Source: Methylomicrobium sp.
GTDB taxonomy: Bacteria; Pseudomonadota; Gammaproteobacteria; Methylococcales; Methylomonadaceae
Reading direction: 5' to 3'
NCBI GenBank assembly: GCA_018333785.1
Contig: JAGXSU010000108.1
Span: forward strand, 79,301 to 143,300
Length of the DNA: 64,000 nt
Below, piece after piece: positions 1 through 64,000 of the stretch. Positions within the stretch are counted from its first letter, which is position 1. The number at the start of each line of letters is the position of its first letter. Both the position numbers and the translations under genes were made by a program. The notes beneath the pieces were generated by a model. That model was not told the DNA's origin and ran no database searches. It saw only the letters and a list, made by a program, of their open reading frames with translations.

Positions 1-1207
1 ATCCAAGCGACTTACAAATATTTTTCTTTCTTGTGTCATTTTCCTTTCGTTTTCTAAGCCCTTCTTCTCCACCCCAATGATTGACAATCTCGAAATGCTG
101 AACTCCCTGATATTCAATTCCAGATTTTAATTCAGGTATCCAGACATCAATCTCCAATCCTTCAAGTTCTTTACCTCGATAATGATGAATTACATCTAAA
201 GATGGAAGAAGTACCTGAACCATCTTGTAAAGCATTGTTTCTGTTATCCATTTTTCTCCAATTTTAGGGTACTCAAACGCTTCTCTAACTTCATTCTCTA
301 TTTCGCGATAGTCTTTGTCTTGAGAAAAAATGAATTTACCAAACTTTTTCAATGAAAAAAGGTGATGATATGGCATATATTTGATAAGGAAAGCCGATGG
401 AGAAGGGGAACATGGATATTCTTGATTAGGAATATTTCCCGTGCATAAATGACATATACCATTTTTAACTTCCAAATCATTTTTAACGGTCAAACCATTT
501 TTAATATCTAAATACTCTTCAAAACAGGAGCACGTCAGAATTATGCCACATCTTCGACAAATAAATGTAACAGGAAAAAATGCACTACCAATCCTAATTT
601 CATCTAAATCTTCCTCTGGATGTACACAGTCAATCAAAAAGTCTTTAAAAATCGGCAAAATTAATTCAGAATTAAAATGAATACCAAGTAAACATACATA
701 TGACTTTTTCTTTTTTGAAGAAATATCAAAAGTATATCCAGTTATATTCAAGCCTTCTTCTAGGTCTAAACTTATTTCATAATTTTTGTTTTTAACAAAA
801 ACCAGAATATTTCCTAAAGAAAAATTAATGATTTCTTTAACTGCTAATAACGATGGAAAATTACAAATTTCCCCATCTGTATAATTAATTGCTTTGAGAC
901 TGTAATCATCATGACCGTACCGAGCGCAAAATTTTGCATCAATTTCAACGCTAATATCTTTTTTATAACCTGTATGTTTTACAATATTTTTTTCTTCAAA
1001 AAAATTTTTGTTTTTTAAAAAATTTATAGAACCTAAGTCGGTATGAGAATCTGCACATAAACCATACTCTTCAAATATTACTTCAAGTTCTTGCTTGAAA
1101 GCTGATCTAATATTATGAAAAAAATTCCCCCTTTGCTCCAAAGCAATACGAAATGATTTGCTTACAATGCTATTTGGAATTTTAATTCGGTAACTTATTG
1201 TATCCAT
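1..1207 (-). CDS. Putative nuclease: Zn-ribbon-like CxxC/CxC/CxxC cluster followed by a PD-(D/E)XK/Vsr-like C-terminal domain (truncated by window edge)
   Basis: Manual reverse-strand translation is open from ATG at 1207 to base 1 (~402 codons, no stop): MDTISYRIKIPNSIVSKSF...FICRRCGIILTCSC...GICHLCTGN...KWITETMLYKMVQVLLPSLDV..GKELEGLEIDVWIPELKSGIEYQGVQHFEIVNHWGGEEGLRKRKENDTRKKNICKSLG. Not in the ORF track because it has no stop in the window. Confidence 0.75.
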   Translation of the reverse strand, partial: MDTISYRIKIPNSIVSKSFRIALEQRGNFFHNIRSAFKQELEVIFEEYGLCADSHTDLGSINFLKNKNFFEEKNIVKHTGYKKDISVEIDAKFCARYGHDDYSLKAINYTDGEICNFPSLLAVKEIINFSLGNILVFVKNKNYEISLDLEEGLNITGYTFDISSKKKKSYVCLLGIHFNSELILPIFKDFLIDCVHPEEDLDEIRIGSAFFPVTFICRRCGIILTCSCFEEYLDIKNGLTVKNDLEVKNGICHLCTGNIPNQEYPCSPSPSAFLIKYMPYHHLFSLKKFGKFIFSQDKDYREIENEVREAFEYPKIGEKWITETMLYKMVQVLLPSLDVIHHYRGKELEGLEIDVWIPELKSGIEYQGVQHFEIVNHWGGEEGLRKRKENDTRKKNICKSLG

Positions 1208-1232
1208 AAAGACCACATGCTTAACGCCGCAA

Positions 1233-2207
1233 TCACCGGCTAGTCCGGTGCATTGCCTTGTTAAGGCTGTCCTCGATAGTTTCTTTAAAGTCAGGGTCAA
1301 ACTGTTTTAGATAGCTCAATGTGACTTTCATAACATCCTCTAAAGATGGTGGATTATCCACTATAGGATCAATAGTTCTATTGCTGGAATCTCTAAAATT
1401 AATAATTGCATCGATAAACATATAACTTGGTATAAAGCGGCAAATATTATCTCCGGCAGTTACCGGAATTCCTGCCAGTTTTACTTGATTGGCCTTTGGC
1501 TGAACGTTATATACAGCACCACCACTCATACCGTTAACATTTTTGTGACAAGTTTCCCCTTCGGTTATATCAAAAGAAATATAGCTATCATTTTCGTCGA
1601 TTATGTATCTTCCAGGAATAGTGTGCCTTTGGATTTTTGTCGTATGGGTGATATTTTCACTTTGCGGGGTAAAATCAAATGAATTTCTTTCAAATGGGTA
1701 GCCTGTAACTAAAAGAATTTGACCATTGAAGAATTCTTCTTCCTTAAGAGCGCTGTCCTTACTTGATATCTCTATGAAGTGATCTGGTATATGGAATTTT
1801 TGTGGGTGAAATACTTCAACAAGACATATATCAGAGCTGTCAATACCATTGATCTCTTCAGAGATTAGCTCTCCGACATTCCATACCCTTTTCGGAAAAA
1901 GAAAATCATATTGCGACGACCATTCAGCTCGGTTTTTTGCAGGAACCCAAAATGGAGACTCATTTTGAAGTTCACCCTGGATATTGTTTTCGATGACGTG
2001 CCTAGCCGTAAGCACAAAGAATTCATCGTTAATTTTCAATAGCACTCCGCTACCGGCTCCATACATCTGGTCGACATGGAAGTAACCTCTAGATTCGATG
2101 CTTTCGTACAAGTGGTTGAAAAAGAACCTGCGAGTCGACTTTGCAACATTTGAAGTCGCAGCTTTATCAATATATTTTTTGAGCTTCTTTTGAGTCAATT
2201 TGCTCAT
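1233..2207 (-). CDS. Trypsin-like serine protease domain protein
   Basis: ORF track 1233..2225; the likely start is the internal MSKLTQKK. Triad-like motifs: FVLTARHV (His), SSDICLVEV (Asp), NGMSGGAVYNV (Ser). Confidence 0.75.
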   Translation of the reverse strand: MSKLTQKKLKKYIDKAATSNVAKSTRRFFFNHLYESIESRGYFHVDQMYGAGSGVLLKINDEFFVLTARHVIENNIQGELQNESPFWVPAKNRAEWSSQYDFLFPKRVWNVGELISEEINGIDSSDICLVEVFHPQKFHIPDHFIEISSKDSALKEEEFFNGQILLVTGYPFERNSFDFTPQSENITHTTKIQRHTIPGRYIIDENDSYISFDITEGETCHKNVNGMSGGAVYNVQPKANQVKLAGIPVTAGDNICRFIPSYMFIDAIINFRDSSNRTIDPIVDNPPSLEDVMKVTLSYLKQFDPDFKETIEDSLNKAMHRTSR

Positions 2208-2470
2208 GATTAGGTGCTTTAACAAGTAATTAAATGGTTTCTGTATATCATCCCTGATCGCCGTACTCTAGGCAATAAGCTCTGTTACCTTAGCAGGACA
2301 TTAACTGTAGATCACGATAGACAGTTTCTTTTTAGCGCGGTAATGGTCGGCCATGAAGAGGTAAACAGCCAACCATCGCCCGCTAGTATGAGGTGAGGAA
2401 CGAACCGCATCAATCGCGAACGATGCGGTTCACTGTGTTTACCGGATGCAATAAATTAGAGGCTCGTTTT

Positions 2471-3598
2471 TTACATGAATTCCCGTGAGTTTTTGCTGTT
2501 ACGGAACAGTAAGGGCTTTTCATCGGGTGCCAACGCAACGGCTGCAGCCGAAGCAATGGCGGCATCTATTACCTGATGGTTGGGTGATTTGCTGCAAACC
2601 GGGTCGGTGTTATACATGTCGCCGGTCAGTAAATAAGCTTGGCAGCGACAGCCGCCGAAGTCTTTGTGTTTTTCGTCGCAGCTGCGGCAGGGTTCCTTCA
2701 TCCACTCCTGACCGCGGAAAAAGTTGAACGCTTTGGAATCATGCCAGATTTCTTCGATGCAGAAATCTTTGACATTGGGGCAATCCAGTCCGGGTAGTTC
2801 GCGGGCCGAGTGGCAGGGTAGCGCTACGCCGTCCGGAGCAATGGTCAAAAACGTCGTGCCCCAGCCATTCATGCAGGCTTTCGGGCGATCTTCGTAATAA
2901 TCCGGCACGACATAATAAATTTTCATTTTACCGGCGACTTTTTCTTTATAAGCCTGGGCAATCCGTTCCGCCTCTTCAAATTGCTCCCGGGTTGGCAATA
3001 ATAAGTCACGGTTGGCATGGGCCCAGCCGTAATATTGAGTATTGGCCAGTTCCAGATAATCAGCGCCCAGTTCTTCCGCCATTTCCAGAATGTCTTGCAT
3101 TTGATGAATATTTTCACGGTGTATCACCACGCATAACACCATGGGATAGCCGTGTTTTTTGACCAGATGGGCAACTTCTTTTTTATGGAGGTAAGAGGTC
3201 GTTCCGGCAATATGGTCGTTTAATTCCTGGGTGCTCGCTTGAATGCTGACTTGGATATGGTCCAGACCTGCCTCTTTGAGCTGTACGATTTTATCTTCAG
3301 TCAAGCCGTAGCCGGATGTAATCAGGTTGCTGTAGTAACCGAGTTGGCGGGCGTGTCTGACCAGTTCTGTCAGATCTTTGCGGGTAAGCGGCTCGCCGCC
3401 GGAAAAACCAAGCTGAACGGCACCCATTTTTCGGGCTTGTGTCAGCACGCGCATCCAGTCCTCGGTGCTTAACTCTGATGAGTATTTGGCATAATCCAGA
3501 GGGTTAGAGCAATAAGGGCATTGCAACGGGCAGGCATAAGTCAGCTCTGCCAGTAACCAACGCGGCGGTGTGATATTAGTCTTGTCGAATCCAGCCAT
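2471..3598 (-). CDS. pqqE: PQQ biosynthesis radical SAM protein PqqE
   Basis: [11 protein letters not shown] radical-SAM CxxxCxxC motif, SPASM-like cysteines at the C-terminus, pqq operon context. Confidence 0.97.
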
Positions 3599-3848
3599 TG
3601 TGTAGTGCTACTTCCAGAAAAGCGTTGATGTCGTTGCTCAGGCCCGTGGTGGCAAATTTTTGTTCAAGTTCGTTGATCACTTGATCCAGGGTACGGGTGC
3701 CGTCACACAGTTTTAAAATTTCCGCTGAGCTGGTGTTCAGTTCAACCATGCCTTCAGGGTACAAAATGACGTTTTTTTGCTGCGCTTCTTCCCATTGCAA
3801 CCGATGGGTGGGTGAGAAGCTGATGATCTTGTCGGGTTGAATAGTCAT
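3576..3848 (-). CDS. pqqD: PQQ biosynthesis peptide chaperone PqqD
   Basis: [45 protein letters not shown]; start overlaps the pqqC stop (TAATG), so the ORF-track start at 3920 is too long. Confidence 0.95.
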
Positions 3849-4579
3849 TATTTTTCGATATTGAAATAAGGCTGCATTTCGTTCACGTAAGCCAGATACA
3901 TGGCATCGGCCATGGTCCACAGAACATTGAGTTTAAATTGCAGAATCTCGACCATGCGTTCTTGCTGCTCACGGGTTTTGTACCAGTCCAGGGTGATTTC
4001 CAGGCCATGTTCAACATCGCGGCGCGCTTCAGTCAGACGTTTACGAAAATAGGTGTAGCCTTCTTTTTCAACCCAGGGATAATGCGTCGGCCAGTTATCC
4101 AGTCGCTGCTGGTGTATTTTGGGGGCAAATAACTCAGTTAACGAAGAACTGGCGGCCTCGTGCCAATCCGCACGACGGGCGAAATTGACATAGGCATCGA
4201 CGGCAAAACGAACGCCCGGCAGAACGTATTTAAGCGAAGTGATTTCATCACGCGTCAGGCCGACAGAGATGCCTAGCCGAATCCATGCTTCAATGCCGCC
4301 CGGATCATTGGGATGTCCGTCATGGTCCAGAATACGCTGTATCCAGATGGCGCGGGTTTTACGGTCCGGGCAATTGGCCAGAATGTTGGCGTCTTTAATC
4401 GGGATGCTGACCTGATAATAGAAACGGTTGGCAACCCAGCCTTGAATTTGTTCCTTGGTCAGCTTTCCCTCATTCATTAGCGTGTGATAGGGATGATGGA
4501 TATGGTAATACTTTTCCATACCACGCAATTTCGCTTCAAATTCTTCCCGGTTCCAAGGCGTATTATCGTTAGCTGTCAT
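3848..4579 (-). CDS. pqqC: Pyrroloquinoline-quinone synthase PqqC
   Basis: [33 protein letters not shown] is a typical PqqC sequence; operon context. Confidence 0.97.
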
Positions 4580-4600
4580 TGTCTTCCCGTTTGCAAATTT

Positions 4601-5515
4601 TTAAAGTTCAATTTCCAGGCCATCATAGGAGACCTCGATTCCGTTTTGGTTCAATATTTTGAACGCATCGGAATCTTCATCCAGAATGGGATTGGTATTG
4701 TTGATGTGGATCAGTATTTTCCGGGTATCAGGAATGGCGTTGAGGACTTCAATCATGCCGCCGGGGCCCGATTGGGCCAGATGTCCCATCTCCTGAGCTT
4801 TTTTGCTGCTGGCGCCGCAGGCTATCATTTCATCTTCCGTCCAGAAAGTACCATCGACCAGCAAGCAGTCAACGTTTTGCATGGCGCTGAGAACATGAGG
4901 CTCTATTTCGCCTAGGCCGGGAGCGTAATAAACGCGTTTTCCAGTGGATATTTGTTCGATGATGACGCCGATATTATCGCCTTCATGCGGGTCATGGCGG
5001 TGCGGTGAATAAGGCGGCGCTTTACTTTTGAGCGAATGGGTATAGAGGCGGATGTCATCAATAGCTTCTACGGTAAAACTGCCGCCATCCAGAGGGACAG
5101 GATGATGTTTTACCGTGCAGTAATGTTCCAGCATCTTGAATACGGGGAAACCGGTAGTCAGATCCTGTTTGACCATTTCGCTGCAATACACATTGAGTGG
5201 TTCTTTGCCTTCGCGCAGCATCAGCATGCCGGTCGTGTGATCAATTTGGCTGTCGATAAGCAAAACCGCTTTGATGCCGGTATCGCGTATGCCTTCCTTG
5301 GGTTGAATGGCTGGAAAGGCTTCCAGCTGGGCTCTGATGTCGGGCGAGGTATTGAACAGCAGCCAGTTTTTGTTATCGGTACTCACGGCAATAGAGGATT
5401 GAGTCCGGGCTTTACCGTTCATTTGTTGATGCCGTAAGCGTCTGCAATTGTCGCAGTTACAGTTCCATTGAGGGAAACCGCCACCGGCTCCCGATCCTAA
5501 GACTCTGATTTTCAT
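4601..5515 (-). CDS. pqqB: PQQ biosynthesis protein PqqB
   Basis: [28 protein letters not shown] is characteristic of PqqB. Confidence 0.97.
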
Positions 5516-5573
5516 AGTAGTCGAAATATAGCGTAAGAAAGTGCCGCAATGATACGGTATTGAGAAAAATCAG

Positions 5574-5608
5574 GCAAAAAAAAGGGGTCCTTTCGAACCC
5601 CTTTTTTG
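5574..5608 (-). terminator. Hairpin/T-tract between pqqA and pqqB (attenuator-like)
   Basis: aaaaaGGGGTcctttcgAACCCCtttttt; a short GC stem with A/T tracts on both sides. Confidence 0.6.
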
Positions 5609-5624
5609 CGTTACCGGTAAAAAA

Positions 5625-5699
5625 TTAACGGTTGTAAATATACATGGTGACTTCAAAACCAAAACGCAGGTCAGTGTAGCTTGGTGTTTCCCATTTCAT
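5625..5699 (-). CDS. pqqA: PQQ precursor peptide PqqA (24 aa)
   Basis: Reverse strand encodes MKWETPSYTDLRFGFEVTMYIYNR*, with the conserved ExxxY (EVTMY) crosslink motif, immediately upstream of pqqB. Confidence 0.97.
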   Translation of the reverse strand: MKWETPSYTDLRFGFEVTMYIYNR

Positions 5700-5985
5700 G
5701 ATGAATACCTCCAGAAGTATTATTGATAGTTCTTATGCTAGCTTGATCAAGTAAGCTCAAAAGAGTATACGACGAACTTTTCGGTTGCGCAACTATTGCC
5801 GCAGAAGGATATTAAAGAGTTTGAGCCGAGTTTAATACACTGATTTATAGGCGATTGCTGTACACAGAATGGGCAAATTTTGATCAGGGGAATGCAATTA
5901 TTTGTAATGTCAAGGCTTATAAGGTTATTATCAAACCTCACCATATATAAAAAATAATTAAAAAAGAAATCCTTGAGGAGGAAAT

Positions 5986-6195
5986 ATGGGTGTTACTTGG
6001 CTATTCATTGTGATGTTTGTTATCGCTGCTTTTGCGTTTGCGCCATTAGGTTACTTTATATATAAGTACACCATCAATAATGGTAAACCTTTTGGTGAGA
6101 CCGAGCCGCATGGTGACAGTCCTTCCAAAGTTAATGATTTGGCTGAAAAAGCCATTGAAATGTTAAAAGGGTTTTTACAAAAAAATAAAAAATAA
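5986..6195 (+). CDS. Small membrane protein, hypothetical
   Basis: 69-aa ORF with one N-terminal TM segment; strong GAGGAGG Shine-Dalgarno upstream. Confidence 0.7.
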   Translation: MGVTWLFIVMFVIAAFAFAPLGYFIYKYTINNGKPFGETEPHGDSPSKVNDLAEKAIEMLKGFLQKNKK

Positions 6196-6269
6196 GCAAT
6201 CTGTCATTCAGTTAATCATTCATGCAGTCCGGTTGGGCGGCATGAATGATTTCAGTTAATCCATTATTA

Positions 6270-7010
6270 TCAACTGCAGGTTGGGCAATTAGGATTTTTT
6301 CTCAATTTCATCTCAGTCCATTCCATCGTCAAACCGTCAATCAACAGTAAACGGCCGGTCAACGTTTTACCGATGCCGGTTATTAACTTGATTGCTTCCA
6401 AAGCTTGCAAGCTTCCGATAATTCCCGTGATGGGCGCGATAACCCCATTAGTCGCACAATTTTGTAATTCTTCACCGGTATCTGAATATAAGCAGTTATA
6501 GCACGGACTGTTATCCCAGCCCGGCGTGAATGTGGAAATTTGCCCTTCAAAGCGAATGGCCGCACCGGATACCAGCGGTTTTTGCTGCGTGACACAGGCG
6601 TGGTTTATTGCAAATCGGGTAGTGAAATTATCACTGCAGTCCAAAACAATATCCGCGTTACAGACTGCGCCCATTAATTCTTGCCCTTCAAGGCGTTGAC
6701 TGAATGCGCTGACTTGTGTTCCAGGATTTAAGTTTTTTAGCGTGCTTAGGGTTGAAAATGCTTTGTTAGCCCCAATATCGGCCGTGTGATGGGCAATCTG
6801 TCTTTGCAAGTTTGACAGATCGACGATGTCGTTGTCGTAAAGGGTGATTTTACCTACTCCGGCAGCGGTGAGATACATGGATGCCGGTGAGCCTAGTCCG
6901 CCTGCTCCGATGATCAGAACATGAGCGTCCAGCAGTTTCTGCTGGCCCTCGACATCGACTTGCGGCAGCATGATTTGTCTGCTGAAGCGCAGGAGTTGAT
7001 CGTCATTCAT
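6270..7010 (-). CDS. HesA/MoeB/ThiF family adenylyltransferase
   Basis: MNDDQLLRFSRQIMLPQVDVEGQQKLLDAHVLIIGAGGLGSPASMYLTAAGVG; CPTC C-terminus. The shorter start is preferred because the longer ORF (to 7094) runs into the CIRCE element. Confidence 0.9.
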   Translation of the reverse strand: MNDDQLLRFSRQIMLPQVDVEGQQKLLDAHVLIIGAGGLGSPASMYLTAAGVGKITLYDNDIVDLSNLQRQIAHHTADIGANKAFSTLSTLKNLNPGTQVSAFSQRLEGQELMGAVCNADIVLDCSDNFTTRFAINHACVTQQKPLVSGAAIRFEGQISTFTPGWDNSPCYNCLYSDTGEELQNCATNGVIAPITGIIGSLQALEAIKLITGIGKTLTGRLLLIDGLTMEWTEMKLRKNPNCPTCS

Positions 7011-7083
7011 AAGTTGTTTAGTTGATGTAATTTTAAAAGTTATGATGCCAAAGAACTTGACAGACTGCAAAACCTGATTATTA

Positions 7084-7110
7084 TTAGCACTCATTAATAG
7101 CGAGTGCTAA
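7084..7110. promoter_or_regulatory. CIRCE operator (HrcA binding site) upstream of groES
   Basis: TTAGCACTC-ATTAATAGC-GAGTGCTAA, a perfect 9-9-9 inverted repeat upstream of groES. Confidence 0.97.
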
Positions 7111-7154
7111 TAATCCATTTTTTACCTTTGTTTTAATTTTTTCAGGAGATATTG

Positions 7155-9157
<2,003 letters not shown>

Positions 9158-9186
9158 TTGCTGACCCAAGCGCTTTTCGCTTGACC

Positions 9187-9219
9187 AAAGCCCCGGCTGG
9201 TTTCAGCCGGGGCTTTTTT
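9187..9219 (+). terminator. Rho-independent terminator of groESL
   Basis: AAAGCCCCGGCTGgtttCAGCCGGGGCTTTttt. Confidence 0.92.
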
Positions 9220-9236
9220 ATGAGCATAATTTGTAA

Positions 9237-9318
9237 CTATTCAGTGAAAACGCTGAGGGATACTTGTGGGACTTGCGTTGGGTTACGGCTATCGCCTAAC
9301 CCAACCTACGCTGAATAG
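9237..9318. repeat. ~82-bp palindromic MITE-like repeat
   Basis: Ends CTATTCAG...CTGAATAG (inverted) with internal GTTGGGTTacggctatcgcctAACCCAAC; related copies at 11311, 22169, 49993 and 58635. Confidence 0.75.
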
Positions 9319-9353
9319 ATACCATAACTTTTATTTAACCCGCGTGATGACAG

Positions 9354-10121
9354 ATGACTCAAGCTAACGATCGGAATTTCGATCAGCTCATCGATAAATT
9401 CGACCGCAAAATTTACCAAACCGCGAAAGGGGAATGGCGGCTAAAACTATTGAAAGAAGATCTGGCGCCTTTTTACGATGCCTCTGATGCACTGACTGTA
9501 TGGGATGCCGGGTGTGGTTTTGCCCAAATCAGTCTCTGGTTGGCGAAAAAAGGCCATCATCTGACGCTTTGCGATCTGTCGGAAAAAATGCTTGAACGCG
9601 CCAGGGAAGCTTTTATCAATGAAGAGCTTGCTGCCGGGTTTTATCTGGAATCGGCTCAAAATCTTGCTCTAAAACTGCCTCAGTATGATTTGATCTTGTT
9701 TCATGCGGTACTCGAATGGCTTGCGGATCCTATGCCGACCTTGCAAACAGTTATCGAGCAGGTGAAACCCGGCGGGCACCTGTCCTTGTTGTTTTACAAC
9801 CGGAATACCATGGTTTTCGGCAACGTTTTAAAAGGCGGCTGGCGCTGGAAAAACGTATTGGATGACAGTTATCTGGGGAAAGGCTCAAAACTGACCCCGC
9901 CCAATCCGCAATACCCGCAGACTGTTATAGAGTTCCTTGAAAATAATCATTTTAAGATCATCACGCATACCGGTTTACGCGTTTTTCATGATTATCTGAA
10001 CCACGAGACCCTGGCGCAGAGCAACGCTGACGAACTGTTTGAGCTGGAAAGCCGTTACTGCCGGCTACCCACATTCCGTGACATGGGGCGCTATGTGCAT
10101 CTGGTTGCCCAGCGTGCATAA
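9354..10121 (+). CDS. cmoM: SAM-dependent methyltransferase, CmoM/SmtA-like
   Basis: DRNFDQLIDKFDRKIYQTAKGEWRLKLLKEDL resembles the CmoM N-terminus; VWDAGCGFAQISLWLAKKGH SAM motif. Confidence 0.75.
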   Translation: MTQANDRNFDQLIDKFDRKIYQTAKGEWRLKLLKEDLAPFYDASDALTVWDAGCGFAQISLWLAKKGHHLTLCDLSEKMLERAREAFINEELAAGFYLESAQNLALKLPQYDLILFHAVLEWLADPMPTLQTVIEQVKPGGHLSLLFYNRNTMVFGNVLKGGWRWKNVLDDSYLGKGSKLTPPNPQYPQTVIEFLENNHFKIITHTGLRVFHDYLNHETLAQSNADELFELESRYCRLPTFRDMGRYVHLVAQRA

Positions 10122-10136
10122 GCAAGCGGTTCCGGT

Positions 10137-10634
10137 TTACTGACTATAAGCAATATCGAGCACCGTATACCGGACCGGTTTTTGTTCGATAACAATCGTC
10201 ACTTCATCGTCATAGGTTTTTTTCAGCAACACCTTGGCGAGAGGAGAATCCAGACTGATATAGTTCTTGGCAGGGTTAAGTTCATCCGCCCCCACGATTC
10301 GATAAGTGACCGGCTCACCGGATTCATTTTCCAGTGTCACCCAGGCCCCAAAAAAAATCTTATCCTGATCTGAAGGGGCCTGGGAGACGACGGTAAGCGA
10401 GGGCAAACGCTTTTGTAAATAATGAATGCGCCGGTCTATTCCGCGTAATTCTTTTTTGCGATAAATATATTCGGCATTTTCCGATCGGTCACCTTCAGCA
10501 GCGGCGGCGGACAGAGCGGCGGTGACGTCCTTGCGTTTGTCCCATAAGCCCCGTAATTCATTTTCCAGCGCTTGATAACCGGCTTGGGTGATATAGGGGG
10601 ATGATTTGGCTTGGGGTGGTTTCCAGCGGCTCAT
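10137..10634 (-). CDS. greB: Transcription elongation factor GreB
   Basis: YITQAGYQALENELRGLWDKRKDVTAALSAAAAEGDRSENAEYIYRKKELRGIDRRI. Confidence 0.93.
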   Translation of the reverse strand: MSRWKPPQAKSSPYITQAGYQALENELRGLWDKRKDVTAALSAAAAEGDRSENAEYIYRKKELRGIDRRIHYLQKRLPSLTVVSQAPSDQDKIFFGAWVTLENESGEPVTYRIVGADELNPAKNYISLDSPLAKVLLKKTYDDEVTIVIEQKPVRYTVLDIAYSQ

Positions 10635-10729
10635 GGGATTTTATATTCCGGTTTTTAATATTTTCAGACAACAGAGGCTTTATTTTATATCATAGCCGTT
10701 TCTTAAATTATCAACAGTAGGTTCCCTCC

Positions 10730-11209
10730 ATGCAAGTAGCTGAAAATATGGCTGTTTCTATTCATTACACATTGACCAATGACGCCGGTGAAACGCTGGA
10801 TAGCTCAATTGGCAGTGATGCGCTGGTTTATCTGCATGGACAGGGCAGTATCATTCCCGGACTGGAAAAAGCTCTGCTTGGAAAAGCCGTTGGCGATAAG
10901 TTAAATGTCGAAATAGAGCCGTCAGAAGCTTACGGCGATTACGATGAAGACATGGTTCAAGTGATTCCGCGTCAGATGTTTGAAGGAATCGATGTGATCG
11001 AAGTCGGCATGCAGTTTCACGCAGATGTCAGCTCAGGCCCCGGTGTCGTCACGGTCATTAATGTCGAAGGTGATGATGTTACCATCGATGGCAACCATCC
11101 TCTGGCCGGTATGAAATTATTTTTCGACGTGGAAATAACCGATATCAGAGAAGCGACGATGGACGAATTGGCTCATGGTCACGTGCATGGTGCCGGTTGC
11201 AGTCATTGA
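10730..11209 (+). CDS. FKBP-type peptidyl-prolyl isomerase, SlyD-like
   Basis: Classic SlyD-like FKBP/IF-domain sequence (YTLTNDAGETLDSS...HGQGSIIPGLEKALLGK...GHVHGAGCSH). Confidence 0.9.
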   Translation: MQVAENMAVSIHYTLTNDAGETLDSSIGSDALVYLHGQGSIIPGLEKALLGKAVGDKLNVEIEPSEAYGDYDEDMVQVIPRQMFEGIDVIEVGMQFHADVSSGPGVVTVINVEGDDVTIDGNHPLAGMKLFFDVEITDIREATMDELAHGHVHGAGCSH

Positions 11210-11310
11210 TAACCGCTACTGCCCTGAAATCATCCGCTGATTTTAGGGCGGCAACGTTAAATGAACATTCAAACACGTTAGCAATCAGAGTGATCGGTCA
11301 GACCTGAAGG

Positions 11311-11350
11311 TAAGTTGCGGTTGGCGGCGATAGCCGACCCAACGATTGAT
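11311..11350. repeat. Dispersed palindromic repeat copy (core only)
   Basis: GTTGCGGTTGGCggcgataGCCGACCCAAC; core resembles the 9237 element. Confidence 0.6.
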
Positions 11351-11460
11351 CATCTGCTTGATGTTGGGCAGCGAAAAGCTTACACCTACCCTTTGTTTAT
11401 CATCAAACTGGGAATTGCTGCTTCGCAATGTTGAGGGGGTAAATTGTATGAAGCAGGTTT

Positions 11461-11940
11461 TTAGAGTCCAAGATCGCTCAATCCTGGATGATTATCAGGG
11501 CGACGGCCTTGAGGCCAATGAAATTTGCGGTCCGTTTCTTTGATAGGCAGGTCGTTGATACTCGCATAACGCTGCCGCATTAAGCCGTATTCATCAAATT
11601 CCCAGTTCTCGTTGCCGTAAGATCGAAACCATTCATTATTTTCATTGTGCCATTCGTATGCAAACCGGACGGCGATACGGTTACCCTCAAAAGCCCACAG
11701 TTCTTTAATTAACCGGTATTCGTATTCGCTGGCCCATTTGCGTTTCAGGAAGTCGATGATTTGTTCCCGGCCTACGATAAATTCAGCCCGATTTCGCCAT
11801 TGGCTGTCGATCGTATAGGCTAAAGCAACTTTTTCAGGAGTGCGATTATTCCAGCCGTCTTCAGCCATACGGACCTTCTCAACCGCGGTTTCGCGGGTGA
11901 AGGGCGGAAACGGAGGTCGTGATTCAATCGTCGTGTTCAT
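11461..11940 (-). CDS. Nuclear transport factor 2-like (DUF1348) family protein
   Basis: [44 protein letters not shown]... DUF1348 hallmark. Confidence 0.85.
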
Positions 11941-12033
11941 TAAAACTTCCGGTTAATCTTGTTGAGTTTAAGGATATGAACATTTGTAGGCTTTCTTGAG
12001 CAGCATCAATGTTATAACCACGGCAACGGATTG

Positions 12034-12070
12034 ATTTTTTGTCCATCTTCAAGGCGGATGGACAAAAAAT
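12034..12070. terminator. Putative bidirectional terminator
   Basis: ATTTTTTGTCCATcttcaaggcggATGGACAAAAAAT perfect inverted repeat. Confidence 0.75.
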
Positions 12071-12098
12071 ATGCCTCAGTTTGTAACGTCCGTTCCTG

Positions 12099-12635
12099 TC
12101 AGTGAAAATGCACTTCTCGTGATTTAACCATATCGCTTCGTTTCAAAACATAGCTGTCCTCATCATCACTGGATAGCATTGATCCGTCTTCATTGATCTG
12201 AATGAGCGTGCCTTCATTTTCAATGCGATAGTGCCGCGTGCTTTGCCCGCCTTTTTTGGGAGTCAAAACAACGGTATGACTCTCTTCATCCCAGGTGTAT
12301 TTCCCTTTTTCATAAAACTCCCTTGAGGACTCTTTTGCTGGCTGAGTCACCAGCAAATAATTATTTTTTTGTTTTAAAGACAGGGTCGCTTTGATTCCCG
12401 TGCAATCTTTACAAGGAAGAAATCCGTAGAAAACGCCATGAAAGTCGACGCTTTTATCAATAGGGGCTTCATGTCCTGCGTGGCCTGTTTCACTCTGTTG
12501 GCTCTTCGCTCGCATTCTGAGGAAACTTTCTTGAGCTTCGAGGTCTGTCGCCGCCATTACTGGAATAGCAGGGAGCAGACTGCTAAATAGAAACAAAGCC
12601 AGATTCTGTTTTAATTGTTTTTTTATTGCTAGCAT
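12099..12635 (-). CDS. NlpE-like copper resistance/lipoprotein N-terminal domain protein
   Basis: FHGVFYGFLPCKDCTGIKATLSLKQKNNYLLV. Confidence 0.75.
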   Translation of the reverse strand: MLAIKKQLKQNLALFLFSSLLPAIPVMAATDLEAQESFLRMRAKSQQSETGHAGHEAPIDKSVDFHGVFYGFLPCKDCTGIKATLSLKQKNNYLLVTQPAKESSREFYEKGKYTWDEESHTVVLTPKKGGQSTRHYRIENEGTLIQINEDGSMLSSDDEDSYVLKRSDMVKSREVHFH

Positions 12636-12891
12636 GATGAGTTTCCGGAAAATAAAAATTGGGTTGTTGTATTCGAAAATTTACCAGATATATTCGATTT
12701 GCCAAAAAAAAGGTCTAAATTAACCTGTCTTAAATTCTATGGCACTGTTTTTTATGAATAATTTATTTTTATGTGGGTGGAAATGATCGATTAAAGCGGC
12801 AAAGTTTCATCATGATGGTGCAAAAGGGGTTGGGTTAAATTATGTTAGCTGTAAATTTCAGTAATATCCTATAGTGCTTTTTACTGCTAGC

Positions 12892-14298
12892 TCAGGCAAA
12901 TTTCTTTTTCAGCCGCCAAAAAACCATGGCCGAAGCCAGAACCATTGCACACGCGGAACCCATCAGTATCAAACCCAGGAACAGGGTTTGCCTGAATGTA
13001 TAGTCCACCAATTCTTTGCCGCTGGCCTGAGTTTGCAGGGTTAGCGCGTTGACTCGAGCCGACAGTTCATCAAATTTACCGGGAGCCAGAGTCTGATCGA
13101 CGGTTTGCAGCAATTTCACCAAATCAAGCGCGGTGGCGTTGATCTGGGAAGCGGCTGCCGTGTATTCGTTGATGCGAAAGGGCTCTGCGTTCGGGTTTGA
13201 TGGGTGGGATTGAAGTTGCCGCAAGACATCTTGAAAAGACTTCAAGGCTGCGTTTGACGCATCGGACATTTGTTTGCCTGCATCAAGAGCGTTCTCGGTC
13301 TGGGCGGCGAGACTGACGAGGCCCGGTTGCTGTTCGTTCAGTGCTTGAACGATCTGCTGGCGCTCATTGCTGATGAGGCCGGGCAGGGTTTCTGCGGTTT
13401 GACTGAACCGGTCCGCCGATTCGGCCACTTGAGCCGTGCTGTTCAGCAGTTTTTCCATCTGAGGCATTTCCGCCGTCTGGATGATCAGTAATTCGGTTTC
13501 CCAGCGGACCAGTGTGGGCATATGCCTGGCCAGAAACAGGCCTCTTTCGGCGAAGAGGCGGGAGCTAGCCAGTTCTCGAGTCGCGGGGTCCAGACCTGCC
13601 AATGGATCAATGGCGAGCAGATTGAACACACTGCTGGTAATGCCAGCCTTGGGACTACGGTTCATTTGTGAAATTTCGGACGCGAAGCCCAGCGAACCTA
13701 AATCCCGAGGTGAGCGCACATCAGGGTGTTGCTTGTGCCAGTCGAGAATGGCTGTACGCAGTTCAGCGACCTGTTCTTTTTTCAGTGCCGCCTCGGCAAT
13801 CCGCCAAATTTCTTTCTCTACCTGCTCGGACGCGTATCGATAAGGTTCGGCTGATTCGCCGGAGAACTTGGGTGTCCAGTAGCCCTCAAAATTCATCCTG
13901 TTTAAGCTGGCGAAGATGATCATGTCGAGGAGATTGGCATAAGTGTTGGCCCCTGTGGCCATGGCCAATATATCGGTGGTAGTGGCGATGCGTCGTTTTA
14001 GCTGGTTCAGTCTTTTTGGTGCCGGATCATCTTCCCTCTGCAGTTTACGTGCGGCGTTATTGAGCGCTTCTATGGAATTATCTGCAAAACGGAGTAACTC
14101 GGATTGCAGTTCGACAGGATCGGGTGCGCCATTTTCCTGATTGATAGGCAAGAGTGTGAAGAGGCCTTTTTCCGGCAATTCCAGCGTGCTCCTGAGTAAA
14201 TTGCAACCGCTTGCACTCAAGGTCAGGGTCACCAGCAGAACGACTTTAGGCGCCCATTGATGGATATTTGGACAGTAAGGCTGAAGCTCGCCATGCAT
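12892..14298 (-). CDS. Membrane-anchored coiled-coil protein, hypothetical
   Basis: 468-aa ORF; N-terminal lipobox-like SASGC, long helical region, C-terminal TM. Confidence 0.7.
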   Translation of the reverse strand: MHGELQPYCPNIHQWAPKVVLLVTLTLSASGCNLLRSTLELPEKGLFTLLPINQENGAPDPVELQSELLRFADNSIEALNNAARKLQREDDPAPKRLNQLKRRIATTTDILAMATGANTYANLLDMIIFASLNRMNFEGYWTPKFSGESAEPYRYASEQVEKEIWRIAEAALKKEQVAELRTAILDWHKQHPDVRSPRDLGSLGFASEISQMNRSPKAGITSSVFNLLAIDPLAGLDPATRELASSRLFAERGLFLARHMPTLVRWETELLIIQTAEMPQMEKLLNSTAQVAESADRFSQTAETLPGLISNERQQIVQALNEQQPGLVSLAAQTENALDAGKQMSDASNAALKSFQDVLRQLQSHPSNPNAEPFRINEYTAAASQINATALDLVKLLQTVDQTLAPGKFDELSARVNALTLQTQASGKELVDYTFRQTLFLGLILMGSACAMVLASAMVFWRLKKKFA

Positions 14299-14700
14299 GA
14301 AGTCATCAACTCCTAAGGTGATTTCTGATAAATTGCCACATTGCCTTCTGCCGGTATAGCCCCCGAAATGTCTATCCTTCAGGGAGATTTGAAAGCGTCA
14401 GAAAGTAGTTTAACATCATTTTTAAGCCGGATGTTTTGACCGAATAGGCCGTGGCTGTGCGGTTGTCTGCCGGAACAGATTGAATTAACGAAACCTCGGG
14501 GATAACTATTCGCCCTACAACGATCTTTCATTCGGCGGGACGATTTCAACATGTAACAAGAATTGAAGTGGACATTCCTATTTGAGTATAAGGCCCAATT
14601 TTTCAAAATTAATCAAATCTGATTTTTTCCAAACTATATTTATTAATGAATTTTACTACTCTGTATTTTATGACCATGCTGCCAATACTTTACTTTTATC

Positions 14701-17700
14701 ATGGCTTCTAGAAGCCTTACAAAACGTCGCCGCCATATTCGTTACGCGATCAAATTAGACGCCACATTAGTTTTGGATAATGGGCAAAATTTCCCCTGCG
14801 AAATTCATGATTTTTGTAGTTCGGGGTTTCTATTAAGCCTTGACCCATCAAGCCAGGCATTCCAATTTCCGGCTAATAAGTACGTTCAGCTTCTTTTCAC
14901 GGTGGAGAGTGAATCTGATGCTGATGCTCTGCAATTTCAACTTCAAGTCAGTGTGATGCACGCAAGTTCCAATGGAATCGGTGTTTTCATTGAAAACATT
15001 CCACAGGAAATTTTTAATGCCTTAAAAAATGAGGTTTTTAAGGTGTCCGGCAGAACAGCTCAACATGACATTGAGCCAACCGAAGCAGAGCCGCACCAGG
15101 ATAACTTAAAACAAATGAAAATTTGGCTTGATAAAGAGCTGGTTGGGTTGCTCAACAATTTTTTTGAGAGATTGGATGAGGATTTTAAAAAATCGGTTCA
15201 TAAAATCTCTACTTCAGCACTTGAGGATTTAATAACAACGCTCAAATTTAATTACGATTCAATTACCAGTGAGTTTTGTAATTCGGTTTTTTTGGGTGTC
15301 GACAGCATGACCGGTTCCAGCATACAGGAAAACAGGTTAAATGCCGGTACTATGGAAAAGCTTTCTTTGGTTGAAATGGATGATTTTGAAGATTGGTTAA
15401 ATCTGTCGGCAGTTATCAGGCGGTTAACAAAACACTATGAATATCCACTTAATCAAATAAACAACCAATTGAAACGGTTATTTGGCCATTGGGCCCATGA
15501 TGTTAAAAATCCAATCAGTCCGGATGCCTTGTGTGATCACTTTCGCGAACTTATCCTGCAATTAAATTTAGAAATCACGATTAATCAAACACTTTATTCG
15601 GCGTTTGAAAAAGTATTAACGAAGGATTTGGAGGCGTTGTACGAGCATTTTGAGCATCTGTTATCCAAACTGAGTGCTCCCAAGCCTGCGCCCGCCAAAA
15701 TTGTCAAGCAACCTGAACAGATCGCGATTGACCATGGTTATTTGGGAGATCCGGTCTTTGAGTTTGATACCAACACCGCCAGGACGCTGGTTAATACGTT
15801 TGCTGTTAAAGAAGATGCTGGTCTAAAAAAGCCGGCAACAGTTGAAATGTCCAAAACGTTGCCGGGCCTATCAATCCATAACCAGCCTCATTCAGGAACT
15901 GCATCATCAATTCGGAATGCAGCGTCTCAAGGGGGTTTTTCCGCCGAAGAAGTCATCGCGATGATTTCGAAAATGTATAAAACTACTGCTGTAGGTGACA
16001 GGAATGAGCCCATCACAAGCAGTTTACTGCACACACTCATTCGAGATAAGTTAAACGATAGCGCTGGGACACCGGCTTTTTTTTCTAAACAGGATGCCCA
16101 TAATATCGAGGTTTATGAAACGTTTTTCGATACCTTATTCAATGACGTGGCTATTTCCCCCGAAATCAAAGCTTATATGGCGCGCATGCAGCTATCGCTT
16201 CTTGAACAAACGCTGCAAGGTAACCACTTTTTAAGTGCGGACTCGCATCCTATCAGAAACATACTCAATCAATTAGCGTCTTTGGAATCGGCCGTAAAAG
16301 AGAATCGAGTCATCAAAAGAACGCCTGTAAAAAGCACGCTGGACAAACTGGTCTTACGAATACTTCAGGAGGCGAGCACTAATTCGTCGATATTTGCAGA
16401 AGTGGAGCAAGAACTCCAAGAGGTGACACAACAAGTCAAAAAATCGGCAGATCTGCTTATCAAAAGAATAATCGAGCCTTACGAAGGGCAGCAGCTACTG
16501 GAGATGGCAAGGCGCCATGTTCAGCATGAAATTGATAAGCGCATTGCCGGAAAATTAATTCCTAATTGTGTTTTGATGTTGTTGAATTCGGGATGGCAGC
16601 ATTTATTGGTTCTACTTGAATTGGATAAGGAAAAATCAACCGAGGAAAAATCGGCCAATTATCAGGTAATCGATGATTTGATCCGTTGGCTGTCCTTTCG
16701 CGGGGCCGGTCTTGAATCTGAATACGACGCGATCAGTCAAACCATTCAATTTATAGATGAGAAACTCGGATCGTTTGCCCCCAATGCTTTTAATCACTTT
16801 AAGGTCATTGAAGATTTAAGGCGTTGTTTGATAGGTGTCGATTCTCTTGCCGAGAGAAAACGTCTGGAAATAGTCTATGTTGACAGGCTTTTAGAACCTG
16901 AATCCCCAAACAAAAACAGCGCGATGGATCTTTGGGCGCTTCAGGTGGAACAATTACAGACAGGTGAATGGATAACCTTTTTTAGGAAAGAGGCTATATT
17001 CGTGCCGCTTAAGCTTGTCTGGAAAGGACAATTTCCGGAAATCCTGGTCTTTGTTGATAGGGATGGTTTAAACAAAACGGAACTGACTAAAATGGAATTG
17101 ACGGAACTTCTGCGCAACGGAGGGGCAAACACGATCGAAAATCCGGATGAGCCGTTAATGGACCGCACTACGCAGGTGATGCTACAGAAAATGCATGAAA
17201 AGCTCATTTACAACGCAACCCATGATTCTGTTACCGGCTTGTTAACAAGAGATGAGTTTATAAAACAATTGAAAAACGAGCTCGCAAAACAAGGTGACGC
17301 TCAGCACCTGCTTTGTCATTTGAAAATCCTGGATTTTCGGATGTTAACCAATGTGTGTGGAATAGAACCGGGTAATCAACTGTTGATAAGCGTCACCCAT
17401 ATTTTGACCGGTCAATTAACGAATAACGAAGTGCTTGCCCGTTTAGGTGATAAAACGTTCGGAATTTTGTTAAAAAACTGCACAAAAGAAGAGGGTTTGG
17501 ACCGGGCTCAGTCATTGGTTAACCTTATCACCGCAACCCATTTTGATTGTGAAAATAAAAGTTTTCCAATTAATATCAGCGTGGGACTGGCACCCTTTAT
17601 AGTAAACGGTCTTGATGCCCAACAATTTTTGCAGCACGCTGTTTCCGCCTGTATTTTCAGTGAGCGGTCCGGAAATAATCAGATCAAACTGTTCTGCGAA

Positions 17701-18663
17701 GAAGATGAAGATTTAAAAAATCAATACAAAATACAGGAATTTGCCGGGCAGATAGATCAAGTCCTGTCGGAAAACAGGCTGTTTTTAAGATGTCAAAAGA
17801 TAGTCGGCATAGAAACCGAAAAAAGCAGTCATCTACATTACGAAATTCTTCTGGGGATTAAAGATGAATCGGGGAAGACGATTTTACCCGATCATTTTAT
17901 TCCGGCAGTTGAGTGGCTAAAACGCATGCAGGATGTGGATCAATGGGTGATCACTCATGTATTTAAATGGATTGAAGAACATAGCGCGTTTTTCGACCAG
18001 ATCGACGGATTTGCCATTAATCTTTCCGGGCAATCCGTAAATTCACAGACGTTTCTCGAATTTCTGATCCGACGCCTTGATTCATGCAAGTTTCCGGCTG
18101 AAAAACTGACGTTTGAAATTACCGAAACGGTTGCCGCCGATAGTTTTGTCTACGTAAAAAACTTCATTCACGAAATCAAAGCGTATGGTTGCCGGTTTTC
18201 ACTGGATGATTTTGGCTCGGGCTATTCATCCTATGCCTATCTGAAAAATTTGGACGTTGATTATTTAAAAATCGATGGTGCTTTCGTCAAAGACATGACC
18301 GAAAACAAGGCCGACGTGGCTATTGTAAAATCGATGAACGAAATTGCTCACTCATTGGGCATGAAAACGATTGCTGAATATGTCGAAAGCAACGAAATTT
18401 GCGACATTTTAAGAGATATTGGCGTTGATTTTGCGCAAGGCTACTTCATTGAAAAACCGAAATTACTGTTAGAGCTGGTCAATGAAACCGAGTTAAGCGG
18501 GCAGTCCCAGGCGTCAGAAACCTTGGCTGTTGATACAACGATGGAACCGCAAGTGGATAGCCTTGCTGAACAGGACTCGGTCGTTACAGATTCGAAGAGT
18601 GATGATAAAAAACAAAACGGTGGCGAAGGATTGTTGGAGGGTGATGACTTCTGGGGTTTTTAA
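14701..18663 (+). CDS. PilZ-DUF1631-GGDEF-EAL protein with degenerate GGDEF
   Basis: RRRHIRYAIKLDATL (PilZ-like); DUF1631-like middle; GGDEF site reads LGDKTFG; EAL side retains ITETVA, DDFGSGYSSYAYLK and AQGYFIEKP. Confidence 0.85.
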   Translation: MASRSLTKRRRHIRYAIKLDATLVLDNGQNFPCEIHDFCSSGFLLSLDPSSQAFQFPANKYVQLLFTVESESDADALQFQLQVSVMHASSNGIGVFIENIPQEIFNALKNEVFKVSGRTAQHDIEPTEAEPHQDNLKQMKIWLDKELVGLLNNFFERLDEDFKKSVHKISTSALEDLITTLKFNYDSITSEFCNSVFLGVDSMTGSSIQENRLNAGTMEKLSLVEMDDFEDWLNLSAVIRRLTKHYEYPLNQINNQLKRLFGHWAHDVKNPISPDALCDHFRELILQLNLEITINQTLYSAFEKVLTKDLEALYEHFEHLLSKLSAPKPAPAKIVKQPEQIAIDHGYLGDPVFEFDTNTARTLVNTFAVKEDAGLKKPATVEMSKTLPGLSIHNQPHSGTASSIRNAASQGGFSAEEVIAMISKMYKTTAVGDRNEPITSSLLHTLIRDKLNDSAGTPAFFSKQDAHNIEVYETFFDTLFNDVAISPEIKAYMARMQLSLLEQTLQGNHFLSADSHPIRNILNQLASLESAVKENRVIKRTPVKSTLDKLVLRILQEASTNSSIFAEVEQELQEVTQQVKKSADLLIKRIIEPYEGQQLLEMARRHVQHEIDKRIAGKLIPNCVLMLLNSGWQHLLVLLELDKEKSTEEKSANYQVIDDLIRWLSFRGAGLESEYDAISQTIQFIDEKLGSFAPNAFNHFKVIEDLRRCLIGVDSLAERKRLEIVYVDRLLEPESPNKNSAMDLWALQVEQLQTGEWITFFRKEAIFVPLKLVWKGQFPEILVFVDRDGLNKTELTKMELTELLRNGGANTIENPDEPLMDRTTQVMLQKMHEKLIYNATHDSVTGLLTRDEFIKQLKNELAKQGDAQHLLCHLKILDFRMLTNVCGIEPGNQLLISVTHILTGQLTNNEVLARLGDKTFGILLKNCTKEEGLDRAQSLVNLITATHFDCENKSFPINISVGLAPFIVNGLDAQQFLQHAVSACIFSERSGNNQIKLFCEEDEDLKNQYKIQEFAGQIDQVLSENRLFLRCQKIVGIETEKSSHLHYEILLGIKDESGKTILPDHFIPAVEWLKRMQDVDQWVITHVFKWIEEHSAFFDQIDGFAINLSGQSVNSQTFLEFLIRRLDSCKFPAEKLTFEITETVAADSFVYVKNFIHEIKAYGCRFSLDDFGSGYSSYAYLKNLDVDYLKIDGAFVKDMTENKADVAIVKSMNEIAHSLGMKTIAEYVESNEICDILRDIGVDFAQGYFIEKPKLLLELVNETELSGQSQASETLAVDTTMEPQVDSLAEQDSVVTDSKSDDKKQNGGEGLLEGDDFWGF

Positions 18664-18832
18664 GTATATTGCCCTGCATGCTTAAGTATTTATAGTGCAA
18701 CGCATACTTTGCCTGCTCCCATTACGCGAAAACCCGCGTGGTTAGCGGGTATGACGGTGTATGTTGAGCCTCTTGGACGACAATCCGGCAGTGACTATTT
18801 GCCGGTAATGCCGTCATCAGATTCCAAAGTCC

Positions 18833-19303
18833 TTACTTCAACGCTACGGTCTCGGCACGGTCGACGATCTCGAGTGTTATTTTGCCTTCCTGAGCTAACC
18901 AGCCAATACTGCGCTGGATAATTTTTTCTTCTTCAGAAAGTTCCCTTACCAATTTTGAGACCGGGGTCGCGCCATTTTCAGACACGTAATTCCAGATGCT
19001 GCCAGCGGTCAAACCGATGCGATCAGCAACAGAAATTTCAGGTGCAACCTCTACGACAACCGGTTTGGCTGTTTCGGCTTTTGCCTTTTTAGCCGGGGCC
19101 TTAGCAGGACTGGCTTTTTTGGGTGTTGCTTCGGTTTCGACGGTTGCAACGGGCTTTTCAGCTTTAGCTTTAGGCGCAGCGGTTACAACCGGAGTTTCTT
19201 CAGGTTTAGCTACAGGAACTGTTTTTTCAGTGGTGGTTTTTGGCTTTTTCATAATGATATAAATAGTAAAGAGGATAAAAGATAGTATCAACCATTCAAA
19301 CAT
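18833..19303 (-). CDS. DUF2582-like winged-helix protein with an N-terminal TM and a K/A/P-rich linker
   Basis: RIGLTAGSIWNYVSENGATPVSKLVRELSEEEKIIQRSIGWLAQEGKI; N-terminal hydrophobic segment. Confidence 0.7.
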   Translation of the reverse strand: MFEWLILSFILFTIYIIMKKPKTTTEKTVPVAKPEETPVVTAAPKAKAEKPVATVETEATPKKASPAKAPAKKAKAETAKPVVVEVAPEISVADRIGLTAGSIWNYVSENGATPVSKLVRELSEEEKIIQRSIGWLAQEGKITLEIVDRAETVALK

Positions 19304-19544
19304 AAAGGTACTCCCTTCAGTTAGGCCGATTTTACGCGAGTTTTTGAATATAAGTAAAAACAGATAAACGATATTAGTCGAAATAAGGCCATAACTTGAA
19401 ATAACTTCACAATTATTGAGATGGATTGTGGATCAATCACCTCAGTCCGAGGTGATTGATATCGCTTTTGCTGATGGTTTCGGACGTTTATTCTCGCTGG
19501 AAATGGCAATCATACAGAATCACTTGACCCTCTGTTCGCCCTGC

Positions 19545-20441
19545 TTAATTTACCTTTAGCCGAGCATACAGATTGATGATGCGCTCAGCCAATTCTGAAT
19601 GACTCGCGTAAATGACACCGCAATGATTCATATACGTTGAATCAGGGCCATTGAGCGGCAAGGGATTCCCTTCTATATCGCAGGCGACCGCCCCGGCTTC
19701 GCGGAATAAACAGGCCGTTGCCGCATAATCCCAAACGCTGCCGCCGCCCGGCTGGGGCTTGGGGAATTTAAAATAACAGGCTGCCGACTCTTCCAGAACC
19801 TGACAGGCATTCATCGCGGCGCCACCCTGTAATAATAAGACCGATCCGGCATGGCTCAGGTCACCGGCGATGACGTCCAGTTCATTCCGTACCGTATCGA
19901 AAAGTGGAAAATCTGCAAAACTTCTATCGGTTATGAAGGTTAACTTTTGGTCCAGTGCCGGATCGATGGCGTTTAGTTTCAGCGGCTTGCTGTTACAAAA
20001 TGCGCCGTGGCCTTTAATCGCATGGTAAAGCGTTTGTTCAACCGGATCGTATATCACGCCCAAATGCGCTTCGCCATCACGAGAAACCAGCGCGATAGAG
20101 ACGGCATAGCCCGGTATGGATTCGATAAAGGGGAGAGTGCCGTCCAGCGGATCGATGCACCAGAAATAATCTTTTTCCAGTCGTTGACGGTTATCAGGGC
20201 GCTCCTCGGACAACAAGGCGAGGTCAAATCTTTCGCAGGTGGGCAGCAGGATTTGTAAAATAATGTCCTGGCTCAGGTGATCAACTTCTGTCACCACTTG
20301 TGACGCCAGGCTTTCCCCGCCTTGTTTGGTATTGACCGTGATGGGGTGATACGATTTTTCTGCAATCAAGCGCCCGGCTTGATAGGCCGCTGAAATCGCG
20401 CATTGACTGAGCAGGAACAGATCATTGAAGGACAGTTTCAT
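19545..20441 (-). CDS. Inositol monophosphatase/CysQ-family phosphatase
   Basis: Motifs [20 protein letters not shown] and [20 protein letters not shown]. Confidence 0.85.
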
Positions 20442-21487
20442 GCGCTCTCCTGCTCAGCAAGTTGTAAATGCGCGATGACTTCTCGCGCCAATCGCTCGCT
20501 GTAACTGTTGACTTTCCAATGGCCCGGGCTCCAGCCTTTCAGAAAGCGGTGAAAGTCGGTCCATGCGACGGGATACAACTCGCGCCAGTTTTGTTCAACG
20601 GCATCAGAATGTACGCGTTTTTGTCTGGACTTCAAGGCTGTTTTCAGCGCAATGAAGTACAGGTCTAATAGTTGGGTTTCCTTGCGCTGGCATTCTTCTT
20701 CAGTCAGGCAGCTGCCGATAAAGTAGGCGACATCTTTAATGCCGCAACCGCCACCGACATATTGAAAATCAACGGCAGCCACACTTTTGCCGTCGCGTGA
20801 AAAACAAAAATTGGCCAATTTGGCATCTCCATGTACAAAGGTTTGAAAGGGGCTGTTGCTTAATTTCCGGTCGATTGCCCCTGCGGCAGTTTTTAGCGCA
20901 GTATCCTTTAATGCCTGCAATTCATCCGGACGGGTTTCCAAATGCCAATAAGTGCCGGTTGGCCATAAGCCCTCCGGTTTCTCATTCATGAAGGTCGCGT
21001 GAAAGTTTGCCAACCAGACAAGGCAATTGGCTAATTCATTCGCCGTGACGGACGATCGGCGCTCAGGAAACCCGCTGGCATTGAGGTCTTCCAGCACGAT
21101 CAAAACCTCATCGCCATGAGCTTCAAACGCCAAACAGGCGGGCACACGGCAAGTCGAATCGCAATGGCGGCTCCACTGTCCGTACCAGGCTGTTTCAACC
21201 TGGTAAGAATGCATTTTTCTCTGATGCGATAAATCACTGTTCCAGCCGCGGGGATGACGGCCCTGGGTTGATGCCTCGACATGTTTGACGACAACGCTAG
21301 GCAGCCTGCCGCCATTTAATCCATACCGGACGATTTTCCCATAGCCACTCCACAGACTCTGAATAACCCCTATTTCAAACAGCGCATTAGCGCCGGTTGC
21401 CTTAAGGATAATCTCTTGAAAGTGATGATTCATGATCAGGGGGAATAAGAGGGCAGGAATAACGACTGAAAAATGACATTTGATCAT
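20438..21487 (-). CDS. Phosphotransferase (ecdysteroid kinase-like/APH family)
   Basis: [13 protein letters not shown] and [21 protein letters not shown] kinase motifs. Confidence 0.85.
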
Positions 21488-21632
21488 AATTCATGGGGAC
21501 CATAAACATCATTCTAATGGTAAGCGACGATTGTAGACGTTAAAGGCAATGGGAGAGCCGGTATTCAGAAAAGTTTTGGGCGTTATTTTGGGCAAAAAAA
21601 GCTATGTTCTCGTTAGCTGAAGTTTCCTCGTT

Positions 21633-21850
21633 TTTATAGGGGTGTCCAGGCTTGTTAGAGTACTCTGTTTGCATTAATAGTTGCCGTCGTTCCGGCAGGG
21701 ATTAGAAACCTAGAAGACATGGATGGCAATAGCTGTAGCACGTCCTTGTGTCCTGGATCCCGGCAATCCCTGCCGGGATGATGCATCACGCGAACCGTAC
21801 ATTATTCAATGGGTTTACCGGAGCCGTTAGACTGCGCAAGCGGTTCCAGG
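21633..21850 (+). repeat. Modular dispersed repeat copy A
   Basis: TATAGGGGTGTCCAGGCTTGTTAGAG...TTTGCATTAATAGTTGCCGTCGTTCCGGCAGGGAT... shared with ~28056-27970 (reverse) and 58745-58945. Confidence 0.85.
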
Positions 21851-21911
21851 TCACACCGGTGTGAAAGTCAGATGCTATCCATGGCTTCTGAACCCCAATG
21901 TGGACATAGCC

Positions 21912-21944
21912 AAAAAAAACCGGCGTTATGCCGGTCTTTTTTTT
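21912..21944. terminator. Rho-independent terminator
   Basis: AAAAAAAACCGGCgttatGCCGGTCTTTTTTTT. Confidence 0.85.
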
Positions 21945-21968
21945 GCAGTAGATCAATTCGATGAATCG

Positions 21969-22097
21969 CTAATTGCTTTTAAACAAGTCGTTTGATTTTT
22001 TTGAATCGTTCTTGGATTTTTTCTCAGCCTTCTTTTCTTTCGGACTAAGAGCGGGTTTTTTCTTATCTTCTTTGTTGCTTTTCTGTGCTTTACTCAT
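21969..22097 (-). CDS. Small Lys-rich protein, hypothetical
   Basis: MSKAQKSNKEDKKKPALSPKEKKAEKKSKNDSKKSNDLFKSN within the longer ORF. Confidence 0.45.
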   Translation of the reverse strand: MSKAQKSNKEDKKKPALSPKEKKAEKKSKNDSKKSNDLFKSN

Positions 22098-22168
22098 GGC
22101 TCTCTCTAATTGAAGGCTACTTTCTAAACATCGGCAGACTGATTGCTGGCCGATAATAAATTGGGTAA

Positions 22169-22250
22169 CTATTGAGCAGAGCAACAACACGAGTATGAGG
22201 CACCGGATTGGTTGGGTTCGGCTATCGTCTTACCCAATCTACTGAATAAT
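22169..22250. repeat. ~82-bp palindromic MITE-like repeat, second copy
   Basis: CTATTGAGcagagcaac...GGTTGGGTTcggctatcgtcttACCCAA...CTGAATAA. Confidence 0.65.
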
Positions 22251-22337
22251 TAGTCTACTCAAAGCATAGAGACTATCAGGTTTGGCTGTCGGTGCGTTAG
22301 CGCACACAGGCAAAGCCTAAACCTGTGAAACACTCGT

Positions 22338-22418
22338 TTAGCCGTTAGAACCGAGACCTGTCGAAGCGGCCCGGGATTTCCATTCATTTCCTTCGACAGG
22401 CACAGGACTAACGGTCAA
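22338..22418. repeat. Long inverted repeat
   Basis: GCCGTTAG...CCTGTCGAAG...CTTCGACAGG...CTAACGGTC palindrome. Confidence 0.7.
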
Positions 22419-22457
22419 ATTTAAGGGAAGCGGGTCTTGATTTTGAATACAGCGAGC

Positions 22458-23498
22458 CTAAAAAGATTCGGCTCTGCGGATCATATTAAGTGCTTGATCA
22501 TCGGTTTCACAAAGATCCCATTGTGTTTTTAACTGAAGGATTTCCGGTAAAACACTCATGAATGCTTTGAGTAAAAGTGGATCGAAGTGTTGGCCGGCAC
22601 TTTCGTTCATGTAATCCAGGATATTTTCCAGCGGCCAAGCGTCTTTATAAGGCCGGTTCATAGCCAGCGCGTCAAAGACATCGGCAATGGCTACGATGCG
22701 GGCTGATTCAGGAATATTTTCCCGTTCCAAGCCATTAGGATAACCGCTGCCATCCCATTTTTCGTGATGGTTCAGCGCTATTTCTGCTGCCAGTTTGAAA
22801 AGCGGGGCATCGCTTTTGGACAGAATGTCGTAACCGATTTGCGCATGACTTTGCATAATGCGCCATTCGTCTGCATCGAGCTTACCGGGTTTGCGCAAAA
22901 CCTTATCCGGGATGCCGATTTTGCCGGTGTCATGCATCGCCGCCGCCATTTCAAGCAACTCGCATTGTTGTCCGGACCAGCCCAGACTTTTTGCCAGGGC
23001 GCGTGAATAAGCCGCCATACGCCAAATGTGGACGCCGGTGTCGTTGTCGTTGTAATGACCGGCTTCGCCGAGCATGAAGATCGCATCGCGGTGGCTGCGT
23101 TCCAGCTGACTAGAGAGAACCAGCGATAAATGAGTTCTTACCCGTGCGCGAACGATACCGGCAGACACCGGTTTGGTTAAATAATCGACACAGCCGGTCG
23201 CAAAGCCGGCTTCTTCGTTGCCCAGTTCCGAAAGCGAAGTTACAAAAATGACCGGTATGGCTGCCGATGTTGAATTGGCTTTAAGTCTTCGGCACACTTC
23301 ATAGCCATCCATGCCGGGCATTTGAATGTCCAACAAAATCAGGCTGGGGTCATGTTTGCTTACCGCTTCCATAGCTTCTGTGCCATTACGCGCGAACACA
23401 AGCCGATAATCGTCCTTGAGAATTTGGCGTAGCGCAGCAAGATTGGCCGGTTCATCATCGACAACAAGAATCGGTCTATATGGCATGGGGGGTATCAA
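22458..23498 (-). CDS. Response regulator with HD-GYP phosphodiesterase domain
   Basis: REC (LLDIQMPGMDGYEVCRRLK) plus HDTGKIGIPD and HHEKWDGSGYPNGL. Confidence 0.95.
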   Translation of the reverse strand: MIPPMPYRPILVVDDEPANLAALRQILKDDYRLVFARNGTEAMEAVSKHDPSLILLDIQMPGMDGYEVCRRLKANSTSAAIPVIFVTSLSELGNEEAGFATGCVDYLTKPVSAGIVRARVRTHLSLVLSSQLERSHRDAIFMLGEAGHYNDNDTGVHIWRMAAYSRALAKSLGWSGQQCELLEMAAAMHDTGKIGIPDKVLRKPGKLDADEWRIMQSHAQIGYDILSKSDAPLFKLAAEIALNHHEKWDGSGYPNGLERENIPESARIVAIADVFDALAMNRPYKDAWPLENILDYMNESAGQHFDPLLLKAFMSVLPEILQLKTQWDLCETDDQALNMIRRAESF

Positions 23499-23504
23499 TG
23501 AAGG

Positions 23505-26500
23505 TTAACATGGTTGCAATTGCTTAATTAATTCCTGTGTTGAAGTGATAGCGGCCCGAAAATTAAAATCAGCCAGTTGATTTTTGATACGCTTAAAGTC
23601 GGCGTTTGACAATTTTCCTTGTAACTCGGCCAGCAGTGGTTCGGCAAAATCCGGATTATCCTGATTCAAGGCATCAACCAGCTGTTCCAAGTGTTCCCGC
23701 AGTTCGGCACGATCAGCCGGATTTTTGGGATAATGAGCCGGATTTTGGCTGTCATCGATCCCGGTACTTTTATTTTCCCAATGGATTATCGATGCGCACA
23801 CTTGATCGATAGCTTCCTGTAATACCTGCGTTGCTTCAGGGGGCAATTGACCAGCCGCCAGTAAGGCATCAACGTATTGTGCCTGTGCCATCACCACGGG
23901 CAATGACAAATTTCCGGAAACCCCTTTTAACTTGTGCGCCAATGCTTTGGCTGCGGCATGATCGTTTTGGTCCACACATCGCCTGATCTCGCGGCCTGAA
24001 TCGGCATAACGCTCGGCAAATTTGTTCAAATAGGTCAGGAAAACAGACTCACTGCCCCACTGAGTCAGCCCTGTGTCAATATCAATGCCGGGTAAAACTG
24101 AATTTTCCGAGCTAATCGGTATGTCGTGCAATTCGGGCTTAGATTCCTGTGCTTCAGAATAACCACCGGTATGGCGTTGAATTATAGTAATCAGTTGCTC
24201 AACATTAAAGGGTTTGGTCAGGAAATCATTCATACCGGCTTCGTAGGCTGCATCTTTCAGCGATTCGAACGCACCGGCAGTCAATGCGATTACGGGTAAT
24301 TGCTGCAAGCGCTCATCCTGGCGGATCATTTGTGTTGCAGTATAACCGTCCATCACCGGCATTTGTATATCCATCAAAACAATATCCACCGAATCGGGAT
24401 TATTTCTCAACCAGTTAACCGCTTCATCACCGTCATTAGCCGTACTTACAATTGCGCCATCGGCTTCCAGTATAGTGAGAGCTACTTCCCGGTTTATTTC
24501 ACTGTCATCGACAATCAGCACTCGAACTCCCTGGACGCGTAGTTGGTTTTCCGGGGTAACTGTCGATGTTTCAGAAACACAAACCGACTTATCCCGGCTC
24601 AATACGCCGACAACGGAATCCAGGAGCGACGAAGTTATCACCGGCTTGGTAATTATCCTGTCCACAGAGGCTATGCCGGGTTGAGCGAGCAGGGCTTCGT
24701 GTTGATCGGCCGAGACCATCATCAGAATCGGCACGGGTGAGAAATTTTGGCTGAGTTTAATGCGTTGCTGAATGGCTTCCGCCGTAGCCAGGCCATCCTG
24801 GCCGGGCATTTTCCAATCCAGAATGACCACGTCATAAGGATTGCGTTTTCCCCACCGGGCAACAAAACGGGTAAACGCTGTTTCCCCGGAATCCACGACA
24901 TCGGCTTTCCAGCCCAAATTGACGACAGTGTTAGTCAGCGTATCTCTTAACGTCGGACTCGCATCTACCACCAAGACGTCAAGGCCAATCAACGGCGATG
25001 GCATCAGTGACTGGAAGTCCCGCTGAAATGGCAAGACAAACCAGAATTCGCTGCCCTGTCCCTCGACACTGTTGACTTTTAGATCGCCTCCCATTAGCTG
25101 GATCAGATGCTGACATATGGCTAAACCGAGTCCGGTACCGCCAAAGCGGCGACTGATCGAGCTATCGGCCTGAGTGAAGGGTGAAAAGATTTCATGCTGC
25201 TTTTCGGCAGAAATACCAATGCCCGTGTCGCGCACTTCAAAGCGTAAAAAGAGGTTTTGATCATTTTCCGATTCAACCCGGATGCAGAGCTCAACTTCAC
25301 CCTGATCGGTAAATTTGATGGCGTTGCTGACCAGATTAATCAGCACCTGCTGTAAACGCAGGCGGTCGCCGATCAAGCCATCGATGCCTAAAGGGAGTTT
25401 AATGAGTAATTTTATCGCTTTACCGCTGGTAAAACTCGCCATCAATTCTTCGATCTGGTTTACTATTTCTGTCAGCCGGAAAGGCGATGACTCGATTTCA
25501 ATCCGCCCGGCTTCAATTTTAGAAAAATCCAGGATATCGTTGATAATGGTCAGCAAGGATTGACCGGCGTTATGAATCTTTTGCACTAACTGCCGCGTTT
25601 CATCATCCAGGGTACGTTTTTCCAATAAATAACAAAAACCCTGTACAGCATTCATGGGTGTGCGGATTTCGTGACTCATATTGGCCAGAAACGCACTTTT
25701 GACTTGCGACATCCGCTCGGCTTCTTGCTTGGCGGTTTCCAACGCCACTGTCCGTTCTTCTACAAGTTGTTCCAGATGATTGCGGTAGTGAGCCAGTTCA
25801 ATCTCACTTTGTTTACGTTCGGAAATGTCCTGTTTGATAGAAATGTAGTGATGAATCACGCCCTGTTCATCAGATACCGGCGTAATGACTTGTTCTTCGG
25901 TATAAAGGGTGCCGTCCTTGCGGCGATTGATCAGTTCACCTTGCCAGACATGACCGGAAGAGATTGTTTGCCAGAGCGCTTTGAAAAAATCCGGATTTTG
26001 TTTGCCCGAATTGATCAACGGCCCCAGGCGTTGGCCAATGGCTTCGCTGCTGCTATAGCCTGTCAATGAGGTGAATGCCGGGTTGAGCCATTGAACAATG
26101 CCGTGATCGTCTGTGATGATAATGGCATTGGCAGCCGTTTTCAGCGCGCTGCTTTGCAGCAGCAAGGCTTCTTCATTGCGTTTACGCTGGCTTATGTTTC
26201 GGGCTGTGGCGACCCGGTAGATAATTGCATTATTGGTGTCTCGGACACTGACTACCGCGACTTGAACCTCAAAGGACGTACCATTGGCATGGCGGTACAC
26301 CGATTCATATCGGTTTTGCCCTAACTGATCGGCGAGTTGTAAGTATTTAATAATGTCAGCACTGTTTTCAACGGCATATAACGAAGGAACCCACTTCCCG
26401 ACTAAGTCTTTGGGTGAGTCATATCCCAGCATGGCGGCATACGCCGGATTACAGACTACTATGCAATTGCTGACAGGGTCGCTGATAGTAATACCCTGAG

Positions 26501-27698
26501 CGCAATAGTGAAAGGCATCGGCCCAGCGTTGTCGTTCCATTTCCAGGTGTTTTCTTTCGGTAATGTCCTGCACGGTTCCTATAACGCGATAGGATTCGCC
26601 GTTGTGATTGTATTCCAGCCCTCCGTAGCCCAATAACCAGCGATGCTTGCCCCGGCTGTCTACAATCCGGAACTCCAATCCGGCTGGCTTGATAGCCGAT
26701 TGACAGCTGTCCAGCCATTTTTTCATGGTAAAACGGTCATCGGGGTGCAGTAATAGCAGAAATTGATCCACCTTGGGCGAAATGTCTGTTTCCGGTGATA
26801 AGCCAAAAAGCCTGAAGGTTTCATCACTCCAGTCAAATTGCCGGGACTCAATATCGATTACCCAGCTACCGATATGCGCAATCGCTTGCGAATCGGCCAA
26901 TAGCCGCGTTTTTTCAACAAGTCTGTTTTCGATGAGCTTTCGTTCGGTCATGTCGAAATGCGTGCCTATCATGCGTAAGGGTAGGCCATGACTGTTTCGC
27001 TCTACGACCATGCCGCGATCAAGCACCCAGAGATATTCACCCGCATGGTTTTTTACCCGGTGCTCACTTTGATAAAACGGGGTTTCACCGTCAAAATGTT
27101 TTTGGATAGATTTCATCGTTTTTTTGAGGTCGTCCGGATGCACGCGCTTTGACCATTCTTCCAAGCTGTCGGACACTTCCTCTTCACTGAATCCCAGCAT
27201 CGATTTCCAGCGGCTGGAATAAAAGACCTTGCCGCTTCCGATGTTCCAGTCCCAGACACCCTGATTACTACCCTCCAGCGCGAATTGCCAGCGCGCCTCA
27301 CTTTCTTGATTCCTTTTCAGCTGTTTGGCGTTGGCTACTTGTAATGCGATTTGATTTTGCTTCAGTTTTTCAAAGACTAAACTGAACAGAACGCCCATTG
27401 TCGCGAATATAGCAATGGAATAAAGATGGTCAACTTTTTCCAGCAACCAGGATTCGTGATGGGGGATAAAAAAGTAAGTGCCTAAAGCAGAAGCCGCGAT
27501 CGTAGCAATAATGCCACCCCGAATTCCTCCAAGCCATGCACTTAAAAACAAGGCCGGATACATCAGCAACCAGGTCGGAACCGGGATATGGAGCATAAGC
27601 TGCCTCTGCAGCATTGTCGCAATAATAGGAATGATGGCCGCTATTGCCAAGCGAAGGACTTGCTTATCGAGTAACTGCTTGGACATAGTAAGCCTCAT
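23505..27698 (-). CDS. Hybrid sensor histidine kinase (membrane/DUF4118-like N-terminus, multiple PAS, HisKA-HATPase, two REC, HPt)
   Basis: [63 protein letters not shown]. Confidence 0.95.
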   Translation of the reverse strand: MRLTMSKQLLDKQVLRLAIAAIIPIIATMLQRQLMLHIPVPTWLLMYPALFLSAWLGGIRGGIIATIAASALGTYFFIPHHESWLLEKVDHLYSIAIFATMGVLFSLVFEKLKQNQIALQVANAKQLKRNQESEARWQFALEGSNQGVWDWNIGSGKVFYSSRWKSMLGFSEEEVSDSLEEWSKRVHPDDLKKTMKSIQKHFDGETPFYQSEHRVKNHAGEYLWVLDRGMVVERNSHGLPLRMIGTHFDMTERKLIENRLVEKTRLLADSQAIAHIGSWVIDIESRQFDWSDETFRLFGLSPETDISPKVDQFLLLLHPDDRFTMKKWLDSCQSAIKPAGLEFRIVDSRGKHRWLLGYGGLEYNHNGESYRVIGTVQDITERKHLEMERQRWADAFHYCAQGITISDPVSNCIVVCNPAYAAMLGYDSPKDLVGKWVPSLYAVENSADIIKYLQLADQLGQNRYESVYRHANGTSFEVQVAVVSVRDTNNAIIYRVATARNISQRKRNEEALLLQSSALKTAANAIIITDDHGIVQWLNPAFTSLTGYSSSEAIGQRLGPLINSGKQNPDFFKALWQTISSGHVWQGELINRRKDGTLYTEEQVITPVSDEQGVIHHYISIKQDISERKQSEIELAHYRNHLEQLVEERTVALETAKQEAERMSQVKSAFLANMSHEIRTPMNAVQGFCYLLEKRTLDDETRQLVQKIHNAGQSLLTIINDILDFSKIEAGRIEIESSPFRLTEIVNQIEELMASFTSGKAIKLLIKLPLGIDGLIGDRLRLQQVLINLVSNAIKFTDQGEVELCIRVESENDQNLFLRFEVRDTGIGISAEKQHEIFSPFTQADSSISRRFGGTGLGLAICQHLIQLMGGDLKVNSVEGQGSEFWFVLPFQRDFQSLMPSPLIGLDVLVVDASPTLRDTLTNTVVNLGWKADVVDSGETAFTRFVARWGKRNPYDVVILDWKMPGQDGLATAEAIQQRIKLSQNFSPVPILMMVSADQHEALLAQPGIASVDRIITKPVITSSLLDSVVGVLSRDKSVCVSETSTVTPENQLRVQGVRVLIVDDSEINREVALTILEADGAIVSTANDGDEAVNWLRNNPDSVDIVLMDIQMPVMDGYTATQMIRQDERLQQLPVIALTAGAFESLKDAAYEAGMNDFLTKPFNVEQLITIIQRHTGGYSEAQESKPELHDIPISSENSVLPGIDIDTGLTQWGSESVFLTYLNKFAERYADSGREIRRCVDQNDHAAAKALAHKLKGVSGNLSLPVVMAQAQYVDALLAAGQLPPEATQVLQEAIDQVCASIIHWENKSTGIDDSQNPAHYPKNPADRAELREHLEQLVDALNQDNPDFAEPLLAELQGKLSNADFKRIKNQLADFNFRAAITSTQELIKQLQPC

Positions 27699-27969
27699 TC
27701 AAAAACCAGGGGCAAAGCCTTTCAGGCTATGCCAAATGTGTTAATAGGTCTGCATGACACAGTTAGACCGGATCATGCGGATTAGTTTGCGTCTGTTTAA
27801 CAAATAGCAGAATCGTTGGAGCCGGGCATGGCCCGCTCCTACTTCCAAACTGGCAAGTAGTTACAAAGATAGTTTGATTTGAGTTTTTATTACAGTCAAA
27901 GAGTGGGGTTAAACGCGAATTAGTCGATTGCGCTGAGGCGAGCCTTGTAAAAGTAGATGTGTTTGCACT

Positions 27970-28060
27970 GTTCGCATGAAGCGTCATCCCTGCCGGAAAG
28001 ACGGCGACTATTAATGCAAACACAGTTCCCTAACACGTCTGGACACCCCTATAAAATCTG
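27970..28060 (-). repeat. Modular dispersed repeat copy B (reverse orientation)
   Basis: Reverse complement TATAGGGGTGTCCAGACGTGTTAGGGAACTGTGTTTGCATTAATAGTCGCCGTCTTTCCGGCAGGGATGACG. Confidence 0.8.
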
Positions 28061-28210
28061 ATAAACCTTAGAGGTGTGATAAATGCGTTGAATTTTTTAG
28101 CGTCAAAACAACATTGCTTTATCTGTTAGGGTGTTGCAATTGGTCACTATGTACTAAGCTTTGTTTTCAATAAAACCGTTCAGCGCCAGCATTAACCTGG
28201 AAGGATATCT

Positions 28211-29110
28211 ATGACAGACCAAAAGCCAATGATACTGGTTGTTGACGATGAAGAAATTTGTCTTGCCCAGATAAGTATTTATTTGAAGGAGCTGGATTAT
28301 AAAATTGTTACGGCAACTAACGGGCAGGACGCTCTGGATCTTTTGAAAGCAAGTCCATATGATTATGGCCTGGTCATTTTGGATAAATTCATGGAGGGAA
28401 TGAACGGTATTGAAGTATTAACGGAAATCAAAGACGATCCCGACTTACGGATTTTACCGGTGATTATGCAAACGGCGGATACAGCGCCGGAGAAAATATT
28501 GGAAGGCATTCGCGCGGGCGCTTATTACTACTTGACCAAGCCGTTTTCAGCCGAGAAATTGCTTTCCGTCGTCGACAATGCCTTGAGTCTTTACCGGGAC
28601 ACACGGCTTGCGCGAGAGCAGTTGACGCATCTTAAAGAGAGTTTAAACCGGGTCGATGAACTATCGCTCAGTTTTCGCAGCCGACATGAAGCGCGCGAGA
28701 TGACGGCTTTGCTGTCCTGTGCCGGTAACCTGAATATGGCTCAGGAAATGGGTTTGATGGAATTGCTGTTGAACGCCGTTGAACACGGCAATCTTGCCAT
28801 CACCTATGATGAAAAATCGCAATTGATCAGAGACAACCAATTGGAGGCAGAGATCAACCGGCGTCTTGATCTTCCCGAATATGCGGACAAAATCGTAACC
28901 GTCAAATTCAAGCGTAACTGCAAAAATTTAACCTTCATCATTGCCGACCAAGGCTCAGGTTTTAATTGGGAGCCTTATCTGGATATGCAACTTGACCGCA
29001 TTAATGACAATCACGGACGCGGTATCGCGATGGCTAAAAACATGTCGTTTAATGAATTGCAATATCAAGGTGACGGCAATGTTGTTCATGCTACTATCGT
29101 GATCCATTAA
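28211..29110 (+). CDS. Response regulator with C-terminal HATPase (RsbW-like) domain
   Basis: REC at N-terminus; C-terminus MGLMELLLNAVEHGNL...DQGSGFNWE...GRGIAMAKNM. Confidence 0.9.
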   Translation: MTDQKPMILVVDDEEICLAQISIYLKELDYKIVTATNGQDALDLLKASPYDYGLVILDKFMEGMNGIEVLTEIKDDPDLRILPVIMQTADTAPEKILEGIRAGAYYYLTKPFSAEKLLSVVDNALSLYRDTRLAREQLTHLKESLNRVDELSLSFRSRHEAREMTALLSCAGNLNMAQEMGLMELLLNAVEHGNLAITYDEKSQLIRDNQLEAEINRRLDLPEYADKIVTVKFKRNCKNLTFIIADQGSGFNWEPYLDMQLDRINDNHGRGIAMAKNMSFNELQYQGDGNVVHATIVIH

Positions 29111-29252
29111 TTACAGGCTTTGCCGGTTGTTTTTTATCCTGAGAGGGACGGTTTCCGACGTCTCTTCTTTTTCAATACGTCTATTCAGTGGTCGGCTTAT
29201 GTTGGCTTCTATAATCATTTCATGACAGAACCAAAGCTGTCACTGAGCGAAA

Positions 29253-32449
<3,197 letters not shown>

Positions 32450-32453
<4 letters not shown>

Positions 32454-33780
32454 GGCGGTTTCGCGCCAGCAAACCGCCAAGGCCGAAGTATCACCTTATC
32501 GAAAAAATAAACCAGCTCCGAAATAAAACCCTCGCCTGGAAAAGTTCGTGCGAGGCTTGGTTATGTGGCTTCGATTTGGTGGATTGCCTGACGGCGAATC
32601 CACCCTACGGCTTCACATTTTTCATCGTTATCCAGAAAGTAGGGCGGTTTCGCGCCAGCAAACCGCCACGGCCGAAGTATCACCTTGCCGGAAAAATAAA
32701 CCAGCCCCGAAATAAAACCCTCGCCTGGAAAAGTCCGGGAGAGGCTTGATTATGTGGCTTCGATTTGGTGGATTGCCTGACGGCGAATCCACCCTACGGC
32801 TTCACATTTTCCATCGTTATCCAGAAGGTAGGGCGGTTTCGCGCCAGCAAACCGCCATGACCGAAGTATCACCTAATCGGAAACAGAGGGTAAATCACTA
32901 ACGTCGCCACACCAATTTTCAGGCAGAACACCGTCGTGAACAAAACGGTGAAAAGTCGAATGAGGCCAATCCTGAACCCGTTCGACAAGGCCGTGCTTCA
33001 CAGGGTTTACATGGATATAATCAATATGTTGTCGATAATCAAGTTCCGTGAGAAGCATATGTTCCCAATAGCGCCGTTGCCAGATGCCTCGTTCCGAACG
33101 CCTACGACGGGTTGCGGATAATCGTTCGGTGCGAGGCAGTCCTTTGGAAAACAGCAATTTGATCAAACGCCAGCGCACAGGATAATCGGCGGTATCTGGA
33201 GGCAAAGTCCAAATGCAATGCAGATGATCGGGCAACACTACGCAAGCATCGATATGGAATGGATATAAACGCTGCACCCTTCGTACCGAGTCGCGCAGTA
33301 AATCGATATGATCTGTCAGCAACGTCCGTTGCCGTTCCAGCAGATTAACGGTAAAAAAATAACAGCCGCCAGCCACAAAGTTTCGCCGGTAATTGGGCAT
33401 AATCATTCCACCCCAAATAAAGCAAGCATAGCAAAGGTAGGGCGGTTTCGCGCCAGCAAACCGCCACGGCCGAAGTACCACCTAATCGGAAAAATAAACC
33501 CTCGCCTGGAAAAGTCCGGGTGAGGCTTGGTTATGTCGCTTCGATTTTGGTGGATTGCCTGTCGGCGAATCCACCCTACGGCTTCACATTTTCTCAATTT
33601 AATCAGGAAGGTAGGGCGGTTTCGCGCCAGCAAACCGCCATGGCCGAAGTATCACCTGACCGGAAAAAAATAAACCCGCCTCAAAATAAAAAACCCTCGC
33701 CAGGAAAAGTCCAGCCGAGGCTTGGTTATGTCGCTTCTATTTGTTGGATTGCCTGACGGCGAATCCAACCGACGGATTCT
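32450..33780 (+). repeat. REP-like tandem array A (units start 32450, 32639, 32828, 33437, 33611), interrupted by RAYT
   Basis: ~175-190 bp units: GTAGGGCGGTTTCGCGCCAGCAAACCGCC / CCCTCGCCTGGAAAAGTCCGGG(C)GAGG / GGTGGATTGCCTGACGGCGAATCCACC. Confidence 0.95.
32873..33400 (-). mobile_element. REP-associated tyrosine transposase (RAYT, Y1/HUH family)
   Basis: MPNYRRNFVAGGCYFFTVNLLERQ..., HUH motif DHLHCIW, YRQHIDYIHVNPVKHGL; embedded in its own putative REP array. Confidence 0.93.
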
Positions 33781-34005
33781 GAAAAAATTAAAAAACCTGA
33801 AACCGATGTAATCAGATTATGAGAAACATTACTCAATAAAAGGTATTGAGCTATAAGCCACGGACCAAACTGCCATTCAGTTCTCAATTTAAGACGGATG
33901 AGGAGGCTAATCTTTGACCCGGTCATTGGACAGGTCTGAGGCCTTCTTTCACAGGTGTTAAAAAGCGCCGTGAATCCATCATCGATCTTTGTTGAGGTAG
34001 TCGTC

Positions 34006-35964
34006 ATGCGTCATTTTAAACAATCAACCCGAATATCCACACTTGCCGCGATCATGCTCGGCTTTTTGTGTCTCTCCCTTTTTCAAACGGCCTGGGCGAT
34101 CGGTTCAGAGGAAGTCAGCGGCGAACTGGACGTCATCATCAAGGAAGATTTTGATCACAATCATTTTGAAAACGATTATTTTCTGCGCGATGAAAACGGT
34201 CAGGATTGGTATCAGCTTCAATTTGAACGCACCCCGCCGGGTCATCTGCGCAGCGGCCAGAGGATAAGAGTAAAAGGTCAGCAAAATGGCCGTAAATTCC
34301 GAGTCGAAAGCCTGGAGGAAGACAGTGCCGGCAAATCCAGGGGCAACCCCAATGAAATTTACGAAGAAGGTGAAATGGCCAGCGCCCAAGTTCTGGATGA
34401 GCGTAAAGCTGTGGTGCTGATGGTTAATTTGACCAATGCCTCAGCGGCTTATACGAAGGACCAGATCATAGGACATATGTACACCAATTCCCGCTCGGTA
34501 GACGGTCTTTATCGCGAAGCGTCATTAGGTCAGTTAGGGTTTAATCCGGATGCCGATGGCGACAGCAAACCCGATGTGTTCGGGCCTTTTGCGATTAATT
34601 ACGATAATTCAACCTGCGGTTATTACGATTGGGCCGCTGCTGCCGAAGCCGCCGCTCAAGCATCCGGAATTGATTTGAGTCAATACCGCCATCGGGTCTT
34701 CGTATTGCCAAACAATCTTCCTTCCTGTTCTTGGGCCGGCATTGCCAACGTGGGCTGCGGAACCTTTTGCCGTGCCTGGATTGCCGGATCGACCGGCATG
34801 ATTTTCACCCATGAATTAGGCCATAACCTTAACCTTGCTCATGCGGGTACCGATCCTGAAAACGATGGCACGATCAACAGCGTTTATGGTGATTATTCCG
34901 ATCCCATGGGCACTTCCAGCAGCAGTTGGTATCTGTTTAATGCCGGGCACATTGATCAGATGGGCTGGTATTCGAATATCCCAGGTGCCGTTTCGACCGT
35001 GACTGCTGAAGGCAATTTTACGCTGGCTGCTATTGGCGCCGATCCTTATAGCGTGGGTAATACGCCTTTTATTTTAAAAATAGCCAAACCGGATACCGGC
35101 GATTTGTATTATCTCTCTTATCGTCAGCCAATCGGCAACTACAATCAACTCTCAACGACGTATACCAAAGGCATAAATATACACCGCTATAAAGGCGCCG
35201 GTTATGCAGCAACGACTCATATCAAAACCTTGATCAATGGCGAAACTTTTACCGACAGTAGCAACGGAATATCTGTAACCCAATTGTCACAAGGCAACGG
35301 TTATGCCTCATTGCAAGTCAGTTTCGGCTGCGCCACTGGCACTCCGGTGGTATCCGCCTCACCGTCAACACTGGCTTTACGCCCAGGAGAAGCGGCTAAT
35401 TTTTCAGTCAGTGTCAGTAACAAAGACATCGCCGGTTGTGGGAATACCACCTTTTCACTGGAAGCCGGTAGCAATGGCATCAGCGGAGTTTTTACCACGT
35501 CAAATTTTACTCTGTTGCCCGGACAAACCGGCAGTAGTTCGCTAAAGGCTAGCAGCGCAATGGCTGACGGCAGCTACACCCTGTCTATTTTGGCAAAAGA
35601 CCTGGACGGCCGGGCACCGCATCATGCAACCCACGGTCAAGGCGCCGTGACATTGATTATCGACAGCCAGTCGCCCAGCATTCCTTCTGCCCTAAAAGGT
35701 TCTATCAACAGGCAAGGTCATATCGTTTTGTCCTGGCTGGCCTCTAGCGATGCGCAGTCCGGTGTGTCTGATTATCTGATTTACAGAAATAACATTGCGA
35801 TTGGCAATGCCAGCAATACGGGCTATACGGATACGACCGTCTCAGCCGGTACGGCCTACACTTATACCGTAGCTGCGAAGGATCAAGCGGGCAATGTTTC
35901 GCTAGCTTCGAGTCCGGTGTCGATCTCTACAGCCACCAGCAGTAAGGCCGTGGGCAAGAAGTAA
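34006..35964 (+). CDS. Secreted M11/M6-like metalloprotease with fibronectin type III-like C-terminus
   Basis: Signal peptide; HELGHNLNLAHAG zinc site plus GDYSDPMG Met-turn; C-terminal VLSWLASSDAQSGVSDYLIYRN...YTYTVAAKDQAGNVS. Confidence 0.9.
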   Translation: MRHFKQSTRISTLAAIMLGFLCLSLFQTAWAIGSEEVSGELDVIIKEDFDHNHFENDYFLRDENGQDWYQLQFERTPPGHLRSGQRIRVKGQQNGRKFRVESLEEDSAGKSRGNPNEIYEEGEMASAQVLDERKAVVLMVNLTNASAAYTKDQIIGHMYTNSRSVDGLYREASLGQLGFNPDADGDSKPDVFGPFAINYDNSTCGYYDWAAAAEAAAQASGIDLSQYRHRVFVLPNNLPSCSWAGIANVGCGTFCRAWIAGSTGMIFTHELGHNLNLAHAGTDPENDGTINSVYGDYSDPMGTSSSSWYLFNAGHIDQMGWYSNIPGAVSTVTAEGNFTLAAIGADPYSVGNTPFILKIAKPDTGDLYYLSYRQPIGNYNQLSTTYTKGINIHRYKGAGYAATTHIKTLINGETFTDSSNGISVTQLSQGNGYASLQVSFGCATGTPVVSASPSTLALRPGEAANFSVSVSNKDIAGCGNTTFSLEAGSNGISGVFTTSNFTLLPGQTGSSSLKASSAMADGSYTLSILAKDLDGRAPHHATHGQGAVTLIIDSQSPSIPSALKGSINRQGHIVLSWLASSDAQSGVSDYLIYRNNIAIGNASNTGYTDTTVSAGTAYTYTVAAKDQAGNVSLASSPVSISTATSSKAVGKK

Positions 35965-35987
35965 ATGTATTATTGCAACTGCTGAAG

Positions 35988-37005
35988 GTAGGGCGGTTTC
36001 GCGCCAGCAAACCGCCATGGCCGAAGTGTCACCCGATCGGTCAACACAAATTCCGCTTCACAAATAAAAAAACCTCGATCGGAAAAGTCCGGACGAGGGG
36101 TAGTTATGTCGCTTCGATTTGGTGGATTGCCTGACAGCGAATCCACCCTACGGCTTCACATTTTCTTAATGTAATCCGGAAGGTAGGGCGGTTTCGCGTC
36201 AGCAAACCGCCATGGCCGAAGTATCACCTAATCGGTAAAATAACCCCGCCTCAAAATAACTAACCCTCGCCTGGAAAAGTCCAGCCGAGGGTTAGTTATT
36301 TGGCTTCGATTTGGTGGATTGCCTGACGGCGAATCCACCCTACGGCTTCACATTTTTCATTGTTATCCGGAAGGTAGGGCGGTTTCGCGCCAGCAAACCG
36401 CCAAGGCCGAAGTATCACCCGATCGGTCAACACAAATTCCGCTTCACAAATAAAAAAACCTCGATCGGAAAAGTCCGGGCGAGGGTTAGTTATGTCGCTT
36501 CGATTTGGTGGATTGCCTGACGGCGAATCCACCCTACGGCTTCACATTTTCTCAATGTAATCCGGAAGGTAGGGCGGTTTCGCGCCAGCAAACCGCCATG
36601 GCCGAAGTATCACCTTACCGGGAAAATAAACCCACCTCAAAATAAAAATCCTCGCCAGAAAAGTCCAGCCGAGGGATGGTTATGTCGCTTCGATTTGGTG
36701 GATTGCCTGACGGCGAATCCACCCTACGGCTTCACATTTTTCATTGTTATCCGGAAGGTAGGGCGGTTTCGCGCCAGCAAACCGCCATGGCCGAAGTATC
36801 ACCTTATCGGAAAATCAATCAGTCGGAAAATAAAAAACCCTCGCCTGGAAAAGTCCGGGAGAGGGTTAGTTATCAGGCTTCGATTTGGTGGATTGCCTAT
36901 CGGCGAATCCACCCTACAGCTCTCGACCGGATAAGTCCGGGCGAGGGTTGGTTTGCTTGGCTCCGATTTTGGCGGATTGCTGTCGCGAATCCGCCTTACG
37001 GGTTA
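35988..37005 (+). repeat. REP-like tandem array B (units start 35988, 36183, 36374, 36569, 36758, plus terminal partial)
   Basis: Same three-hairpin unit as array A, period 189-195 bp. Confidence 0.95.
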
Positions 37006-37007
37006 GG

Positions 37008-37916
37008 TTATTTAAGCGGATCAGCTTTTGTTCCACTTAGTGGGCAGCCAAGTTCATTAGCTGTTGCGAAAATATCTTTAGCGTCTTCTATAGCTGTTTT
37101 ACTCTCATCAATCTCTGTGTCTGGATCATCCAACACTGCTACTGCGGCTTTGACCATATCAATGACCTGTTGGGTGCTATAAGGATAGTTAACCGTTGTG
37201 TCATCAGAATTAGGAACTCCACCATAAGAATTCAATAAAGCAGCGGTAGCGTGGAAAGCAAAAGCTCCATAGGTTTGGGGCTTTGTTATGGCCATTGCTA
37301 AAGTAATGTCAGGTGTAAATAAGTCAACGCCAAAAGTGTAATCGAAATCAGCACTCGGTAAAACACCTAGCCAACGATCCGCGTGATTACGCCAATAGCC
37401 GGGCGTACAGCCTTGAAATTCATTTCCACCTGTATCAGGAATGTAGCACACATTGTAGTGGCTTATTTGGGGTAGCTTATTCTTGAATAATGGTGAATGG
37501 AGTTTCTGATCATCAAGGTAGTCAAATGGGACATAGTTATAAACATTATAGTTAGGACCACCTTTCACTATGAAAGCTAGCATCTTACCGCCATTTTCTA
37601 TCGTCCAATCTAAATATTTACCATCTGCTGACAAGTAGGTTTCTACTGCTCCATCGGCAGTGGTGAACGAAACAGGCGGATCAATTTTAAAGCCTTTCAT
37701 GTCTTCAGTGATTTCGCCTATATACCCCAGTGCTGACATATCATAGCAAACTTGATTGTCATCTGTTTCCGAGACAAAATTTCCTGGATATTCAACCGGC
37801 TGCACCCCTTTTGCTGTTGGTGCCCCGGCTTCAGCCATCACCCCACTACTAAACCCCAATACCATTATTGCCGCCATGACCATCATGGCTATTTTTGTAT
37901 GTTTTAACGTTTTCAT
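37008..37916 (-). CDS. Secreted protein with CTPGYWRNH motif, hypothetical
   Basis: Signal peptide MKTLKHTKIAMMVMAAIMVLGFSSGVMA; GCTPGYWRNHADRWLG. Confidence 0.8.
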   Translation of the reverse strand: MKTLKHTKIAMMVMAAIMVLGFSSGVMAEAGAPTAKGVQPVEYPGNFVSETDDNQVCYDMSALGYIGEITEDMKGFKIDPPVSFTTADGAVETYLSADGKYLDWTIENGGKMLAFIVKGGPNYNVYNYVPFDYLDDQKLHSPLFKNKLPQISHYNVCYIPDTGGNEFQGCTPGYWRNHADRWLGVLPSADFDYTFGVDLFTPDITLAMAITKPQTYGAFAFHATAALLNSYGGVPNSDDTTVNYPYSTQQVIDMVKAAVAVLDDPDTEIDESKTAIEDAKDIFATANELGCPLSGTKADPLK

Positions 37917-38168
37917 GATAAACCTCCAAAAATTTTCAATGGAAATCCCTTTTCCTTTTTATAATGGGATGGCGTTTATAAACATCAATCGCCATCTCTA
38001 CCGTAACAGTCTTGTTCAGTTTTAGACTGAATCAAACTATCAAAAACTCGTCACTATAGTTTCAAATTTTCCTATCAAAACCTATTCCCCAAATGGGTAC
38101 CCTACCCAATTGGCTGTGATGAAGTTAGGGGACGCGGCTTTGGACTTTTTCTCCTCGTTATCCAGAAG

Positions 38169-38345
38169 GTAGGGCGGTTTCGCGGCAGCAAACCGCCATG
38201 GCCGAAGTATCACCTTAACGGAAAAACCAACCCGCCTCGCAATAAAAAACCCTCGCCTGGAGAAGTCCGGGCAAGGGTTAGTTTGGTTGGTTGGCTTCGA
38301 TGTTGGCGGATTGCTATCGCGAATCCGCCCTACTGCTCTTGACGG
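38169..38345 (+). repeat. Solitary REP-like unit
   Basis: GTAGGGCGGTTTCGCGGCAGCAAACCGCC...CCCTCGCCTGGAGAAGTCCGGGCAAGGG...GGCGGATTGCTATCGCGAATCCGCCC. Confidence 0.9.
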
Positions 38346-38356
38346 GTGTAACCGGT

Positions 38357-39544
38357 CTAAAACTCGATCGGCAAACTGTCGATCATCTGGAAGCCACTGT
38401 AAATGGCGGCCAATTGACTGCGGGTATGTACGCCGGATTTTTCGAAGATGCTTTTTAGATGTTTTTTGATCGTTTCCGGGCTTACATTCAGCGCCTTGGC
38501 TATCTCTTTATTGGTCAGGCCTTGAGCGACCCGTTGGGTAATGTTGATCTCTCGCTGCGTCAGTAATGAGGCGTTGATCATTTCGGGTAAATCGATATGG
38601 GGGTGGCGGTTAAGTAGCGGGCCTTGTTTTGAAAAGTGCGAAATGATCCGGCTCATCAGGTGATGGGGCAGCCAGAGGTCACCCTGATGAACAGTTCTGA
38701 TGGCCTTTTTAAATAAATCCGGTCCGGCATCGGTTTTGATGATGCCGGAGATGCCGAACTCGACAATCTCCTTCATCAAGCTGTGAGTTTCATTATCGTA
38801 AAGTAGTATGATTTTGACCGTTGCATCGGCCTGCCTTATAGCCTGCAACCATTCAGCAAAAGCGCCGTCGGTTAATGCTGTGTCGATCAGTAACAGATCA
38901 GGATGTAATTGCGCCAGTTTTTTGGGGAGTATTTTTAAGTTGTTAACTCCGGCGATATCCAGTTTGAAAGTAGGCGTATCAGTTAAATAAGTGGCCAGTT
39001 TGTTAATATGATTGTCACGTTCCGAAATGATGGAAAGAGTAATGACACTGTCATCCGGTTCCAGCGTCCCGACTCCTGCTCCGCTAAAATTTGAATTTAA
39101 CCGTACTGATTTTCGCCGTTCGATACGGCGGCGCTCTTGAGTCATTTCGGGAAGTTCGGAGATAAAGCCCTGTATGGGAGGGGGCTGAGGTTCAAGTATA
39201 CCGGTTAAGAGTTCTAGCAATTTCAAATTGCTTCGCCTGTCCCTGTTGTGCAGGGCGTTAAGGCAAATGACCGGAATCGACCGGTTATGATTCAAGAGAC
39301 GGTCTTCCTTGAGTTGGCAGCAAGCGCCTTGGCAGTTGACGACTACAATTATTGCTAAATGCCCAGGCATTGCATTATCAAGCGCTGAACACAACGGCAA
39401 GCTGAAGCAAGGATAGCCTTTAGCAGATAGCTGGGCGGTAAGCTGAGTGGCTTCGGGCGTGTTATCGGTAATGATCAGTATGCTTTCCCTGCTTTCAGAT
39501 TGCGAATGGTCTGGCTGTAATTTGGGATTAGAACGCAGAATCAT
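38357..39544 (-). CDS. LuxR-family response regulator with atypical N-terminal receiver-like domains
   Basis: LTQREINITQRVAQGLTNKEIAKALNVSPETIKKHLKSIFEKSGVHTRSQL. Confidence 0.9.
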   Translation of the reverse strand: MILRSNPKLQPDHSQSESRESILIITDNTPEATQLTAQLSAKGYPCFSLPLCSALDNAMPGHLAIIVVVNCQGACCQLKEDRLLNHNRSIPVICLNALHNRDRRSNLKLLELLTGILEPQPPPIQGFISELPEMTQERRRIERRKSVRLNSNFSGAGVGTLEPDDSVITLSIISERDNHINKLATYLTDTPTFKLDIAGVNNLKILPKKLAQLHPDLLLIDTALTDGAFAEWLQAIRQADATVKIILLYDNETHSLMKEIVEFGISGIIKTDAGPDLFKKAIRTVHQGDLWLPHHLMSRIISHFSKQGPLLNRHPHIDLPEMINASLLTQREINITQRVAQGLTNKEIAKALNVSPETIKKHLKSIFEKSGVHTRSQLAAIYSGFQMIDSLPIEF

Positions 39545-39715
39545 CTTATGAGCCTTTCAGGAACAAAGAATTTTTATGCCAATTTTTAAAAAACCTCGCG
39601 AACTTTAACATGATATTTTATAAGGGTGCTGTTTTTTGAGTTTGCAAAGCATTTTTTTGCAGGAATTGATCAACCGCGAATCCACCCGATGGCTTAACAT
39701 TTTTCATCATTATTG

Positions 39716-39875
39716 TTGGGCGGTTTCGCTCCAGCAAACCGCCATGGCCGAAGTATCACCAAATCGGGAAAATAAGCCCGCCGCAATAAATCCTCGATCG
39801 GAAAAGTTCAGGTGAGGTTGGTTTGGTTGGCTTCGATTTGGCGGATTGCCTATCGGCGAATCCACCCTACGGTCT
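39716..39875 (+). repeat. Degenerate REP-like unit
   Basis: GGGCGGTTTCGCTCCAGCAAACCGCC...CCTCGATCGGAAAAGTTCAGGTGAGG...GGCGGATTGCCTATCGGCGAATCCACC. Confidence 0.8.
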
Positions 39876-39976
39876 CACATTTTTCATGATCGTTGGGGTA
39901 ATGGCTATAATCGTTATCCAAGAATACCCTTTCGGTTGGCAGCCAGTTGCGACCGTTAACACCGGAGCGCATTTTA

Positions 39977-41023
39977 ATGAGTAAACTAATCCTGTTATTT
40001 GGCGAGCTGCTGATAGCCTGTTTGAGTTTTTCAGCCAATTCAGCGCCGCTTAATCCGTTATTGGCGCCGTTATCTGCTTTAACGGCAAAAGATATTGCGA
40101 TTATCGTCAATGATGCCGATCCAATGAGCGGTCAAATTGCAGATTATTACCAGCAGCGCCGCGGCGTTCCGGCAGATCAAGTGATTCACATCCGGTTCAA
40201 TCCAAAGACCAAGGTGCTCAGCCGACTTGAATTTGCCGTGCAAAAAAAGCGTGTGGACGAAAAGACACCGGCACATGTTCAGGCCTTTGTTCTGACCTGG
40301 ATGCAGCCTTACCGGGTCGATTGCATGTCGATAACCACCGCTTTTGCGATGGGTTTTGACGAAGCGTTTTGTGCGAAAGGGTGTCAGTTAACGCGCAAAA
40401 GTCCCTATTTCAACTCGATCAGTTCTCTACCGTTTCGAGATTATGGCTTGAGACCGGCCATGATGCTGGCAGGAAAAAGTGTTGAGGATGTCAAGGCGCT
40501 AATAGACCGGGGCATTGCAGCAGACTTTTCCCAGCCTAAAGGGTCGGCCTATTTGTTGAAAACGGCTGATAAAGCCCGCAGTTCCCGCGCCGTCTTTTTT
40601 CCCAAGATTGCGGAAGGATTTAAAGGCGTATGGCCGGTTTTTTACATGGAAAAGGAATTTATCAAAGGGCAGGACGACGTCATGTTTTATTTTACCGGAT
40701 TGACTCAAGTGCCCTACATCAATGAAAACCGTTATCCGCCAGGGGCGATTGCCGATCATCTGACGTCTGCAGGCGGCGTTCTTTCCGGCAGTAAACAAAT
40801 GAACATTCTGGACTGGTTAAAAGCAGGTGCAACAGCCAGTTACGGTGCGGTGGTCGAGCCTTGTAATTTCCCGCCAAAATTTCCACATCCGGGTGTGGTG
40901 ATGGCCAATTACCTGCGCGGCAGTTCGTTGATTGAAGCTTACTGGAAGAGTGTAGGCATGCCGGGGCAGGGCGTGTTTGTCGGAGAACCTTTGGCCCGGC
41001 CTTTTGCTTATCCGTCCAAATAA
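39977..41023 (+). CDS. TIGR03790-like family protein, exported
   Basis: VNDADPMSGQIADYYQQRRGVPADQVIHIRF...; signal peptide after MSKLILLFGELL. Confidence 0.75.
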   Translation: MSKLILLFGELLIACLSFSANSAPLNPLLAPLSALTAKDIAIIVNDADPMSGQIADYYQQRRGVPADQVIHIRFNPKTKVLSRLEFAVQKKRVDEKTPAHVQAFVLTWMQPYRVDCMSITTAFAMGFDEAFCAKGCQLTRKSPYFNSISSLPFRDYGLRPAMMLAGKSVEDVKALIDRGIAADFSQPKGSAYLLKTADKARSSRAVFFPKIAEGFKGVWPVFYMEKEFIKGQDDVMFYFTGLTQVPYINENRYPPGAIADHLTSAGGVLSGSKQMNILDWLKAGATASYGAVVEPCNFPPKFPHPGVVMANYLRGSSLIEAYWKSVGMPGQGVFVGEPLARPFAYPSK

Positions 41024-41142
41024 CGTTCATTTTAACAACCGGCAGTCAGCGGTCTTTATCCTTTAGCAAGGCTCAACATCGCTAAGATGGAGGCCCTTCG
41101 TTATAATGCAGGCTCATTTATAACAATGTTCCGGAGTTTTAC

Positions 41143-41598
41143 ATGTCTTTAGCTATTACTTTGCATCTTCTTGCCTCAGTTATCTGGGTGGGCGGCATGT
41201 TTTTCGCCTATATGGCGTTGCGCCCCGTTGCAGCCCAGTTGTTAGAGGCACCCATGCGCTTGACCTTGTGGGCGCAAGTCTTCGAACGTTTCTTTCCCTA
41301 TGTGTGGGGTTCGATCATCATTCTTTTATTGACCGGACTGTGGATTACTTTTTCAGTGCTGGGCGGGATGGGATCAGCTGGTATGCATGTGCATACGATG
41401 TTAATGCTGGGCATCATCATGATGCTTATCTTCGGACACATCTATTTTGCGCCCTTCAAGCGCCTGAAACAGGCAGTTGAGATGGCTGATTGGGCAATGG
41501 GCGGCGCTAAGCTGGGCCAGATCCGATTGCTGATTGGCATCAACCTGTGCCTGGGTTTGCTGGTTGTTGTGATTGCCTCCATGGGACGCTATTGGTAA
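41143..41598 (+). CDS. CopD-like integral membrane protein
   Basis: TLHLLASVIWVGGMFFAYMALRP; four predicted TM segments. Confidence 0.75.
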   Translation: MSLAITLHLLASVIWVGGMFFAYMALRPVAAQLLEAPMRLTLWAQVFERFFPYVWGSIIILLLTGLWITFSVLGGMGSAGMHVHTMLMLGIIMMLIFGHIYFAPFKRLKQAVEMADWAMGGAKLGQIRLLIGINLCLGLLVVVIASMGRYW

Positions 41599-41650
41599 GG
41601 ACTGATTTGAAATCCATGACACGTCTTTAAGCATCAAGAAAAGCAAGACA

Positions 41651-42970
41651 ATGCAGCTGATAAAATACCAGGCAACTTTTCGCGCCAGATGGCTAGTGCT
41701 GCACCGCTATTTGGCGTTGAGTGCAGGTTTGTTGATGGCGATCATCGGCCTTACGGGCAGTGTGTCTTTGTACCGGGATACGCTGGATACGCTGTTCAAT
41801 CCGGCGCTCGCAATTGAGCGTTCGCAGGGCAATTATCAATCGCTGGATAAAATGCTGGATGCCGTCAAAAAAGTGCATCCTGACCGTCATGGTGCCTGGA
41901 CGCTTGAAATGCCGGATGCTTCGCATGACACCGTAACGGCCTGGTTTGAAAAACCCTATGAAACAACGGGGCAGATTTATGCGCCGTTAATGGTGTCTAT
42001 CAATCCTTACACGGCCGAAGTGGTGGCAAGCCGCCTTTGGGGGCAAACCGCCATGACCTGGCTACTTGATTTGCATAAACAGTTGGCATGGGATGCATTA
42101 GGCTGGCAAATTGTGGGTGGGGTGGGGTTGTTAATGGCCTTATCCGTTTTGTCCGGTCTTTATCTGTGGTGGCCTGCAAGAAAACAGTTGTTTGCGATTT
42201 TTTCAGTTCAACAGAAAAGTCTGATCAAATTTGCGTTCGATGCGCATCGATTGATAGGGCTATTGAGTGCCCTGGCATTGTTGAGTCTGGCATTGACCGG
42301 ATTAAATTTGAGTTTTCCGCAAATACTGGAATCATTTACCGGCTCGACAGGGATGAGTCATGGCGGTAACGGGCCTTTGATTCTGAGTACCGCAGTGCCG
42401 AATAATCGGCCGGTAAAATTGTCCGAAGCGGCATTCATCGCTAAAGCCCCGTTTCCAAAAGCTGAATTAAGACGAATCACAACGCCTTCCGGTGTTGACG
42501 GAACCTTTCAGGTTAATCTTCGGCAGAACAGTGAAATTAACCAAAAACACCCTTTTACGATGGTATGGATAGATCGTTGGAGCGGCCATATCAAGGAAGT
42601 ACGCGATCCGGCCAAGTTTTCTACGGGTGAAAAGCTGATGGCCTGGATGTGGCCGTTGCATACCGGCGAAGCATTAGGCGCCTCCGGTCGCTTCATCTGG
42701 TTTCTTGCCGGAATCAGTCTGTTTCTGTTGTATGTCAGTGGTGTTATGCGCTGGTTACATCGGCATGGCTGGATGCGCGATCAAGCGCTGAATTTCTCGA
42801 AATTCAAAAACTACGACCGGACATTAATGGCCAAATCGCAACGCATCATGCTGATGCTTTGGCGTTTGTTGGGTGAATTCATTCGTTACGCCACCCCGAT
42901 CGTATTAAAAGCGTTGACTGCTTTTTCACGCAAGATAAGTATTGTCTGGGCTGAGTGGCAGCGTCGCTAG
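41651..42970 (+). CDS. PepSY-associated TM helix domain protein
   Basis: LVLHRYLALSAGLLMAIIGLTGSVSLYRDTLD...DLHKQLAWDALGWQIVG...WMWPLHTGEALG. Confidence 0.85.
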   Translation: MQLIKYQATFRARWLVLHRYLALSAGLLMAIIGLTGSVSLYRDTLDTLFNPALAIERSQGNYQSLDKMLDAVKKVHPDRHGAWTLEMPDASHDTVTAWFEKPYETTGQIYAPLMVSINPYTAEVVASRLWGQTAMTWLLDLHKQLAWDALGWQIVGGVGLLMALSVLSGLYLWWPARKQLFAIFSVQQKSLIKFAFDAHRLIGLLSALALLSLALTGLNLSFPQILESFTGSTGMSHGGNGPLILSTAVPNNRPVKLSEAAFIAKAPFPKAELRRITTPSGVDGTFQVNLRQNSEINQKHPFTMVWIDRWSGHIKEVRDPAKFSTGEKLMAWMWPLHTGEALGASGRFIWFLAGISLFLLYVSGVMRWLHRHGWMRDQALNFSKFKNYDRTLMAKSQRIMLMLWRLLGEFIRYATPIVLKALTAFSRKISIVWAEWQRR

Positions 42971-43096
42971 TCTTTTTTGCGGGGTGAAGAGTTGATATAG
43001 TTGATTAAAGGCTCATTGCAAAACTGCAAAGGTTTTCACTGTAATTTTTTTTCAAAATGATACGGTAACCTTTGTTTTTTTAAGGAGAACCACACC

Positions 43097-43318
43097 ATGC
43101 CGCAAATGTCATCCGCAACCGCCACACAAGCCGATTTTACAGAATTATTGTGCCAGGAATTTCTTTCATCGAGAGGTTACGGCGCGTTCGCGTTTTTGAG
43201 CGCCTATGATGCCGCTCAGCTATTTACCCGCTATACAAAGCAACACCGCTCTGACAAGGATTTTATTAAAGACTTCGTTCGCAGCTTTGTGGGCGGAAGA
43301 ATCACATTGCCACTCTGA
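43097..43318 (+). CDS. Small hypothetical protein
   Basis: 73-aa ORF with RBS aaggagaac upstream. Confidence 0.55.
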   Translation: MPQMSSATATQADFTELLCQEFLSSRGYGAFAFLSAYDAAQLFTRYTKQHRSDKDFIKDFVRSFVGGRITLPL

Positions 43319-44109
43319 TGGTTCGTTTTGCCATCCCCTTCTATTAGTTTTTGCTCGTTGACAATCAAGGCAAACTGTTTCTGAATGCCTTATTCTTCTT
43401 GATATTCCACAATTTATCAGATTGCGGACCGTTCATAGTTAGCCTTTATTAAGCATGAACGGTCTGTTACCCATTCCCCGCGGCTTTTAAGGGTTATGTT
43501 AAGCTCGAAGCTGACTTCACCTCACTAAAATATTCCCTCAATACCTTTTTAAATGGCTGATTCATCAACCGACAGCTATGGTGGTCTGTTGGTGTATTTC
43601 CAACAATAACAAAAATGATAGGCTTTTATCTCAAACGATCATCCTGAAATTCGAAGCTAGTCCACGGAAAGCAAGAAAGACAAATAAGCAGCATGCTGAA
43701 GTGCGGACTGTAATTATTTGTATTTCGGCAATCCCTTACCGGGGTAGGCTCTGCCGAAATGACGCGATCGACTTCGGATAAAGAGTTGAGCTGAAACAGG
43801 ATTATAATCAAATTATTTTCTGATTACGTATAAGCTTCAGCCAAAACTGAAATAGTGTGATCCTATGAGTTCTAAAGTTGGCGTCGCCCCGGCATACCCT
43901 CTGGGGCACAAGTGGATTGCCGGGGTCCAAACTGCATGGATGCGAGCAGGGAATCACCCCAATCACAAAAGGATCGTTACATCCGTGTACACTGGATACC
44001 GGCAATCCATGCCGGTATGACGGCTATTTGAAGGGCATCCATTCCGCTGAAAGTCATACGTTATTAGGAATTATTTTTTAAGATTATTGAACGTGAGGCT
44101 TGAGTCCAT

Positions 44110-46230
44110 ATGAGCGCAAATGACAAATGTAACACGGGCGAGGCCTGGGGCTCGCGTTTTGGGGTGATTATCGCGGTTGCCGGTTCGGCTGTGGGATTGG
44201 GCAATTTTTTGCGTTTTCCGGGGCAGGTGGCGGCCAACGGCGGCGGTGCATTCATGGTGCCTTACTTTATCTGCTTCATTTTGGTCGGCATTCCTATTTG
44301 TTGGGCGGAATGGACGATGGGGCGCTATGGTGGAAGGCATGGCTTTAATTCGGTACCGGGCATCTTTTCAGTCTTATGGCGGCATCCGCTCAGTAAATAC
44401 TTTGGTGCGTTAGGCTTGCTGATACCTATCGTTATCTACATGTATTACGTGTACATCGAATCCTGGTGTCTGGCGTATGCCTGGTATTACCTGAACGGTG
44501 ATCTTGATCTGGGCAGGAATCCGGCCGTTTACGGTGCATTTTTCAGTCAATTTACCGGCATGGAGGCGCATGGCAGCGTATTTAAAGACGGCATAAAACC
44601 GGTTTTCTGGTTTTTTTGCATCACCTTTCTGATTAATTTCTATTTCATCTACCGGGGGTTGACGCGCGGTATTGAAACCTTTTGTAAATATGCGATTCCG
44701 TTATTGATTATTGCTGCCGTAGTGGTTGCATTCCGGGTTTTGACGTTACCTGAACAGCCGATACCCAAGCCTTGGCAGACGGTTTTACCGGCAGTGATCA
44801 GTCAAGATCAGTGGCAAAACCTGCAAAAATTAGCCTTGAATCCTCAAACACTGCCGGCAGAATTGAAAGAACAGGTTGAAAAATCTATTGCCGCATACCT
44901 CGATCATCAGTTGAAATCAGCCGATACTCAAATAGCCCAGGAAAACGTGCTCGTTCCGCCTGCAGGTTTTGCCAAAACAGAGGCGGCTTATGCTTTGGCG
45001 ATGGCTGAAATCAGGTCAGCACAACAAGGTAATGCCTACAGAATCTGGCTGGAAAAGGCAAAAGACGCGTTGGACCAAGAGGCTAAATTGGCATTAAGAG
45101 CTTTGGAGAAAGAGGCACTTCAAGCGGATAAAAACAATTCAGCTGAACATCAAGCAAAGATTCACACGCAGCGGTTAGTCTATTTTTCAAAACTTTCTCT
45201 GGAACCAGTAGATCAGTTAGCGGCTACGTTAGCTTCGGTCAACGGAGCAGACAGGTTCGGTAATTTTAATGCCCTGGTTTTGCGTTCAGCTGCTCTTGAG
45301 GTGGCCGAGTTGCCACGAAACGTAAGCAATGGCTTGGGTTACATGTGGAATCCCGATTTTGAAAAACTCAAGGATCCAGCTGTCTGGCTGGCAGCGGCAG
45401 GACAAATCTTTTTTTCGTTATCGGTAGGATTCGGCGTTATTTTGACGTATGCCAGTTATCTTAAAAGAGATGACGATGTCGTACTGTCCGGTTTAACTGC
45501 TTCAGTGACCAATGAGTTTTGTGAAGTCTGTTTAGGCGGATTGGTCGCAATTCCGGCGACCTTTATTTTTCTTGGAACTGCATTGACCATGGAAGCGGTA
45601 GCCGGTTCGACGTTTGGCCTAGGGTTTAATACCTTACCTACAGTATTTGCCGGTATGCCGGACGGTCGCTGGTATGGTGCTTTATGGTTCATGCTTTTAT
45701 TTTTAGCGGCTATCACCAGTTCATTAAGCATGCTGCAACCGGCGATTGCTTTTCTTGAGGAAGGCTTTGGCCTGAAACGACGCGGCAGTGTTGCCGCATT
45801 AGGTTTAATGACCCTCAGCGGCGCTTTGCTGGTGGTTTATTTCTCGGGAAATGCGGTTGCGTTGTCGACGATGGATGACTGGATAGGAACGGTCGGTATT
45901 TTTTTGTTAGCGACGATAGAAGTGATTGTCTTTTCCTGGGTTTTGGGGGTTGATAAAGGGTTGGACGAAGCCAACAGAGGGTCCGATTTATTGATACCCA
46001 AAGCTTTTCGTTTTGTTTTCAAATACATTACCCCGGCCTTTTTATTAGTCATCCTGGGCAGTTGGCTGGTCCAGTCGCTTCCGGCAAAAATCGAGGCGGT
46101 GCGGTCTCAGCCTGAAGTATTACTGATTGTTATATATTTGGTGATCAGTCTGATTTTCTTGGTGTTGATGGTGTCATTAGCGGGTGAAAATTGGCGCAGG
46201 AAGTGCATTTTTGAACAGGAGGAAGTATGA
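44110..46230 (+). CDS. Sodium-dependent (NSS/SNF family) transporter with a large insertion between predicted TM5 and TM6
   Basis: WGSRFGVIIAVAGSAVGLGNFLRFPGQVAANGGGAFMVPYF; AAGQIFFSLSVGFGVILTYASY. Confidence 0.95.
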   Translation: MSANDKCNTGEAWGSRFGVIIAVAGSAVGLGNFLRFPGQVAANGGGAFMVPYFICFILVGIPICWAEWTMGRYGGRHGFNSVPGIFSVLWRHPLSKYFGALGLLIPIVIYMYYVYIESWCLAYAWYYLNGDLDLGRNPAVYGAFFSQFTGMEAHGSVFKDGIKPVFWFFCITFLINFYFIYRGLTRGIETFCKYAIPLLIIAAVVVAFRVLTLPEQPIPKPWQTVLPAVISQDQWQNLQKLALNPQTLPAELKEQVEKSIAAYLDHQLKSADTQIAQENVLVPPAGFAKTEAAYALAMAEIRSAQQGNAYRIWLEKAKDALDQEAKLALRALEKEALQADKNNSAEHQAKIHTQRLVYFSKLSLEPVDQLAATLASVNGADRFGNFNALVLRSAALEVAELPRNVSNGLGYMWNPDFEKLKDPAVWLAAAGQIFFSLSVGFGVILTYASYLKRDDDVVLSGLTASVTNEFCEVCLGGLVAIPATFIFLGTALTMEAVAGSTFGLGFNTLPTVFAGMPDGRWYGALWFMLLFLAAITSSLSMLQPAIAFLEEGFGLKRRGSVAALGLMTLSGALLVVYFSGNAVALSTMDDWIGTVGIFLLATIEVIVFSWVLGVDKGLDEANRGSDLLIPKAFRFVFKYITPAFLLVILGSWLVQSLPAKIEAVRSQPEVLLIVIYLVISLIFLVLMVSLAGENWRRKCIFEQEEV

Positions 46231-46388
46231 CCTTATCCGGTTTGATTGTGATGATAGGTAGCTATCTTTTAGTGGCGGTGTTGATGATATTCTGCTTTTT
46301 CAAAGTCTTGACCAATCCTCAGAGTACACTCAAAGAACATGCTCCATTGGAGATTGATACGCATGATGAGGATCCTCCTTTTGATTAA
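46227..46388 (+). CDS. Small single-TM protein, putative MetS-like NSS transporter small subunit
   Basis: Overlaps transporter stop (ATGA); encodes MTLSGLIVMIGSYLLVAVLMIFCFFKVLTNPQSTLKEHAPLEIDTHDEDPPFD* (53 aa), below the ORF-track length cutoff. Confidence 0.8.
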   Translation: MTLSGLIVMIGSYLLVAVLMIFCFFKVLTNPQSTLKEHAPLEIDTHDEDPPFD

Positions 46389-46502
46389 GAAGTATCCAAG
46401 TCAGGGCGCCTGGGCATCGTTGACCTGAGTCCCAAGTGCTCTGACTGTTATTTCGGCTTTCATCCCCGATTTCGCTGCGCTTCATCCAGGCTACGAACCA
46501 CT

Positions 46503-47519
46503 TTACTTGGACGTTGAGAAAATGGAAGCATCCAGAAAATCGCTCTGAGATTCAATTAATTTATCGTCTTTTTGTTCAATGAACAAAGCGGAAAGTTTTT
46601 GTTCATTAGCGGCTTTCAAGCCTTCTTCCTGTCCCATGCACAACAAAGCGGTAGACCAGGCGTCTGCAATCGTCGGATTGGGGTGTATCACTGTCACTGA
46701 GACCAGATCGTGAGTTACCGGTCGTCCCGTGCGGCCATCCAGAATATGGCTGTAACGTTTACCGCCGGCATCGAAATAATGGCGATAGGTGCCGGAGGTC
46801 ATGATGGCCGTAGGTAAATCCTTGGGTGTGGTAATGATTTTCTGCACGGTCTGTTTGCCGGGTACCGGCCGTTCAACAGCTATTCGCCAAGCCTGTTGAT
46901 CCGGCTTGTGACCATTGGTTTTCAATTCGCCGCCGATTTCGACCAGGTAGTGTTTTATGCCTTGCGCTTCAAAAATTTGGCTGATGGTTTCGACCGTGTA
47001 ACCTTGAGCAATTGACGAAACATCAACGGTCAATTCCGGACGCAGTTTTTGCAAATGGGTATCATCGATGACTTTCAGTTTATCCAGACCCGAGCGCGCC
47101 AATATGAGTTGAATTTGTTCGTCCGAGGGAATTGCCAATACGTCTTCTCTAAATCCCCACAATTCAAAAAAAGGCTTGATCGTTAAATCGTAACACCCTT
47201 GGCTTTCTTTATGAATCGACTGAGCGATGCGGACCAAGTCGATAATTTCGCTGTCGGTTTCCTGAGCCTCTGTCGTAGGATTTCTGTTGAATTGTTCTAT
47301 GACAGAATCATCACGGTAGTTGGATAACAGCTGATCAATACGCGCCAGTTCTGCTTCAACAGCTTTTTTTATTGCGGCGGAATCAACAGGTGACTCGGAC
47401 CAGTAACTGATGTGATAGCTGGTACCTTGAGTCATACCCTGGAACTTTTGGATGGAGGGTCCTGAACAGGCTGTGAGTATTAAAAACAAACCGATAAAAA
47501 GAGGGCTGAGTATTTTCAA
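46503..47519 (-). CDS. apbE: FAD:protein FMN transferase ApbE
   Basis: MTQGTSYHISYW...VDVSSIAQGYTVE...GGELKTNGHKP...YSHILDGRTGRPV. Confidence 0.93.
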   Translation of the reverse strand: MKILSPLFIGLFLILTACSGPSIQKFQGMTQGTSYHISYWSESPVDSAAIKKAVEAELARIDQLLSNYRDDSVIEQFNRNPTTEAQETDSEIIDLVRIAQSIHKESQGCYDLTIKPFFELWGFREDVLAIPSDEQIQLILARSGLDKLKVIDDTHLQKLRPELTVDVSSIAQGYTVETISQIFEAQGIKHYLVEIGGELKTNGHKPDQQAWRIAVERPVPGKQTVQKIITTPKDLPTAIMTSGTYRHYFDAGGKRYSHILDGRTGRPVTHDLVSVTVIHPNPTIADAWSTALLCMGQEEGLKAANEQKLSALFIEQKDDKLIESQSDFLDASIFSTSK

Positions 47520-47527
47520 TGTCTACC

Positions 47528-48493
47528 TCACAAGGCCGAGATGACCAGAAAACCGGTATAAGCTACGAATATCGATAACAGGACTCCGCCTTCTATTCGG
47601 TTGATGCCCCCTTTGCCATCCCTGGAATAGCCCAGGATAAAAATGCCTAGCGTCAGTAACGCCATCACAGGCCAGTCGCGGGTCACAATTTCAGAAGGAA
47701 TTGACATGGGTTGAATAGCCCCGGCAATACCGATTACAGCGGTTGTATTAAAGAGATTCGAGCCTATGATGTTGCCTAATGCGATATCGTCTTCGCCTTT
47801 ACGTGCAGCAATAACTGATGAGGCCAGTTCGGGTAACGAGGTACCGACCGCAACGATCGTCAAACCGATGATCAGGTCGCTGACACCCAGGCTATGCGCT
47901 ATATTCACCGCGCCCCAGACCAACATTCTTGAGCTGACAATCAGTAAAACCAGACCGACGACCACCCAGATGATGCCCTTTTTGAAAGGCATAGGGTGCT
48001 CGATAAGTTCTGCGTCAACTTCTTGAGCCAGGGCATCGCTGCGGTTTTTTATGCCGTGGTAAATCGACCAGCCAACAATAAGCAAAAAGACAGCGAGCAA
48101 GCCGATTGCGTCGATTCGGCTAAGCTCGCCATCGTAAATTTGAAATAATGCAAACAGGGTAACGGCAGCAAGAATAGGCAGTTCTTTTTTGATGATTTGA
48201 GAATGAACCGTAATAGGGCTGATCAGTGCCGTTATGCCCAGAATCATGGCAATATTGGCGATGTTGGAACCATACCCGTTACCTAAAGCCAGGCCGGGGT
48301 TACCTTGCATGGCGGCAAGTGCGGAAACCGTCATTTCGGGTGCAGAAGTGCCAAAACCGACGATGACCATGCCAATCAACAAGGGCGGCATGCCTAAATG
48401 CCGGGCAACGGATGCCGCGCCCTCCACAAAACGGTCTGCACTCCAGACCAGCAACGCGAGTCCCAAGATAATCATAACGATGGACATAGCCAT
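47528..48493 (-). CDS. Calcium/sodium antiporter (CaxA/YrbG family)
   Basis: GFGTSAPEMTVS and VGTSLPELASS alpha-repeat motifs. Confidence 0.93.
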   Translation of the reverse strand: MAMSIVMIILGLALLVWSADRFVEGAASVARHLGMPPLLIGMVIVGFGTSAPEMTVSALAAMQGNPGLALGNGYGSNIANIAMILGITALISPITVHSQIIKKELPILAAVTLFALFQIYDGELSRIDAIGLLAVFLLIVGWSIYHGIKNRSDALAQEVDAELIEHPMPFKKGIIWVVVGLVLLIVSSRMLVWGAVNIAHSLGVSDLIIGLTIVAVGTSLPELASSVIAARKGEDDIALGNIIGSNLFNTTAVIGIAGAIQPMSIPSEIVTRDWPVMALLTLGIFILGYSRDGKGGINRIEGGVLLSIFVAYTGFLVISAL

Positions 48494-48685
48494 AAACTCT
48501 CCGTAATAAAGTAAATAAAATAATGCGGCTTAATGATGAAGCGCGATCAACCGGGTGCGGTCAGTGTATTTTTGGTTTTTTATAATCCAGCCCCGGCATA
48601 AGACTTAAAAAATGTGTACGTTGTAGATACGAATTCACTGATTGGGCGTGAATGAAGAATTGAACGCGGTAAGGCGGATCAGATT

Positions 48686-48772
48686 TGTAGGGTGGATTCG
48701 CCGATAGGCAATCCACCATAACTTTGCGGCCTGTGGCGGTTTGCTATCGCGAAACCGCCCTACAGCCCTGCT
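48686..48772 (-). repeat. REP-like hairpin pair, inverted relative to the arrays
   Basis: GTAGGGTGGATTCGCCGATAGGCAATCCACC ... TGGCGGTTTGCTATCGCGAAACCGCCCTAC. Confidence 0.8.
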
Positions 48773-49065
48773 ATAACTTTTCCATCAGAATCGCGTTGCT
48801 CCACAGGCTGGGTTCGATTAAAGCCCTTTATAGACGCATGGTCTGTGTGAACAACAGAACCAACTTTATTTCCATTTGAATCTAAAATTGAGTATGTCCA
48901 TATATCGGTTTCAGCCATTGTTCCCTTTGAACGATGACTTTCTTGTTTCAGAGTTTCTCCGGAATTTAGTTTGAGTTTTTCTTTCAATTTTTTCTGCGAT
49001 ATTTTTCTAACGCCGCGCTCACCGACTCGTCCAGTAGTGCAGCGCTTGGTTATGCGACGATTCAA
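48760..49065 (-). CDS. Hypothetical protein
   Basis: 101-aa ORF adjacent to higA, stop within a REP-like repeat. The N-terminus resembles readthrough of the intergenic sequence, so the true start is uncertain. Confidence 0.4.
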
Positions 49066-49349
49066 GCAGCCACAAGCTTTTTAACGTGTAATTCATTGCG
49101 GTGCTGCTCAGCATGCCATAGATCGTATTGGGTCTGTTGCATAAGCCAGCTCTCTGATGACGTATTAAATGCTATGGACAATCGAATTGCCATTTCAGGA
49201 CTGATGCCTGCACGGCCATTGAGCACAGCACTCAGGGTTTTCCGGCTGACGCCAAGGGCCTTAGAAGCCTCAGTAACAGAAAGGTTAAGCGGATCAAGGC
49301 AAAGCTCTTTGATAATTTCGCCAGGATGCGGCGGATTGTGCATTAACAT
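49062..49349 (-). CDS. higA: HigA-family antitoxin (XRE HTH)
   Basis: [61 protein letters not shown]. Confidence 0.95.
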
Positions 49350-49358
49350 AGTGACACC

Positions 49359-49636
49359 TCAATGATAGTCTTCGTAATTCACTACCTCAACATCCTCACC
49401 TTCAAAACGAAAAGTAACACGCCAATTGCCACTAACCGTGACTGACCATGTACCAGAGCGGTTGCTTGTCAATTCATGCAATCGAAGTCCTGGTAAATCC
49501 ATGTCTTTAGGAGCTATAGAGACGTTGAGTCTGCCGAGAATGAGGCGAAGCTTTTAGCATGGGCTGCCTGTATACCAGCAGTGCTGCCGGATTTGAAAAA
49601 CGTGGCTAAACCTTTGTGTTTGAAGCTTCGAATCAT
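49359..49636 (-). pseudogene. higB: HigB-family toxin, frameshifted
   Basis: Frame 1: MIRSFKHKGLATFFKSGSTAGIQAAHAK; continues in the -1 frame as KLRLILGRLNVSIAPKDMDLPGLRLHELTSNRSGTWSVTVSGNWRVTFRFEGEDVEVVNYEDYH*. Break at GCTAAAAGCTT. Confidence 0.85.
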
Positions 49637-49992
49637 AGGGCCGGATCGTAACCTGGTGCGTATCAGGTGTCAAGATGAGAAATAATGGCCGGTAATGACC
49701 TGATCGCTGTCATTCAATCATATTGAGCGACAGACTGCTAAGGGTCGTAGCGAGGCAATCAAGCCCTACCCAACCAAACCATGAGATATCCCGAAAGTCA
49801 AATTCTAACCACTTGATCGAGTTCAATAATAAAACTGTTGGCTTTCATTCCAACCTCATTTTGCAAATAGCCGTTTATTCTTGCGGTAGCCTGATCTATG
49901 GATGAGTTATGCCTTAAATGGAAGGGCAGATATTAATTGCAGCGGGGGTTACCTGCTTTTCGCAACCCAACCATTAACGCGATGGTCTTGGA

Positions 49993-50031
49993 AAGTTGGG
50001 CGGGCTATCGCCAGCCGCAACCTACGCGGTT
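49993..50031. repeat. Dispersed palindromic repeat copy (core)
   Basis: GTTGGGCGGgctatCGCCAGCCGCAACctacg. Confidence 0.5.
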
Positions 50032-50076
50032 CATCCCATAAGTTGCTCGTTGAATGGTTAGGGCAGATAAACGCCA

Positions 50077-51249
50077 TCAATACCCGGTTAACTCAACATA
50101 ACCTTGTCCGGAAACAGGGCGGCCGTTTTTCTTTCCGGTCAGTTTGACCGCGCCTTCCCAATAACGGTAACGCCCGTTCAACTCTTGATCGTTGATGAAG
50201 GGTGTAATTTCCAGACTGATCGCCTGCTGCGGAATAGTCAACCGCCATTTGGCCGGGTAAGTGCTATTGGAATGCGGGCTTGTCCACTGTCCGGAAACGT
50301 CAATATTGACGCTGGCGGCGTTGAGACGAAGCTGGGAGTTGTCCGCTTCAACGATGATGCCGGAACTATAAGTGTCGGCCTTGCCGTCCTTGCGTCTAAG
50401 CCGGTAGAACATGATTTCGCTGTGATCGGACAATTGCAGTGAAAACCAGTCCCAACCGGCTTGTTCGGCAGACAGGGCACTGGTACTCCATTCCCTGTCC
50501 ATCCAGCTGGTGCCGGATACTGAAAAAGGTTGATTCTTTATGCGGATGGAACCCGCCGTCGCCAGGCGAGTAAACGAATAATAATAAGAGGCGTTGCCCG
50601 CTTGCTCGCTTTTCTGGCTAAAGCCTTGATTGCCTTGCAAGACTACAGGTTTTTCCATCGTGAGCTGTAAATCAATAGCCACCGTTGCGTTTTTTGCGGT
50701 GAGTTTGAGCGGGAAAACAGTTTGGCCGCTGCCTTCAGCCGACCAATCGTTAAGCCAAACCCGAAAGGGCTCCGCTTCAGCGCCTGCCAAATCCAGTCCG
50801 GCACGACTGAAACGTTCGTCATGATAAAAAGTGTTGCCCTGAATATCCGTAACAGTGAAGTGAGCCATATACATCTGCCGGTTCCGCCAGGCTGATTCTG
50901 ACGTGAGGCGCTCGGTCGATTCAGAGGCGGTAGTCTCTGCCGCCAAGGCAAAACGGAAAAATGTCAGTTGATAGCCGAACGGCCGCCCCGATGCATCTTT
51001 TAGATTGCCTGTGAAATACCACCATTCGGTCCGATAATCAGGATGAGCGCCATGGTCGGCAGGAAATTCGAAAAGTCTGGGAGAATAGGCTTTGGCAAAA
51101 CCTTTATCGTCAGCCATCAATACGTTAGCTGCGGCATCCTGACTTTGCATTGCTAACCGGTCATAAGTCTGAAAAAAGCGAACGCCTGCAAACACCAGCA
51201 ACGCGCTGATGAGCAAAATGCTGATTAAAACGGCAGGCTTTTTCATCAT
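50077..51249 (-). CDS. Lipocalin-like/CrtC-AttH domain protein
   Basis: FPADHGAHPDYRTEWWYFTGNLKDASGRPFGYQLTFFR; SGTSWMDREWST; downstream of an FtsX-like permease. Confidence 0.85.
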   Translation of the reverse strand: MMKKPAVLISILLISALLVFAGVRFFQTYDRLAMQSQDAAANVLMADDKGFAKAYSPRLFEFPADHGAHPDYRTEWWYFTGNLKDASGRPFGYQLTFFRFALAAETTASESTERLTSESAWRNRQMYMAHFTVTDIQGNTFYHDERFSRAGLDLAGAEAEPFRVWLNDWSAEGSGQTVFPLKLTAKNATVAIDLQLTMEKPVVLQGNQGFSQKSEQAGNASYYYSFTRLATAGSIRIKNQPFSVSGTSWMDREWSTSALSAEQAGWDWFSLQLSDHSEIMFYRLRRKDGKADTYSSGIIVEADNSQLRLNAASVNIDVSGQWTSPHSNSTYPAKWRLTIPQQAISLEITPFINDQELNGRYRYWEGAVKLTGKKNGRPVSGQGYVELTGY

Positions 51250-53795
51250 TCGTTACGCAAGGCGATGGCCGGACTGGTTTTGGCCATTTTTAAGGAGGGC
51301 AGAATGCCGGCCAGCAAGGCTGCGATTAACGCCAGCAGCAAGCCTTGAAACAGTGAGGCTGTATTCACATGAAAATCCATTGTCCAGCCGAATGACCGTT
51401 GATAGACCACAAATATCAGCACATAGGCGACGATAAAACCAACCGGAATCGAAAAAACACCGGCGACCAGTCCCATCAATCCGGTTTCTGACGTGATCAT
51501 GATCGATAATTGTCTGGGCGTTACGCCAATCGCTCGGAGAATTCCCAGCTGCCGGGTTCGTTCATATTGCAAAGCCATCAGCGCGCCAAATACGCCGACA
51601 AAGGCAATTCCTGCCGCCAGCCAGCGTAACGCCTCGGTGACTGCAAACGTTTGCCCGAACACCTGCATCGAGGCCTCATAAATAGCTCGGTTGGATCGGA
51701 CCGATTGCGCTCCCTTCAGCAAGCCTGAAATCTGCGGTTCCAGTGTGTTCAGATCGGTATCCGGCTGGGCATAAATGCCGATGCCGGTGAAGCCTAAATC
51801 AGGCCAGTAGCGTAAATAGAGTTTGCGGCTCATTGCAATATGCCCCCGGTCGCCGCTGTAATCCTTGTAAATGGCCAGTATTTTGAAGGCCTGTTGACCT
51901 TGTGCGGTTTGCAGCAACAGGTCTTGTCCGGGTTTTAGCCGGTGATGATAAGCGTAAGGTTCAGTGATAAAAACGCCTTGTTGTTCAAAGGTCTGCCAAA
52001 TATTGGCTTGTGGCGGGTGAGTAAAAAGGAAGCCGTGTCGGGCTTGATCGTTGAGTTCGAAAACTGACGCATCTATCATACCGTCTATCCCTCTAATACG
52101 CGTATGCAGCACACTGCTGAGCTTGGTTACCCCCGGAATTTCAGCTAGGGAAGTTTTCAGTTGCTGATCTGTCGCAGCTTTGTTATCAGCCAGTTTCTCC
52201 CCGGGCAAGGACACATATAAATCTGCCTGCAAGCTGATTTTTAGCCAGTCCGATACCGTTTGGCGGAAGCTGGAAATCATCAAATCCATGCCGATAGTCG
52301 CCGATACGGCAATCATCAGCGCAGCAATGGCGATGCCGGTCCGGCTTATCTCTGCCGTCACCAGTCTGGGCGGCAGTTTGCCCAGCACACCGAATAAGCG
52401 CCCCGTTAGCCATTCGACGCCTTTCATAATGACCAAAGTAATACCGGGAGTCATCAATGCAAAACCGAACAACAGCATAAAGATGCAGGCCAAGCCTAGC
52501 CTGATGCTGGTTTCGGAAAAATAGGCCAAGCCCAGGCCCAGAAAAATGAATACCACGCTTAAACTGGTCGCAATTTTGATGATGTGTCTGATGCCCGATT
52601 CCAGTTGTGAGCGAATAATCACCGTGGAAGGTGCCAACCGGGTCGCTTCCAAAGCGGGTGGCAAGACCGCCAATAGCGTTGCACAAACACCCAGTCCTAT
52701 GGCTTTGCCGATTTGCCAGTAAGAAACAAACCAATCGCCGCCTTCAATCCTAAAAAAAATACTGTTCACGGTTGCCGAGACCAGATGCAAGAGACCTTGG
52801 GCTAACACAATGCCCAGCAAAATGCCGGTGCCGGTGCCGACCAGAGCCAATATCAACGCTTCCTGCACAATCATTGTAAACACCTGTTTTCGACTGACGC
52901 CCAGTAAACGCAAACTGCCTATCAATCGCCACCGTTGAATCACCAGAAACGTCATGGTGTTATAGATGAGAAACATGCCCACCAGTAGCGACAGCAGGCC
53001 CAATGCATTCAAATTGATCGAAAATGCTTCTGTCATTTGCCGCATGGCCTGATTGTGGGTTTCCATGGCTATTAATTCAGCGGTATTCGGAAGGCTGTCA
53101 CGGATAGACTTGATCAAGGAAGGCGTGTGTTCATTCTCATCTATCCCCCAATCAATGAAGCTCAGTTTGCCTGATAAGCCGGTTACTTCCTGAGCGCTGG
53201 CAATGTCGGTGATCAGCATGTTGTCCAGTGCGTGCCGGCTTAACGAGTTGCTGAGTGTTATCAAACCGATGACCTGCATTTCCCGCTCACCCCTGTCTGT
53301 GCTGATTGTCAGCCAGTCATCCACTTTCAATTCAAGTTTTTGAGCAGTATGCTCGCTGATTAAGAGGGTATCCGGTTCTGTAAGTAACCGACCGGCCAGT
53401 GTCGATTGATCCTCGGTCAATGCTGTTTGCCAGCTAGTCTGCAAGCCTTGTTCAGCAAATGGATCGATACCCAGTAACGTAAAACGCGACTCGGGAAATT
53501 GCTTAAGAAATACCGTTGATTGTAGAACCGGGGATAAAGTGCGCAGCCCCTGATCGATTTTGAGTTGACGATAAATGCGTTCATCAAGTCCGCCATCGCC
53601 GCCAATGATTCTGTGCGTTGCCTTACCGGAAATAGCCCGTCCCGCCTGAGTAAACGATTGCAACGAGCTTTCCAGCGCGATATCGATAGCAATGACGACA
53701 GCAACGCCCAGTGTAATGCCTAATAACGCCAAGGCCAGCTGCCAGGGATGTTTCAGTAAAAAGTTGCGGCTGGCGCGGTTAACTAATGAAGTCAT
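51246..53795 (-). CDS. FtsX-family ABC transporter permease
   Basis: 849 aa; FtsX-like domains, ARTRQLGILRAIGVTPRQL-type C-terminus (YERTRQLGILRAIGVTPRQLSIMI). Confidence 0.9.
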   Translation of the reverse strand: MTSLVNRASRNFLLKHPWQLALALLGITLGVAVVIAIDIALESSLQSFTQAGRAISGKATHRIIGGDGGLDERIYRQLKIDQGLRTLSPVLQSTVFLKQFPESRFTLLGIDPFAEQGLQTSWQTALTEDQSTLAGRLLTEPDTLLISEHTAQKLELKVDDWLTISTDRGEREMQVIGLITLSNSLSRHALDNMLITDIASAQEVTGLSGKLSFIDWGIDENEHTPSLIKSIRDSLPNTAELIAMETHNQAMRQMTEAFSINLNALGLLSLLVGMFLIYNTMTFLVIQRWRLIGSLRLLGVSRKQVFTMIVQEALILALVGTGTGILLGIVLAQGLLHLVSATVNSIFFRIEGGDWFVSYWQIGKAIGLGVCATLLAVLPPALEATRLAPSTVIIRSQLESGIRHIIKIATSLSVVFIFLGLGLAYFSETSIRLGLACIFMLLFGFALMTPGITLVIMKGVEWLTGRLFGVLGKLPPRLVTAEISRTGIAIAALMIAVSATIGMDLMISSFRQTVSDWLKISLQADLYVSLPGEKLADNKAATDQQLKTSLAEIPGVTKLSSVLHTRIRGIDGMIDASVFELNDQARHGFLFTHPPQANIWQTFEQQGVFITEPYAYHHRLKPGQDLLLQTAQGQQAFKILAIYKDYSGDRGHIAMSRKLYLRYWPDLGFTGIGIYAQPDTDLNTLEPQISGLLKGAQSVRSNRAIYEASMQVFGQTFAVTEALRWLAAGIAFVGVFGALMALQYERTRQLGILRAIGVTPRQLSIMITSETGLMGLVAGVFSIPVGFIVAYVLIFVVYQRSFGWTMDFHVNTASLFQGLLLALIAALLAGILPSLKMAKTSPAIALRNE

Positions 53796-54559
53796 GATGG
53801 CTTTTCAACGCTAACCAGCGTTTTGTTCCGTATCGTAAAGACGCTATCGGCCAGTCCCATAACTTCCTGACTGTGGGTTGCCATGATCATGGTTTTACCG
53901 GTTTGACGCACCAGCGTATCCAATAACGCCAGGACCTGTTTTCCGGTTTCCAGGTCCAGGTTGCCTGTAGGTTCGTCGGCTAAAACGATGGCCGGTTCAT
54001 GGATCAGTGACCGGGCTATCGCGATACGTTGCTGCTCGCCTCCCGAAAGGCGGTCAGGATAACTGTCCTGACGCGGCTTTAAGTCGAGTTTATCAAGCAG
54101 GTTCAAGGCTTTATCCACATCAGTATCGGTAATGCGGTGCAGTAATTCCAAAGGCAGCAGTAAGTTTTCCAGTACGGTCAGCGTTGGAATCAGATTGTAA
54201 GCCTGAAATACAAACCCGATATGTTTGCGCCTGAACAATGTACGTTCGTTTTCCGGCAGTGTGGTCAATTCAGTGCCCATAATGTTGACCCGTCCACTGT
54301 TGGGCTGGTCGATACCACTCAGCAGGTTCAGCAACGTTGATTTTCCCGAGCCGCTTCTGCCCAGCAGCACGATCAATTCGCCCTGACGGATATTCAGCGT
54401 GACATTATCCAGAATCGTTTGTTCAAGTCCTGACTCCCAATAACTTTTGGTCACTTGTTGGAGTGAGATGGCTGTTTCAGCAGAGGTCATGGTTTTAAAG
54501 GTTAAGTTGGGAGAAAACGGATCGGAACAAGCCTGAAATAGGCGGGTTATCAGGTTCAC
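53792..54559 (-). CDS. ABC transporter ATP-binding protein (LolD/MacB-like)
   Basis: Walker A GRSGSGKST, signature LSGGEQQRIAIARSL, Walker B IVLADEPTGNLD. Confidence 0.95.
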   Translation of the reverse strand: MNLITRLFQACSDPFSPNLTFKTMTSAETAISLQQVTKSYWESGLEQTILDNVTLNIRQGELIVLLGRSGSGKSTLLNLLSGIDQPNSGRVNIMGTELTTLPENERTLFRRKHIGFVFQAYNLIPTLTVLENLLLPLELLHRITDTDVDKALNLLDKLDLKPRQDSYPDRLSGGEQQRIAIARSLIHEPAIVLADEPTGNLDLETGKQVLALLDTLVRQTGKTMIMATHSQEVMGLADSVFTIRNKTLVSVEKPS

Positions 54560-54784
54560 GCCGGTAAGCGTTAAAAAGTTACTTTACGCCTGTTTCCTGA
54601 TGAGTGATGGAGTTAATTTATCTCGAACCCGCGATTGTGCAAATCAGATCCAGAGGGACAAAACAGAAGACGGTCGCCTTGATAAACATTAGAATGCAAA
54701 AAAATTGTCATGATAACAAGATCCGGATGCAGTCGTTAAGACCGGGCTGATTTCGGGTGAAGATATTTAATTAAGGAGCATCGC

Positions 54785-55225
54785 ATGGATAAATATGGCC
54801 ATATTTTGGTAGCAGTGGATTACTCGCATCATTGCCGCATCGTTGCAGAAAAAGCCCGGCAACTGGCAAGTCTGCATCAGGCTAAACTCAGTCTCTTGCA
54901 TGTACTGGATAATATCCCCATGCCACAAATGCAGTACGGCACGATAATACCTTTGGATGAGTTGTCCGATAACGCGCTATTGGAAGCTGAAAAAAACCGG
55001 CTGATAGAACTTGGCAAAGACCTGGGCATCAGCAAAGATAATTGCCAACTGGTTTGGGGCATGCCCAAGCGTGAAATCACCCTGTTTGCTGACCGCAAAG
55101 ATGTGGATTTGATTGTCGTCGGTTCGCATGGTCGGCATGGCATCGCCTTGTTGCTGGGTTCTACAGCCAATGCTGTGTTACATCATGCTCACTGCGATGT
55201 GCTTTCGGTGCGTTTGAAAGATTGA
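54785..55225 (+). CDS. Universal stress protein (UspA family)
   Basis: HILVAVDYSHHCRIVAEKARQLA...DLIVVGSHGRHGIALLLGSTANAVLHHAHCDVLSVR. Confidence 0.95.
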   Translation: MDKYGHILVAVDYSHHCRIVAEKARQLASLHQAKLSLLHVLDNIPMPQMQYGTIIPLDELSDNALLEAEKNRLIELGKDLGISKDNCQLVWGMPKREITLFADRKDVDLIVVGSHGRHGIALLLGSTANAVLHHAHCDVLSVRLKD

Positions 55226-55723
55226 TGGTAACTACTCGTCCGCTTTGAATTAAGGGTGTAGATGCTTGATTTCAAAGGACGCATCAATACGTCCCTGTAG
55301 CTCTCTGCAACATCCCTGTTGCAGAAGCCTTTTCAATCAACCACCTACACTCACTAAAATGGGAGTGGGTGAGCAGATACGATTAATGGCAATAAAGTTG
55401 CGATGGGGGTGAAGCTTCGTTTTTATCGAAGCCCGCCCCAAACCGTTAACTTTCATTTTCCGGAGTGATGAAAACAGCTTGATGATCCTTAGGTTGGTCG
55501 TTGGCAATTCGAAATCGGCTTTCGGATGCTGATTAAGATCTACTTAATTTACTGCCATTACAGTCTCCCCGTTCTATCAAGATACTCCCTGTATCGTCTG
55601 GTTTGATTTGTGAGCTAACAGCAAGCGCTCTTGACTCGCCCATACCCTCAGAACTTCGCTTACCCCGGCTATTAAACTCAAGACAGGGCAGTACTCTTCA
55701 GTTGTTTAAATTAGGAGAAATTT

Positions 55724-57274
55724 ATGGTTCAAACAAAATGGGTCAGATGTTTATTTTCTGTCATGTGCTTACTAATGCTTAATTCGAAATGCGCTTTGGC
55801 ATTTGAGTCAGGAAATGATTTGCCTGTTGGAAATTATCTAAGCGCTGTTACTGCAGGTGATTTTAATGCCGATCAAAAAGCTGACCTGGCAGTCACCAAT
55901 TACTATGATGGCACGCTTTCGATCGTGTTCGGAAACGGCAGTGGAAATGTATCAAGGCCATTGCTCTACCGGGTAGGCGCCGCCCCGATGCATGTTCATT
56001 CGACCGACTTGAACGGCGACGGCATAACAGATCTGGTTGTAGCCAATTACCAAAGTCATAATGTTTCAGTGCTGATGGGCAGAGGGCAGGGTTCTTTTAG
56101 AGCCGCCAGGAACTATTTGTCCGGAAAAACGCCGATTCAGGTGGTTAGTTCGGATTTTAACAATGACAAAATACCCGATCTGGCCGTTGCCAATAGCAGT
56201 ACCAACACGGTATCACTGATGCATGGCAAAGGTGATGGGAGTTTTTTACCGGCCAGTAGTTTTAATGTGGGTCTACAACCCAGTTCACTCGCTGCGGGTG
56301 ATATTAATAGAGATGGCCGTACAGATTTAGTCGTAGCCAATTATAAAGAGAATACCGTATCGGTGTTATTGGGTGACGGTAAAGGTCGGTTTTCTCTGCA
56401 AAAGAAAATAGCGGCAGGTTCCGGCCCTTATTCGCTGGCATTGACAGACCTTAATAGAGACAGCAAACCGGATATTGTTGTAACCCATTACAAAAGTGGC
56501 ACTGTTTCCATCTTATTGGGTAAAGGGGATGGTAATTTCGTAGCCATGGGCACTATTGCCGTCGGGCAAACCCCACGGTTTTTGCTGAGTGAAGACTTGA
56601 ATAACGATAAAATTCCTGATCTGGCAATAACCCGTTTTTCGGATAACAAAGTGACATTATTTCTAGGTAAAGGAGACGGCCGTTTTTCCGCGCCTGAAAT
56701 TTTTGCAGTGGGTAATGGGCCGACGTCTATTGCTGCCCGTGATTTCGATGGCGACCAAGCATTAGATCTTGCGGTTGCTAACCATTATGACGGCAGCCTC
56801 TCTATGTTGTTTGGTGAACGTGCAGATAGCCAATCGCCCCCGCCCGTGAATCAGCCGCCCGCTACAACCCCAGGTCAACATGACGTGGGGTTGGCGGCTA
56901 TTGAACAAAGTGTCCTCCAGAAAATCAATGCTTACCGTGTTTCGCGAGGTTTAGCCTTATTAACTGGCGACCCTACGATCAGCGATGTGGCAAGAATTCA
57001 TAGCCAAAATATGGCGTCAGGATCAGTCCCGTTTGGTCATGACGGTTTTCAAACGCGTATTCAAACCATTGCCCAAGCACTGCCTTATCGCAGCGCCGGT
57101 GAAAATGTGGCTGCTAATTGGGGTTACAGCGATCCGGCAGCAACAGCGGTTGATGGCTGGTTAAAGAGTGCCGCTCATCATGCCAGTATTGTGGGAAATT
57201 ATCGAAAAACAGGGATAGGCGTAGCCAGAAGCCGAAGCGGAGAAGTATTTCTTACCCAAATCTTTTGGCATTGA
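55724..57274 (+). CDS. Secreted seven-repeat FG-GAP/VCBS protein fused to a CAP (SCP/PR1) domain
   Basis: Seven D-x-[ND]-x-D-x-x-x-D repeats (DFNADQKAD ... DFDGDQALD) then CAP domain (HSQNMASGSVPFGHDGF...AGENVAANWG...). Confidence 0.9.
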   Translation: MVQTKWVRCLFSVMCLLMLNSKCALAFESGNDLPVGNYLSAVTAGDFNADQKADLAVTNYYDGTLSIVFGNGSGNVSRPLLYRVGAAPMHVHSTDLNGDGITDLVVANYQSHNVSVLMGRGQGSFRAARNYLSGKTPIQVVSSDFNNDKIPDLAVANSSTNTVSLMHGKGDGSFLPASSFNVGLQPSSLAAGDINRDGRTDLVVANYKENTVSVLLGDGKGRFSLQKKIAAGSGPYSLALTDLNRDSKPDIVVTHYKSGTVSILLGKGDGNFVAMGTIAVGQTPRFLLSEDLNNDKIPDLAITRFSDNKVTLFLGKGDGRFSAPEIFAVGNGPTSIAARDFDGDQALDLAVANHYDGSLSMLFGERADSQSPPPVNQPPATTPGQHDVGLAAIEQSVLQKINAYRVSRGLALLTGDPTISDVARIHSQNMASGSVPFGHDGFQTRIQTIAQALPYRSAGENVAANWGYSDPAATAVDGWLKSAAHHASIVGNYRKTGIGVARSRSGEVFLTQIFWH

Positions 57275-57413
57275 TTTTTTATCTCAAGACATAACGAGGG
57301 TATCATCGCTTTACGTTGTTTTATCATAATCCGGAGTTTGTTCCGGTTTATGAGCAAGTCAAACCCAAATCGGTCGAAAATGGATCTTGGTTTCTAAACG
57401 TTCAGGTCTTTAC

Positions 57414-57794
57414 ATGTCTAAAAGTAGCTTGTTTTATCTAATATTCAGCCTTGTATTACTCTCCTGTAAAGCTCAGGAACACTCTGTTGTTCGATCGGAA
57501 ACAAGGCCCGCAGAAAACAGATTAGTGCTGGTCTGTGATAATGGTTATGAGATAAGCGCCATCTACTATGCGCCTGATTCGGAAGGCGTATTGTCGAAGC
57601 TGTCTTTAAAAATCAATAAAGCGGGGAAAACGGATAGCGTGGAAATGATCCCTGCGATTGCTGCCAGCGGCGCGAAATTCGAGACTCCGGATGGTCAACT
57701 ATCTTTTTGGGAGCATCAAGGCGAGTTTACGTTGGGAAAAGGCGATAAAAATGTCAGCGTTTGTCGTCAAGCTACTAAGAAAACAACGCCCTAA
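57414..57794 (+). CDS. Putative lipoprotein, MliC-like
   Basis: Lipobox LVLLSCKAQ; LVLVCDNGYEISAIYYAPDSEGVLSKLSLKI resembles MliC-type C-lysozyme inhibitor folds. Confidence 0.6.
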   Translation: MSKSSLFYLIFSLVLLSCKAQEHSVVRSETRPAENRLVLVCDNGYEISAIYYAPDSEGVLSKLSLKINKAGKTDSVEMIPAIAASGAKFETPDGQLSFWEHQGEFTLGKGDKNVSVCRQATKKTTP

Positions 57795-57800
57795 GAGATG

Positions 57801-57840
57801 CCTGCGAAAAGAGAAGCATCTCTTTTCGCAGGCTGTTTTC
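57801..57840. terminator. Rho-independent terminator-like long hairpin
   Basis: CCTGCGAAAAGAGAagcaTCTCTTTTCGCAGGctgtttt. Confidence 0.8.
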
Positions 57841-57883
57841 TGCAAGAATGCCTAATGGCCTTATCTTTTAAATTGTTTGTGAG

Positions 57884-58321
57884 TTAGTCGTGACGGTCTT
57901 TTTTAACTCGTGTTCCGGTCGTGGTCCCGAGCAGGCCAAAATTGTTACTCCATTGGCCAATAAATGAGTTTTTATCAGGAGTAAACTGAAGTTCAAAGTC
58001 GGATTGGACTGTTACATTCGGTGCCGGGGAAAAATCGAGAGACAATTCTACAGAGCAATCAGGATTAATGGACGCTGTTCCATTAACCGGTCCTGTAAAT
58101 CCTGGCTTAACTGAACCATCCGGAGCAACACTGAAGGCACACAAACCAAATGCCAGTCCCTTCTTAATCTCTATTTCGCAACGTCCGGTATGAGGATTGG
58201 CTGGAGAGACACTGTTTTGGAACATGACATAATTGCCGTTTAAGTGGACGTTCTGGCAATGAGGGCCGGCTTGTATTTGATAGGACATGAGTAGGCCGGC
58301 TAACAAAAGAATTTTTTTCAT
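57884..58321 (-). CDS. Secreted hypothetical protein
   Basis: Signal peptide MKKILLLAGLLMSYQIQAG within the longer ORF. Confidence 0.7.
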   Translation of the reverse strand: MKKILLLAGLLMSYQIQAGPHCQNVHLNGNYVMFQNSVSPANPHTGRCEIEIKKGLAFGLCAFSVAPDGSVKPGFTGPVNGTASINPDCSVELSLDFSPAPNVTVQSDFELQFTPDKNSFIGQWSNNFGLLGTTTGTRVKKDRHD

Positions 58322-58634
58322 TAAATTTACCCTGTTTATAGGTCTGGAAAATTGTTGATCAATGTGATTTTTTATATGCTTTTTCAACCCCTTCTTGATA
58401 GGGATTCGGTTTTTGCCTTAGTGATGGGACATACTTAATTGCCTAAAAGCAGATGTTTTGTATAAAGGCCTAAACCGCTTGAAATGACTGCTCCAGCTTG
58501 GCCTCATGATGCAATTAGCACTTAATATGCCATCAATGATTTCAAGGCTTTCGATGTGAGCAACAAACAATTTAATGTGTGAAATGGCGCATATTGGGTG
58601 CCCTGACGCAAATGAAAGGATAAATTTTGGGTAG

Positions 58635-58710
58635 CTATTCAGTGGAGCAATAAAACAAAGGTGTTGCTCCGTGTTGGTTGCGGTTGGCGATAGCCAACCC
58701 AACATTTCAA
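58635..58710. repeat. Palindromic MITE-like repeat copy
   Basis: CTATTCAGTGGAGCAA...GTTGGTTGCGGTTGGCgatAGCCAACCCAAC. Confidence 0.6.
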
Positions 58711-58744
58711 GGCCATTACTTTAATTTTGAAGTTTCCCAGTTTT

Positions 58745-58945
58745 TATAGGGTTGTCCAGGCTTGTTAGAGAGCTTAGTTTGCATTAATAGTTGCCGTCGT
58801 TCCGGCAGAGCCTGTCCCGGTCAGGGAATGCGGGGGAATAGCCGGAGCCTTTAGACCGCATAAGCGACTCCAGAAGCCATGGATGGTAAAGGCTGTAGCA
58901 CGTCCATGTGTCCTGGATCCCGGCAATCCCTGCCGGGATGACGCC
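58745..58945 (+). repeat. Modular dispersed repeat copy C
   Basis: TTTATAGGGTTGTCCAGGCTTGTTAGAGAGCTTAGTTTGCATTAATAGTTGCCGTCGTTCCGGCAGAG...GGCTGTAGCACGTCCATGTGTCCTGGATCCCGGCAATCCCTGCCGGGATGACG. Confidence 0.85.
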
Positions 58946-59001
58946 TATATCTAAAGCGAACAGTGCTTTGTTAAATGGGTTTGCCACCGTTTACTAAGAC
59001 C

Positions 59002-59889
59002 TTACCGAGTTGTCTTAGGATCAGTATGGCTTAGCTTTAAAACGCTTTTTTCATTAGATAAAATTTCTATTAATTCACCCTGTAATTCCTGATTATTCCA
59101 TGACTTGTTTAACCGGCCGCTGTAGCTGAAGCGATCGGTATAAATAGGCTTCAAGGTGAATTCCAGCCATCGTCCGTTAATGCGGCCTTCGCCAGTTTCA
59201 TACACTTTTTGCATGGCAGGGTCGATGTGTTCGATGTTTACCTGACTGCCTTGCTGAACGATTCTCAGATAGTTGCCTCCATCAAAATACCAGTGTCCGG
59301 AAAAATCGGCAGGCAGCCAAAGTGCCCAAGTGATGCCGAACACAAGCAGGCCTAAGGAGATAAGTAAGGCTATTTTTTTACGGTTAAAACTTTTTCCATC
59401 GACTTGCTTTTGTTTCTCAAGGTTCTGGTCAAGAAGTGGATTGACCGATTCGATCAGCTTTTCTACATCGGCTGCCCACCGGCTATCGGTCAATTCGATC
59501 GCTTGCCGGAAAGCCAGCGCAGAAATACTCTTCGGTAAGTCGCTGGGCGCAGGCATGCTTGCACCTTTCACTAAAACAGGGATAATTTGAATATTGCGCT
59601 GCAGCGCCGTTTCAATTTCCAGGCGAACAAAATCCTGCGGATCATCAATCCTGCGGCGGCCTGACTCGTCCGTACACGTAAGCCATTCTTTACCCATCAT
59701 AACCAGCATGACGTGCGCGCTGTTCAGATTTTCATTGATGGTCATAAAAAAGTCCTGACCGGGTGAGATGTCGTCATAATCCCGAAATACCCATTCTTCA
59801 CCCCATTCTTTCGCCAGTCTGTCTGCTAAACGCCCTGCGTATCCGGCGCTATCGTTACGGCGATATGAAATAAAAACGATGCTCATCAC
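59002..59889 (-). CDS. TIR domain protein with central TM helix and C-terminal beta-rich domain
   Basis: MSIVFISYRRNDSAGYAGRLADRLAKEWGEEWVFRDYDDISPGQDF...VRLEIETALQ; TM KIALLISLGLLVFGITWALW. Confidence 0.9.
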   Translation of the reverse strand: MMSIVFISYRRNDSAGYAGRLADRLAKEWGEEWVFRDYDDISPGQDFFMTINENLNSAHVMLVMMGKEWLTCTDESGRRRIDDPQDFVRLEIETALQRNIQIIPVLVKGASMPAPSDLPKSISALAFRQAIELTDSRWAADVEKLIESVNPLLDQNLEKQKQVDGKSFNRKKIALLISLGLLVFGITWALWLPADFSGHWYFDGGNYLRIVQQGSQVNIEHIDPAMQKVYETGEGRINGRWLEFTLKPIYTDRFSYSGRLNKSWNNQELQGELIEILSNEKSVLKLSHTDPKTTR

Positions 59890-60067
59890 CTGCTCCCCAA
59901 AAACACCATTGACGTTGAATGCTCTTTTTAGCTGTTGTAACGCAACAGCCTGTCTCGTTATCGCCCGTTAAACCTATAGAAAACTGATGGGCCTTCCTTC
60001 TGTTTGCCCTATTTTGATTGGAGGCGTAGACTTCGCTCCAGTCGCCTGATTTTCAGAGGACGCATCA

Positions 60068-61474
60068 ATGCCCCCTATATATTTCATTCGTTATTGCTTA
60101 ATCATTCTGACTCTCGCCAGCTTAAAGGTAGCGCCGGTGACGGCCCAAACGCAAGTAATACCTCAAGGCAATAGCATCGTTCAACTGCAGATTCAGGATG
60201 CCATTGGCCCCGCAACCAGCGATTATATCGAACGCAGCATGGACAAAGCGGTCGAATCCGGCGCAAAAGCCGTTTTAATCTTGCTTGATACGCCGGGTGG
60301 ACTTGATACCTCGATGCGCCAGATCATCAAAAAAATCATCGCTTCCCCGATTCCTGTGATCACTTATGTCTCGCCGGGCGGCGCAAGAGCTGCCAGCGCC
60401 GGAACCTATCTGCTTTATGCCAGCCATGTTGCCGCGATGGCACCTGGCACCAATCTGGGGGCTGCGACGCCGATTCAACTGGTTCCAACCGGCAACCCGG
60501 ATGAGTTTTCCGGTGATGAACCGGATAAATCCAAATCTTCCGGCGATAAATCTCAGGGCACAACTGCAAAAAATCCGATGACGCAAAAAGCGGTTAACGA
60601 TGCGGTGGCCTATATCAGAAGTCTGGCCGAGATGCGGGGCAGAAATGCCGGATGGGCCGAACGTGCGGTTCGGGAGGCCGCCAGTTTGTCTGCCGAGCAA
60701 GCCATAAAGCTAAACGTGATCGACATCGTGGCCGTTGACAGGGCTGATTTACTGAAACAACTCGAAAACCGGATAATTCCTGTTTTAGGTCAAAATATCA
60801 CGCTGCAAACGAAAGATGCTGAAATCAGGTTGATAGAGCCGGATTGGCGCAGCGAGCTTCTGTCTGTAATTACAAATCCCAACATTGCCTATATTCTGCT
60901 GCTGGCCGGCATTTACGGTCTGATTTTCGAATTTTCCAATCCCGGCATTATCGTTCCTGGAACTATCGGCGGCATTTGTCTGCTGCTGGCGTTATTTGCT
61001 TTTCAGGTGCTGCCGGTTAACTATGCCGGTATGGCGCTGATCTTGTTAGGCATCGCTTTAATGATCGCCGAAGCGTTCGTGCCCAGCATCGGTATCCTCG
61101 GGTTTGGCGGATTGACGGCCTTCGTCATCGGTTCGGTTATTCTGATGGATACCGATGCTCCCGGATTCGGTATCAATTTCGCGTTGATCGGCGCTTTCGC
61201 GCTCAGCAGCGCCGCTTTTTTAATCATCGCCGTCGGCCTTTTGCTAAAGGCCCGACATAAGCCGGTCGCCACCGGTGCAGAAGAATTGTCCGGTGCAATC
61301 GGTATCGCTTTGAAAGATTTTACCGGCACTGGCTTGGTCCGCGTCCACAGCGAAATCTGGCAAGCCCGTAGCGGTGAAGCACTGCATAAAAACCAAAAAA
61401 TTCAGGTCAATAACAGGGACGGTTTAATTCTTGAGGTGAGTTCCATTCCTAATCAGGAGAATCCCCATGTTTGA
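60068..61474 (+). CDS. NfeD family ClpP-class membrane serine protease
   Basis: [19 protein letters not shown]...[18 protein letters not shown]...; NfeD C-terminal OB-like domain. Confidence 0.93.
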
Positions 61475-62207
61475 ATATTTTATTTATGTTTTCGGCAGTT
61501 TTGCCTTTCTTTTATTGATCAGCGCGTTCAGGGTTTTACGCGAATACGAGCGCGGGGTCGTTTTTATGCTCGGGCGCTTTTACAAGGTAAAAGGTCCCGG
61601 TTTTATTCTGGTTATCCCGCTGATTCAACAAATGGTCAGAGTCGACCTGCGTACGATTGTGATGGATGTGCCGTCACAAGATGTCATTTCGCGTGACAAC
61701 GTATCGGTTAAGGTCAATGCCGTGGTCTATTTTCGGGTTATCGACCCCGACAAAGCGATTATTCAAGTGGAAAATTATTACGAAGCCACTAGCCAATTGG
61801 CCCAAACTACCTTGCGTTCTGTACTGGGCCAACATGAACTGGATGAAATGCTGGCAGAACGAGACAGGCTCAATATCGATATACAGACGATACTTGATCA
61901 ACAGACCGATGCCTGGGGCATCAAAGTCGCCAATGTCGAAATCAAACATGTCGATCTTGACGAAAGCATGATCAGGGCTATTGCCAAGCAGGCGGAGGCT
62001 GAACGGACGCGCCGCGCGAAAATTATTCATGCGGAAGGCGAAATGCAGGCGTCTGAAAAATTATTGCAGGCCGCCAGGATTCTTACCCAGCAGCCTGAGG
62101 CTATCCAGCTTCGTTACCTGCAAACACTGACTGAAATTGCCGGTGAAAAATCGTCGACCATCGTCTTTCCATTGCCGATCGATATTCTAAAAAGCCTGAT
62201 CAAATAA
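61467..62207 (+). CDS. Slipin (SPFH/band 7 family)
   Basis: [40 protein letters not shown]; overlaps nfeD by 8 nt. Confidence 0.95.
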
Positions 62208-62298
62208 TAAAAGCGTCAAACATCGCCGGTCAGATGTTCAGGTGAGCAATCCTGGTTGAACGGTGAGCGATATAAACTGGGATTGTCGCGCTATTGCT

Positions 62299-63270
62299 TT
62301 AAACAACCCTGTCCTGTGGTTCTTTGCCGCCAAAAAAATCGGCCAGATTGGCGAGGACGCGATTGCCCATTGCGGTTCTTGTGCTTAAGGTTGCGCTGCC
62401 CAGATGAGGTAGCAGGGTTACGTTATCCAGCGTTAAAAACCCTGGGTTGATATTCGGCTCGCCTTCGTAAACATCCAGTCCTGCTCCGGCAATTTTGCGA
62501 TGACGTAGTGCGTCAATCAGCGCTTGGCTGTCAACGACATCGCCACGGGCCGTGTTAATCAGATGTGCCGAAGGTTTCATCAATTCAAGCGAATCGGCAT
62601 TGATGAGATGATTGGTCTCCGGACTGCCGGGGCAGTGCAAGGAAACATAATCGGCTACGGCAAGCAATTCCGGCAAAGTTGCGCAGCGTTCAGCTTTTAA
62701 TTCATCGGCCACCGATTGATCTGCGGCGCGGGGGCTGAAATAAATGATTTTCATGCCAAAGCCATGGTGCGCCTTACGTGCCATCGCTATCGCGATACGT
62801 CCGAAACCAATCAAACCCAATGTGGCGCCGGTGACATCACTGCTCAGCATATGGGTTGGGCACCAGCCGGTCCATTGTCCTGCTCTGACCTGGCGGTCTC
62901 CCTCCGCGCCGCGCCGTGCAGACATCAATAATAAAGTCATGGCCAGATCGGCGGTGCTTTCAGTGAGAACGCCGGGTGTATTGGTGACTGCGATGTTGTT
63001 GGCTTTGGCCGCCTGGATGTCGATATGATTGAAGCCCACGCCAAAATTTCCCAGAATTTTACAGCGTTTGTCGGCTGTATTCAGCACATCAGCCGGAAAC
63101 GCGTCGCAGACCGAAGGGCAGACTGCGTCGAAGTTTTGCAGGGCGGCTTTAAATTCATCGGCCGTCAAGGGACGGTCATCGGTATTGAGCGTGACATCGT
63201 AAAGTGCTTTGAGTTTTTCTTCGACGGAGGAAGGCCATTTACGCGTAACAAAGACTTTGGGTTTACTCAT
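62299..63270 (-). CDS. D-glycerate dehydrogenase/hydroxypyruvate-glyoxylate reductase
   Basis: D-2-hydroxyacid dehydrogenase motifs GATLGLIGFGRIAIAMA, LHCPGSPETNHLI, LINTARGDVVDSQAL, LLPHLGSAT. Confidence 0.9.
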   Translation of the reverse strand: MSKPKVFVTRKWPSSVEEKLKALYDVTLNTDDRPLTADEFKAALQNFDAVCPSVCDAFPADVLNTADKRCKILGNFGVGFNHIDIQAAKANNIAVTNTPGVLTESTADLAMTLLLMSARRGAEGDRQVRAGQWTGWCPTHMLSSDVTGATLGLIGFGRIAIAMARKAHHGFGMKIIYFSPRAADQSVADELKAERCATLPELLAVADYVSLHCPGSPETNHLINADSLELMKPSAHLINTARGDVVDSQALIDALRHRKIAGAGLDVYEGEPNINPGFLTLDNVTLLPHLGSATLSTRTAMGNRVLANLADFFGGKEPQDRVV

Positions 63271-63443
63271 GGGCTATTCTCGAAGGGTGTTGCGACAGAA
63301 AATGACGTAGGCTGTTATCGTACCAAACGAATTAAATTGTTTTTTACACCAAAAGGCATGATCCAAATGAGGGCTCATCCGGGTTGGAGCCCGGATTAGC
63401 TCTCGCGAGATGATCGGTTTTACGCTAACACGCAGGAAAAACT

Positions 63444-64000
63444 TTACGCAGTTGCGCGGTAGTATTCAACGGCTGCGCCAACGCCGCTGCCGGGTTTGAT
63501 ATCAAATCCATTATCAAGCAATGCCATTTCCACGCCTGCGAACGCGCCTAACATGGAGACGTCATTCATGTCGCCGACATGGCCGATACGGAACACTTTG
63601 CCTGCCACTTCCGACAGCCCTGCGCCCAAAGACAAATTGTATTTGCTGTAAGCGGTGCTGATCACAGCACGAGCATCTTTATCAGCCGGCACAACAACCG
63701 CTGTCACGGTATTGGATTCAAATCCGGGTTTGGCGCATTGTTGCAAGCCCCAGGCGGCTACTGCCTTGCGAGTACCTTCCGCCAGTCTATGATGACGGGC
63801 GTAAACATTTTCCAGGCCTTCTTCAAGCAACAGGTCTAACGATTTACGTAAACCATAAAGCATCGGAATGGACGGCGTGTAAGGCGTGTAACCGTCTTTA
63901 TTGGATGCCAGTTGATCTTTAAGGTCAAGAAACGCTCTTGGGCAACGAGCAGTATCGCAAGCTTTGATCGCTTTTTGACTGAACGCAACAAAAGCGCCAC
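63444..64000 (-). CDS. Serine-glyoxylate (or alanine-glyoxylate) aminotransferase, truncated at window edge
   Basis: Frame stays open to 64000 (GAFVAFSQKAIKACDTARCPRAFLDLKDQLASNKDGYTPYTPSIPMLYGLRKSL...). Confidence 0.85.
   Translation of the reverse strand, partial: GAFVAFSQKAIKACDTARCPRAFLDLKDQLASNKDGYTPYTPSIPMLYGLRKSLDLLLEEGLENVYARHHRLAEGTRKAVAAWGLQQCAKPGFESNTVTAVVVPADKDARAVISTAYSKYNLSLGAGLSEVAGKVFRIGHVGDMNDVSMLGAFAGVEMALLDNGFDIKPGSGVGAAVEYYRATA

Follow-up and report, generated by a model that had tools for sequence, protein, structure and literature searches.

At the left edge of the DNA analysed here, a gene for a trypsin-like serine protease is followed at a short distance, on the same strand, by a gene for a nuclease-like protein, and the question raised by this locus is whether the two genes work together as one defence system. 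The window, that is, the whole stretch of 64,000 nt that was analysed, corresponds to C108:79301-143300 in a genome of 5.0 Mb. A first-pass annotation had proposed that the protease and the nuclease may form a two-gene defence or conflict module, with nuclease activity under the control of the protease. The analysis leads to another answer: they are probably separately captured mobile genes and not one two-part defence machine. The protease gene is, with good confidence, a gene cassette carrying its own attC at the 3′ end, with the nuclease gene outside that cassette and a shared mechanism unlikely.

Both genes were found on the minus strand, between pqqE and an Hsp70-like gene, and the gap between them is indeed 25 nt. 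As the first-pass annotation had stated, they are rich in AT: the GC content is 28–39% in the protease/nuclease region vs ~47–52% for the pqq genes, and the region is taken to be foreign DNA. The interval between pqqE and the protease gene also holds a multi-copy REP-like repeat (2370–2440, plus strand), with a similar copy on the other flank (L002:13690-13760). No match was obtained in an Rfam search of the 18-kb locus or in a DNA search of E. coli genomes. In genome G001 (L111), the interval between pqqE and the Hsp70-like gene contains a BrnT toxin gene, a BRCT-domain gene and unnamed genes, without the protease and the nuclease; with this unrelated content, the interval is a variable site.

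First of all, the protease gene (1233–2207, minus strand) starts with ATG at 2207 and encodes 324 aa; the TTG further upstream, which opens the listed ORF of 330 aa, is a less likely start. The triad motifs reported earlier are all present, as TARHV (H70), DICLVEV (D126) and GMSGGAV (S228), and these three residues, together with an N-terminal RR motif, are invariant among homologues at 28–39% identity. The Pfam family Trypsin_2 just missed its cut-off (24.7 bits, E 4.4e-5; cut-off 27.6), and the predicted structure is of low confidence (pLDDT 45). Homologues are few: a search covering plasmids, phages, viral contigs and samples of 369–399 genomes gave four loci outside the genus, all unfused, and a scan of genome contigs with the protease profile, based on narrow patterns, returned only the congener. 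On a Pseudomonas juntendi plasmid (L018:7998-8969), a homologue of 35% identity lies between hsdS and hsdR in a type I restriction operon, where it is possibly an accessory of restriction. On an Acinetobacter junii plasmid, the homologue is located downstream of hsdR-like and SprT-like genes; in a viral contig (L022), Vsr-, C5 methyltransferase- and McrBC-like genes, named from ORF reading, lie upstream of it; and in a prophage-type contig (L021), it follows umuDC-like genes. The protease thus appears, judging from its sequence relatives, to belong to a small, unfused, defence-linked family of trypsin-like proteases. Since these relatives adjoin type I restriction genes and sit in prophage cargo, it is plausible from the neighbours in the four loci that the protease by itself serves in defence, and most likely it would act as a self-contained defence-type protease of trypsin fold that cleaves a host or phage protein upon infection. 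That is to say, the defence part of the earlier proposal is plausible for the protease, while the two-gene module is not supported.

The nuclease gene (1–1207, minus strand) was open at the window edge; leftward extension gave the full gene, which ends 85 nt beyond the left edge (L002:13915) and encodes 430 aa. The three Cys pairs seen at first reading are CRRC, CSC and CHLC; CxC and CxxC are kept in relatives, and C226, C228, C252 and C255 are invariant in the closer family. In an alignment of nine divergent relatives, the invariant residues are W320, E323, D354, E365, Q370, H371, G379, G380, D391 and K394, and among them E323, D354, H371 and D391 make up the EDxHD / PD-(D/E)XK catalytic set, so the earlier assignment to PD-(D/E)XK-like nucleases can be refined to the EDxHD type. 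It has been reported that the active sites of EDxHD and PD-(D/E)XK homing enzymes are similar (PMC3943268). Nothing in Pfam or NCBIfam scored above cut-off, and the PHROG matches comprise two unknown families at E 1e-35 and endonuclease families at 2e-18 and 3e-12. The divergent relatives are located on plasmids of Vibrio, Arcobacter, Acinetobacter, Paracoccus, Haladaptatus and rhizobia and in an SPbeta-like phage. In the structure model, only the C-terminal domain is confident (high pLDDT), with the helix-strands-helix-strand order of restriction-like nucleases; a fold search of the PDB gave no match at E <0.001, the weak ones including mitoribosomal proteins, R2 and TnsA. Judged by its conserved residues, the protein would most likely cut DNA as a metal-dependent endonuclease of the EDxHD/PD-(D/E)XK class, and part of it would bind zinc.

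The relationship between the two genes is to be read from their boundary. On the minus strand, the last protease codons and the intergenic gap read GCCTTAACAAGGCAATGCACCGGACTAGCCGGTGATTGCGGCGTTAAGC. This sequence, which had gone unnoticed in the first-pass annotation, folds on the bottom strand into a single hairpin, in which one base is bulged and a spacer stays unpaired (DNA z −5.1), and its 46-nt core lies at 1220–1265 (minus strand), overlapping the last protease codons. The R′ box GTTAAGC matches GTTRRRY, and the R″ box CCTTAAC differs from RYYYAAC by one base. Two extrahelical bases are typical of an attC bottom strand, and one is predicted here. When the 64 kb were scanned for attC-like structures, the boundary site was by far the best match and was accompanied by one weak match, while shuffled sequences averaged 0.4. 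The integrase IntI recombines attC between G and TTRRRY, and the recombination point is predicted to lie between 1225 (G) and 1224 (T). With this point, the protease and its attC would form one cassette, and the nuclease gene would start 17 nt into the following DNA, outside the protease cassette. The 25-nt gap that hinted at an operon is largely the 3′ part of the site plus a short leader. At its other end, the cassette is predicted to begin with G/TTAAAG and a 15-nt leader before the ATG (2208–2223, minus strand), and the DNA shared with a congeneric genome, a Methylicorpusculum MAG, begins ~10 nt further upstream. The site measures 46–48 nt, below the range of 57–141 bp given in the published definition of attC (PMC3053210); this range may be too narrow, because the same-type sites in an array of another genome (G112) measure 46–60 nt.

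A two-gene module, in which the protease would detect infection and free the activity of the nuclease by cutting it, is favoured by the common strand and the 25-nt spacing, by the persistence of the pair in two congeners, by the defence settings of the protease relatives and by the published precedent of trypsin-activated pro-nucleases (PMC12799240). It is nevertheless unlikely, since the attC-like boundary separates the two genes and the published pairs have metallo-β-lactamase (MBL) nucleases and fused proteases. In addition, the pairing did not recur in the loci compared. The protease-nuclease pair was found in two Methylicorpusculum genomes only, the present one and the MAG, and in none of the other loci compared are the homologues neighbours. 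This comes close to the outcome that the first-pass annotation had named as refuting its proposal, namely two genes that never adjoin each other elsewhere. Around ~90 nuclease-domain loci (80 of them on viral contigs, the others on plasmids and phages), the ORFs of the retrieved flanks gave neither a match to the protease profile nor a trypsin motif pair; the neighbouring genes of the plasmid nuclease homologues include no protease by Pfam; and the four protease loci outside the genus gave no match to the nuclease profile. In the MAG, the protease copy is 99% identical and intact, whereas the nuclease is interrupted after about codon 199 (L017:6490-6627) by DNA resembling an IS66-type element, at which the contig ends. 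This copy, with the listing of the MAG under the same genus, assigns the window to Methylicorpusculum, a genus of methanotrophs. Over the pair the two genomes are 99–100% identical, whereas the flanking pqqE and Hsp70-like gene are 92–93% identical, which indicates a recent transfer. On the reading as captured genes, the protease gene would have been taken up as a cassette with its own attC-like site at the 3′ end, and the nuclease would most likely be the cassette that came next in an array since broken up, its own attC having been lost, a resident gene being less likely; no attC was found after the nuclease gene. Both genes may be transcribed together, but it is unlikely that they act through a common mechanism. 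It is likewise improbable that integron shuffling joined a stand-alone defence protease with an EDxHD zinc nuclease and that the two then became coupled into a protease-gated system. If this were true, nuclease-protease immunity would have arisen independently in the cassette-assembled pair, with a nuclease of a new class.

Another reading is that each gene is resident or was transferred on its own, the hairpin being an unrelated palindrome such as a terminator or a MITE. The site is shorter than a textbook attC and its exact pattern gives one copy per genome, both of which would suit such a palindrome, but the covariation, the position at ORF ends, the G112 array and the bulged base, which is kept in related sites, make this account very improbable. 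Across three sites (the boundary site and two plasmid sites), four base pairs are changed on both sides, that is, compensatorily, and 96% of cells pair over the three sites vs 22–43% when the partner strand is slid. BLAST showed the element, at 86–89% identity, on plasmids of Stutzerimonas stutzeri and Methylomonas. In Stutzerimonas stutzeri, the gene that comes next is also followed by an attC-like site; on the plasmid of Methylomonas sp. LL1 (L124:3125-6044), the element immediately follows a two-gene SMEK-domain locus and lies close to a type I restriction M gene. A covariance model of the element, R1, located sites in 19 of 61 related genomes, and 19 of the 25 sites, a set that includes the three used to build the model, lie at ORF 3′ ends vs ~24% of random positions. 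In G112 (L145:2957-6038), three sites stand in tandem on the same strand with unnamed ORFs, and two of these sites adjoin the 3′ end of an ORF directly. Moreover, the tails encoded by reading through the site recur: the protease ends in NKAMHRTSR, the second protein of a BrnTA-like pair closed by a site in G036 in NKALQRTSR, and an ORF of G030 in NKALHRTSR. Features of this kind are hallmarks of integron attC sites. REP or MITE elements were also considered as the source of the hairpin and rejected, as the exact pattern has one copy each in the present genome and the MAG and the model matches lie at gene ends.

The window holds a second attC-like site (49006–49054, minus strand; R1 36.8 bits) directly after a higA-like gene (49062–49349, minus strand), and the higB-like toxin gene upstream of that gene looks frameshifted.

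As for the enzyme, two genes of the present genome score above the TIGR02249 cut-off as integron integrases. Both are interrupted (C61:13248-17126, L121; C23:1616-3008, L122), one of them being split by the insertion of a transposase and a recombinase; in G112 (two) and G011, the integron integrase genes contain no internal stops. A strict attC-like scan of the two contigs that carry intI gave no clear array in the stretches examined. Methylococcales belong to the taxa for which an attC type has been recognised, and integrons are cited as carriers of antiphage systems (PMC12444791). The sequence, fold, covariation and relatives of the site support the cassette reading, which is likely to hold, and recombination at the site is predicted; the interval between pqqE and the Hsp70-like gene of Methylicorpusculum can, with similar assurance, be said to hold a small piece of integron-derived cargo. 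That the protease is a domain left from a Lamassu, AVAST or Hachiman system whose core genes were lost is the least credible account, for the LmuA profile match (E 5.7e-13) which suggests it is confined to the trypsin domain, the flanks are the Hsp70-like and pqq genes without LmuB, Avs or HamB, and the four protease relatives are likewise unfused.

At this locus, tight gene spacing had been read as a functional operon, and the gap is one half of what is likely a recombination site. Looking for attC hairpins in such gaps is an inexpensive safeguard against mistaking two neighbouring genes for a defence system. The results also point to a short attC type in methanotrophs, where cassettes (protease, HigBA, BrnTA) lie scattered, and to a small family of trypsin-like proteases that are unfused and linked to defence.

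Among known systems, the nearest in appearance are the nuclease-protease pairs described in Hachiman, AVAST, Lamassu and DRT systems and in canu (Tuck et al. 2025, PMC12799240), in which an MBL pro-nuclease, typically upstream, accompanies a trypsin domain fused to HamA, Avs or LmuA. Here, too, a nuclease gene adjoins a trypsin-like protease gene; however, the nuclease has no MBL match and lies downstream of the protease, the protease is unfused, with 324 aa and a trypsin domain only, an attC-like site separates the genes, and the pairing did not recur among the loci compared. Membership in these pairs was rejected, there being no MBL nuclease and no fused protease. Membership in Lamassu, AVAST or Hachiman was rejected as well, as the trypsin domain is the sole match, without core genes and without an adjoining SMC-like gene; the protease shares the trypsin domain of Lamassu LmuA (PADLOC PDLC03855) but lacks the LmuA C-terminal part and an LmuB neighbour. 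The nuclease resembles the EDxHD homing endonucleases (type I-Bth0305I) and related PD-(D/E)XK enzymes in the E...D...H...D pattern, set in a putative restriction-enzyme-like domain, and it matches phage homing endonuclease families by sequence, whereas it has another N-terminal part with a conserved Cys4 site and is a free-standing gene with relatives on plasmids and phages. Finally, compared with the integron gene cassette, the site here is very short and isolated, and the integrase genes of the genome are all interrupted, but the locus has in common with such cassettes a single ORF followed by a folded attC-like site, a short leader, arrays in related genomes, and TA and defence-type genes as cargo.
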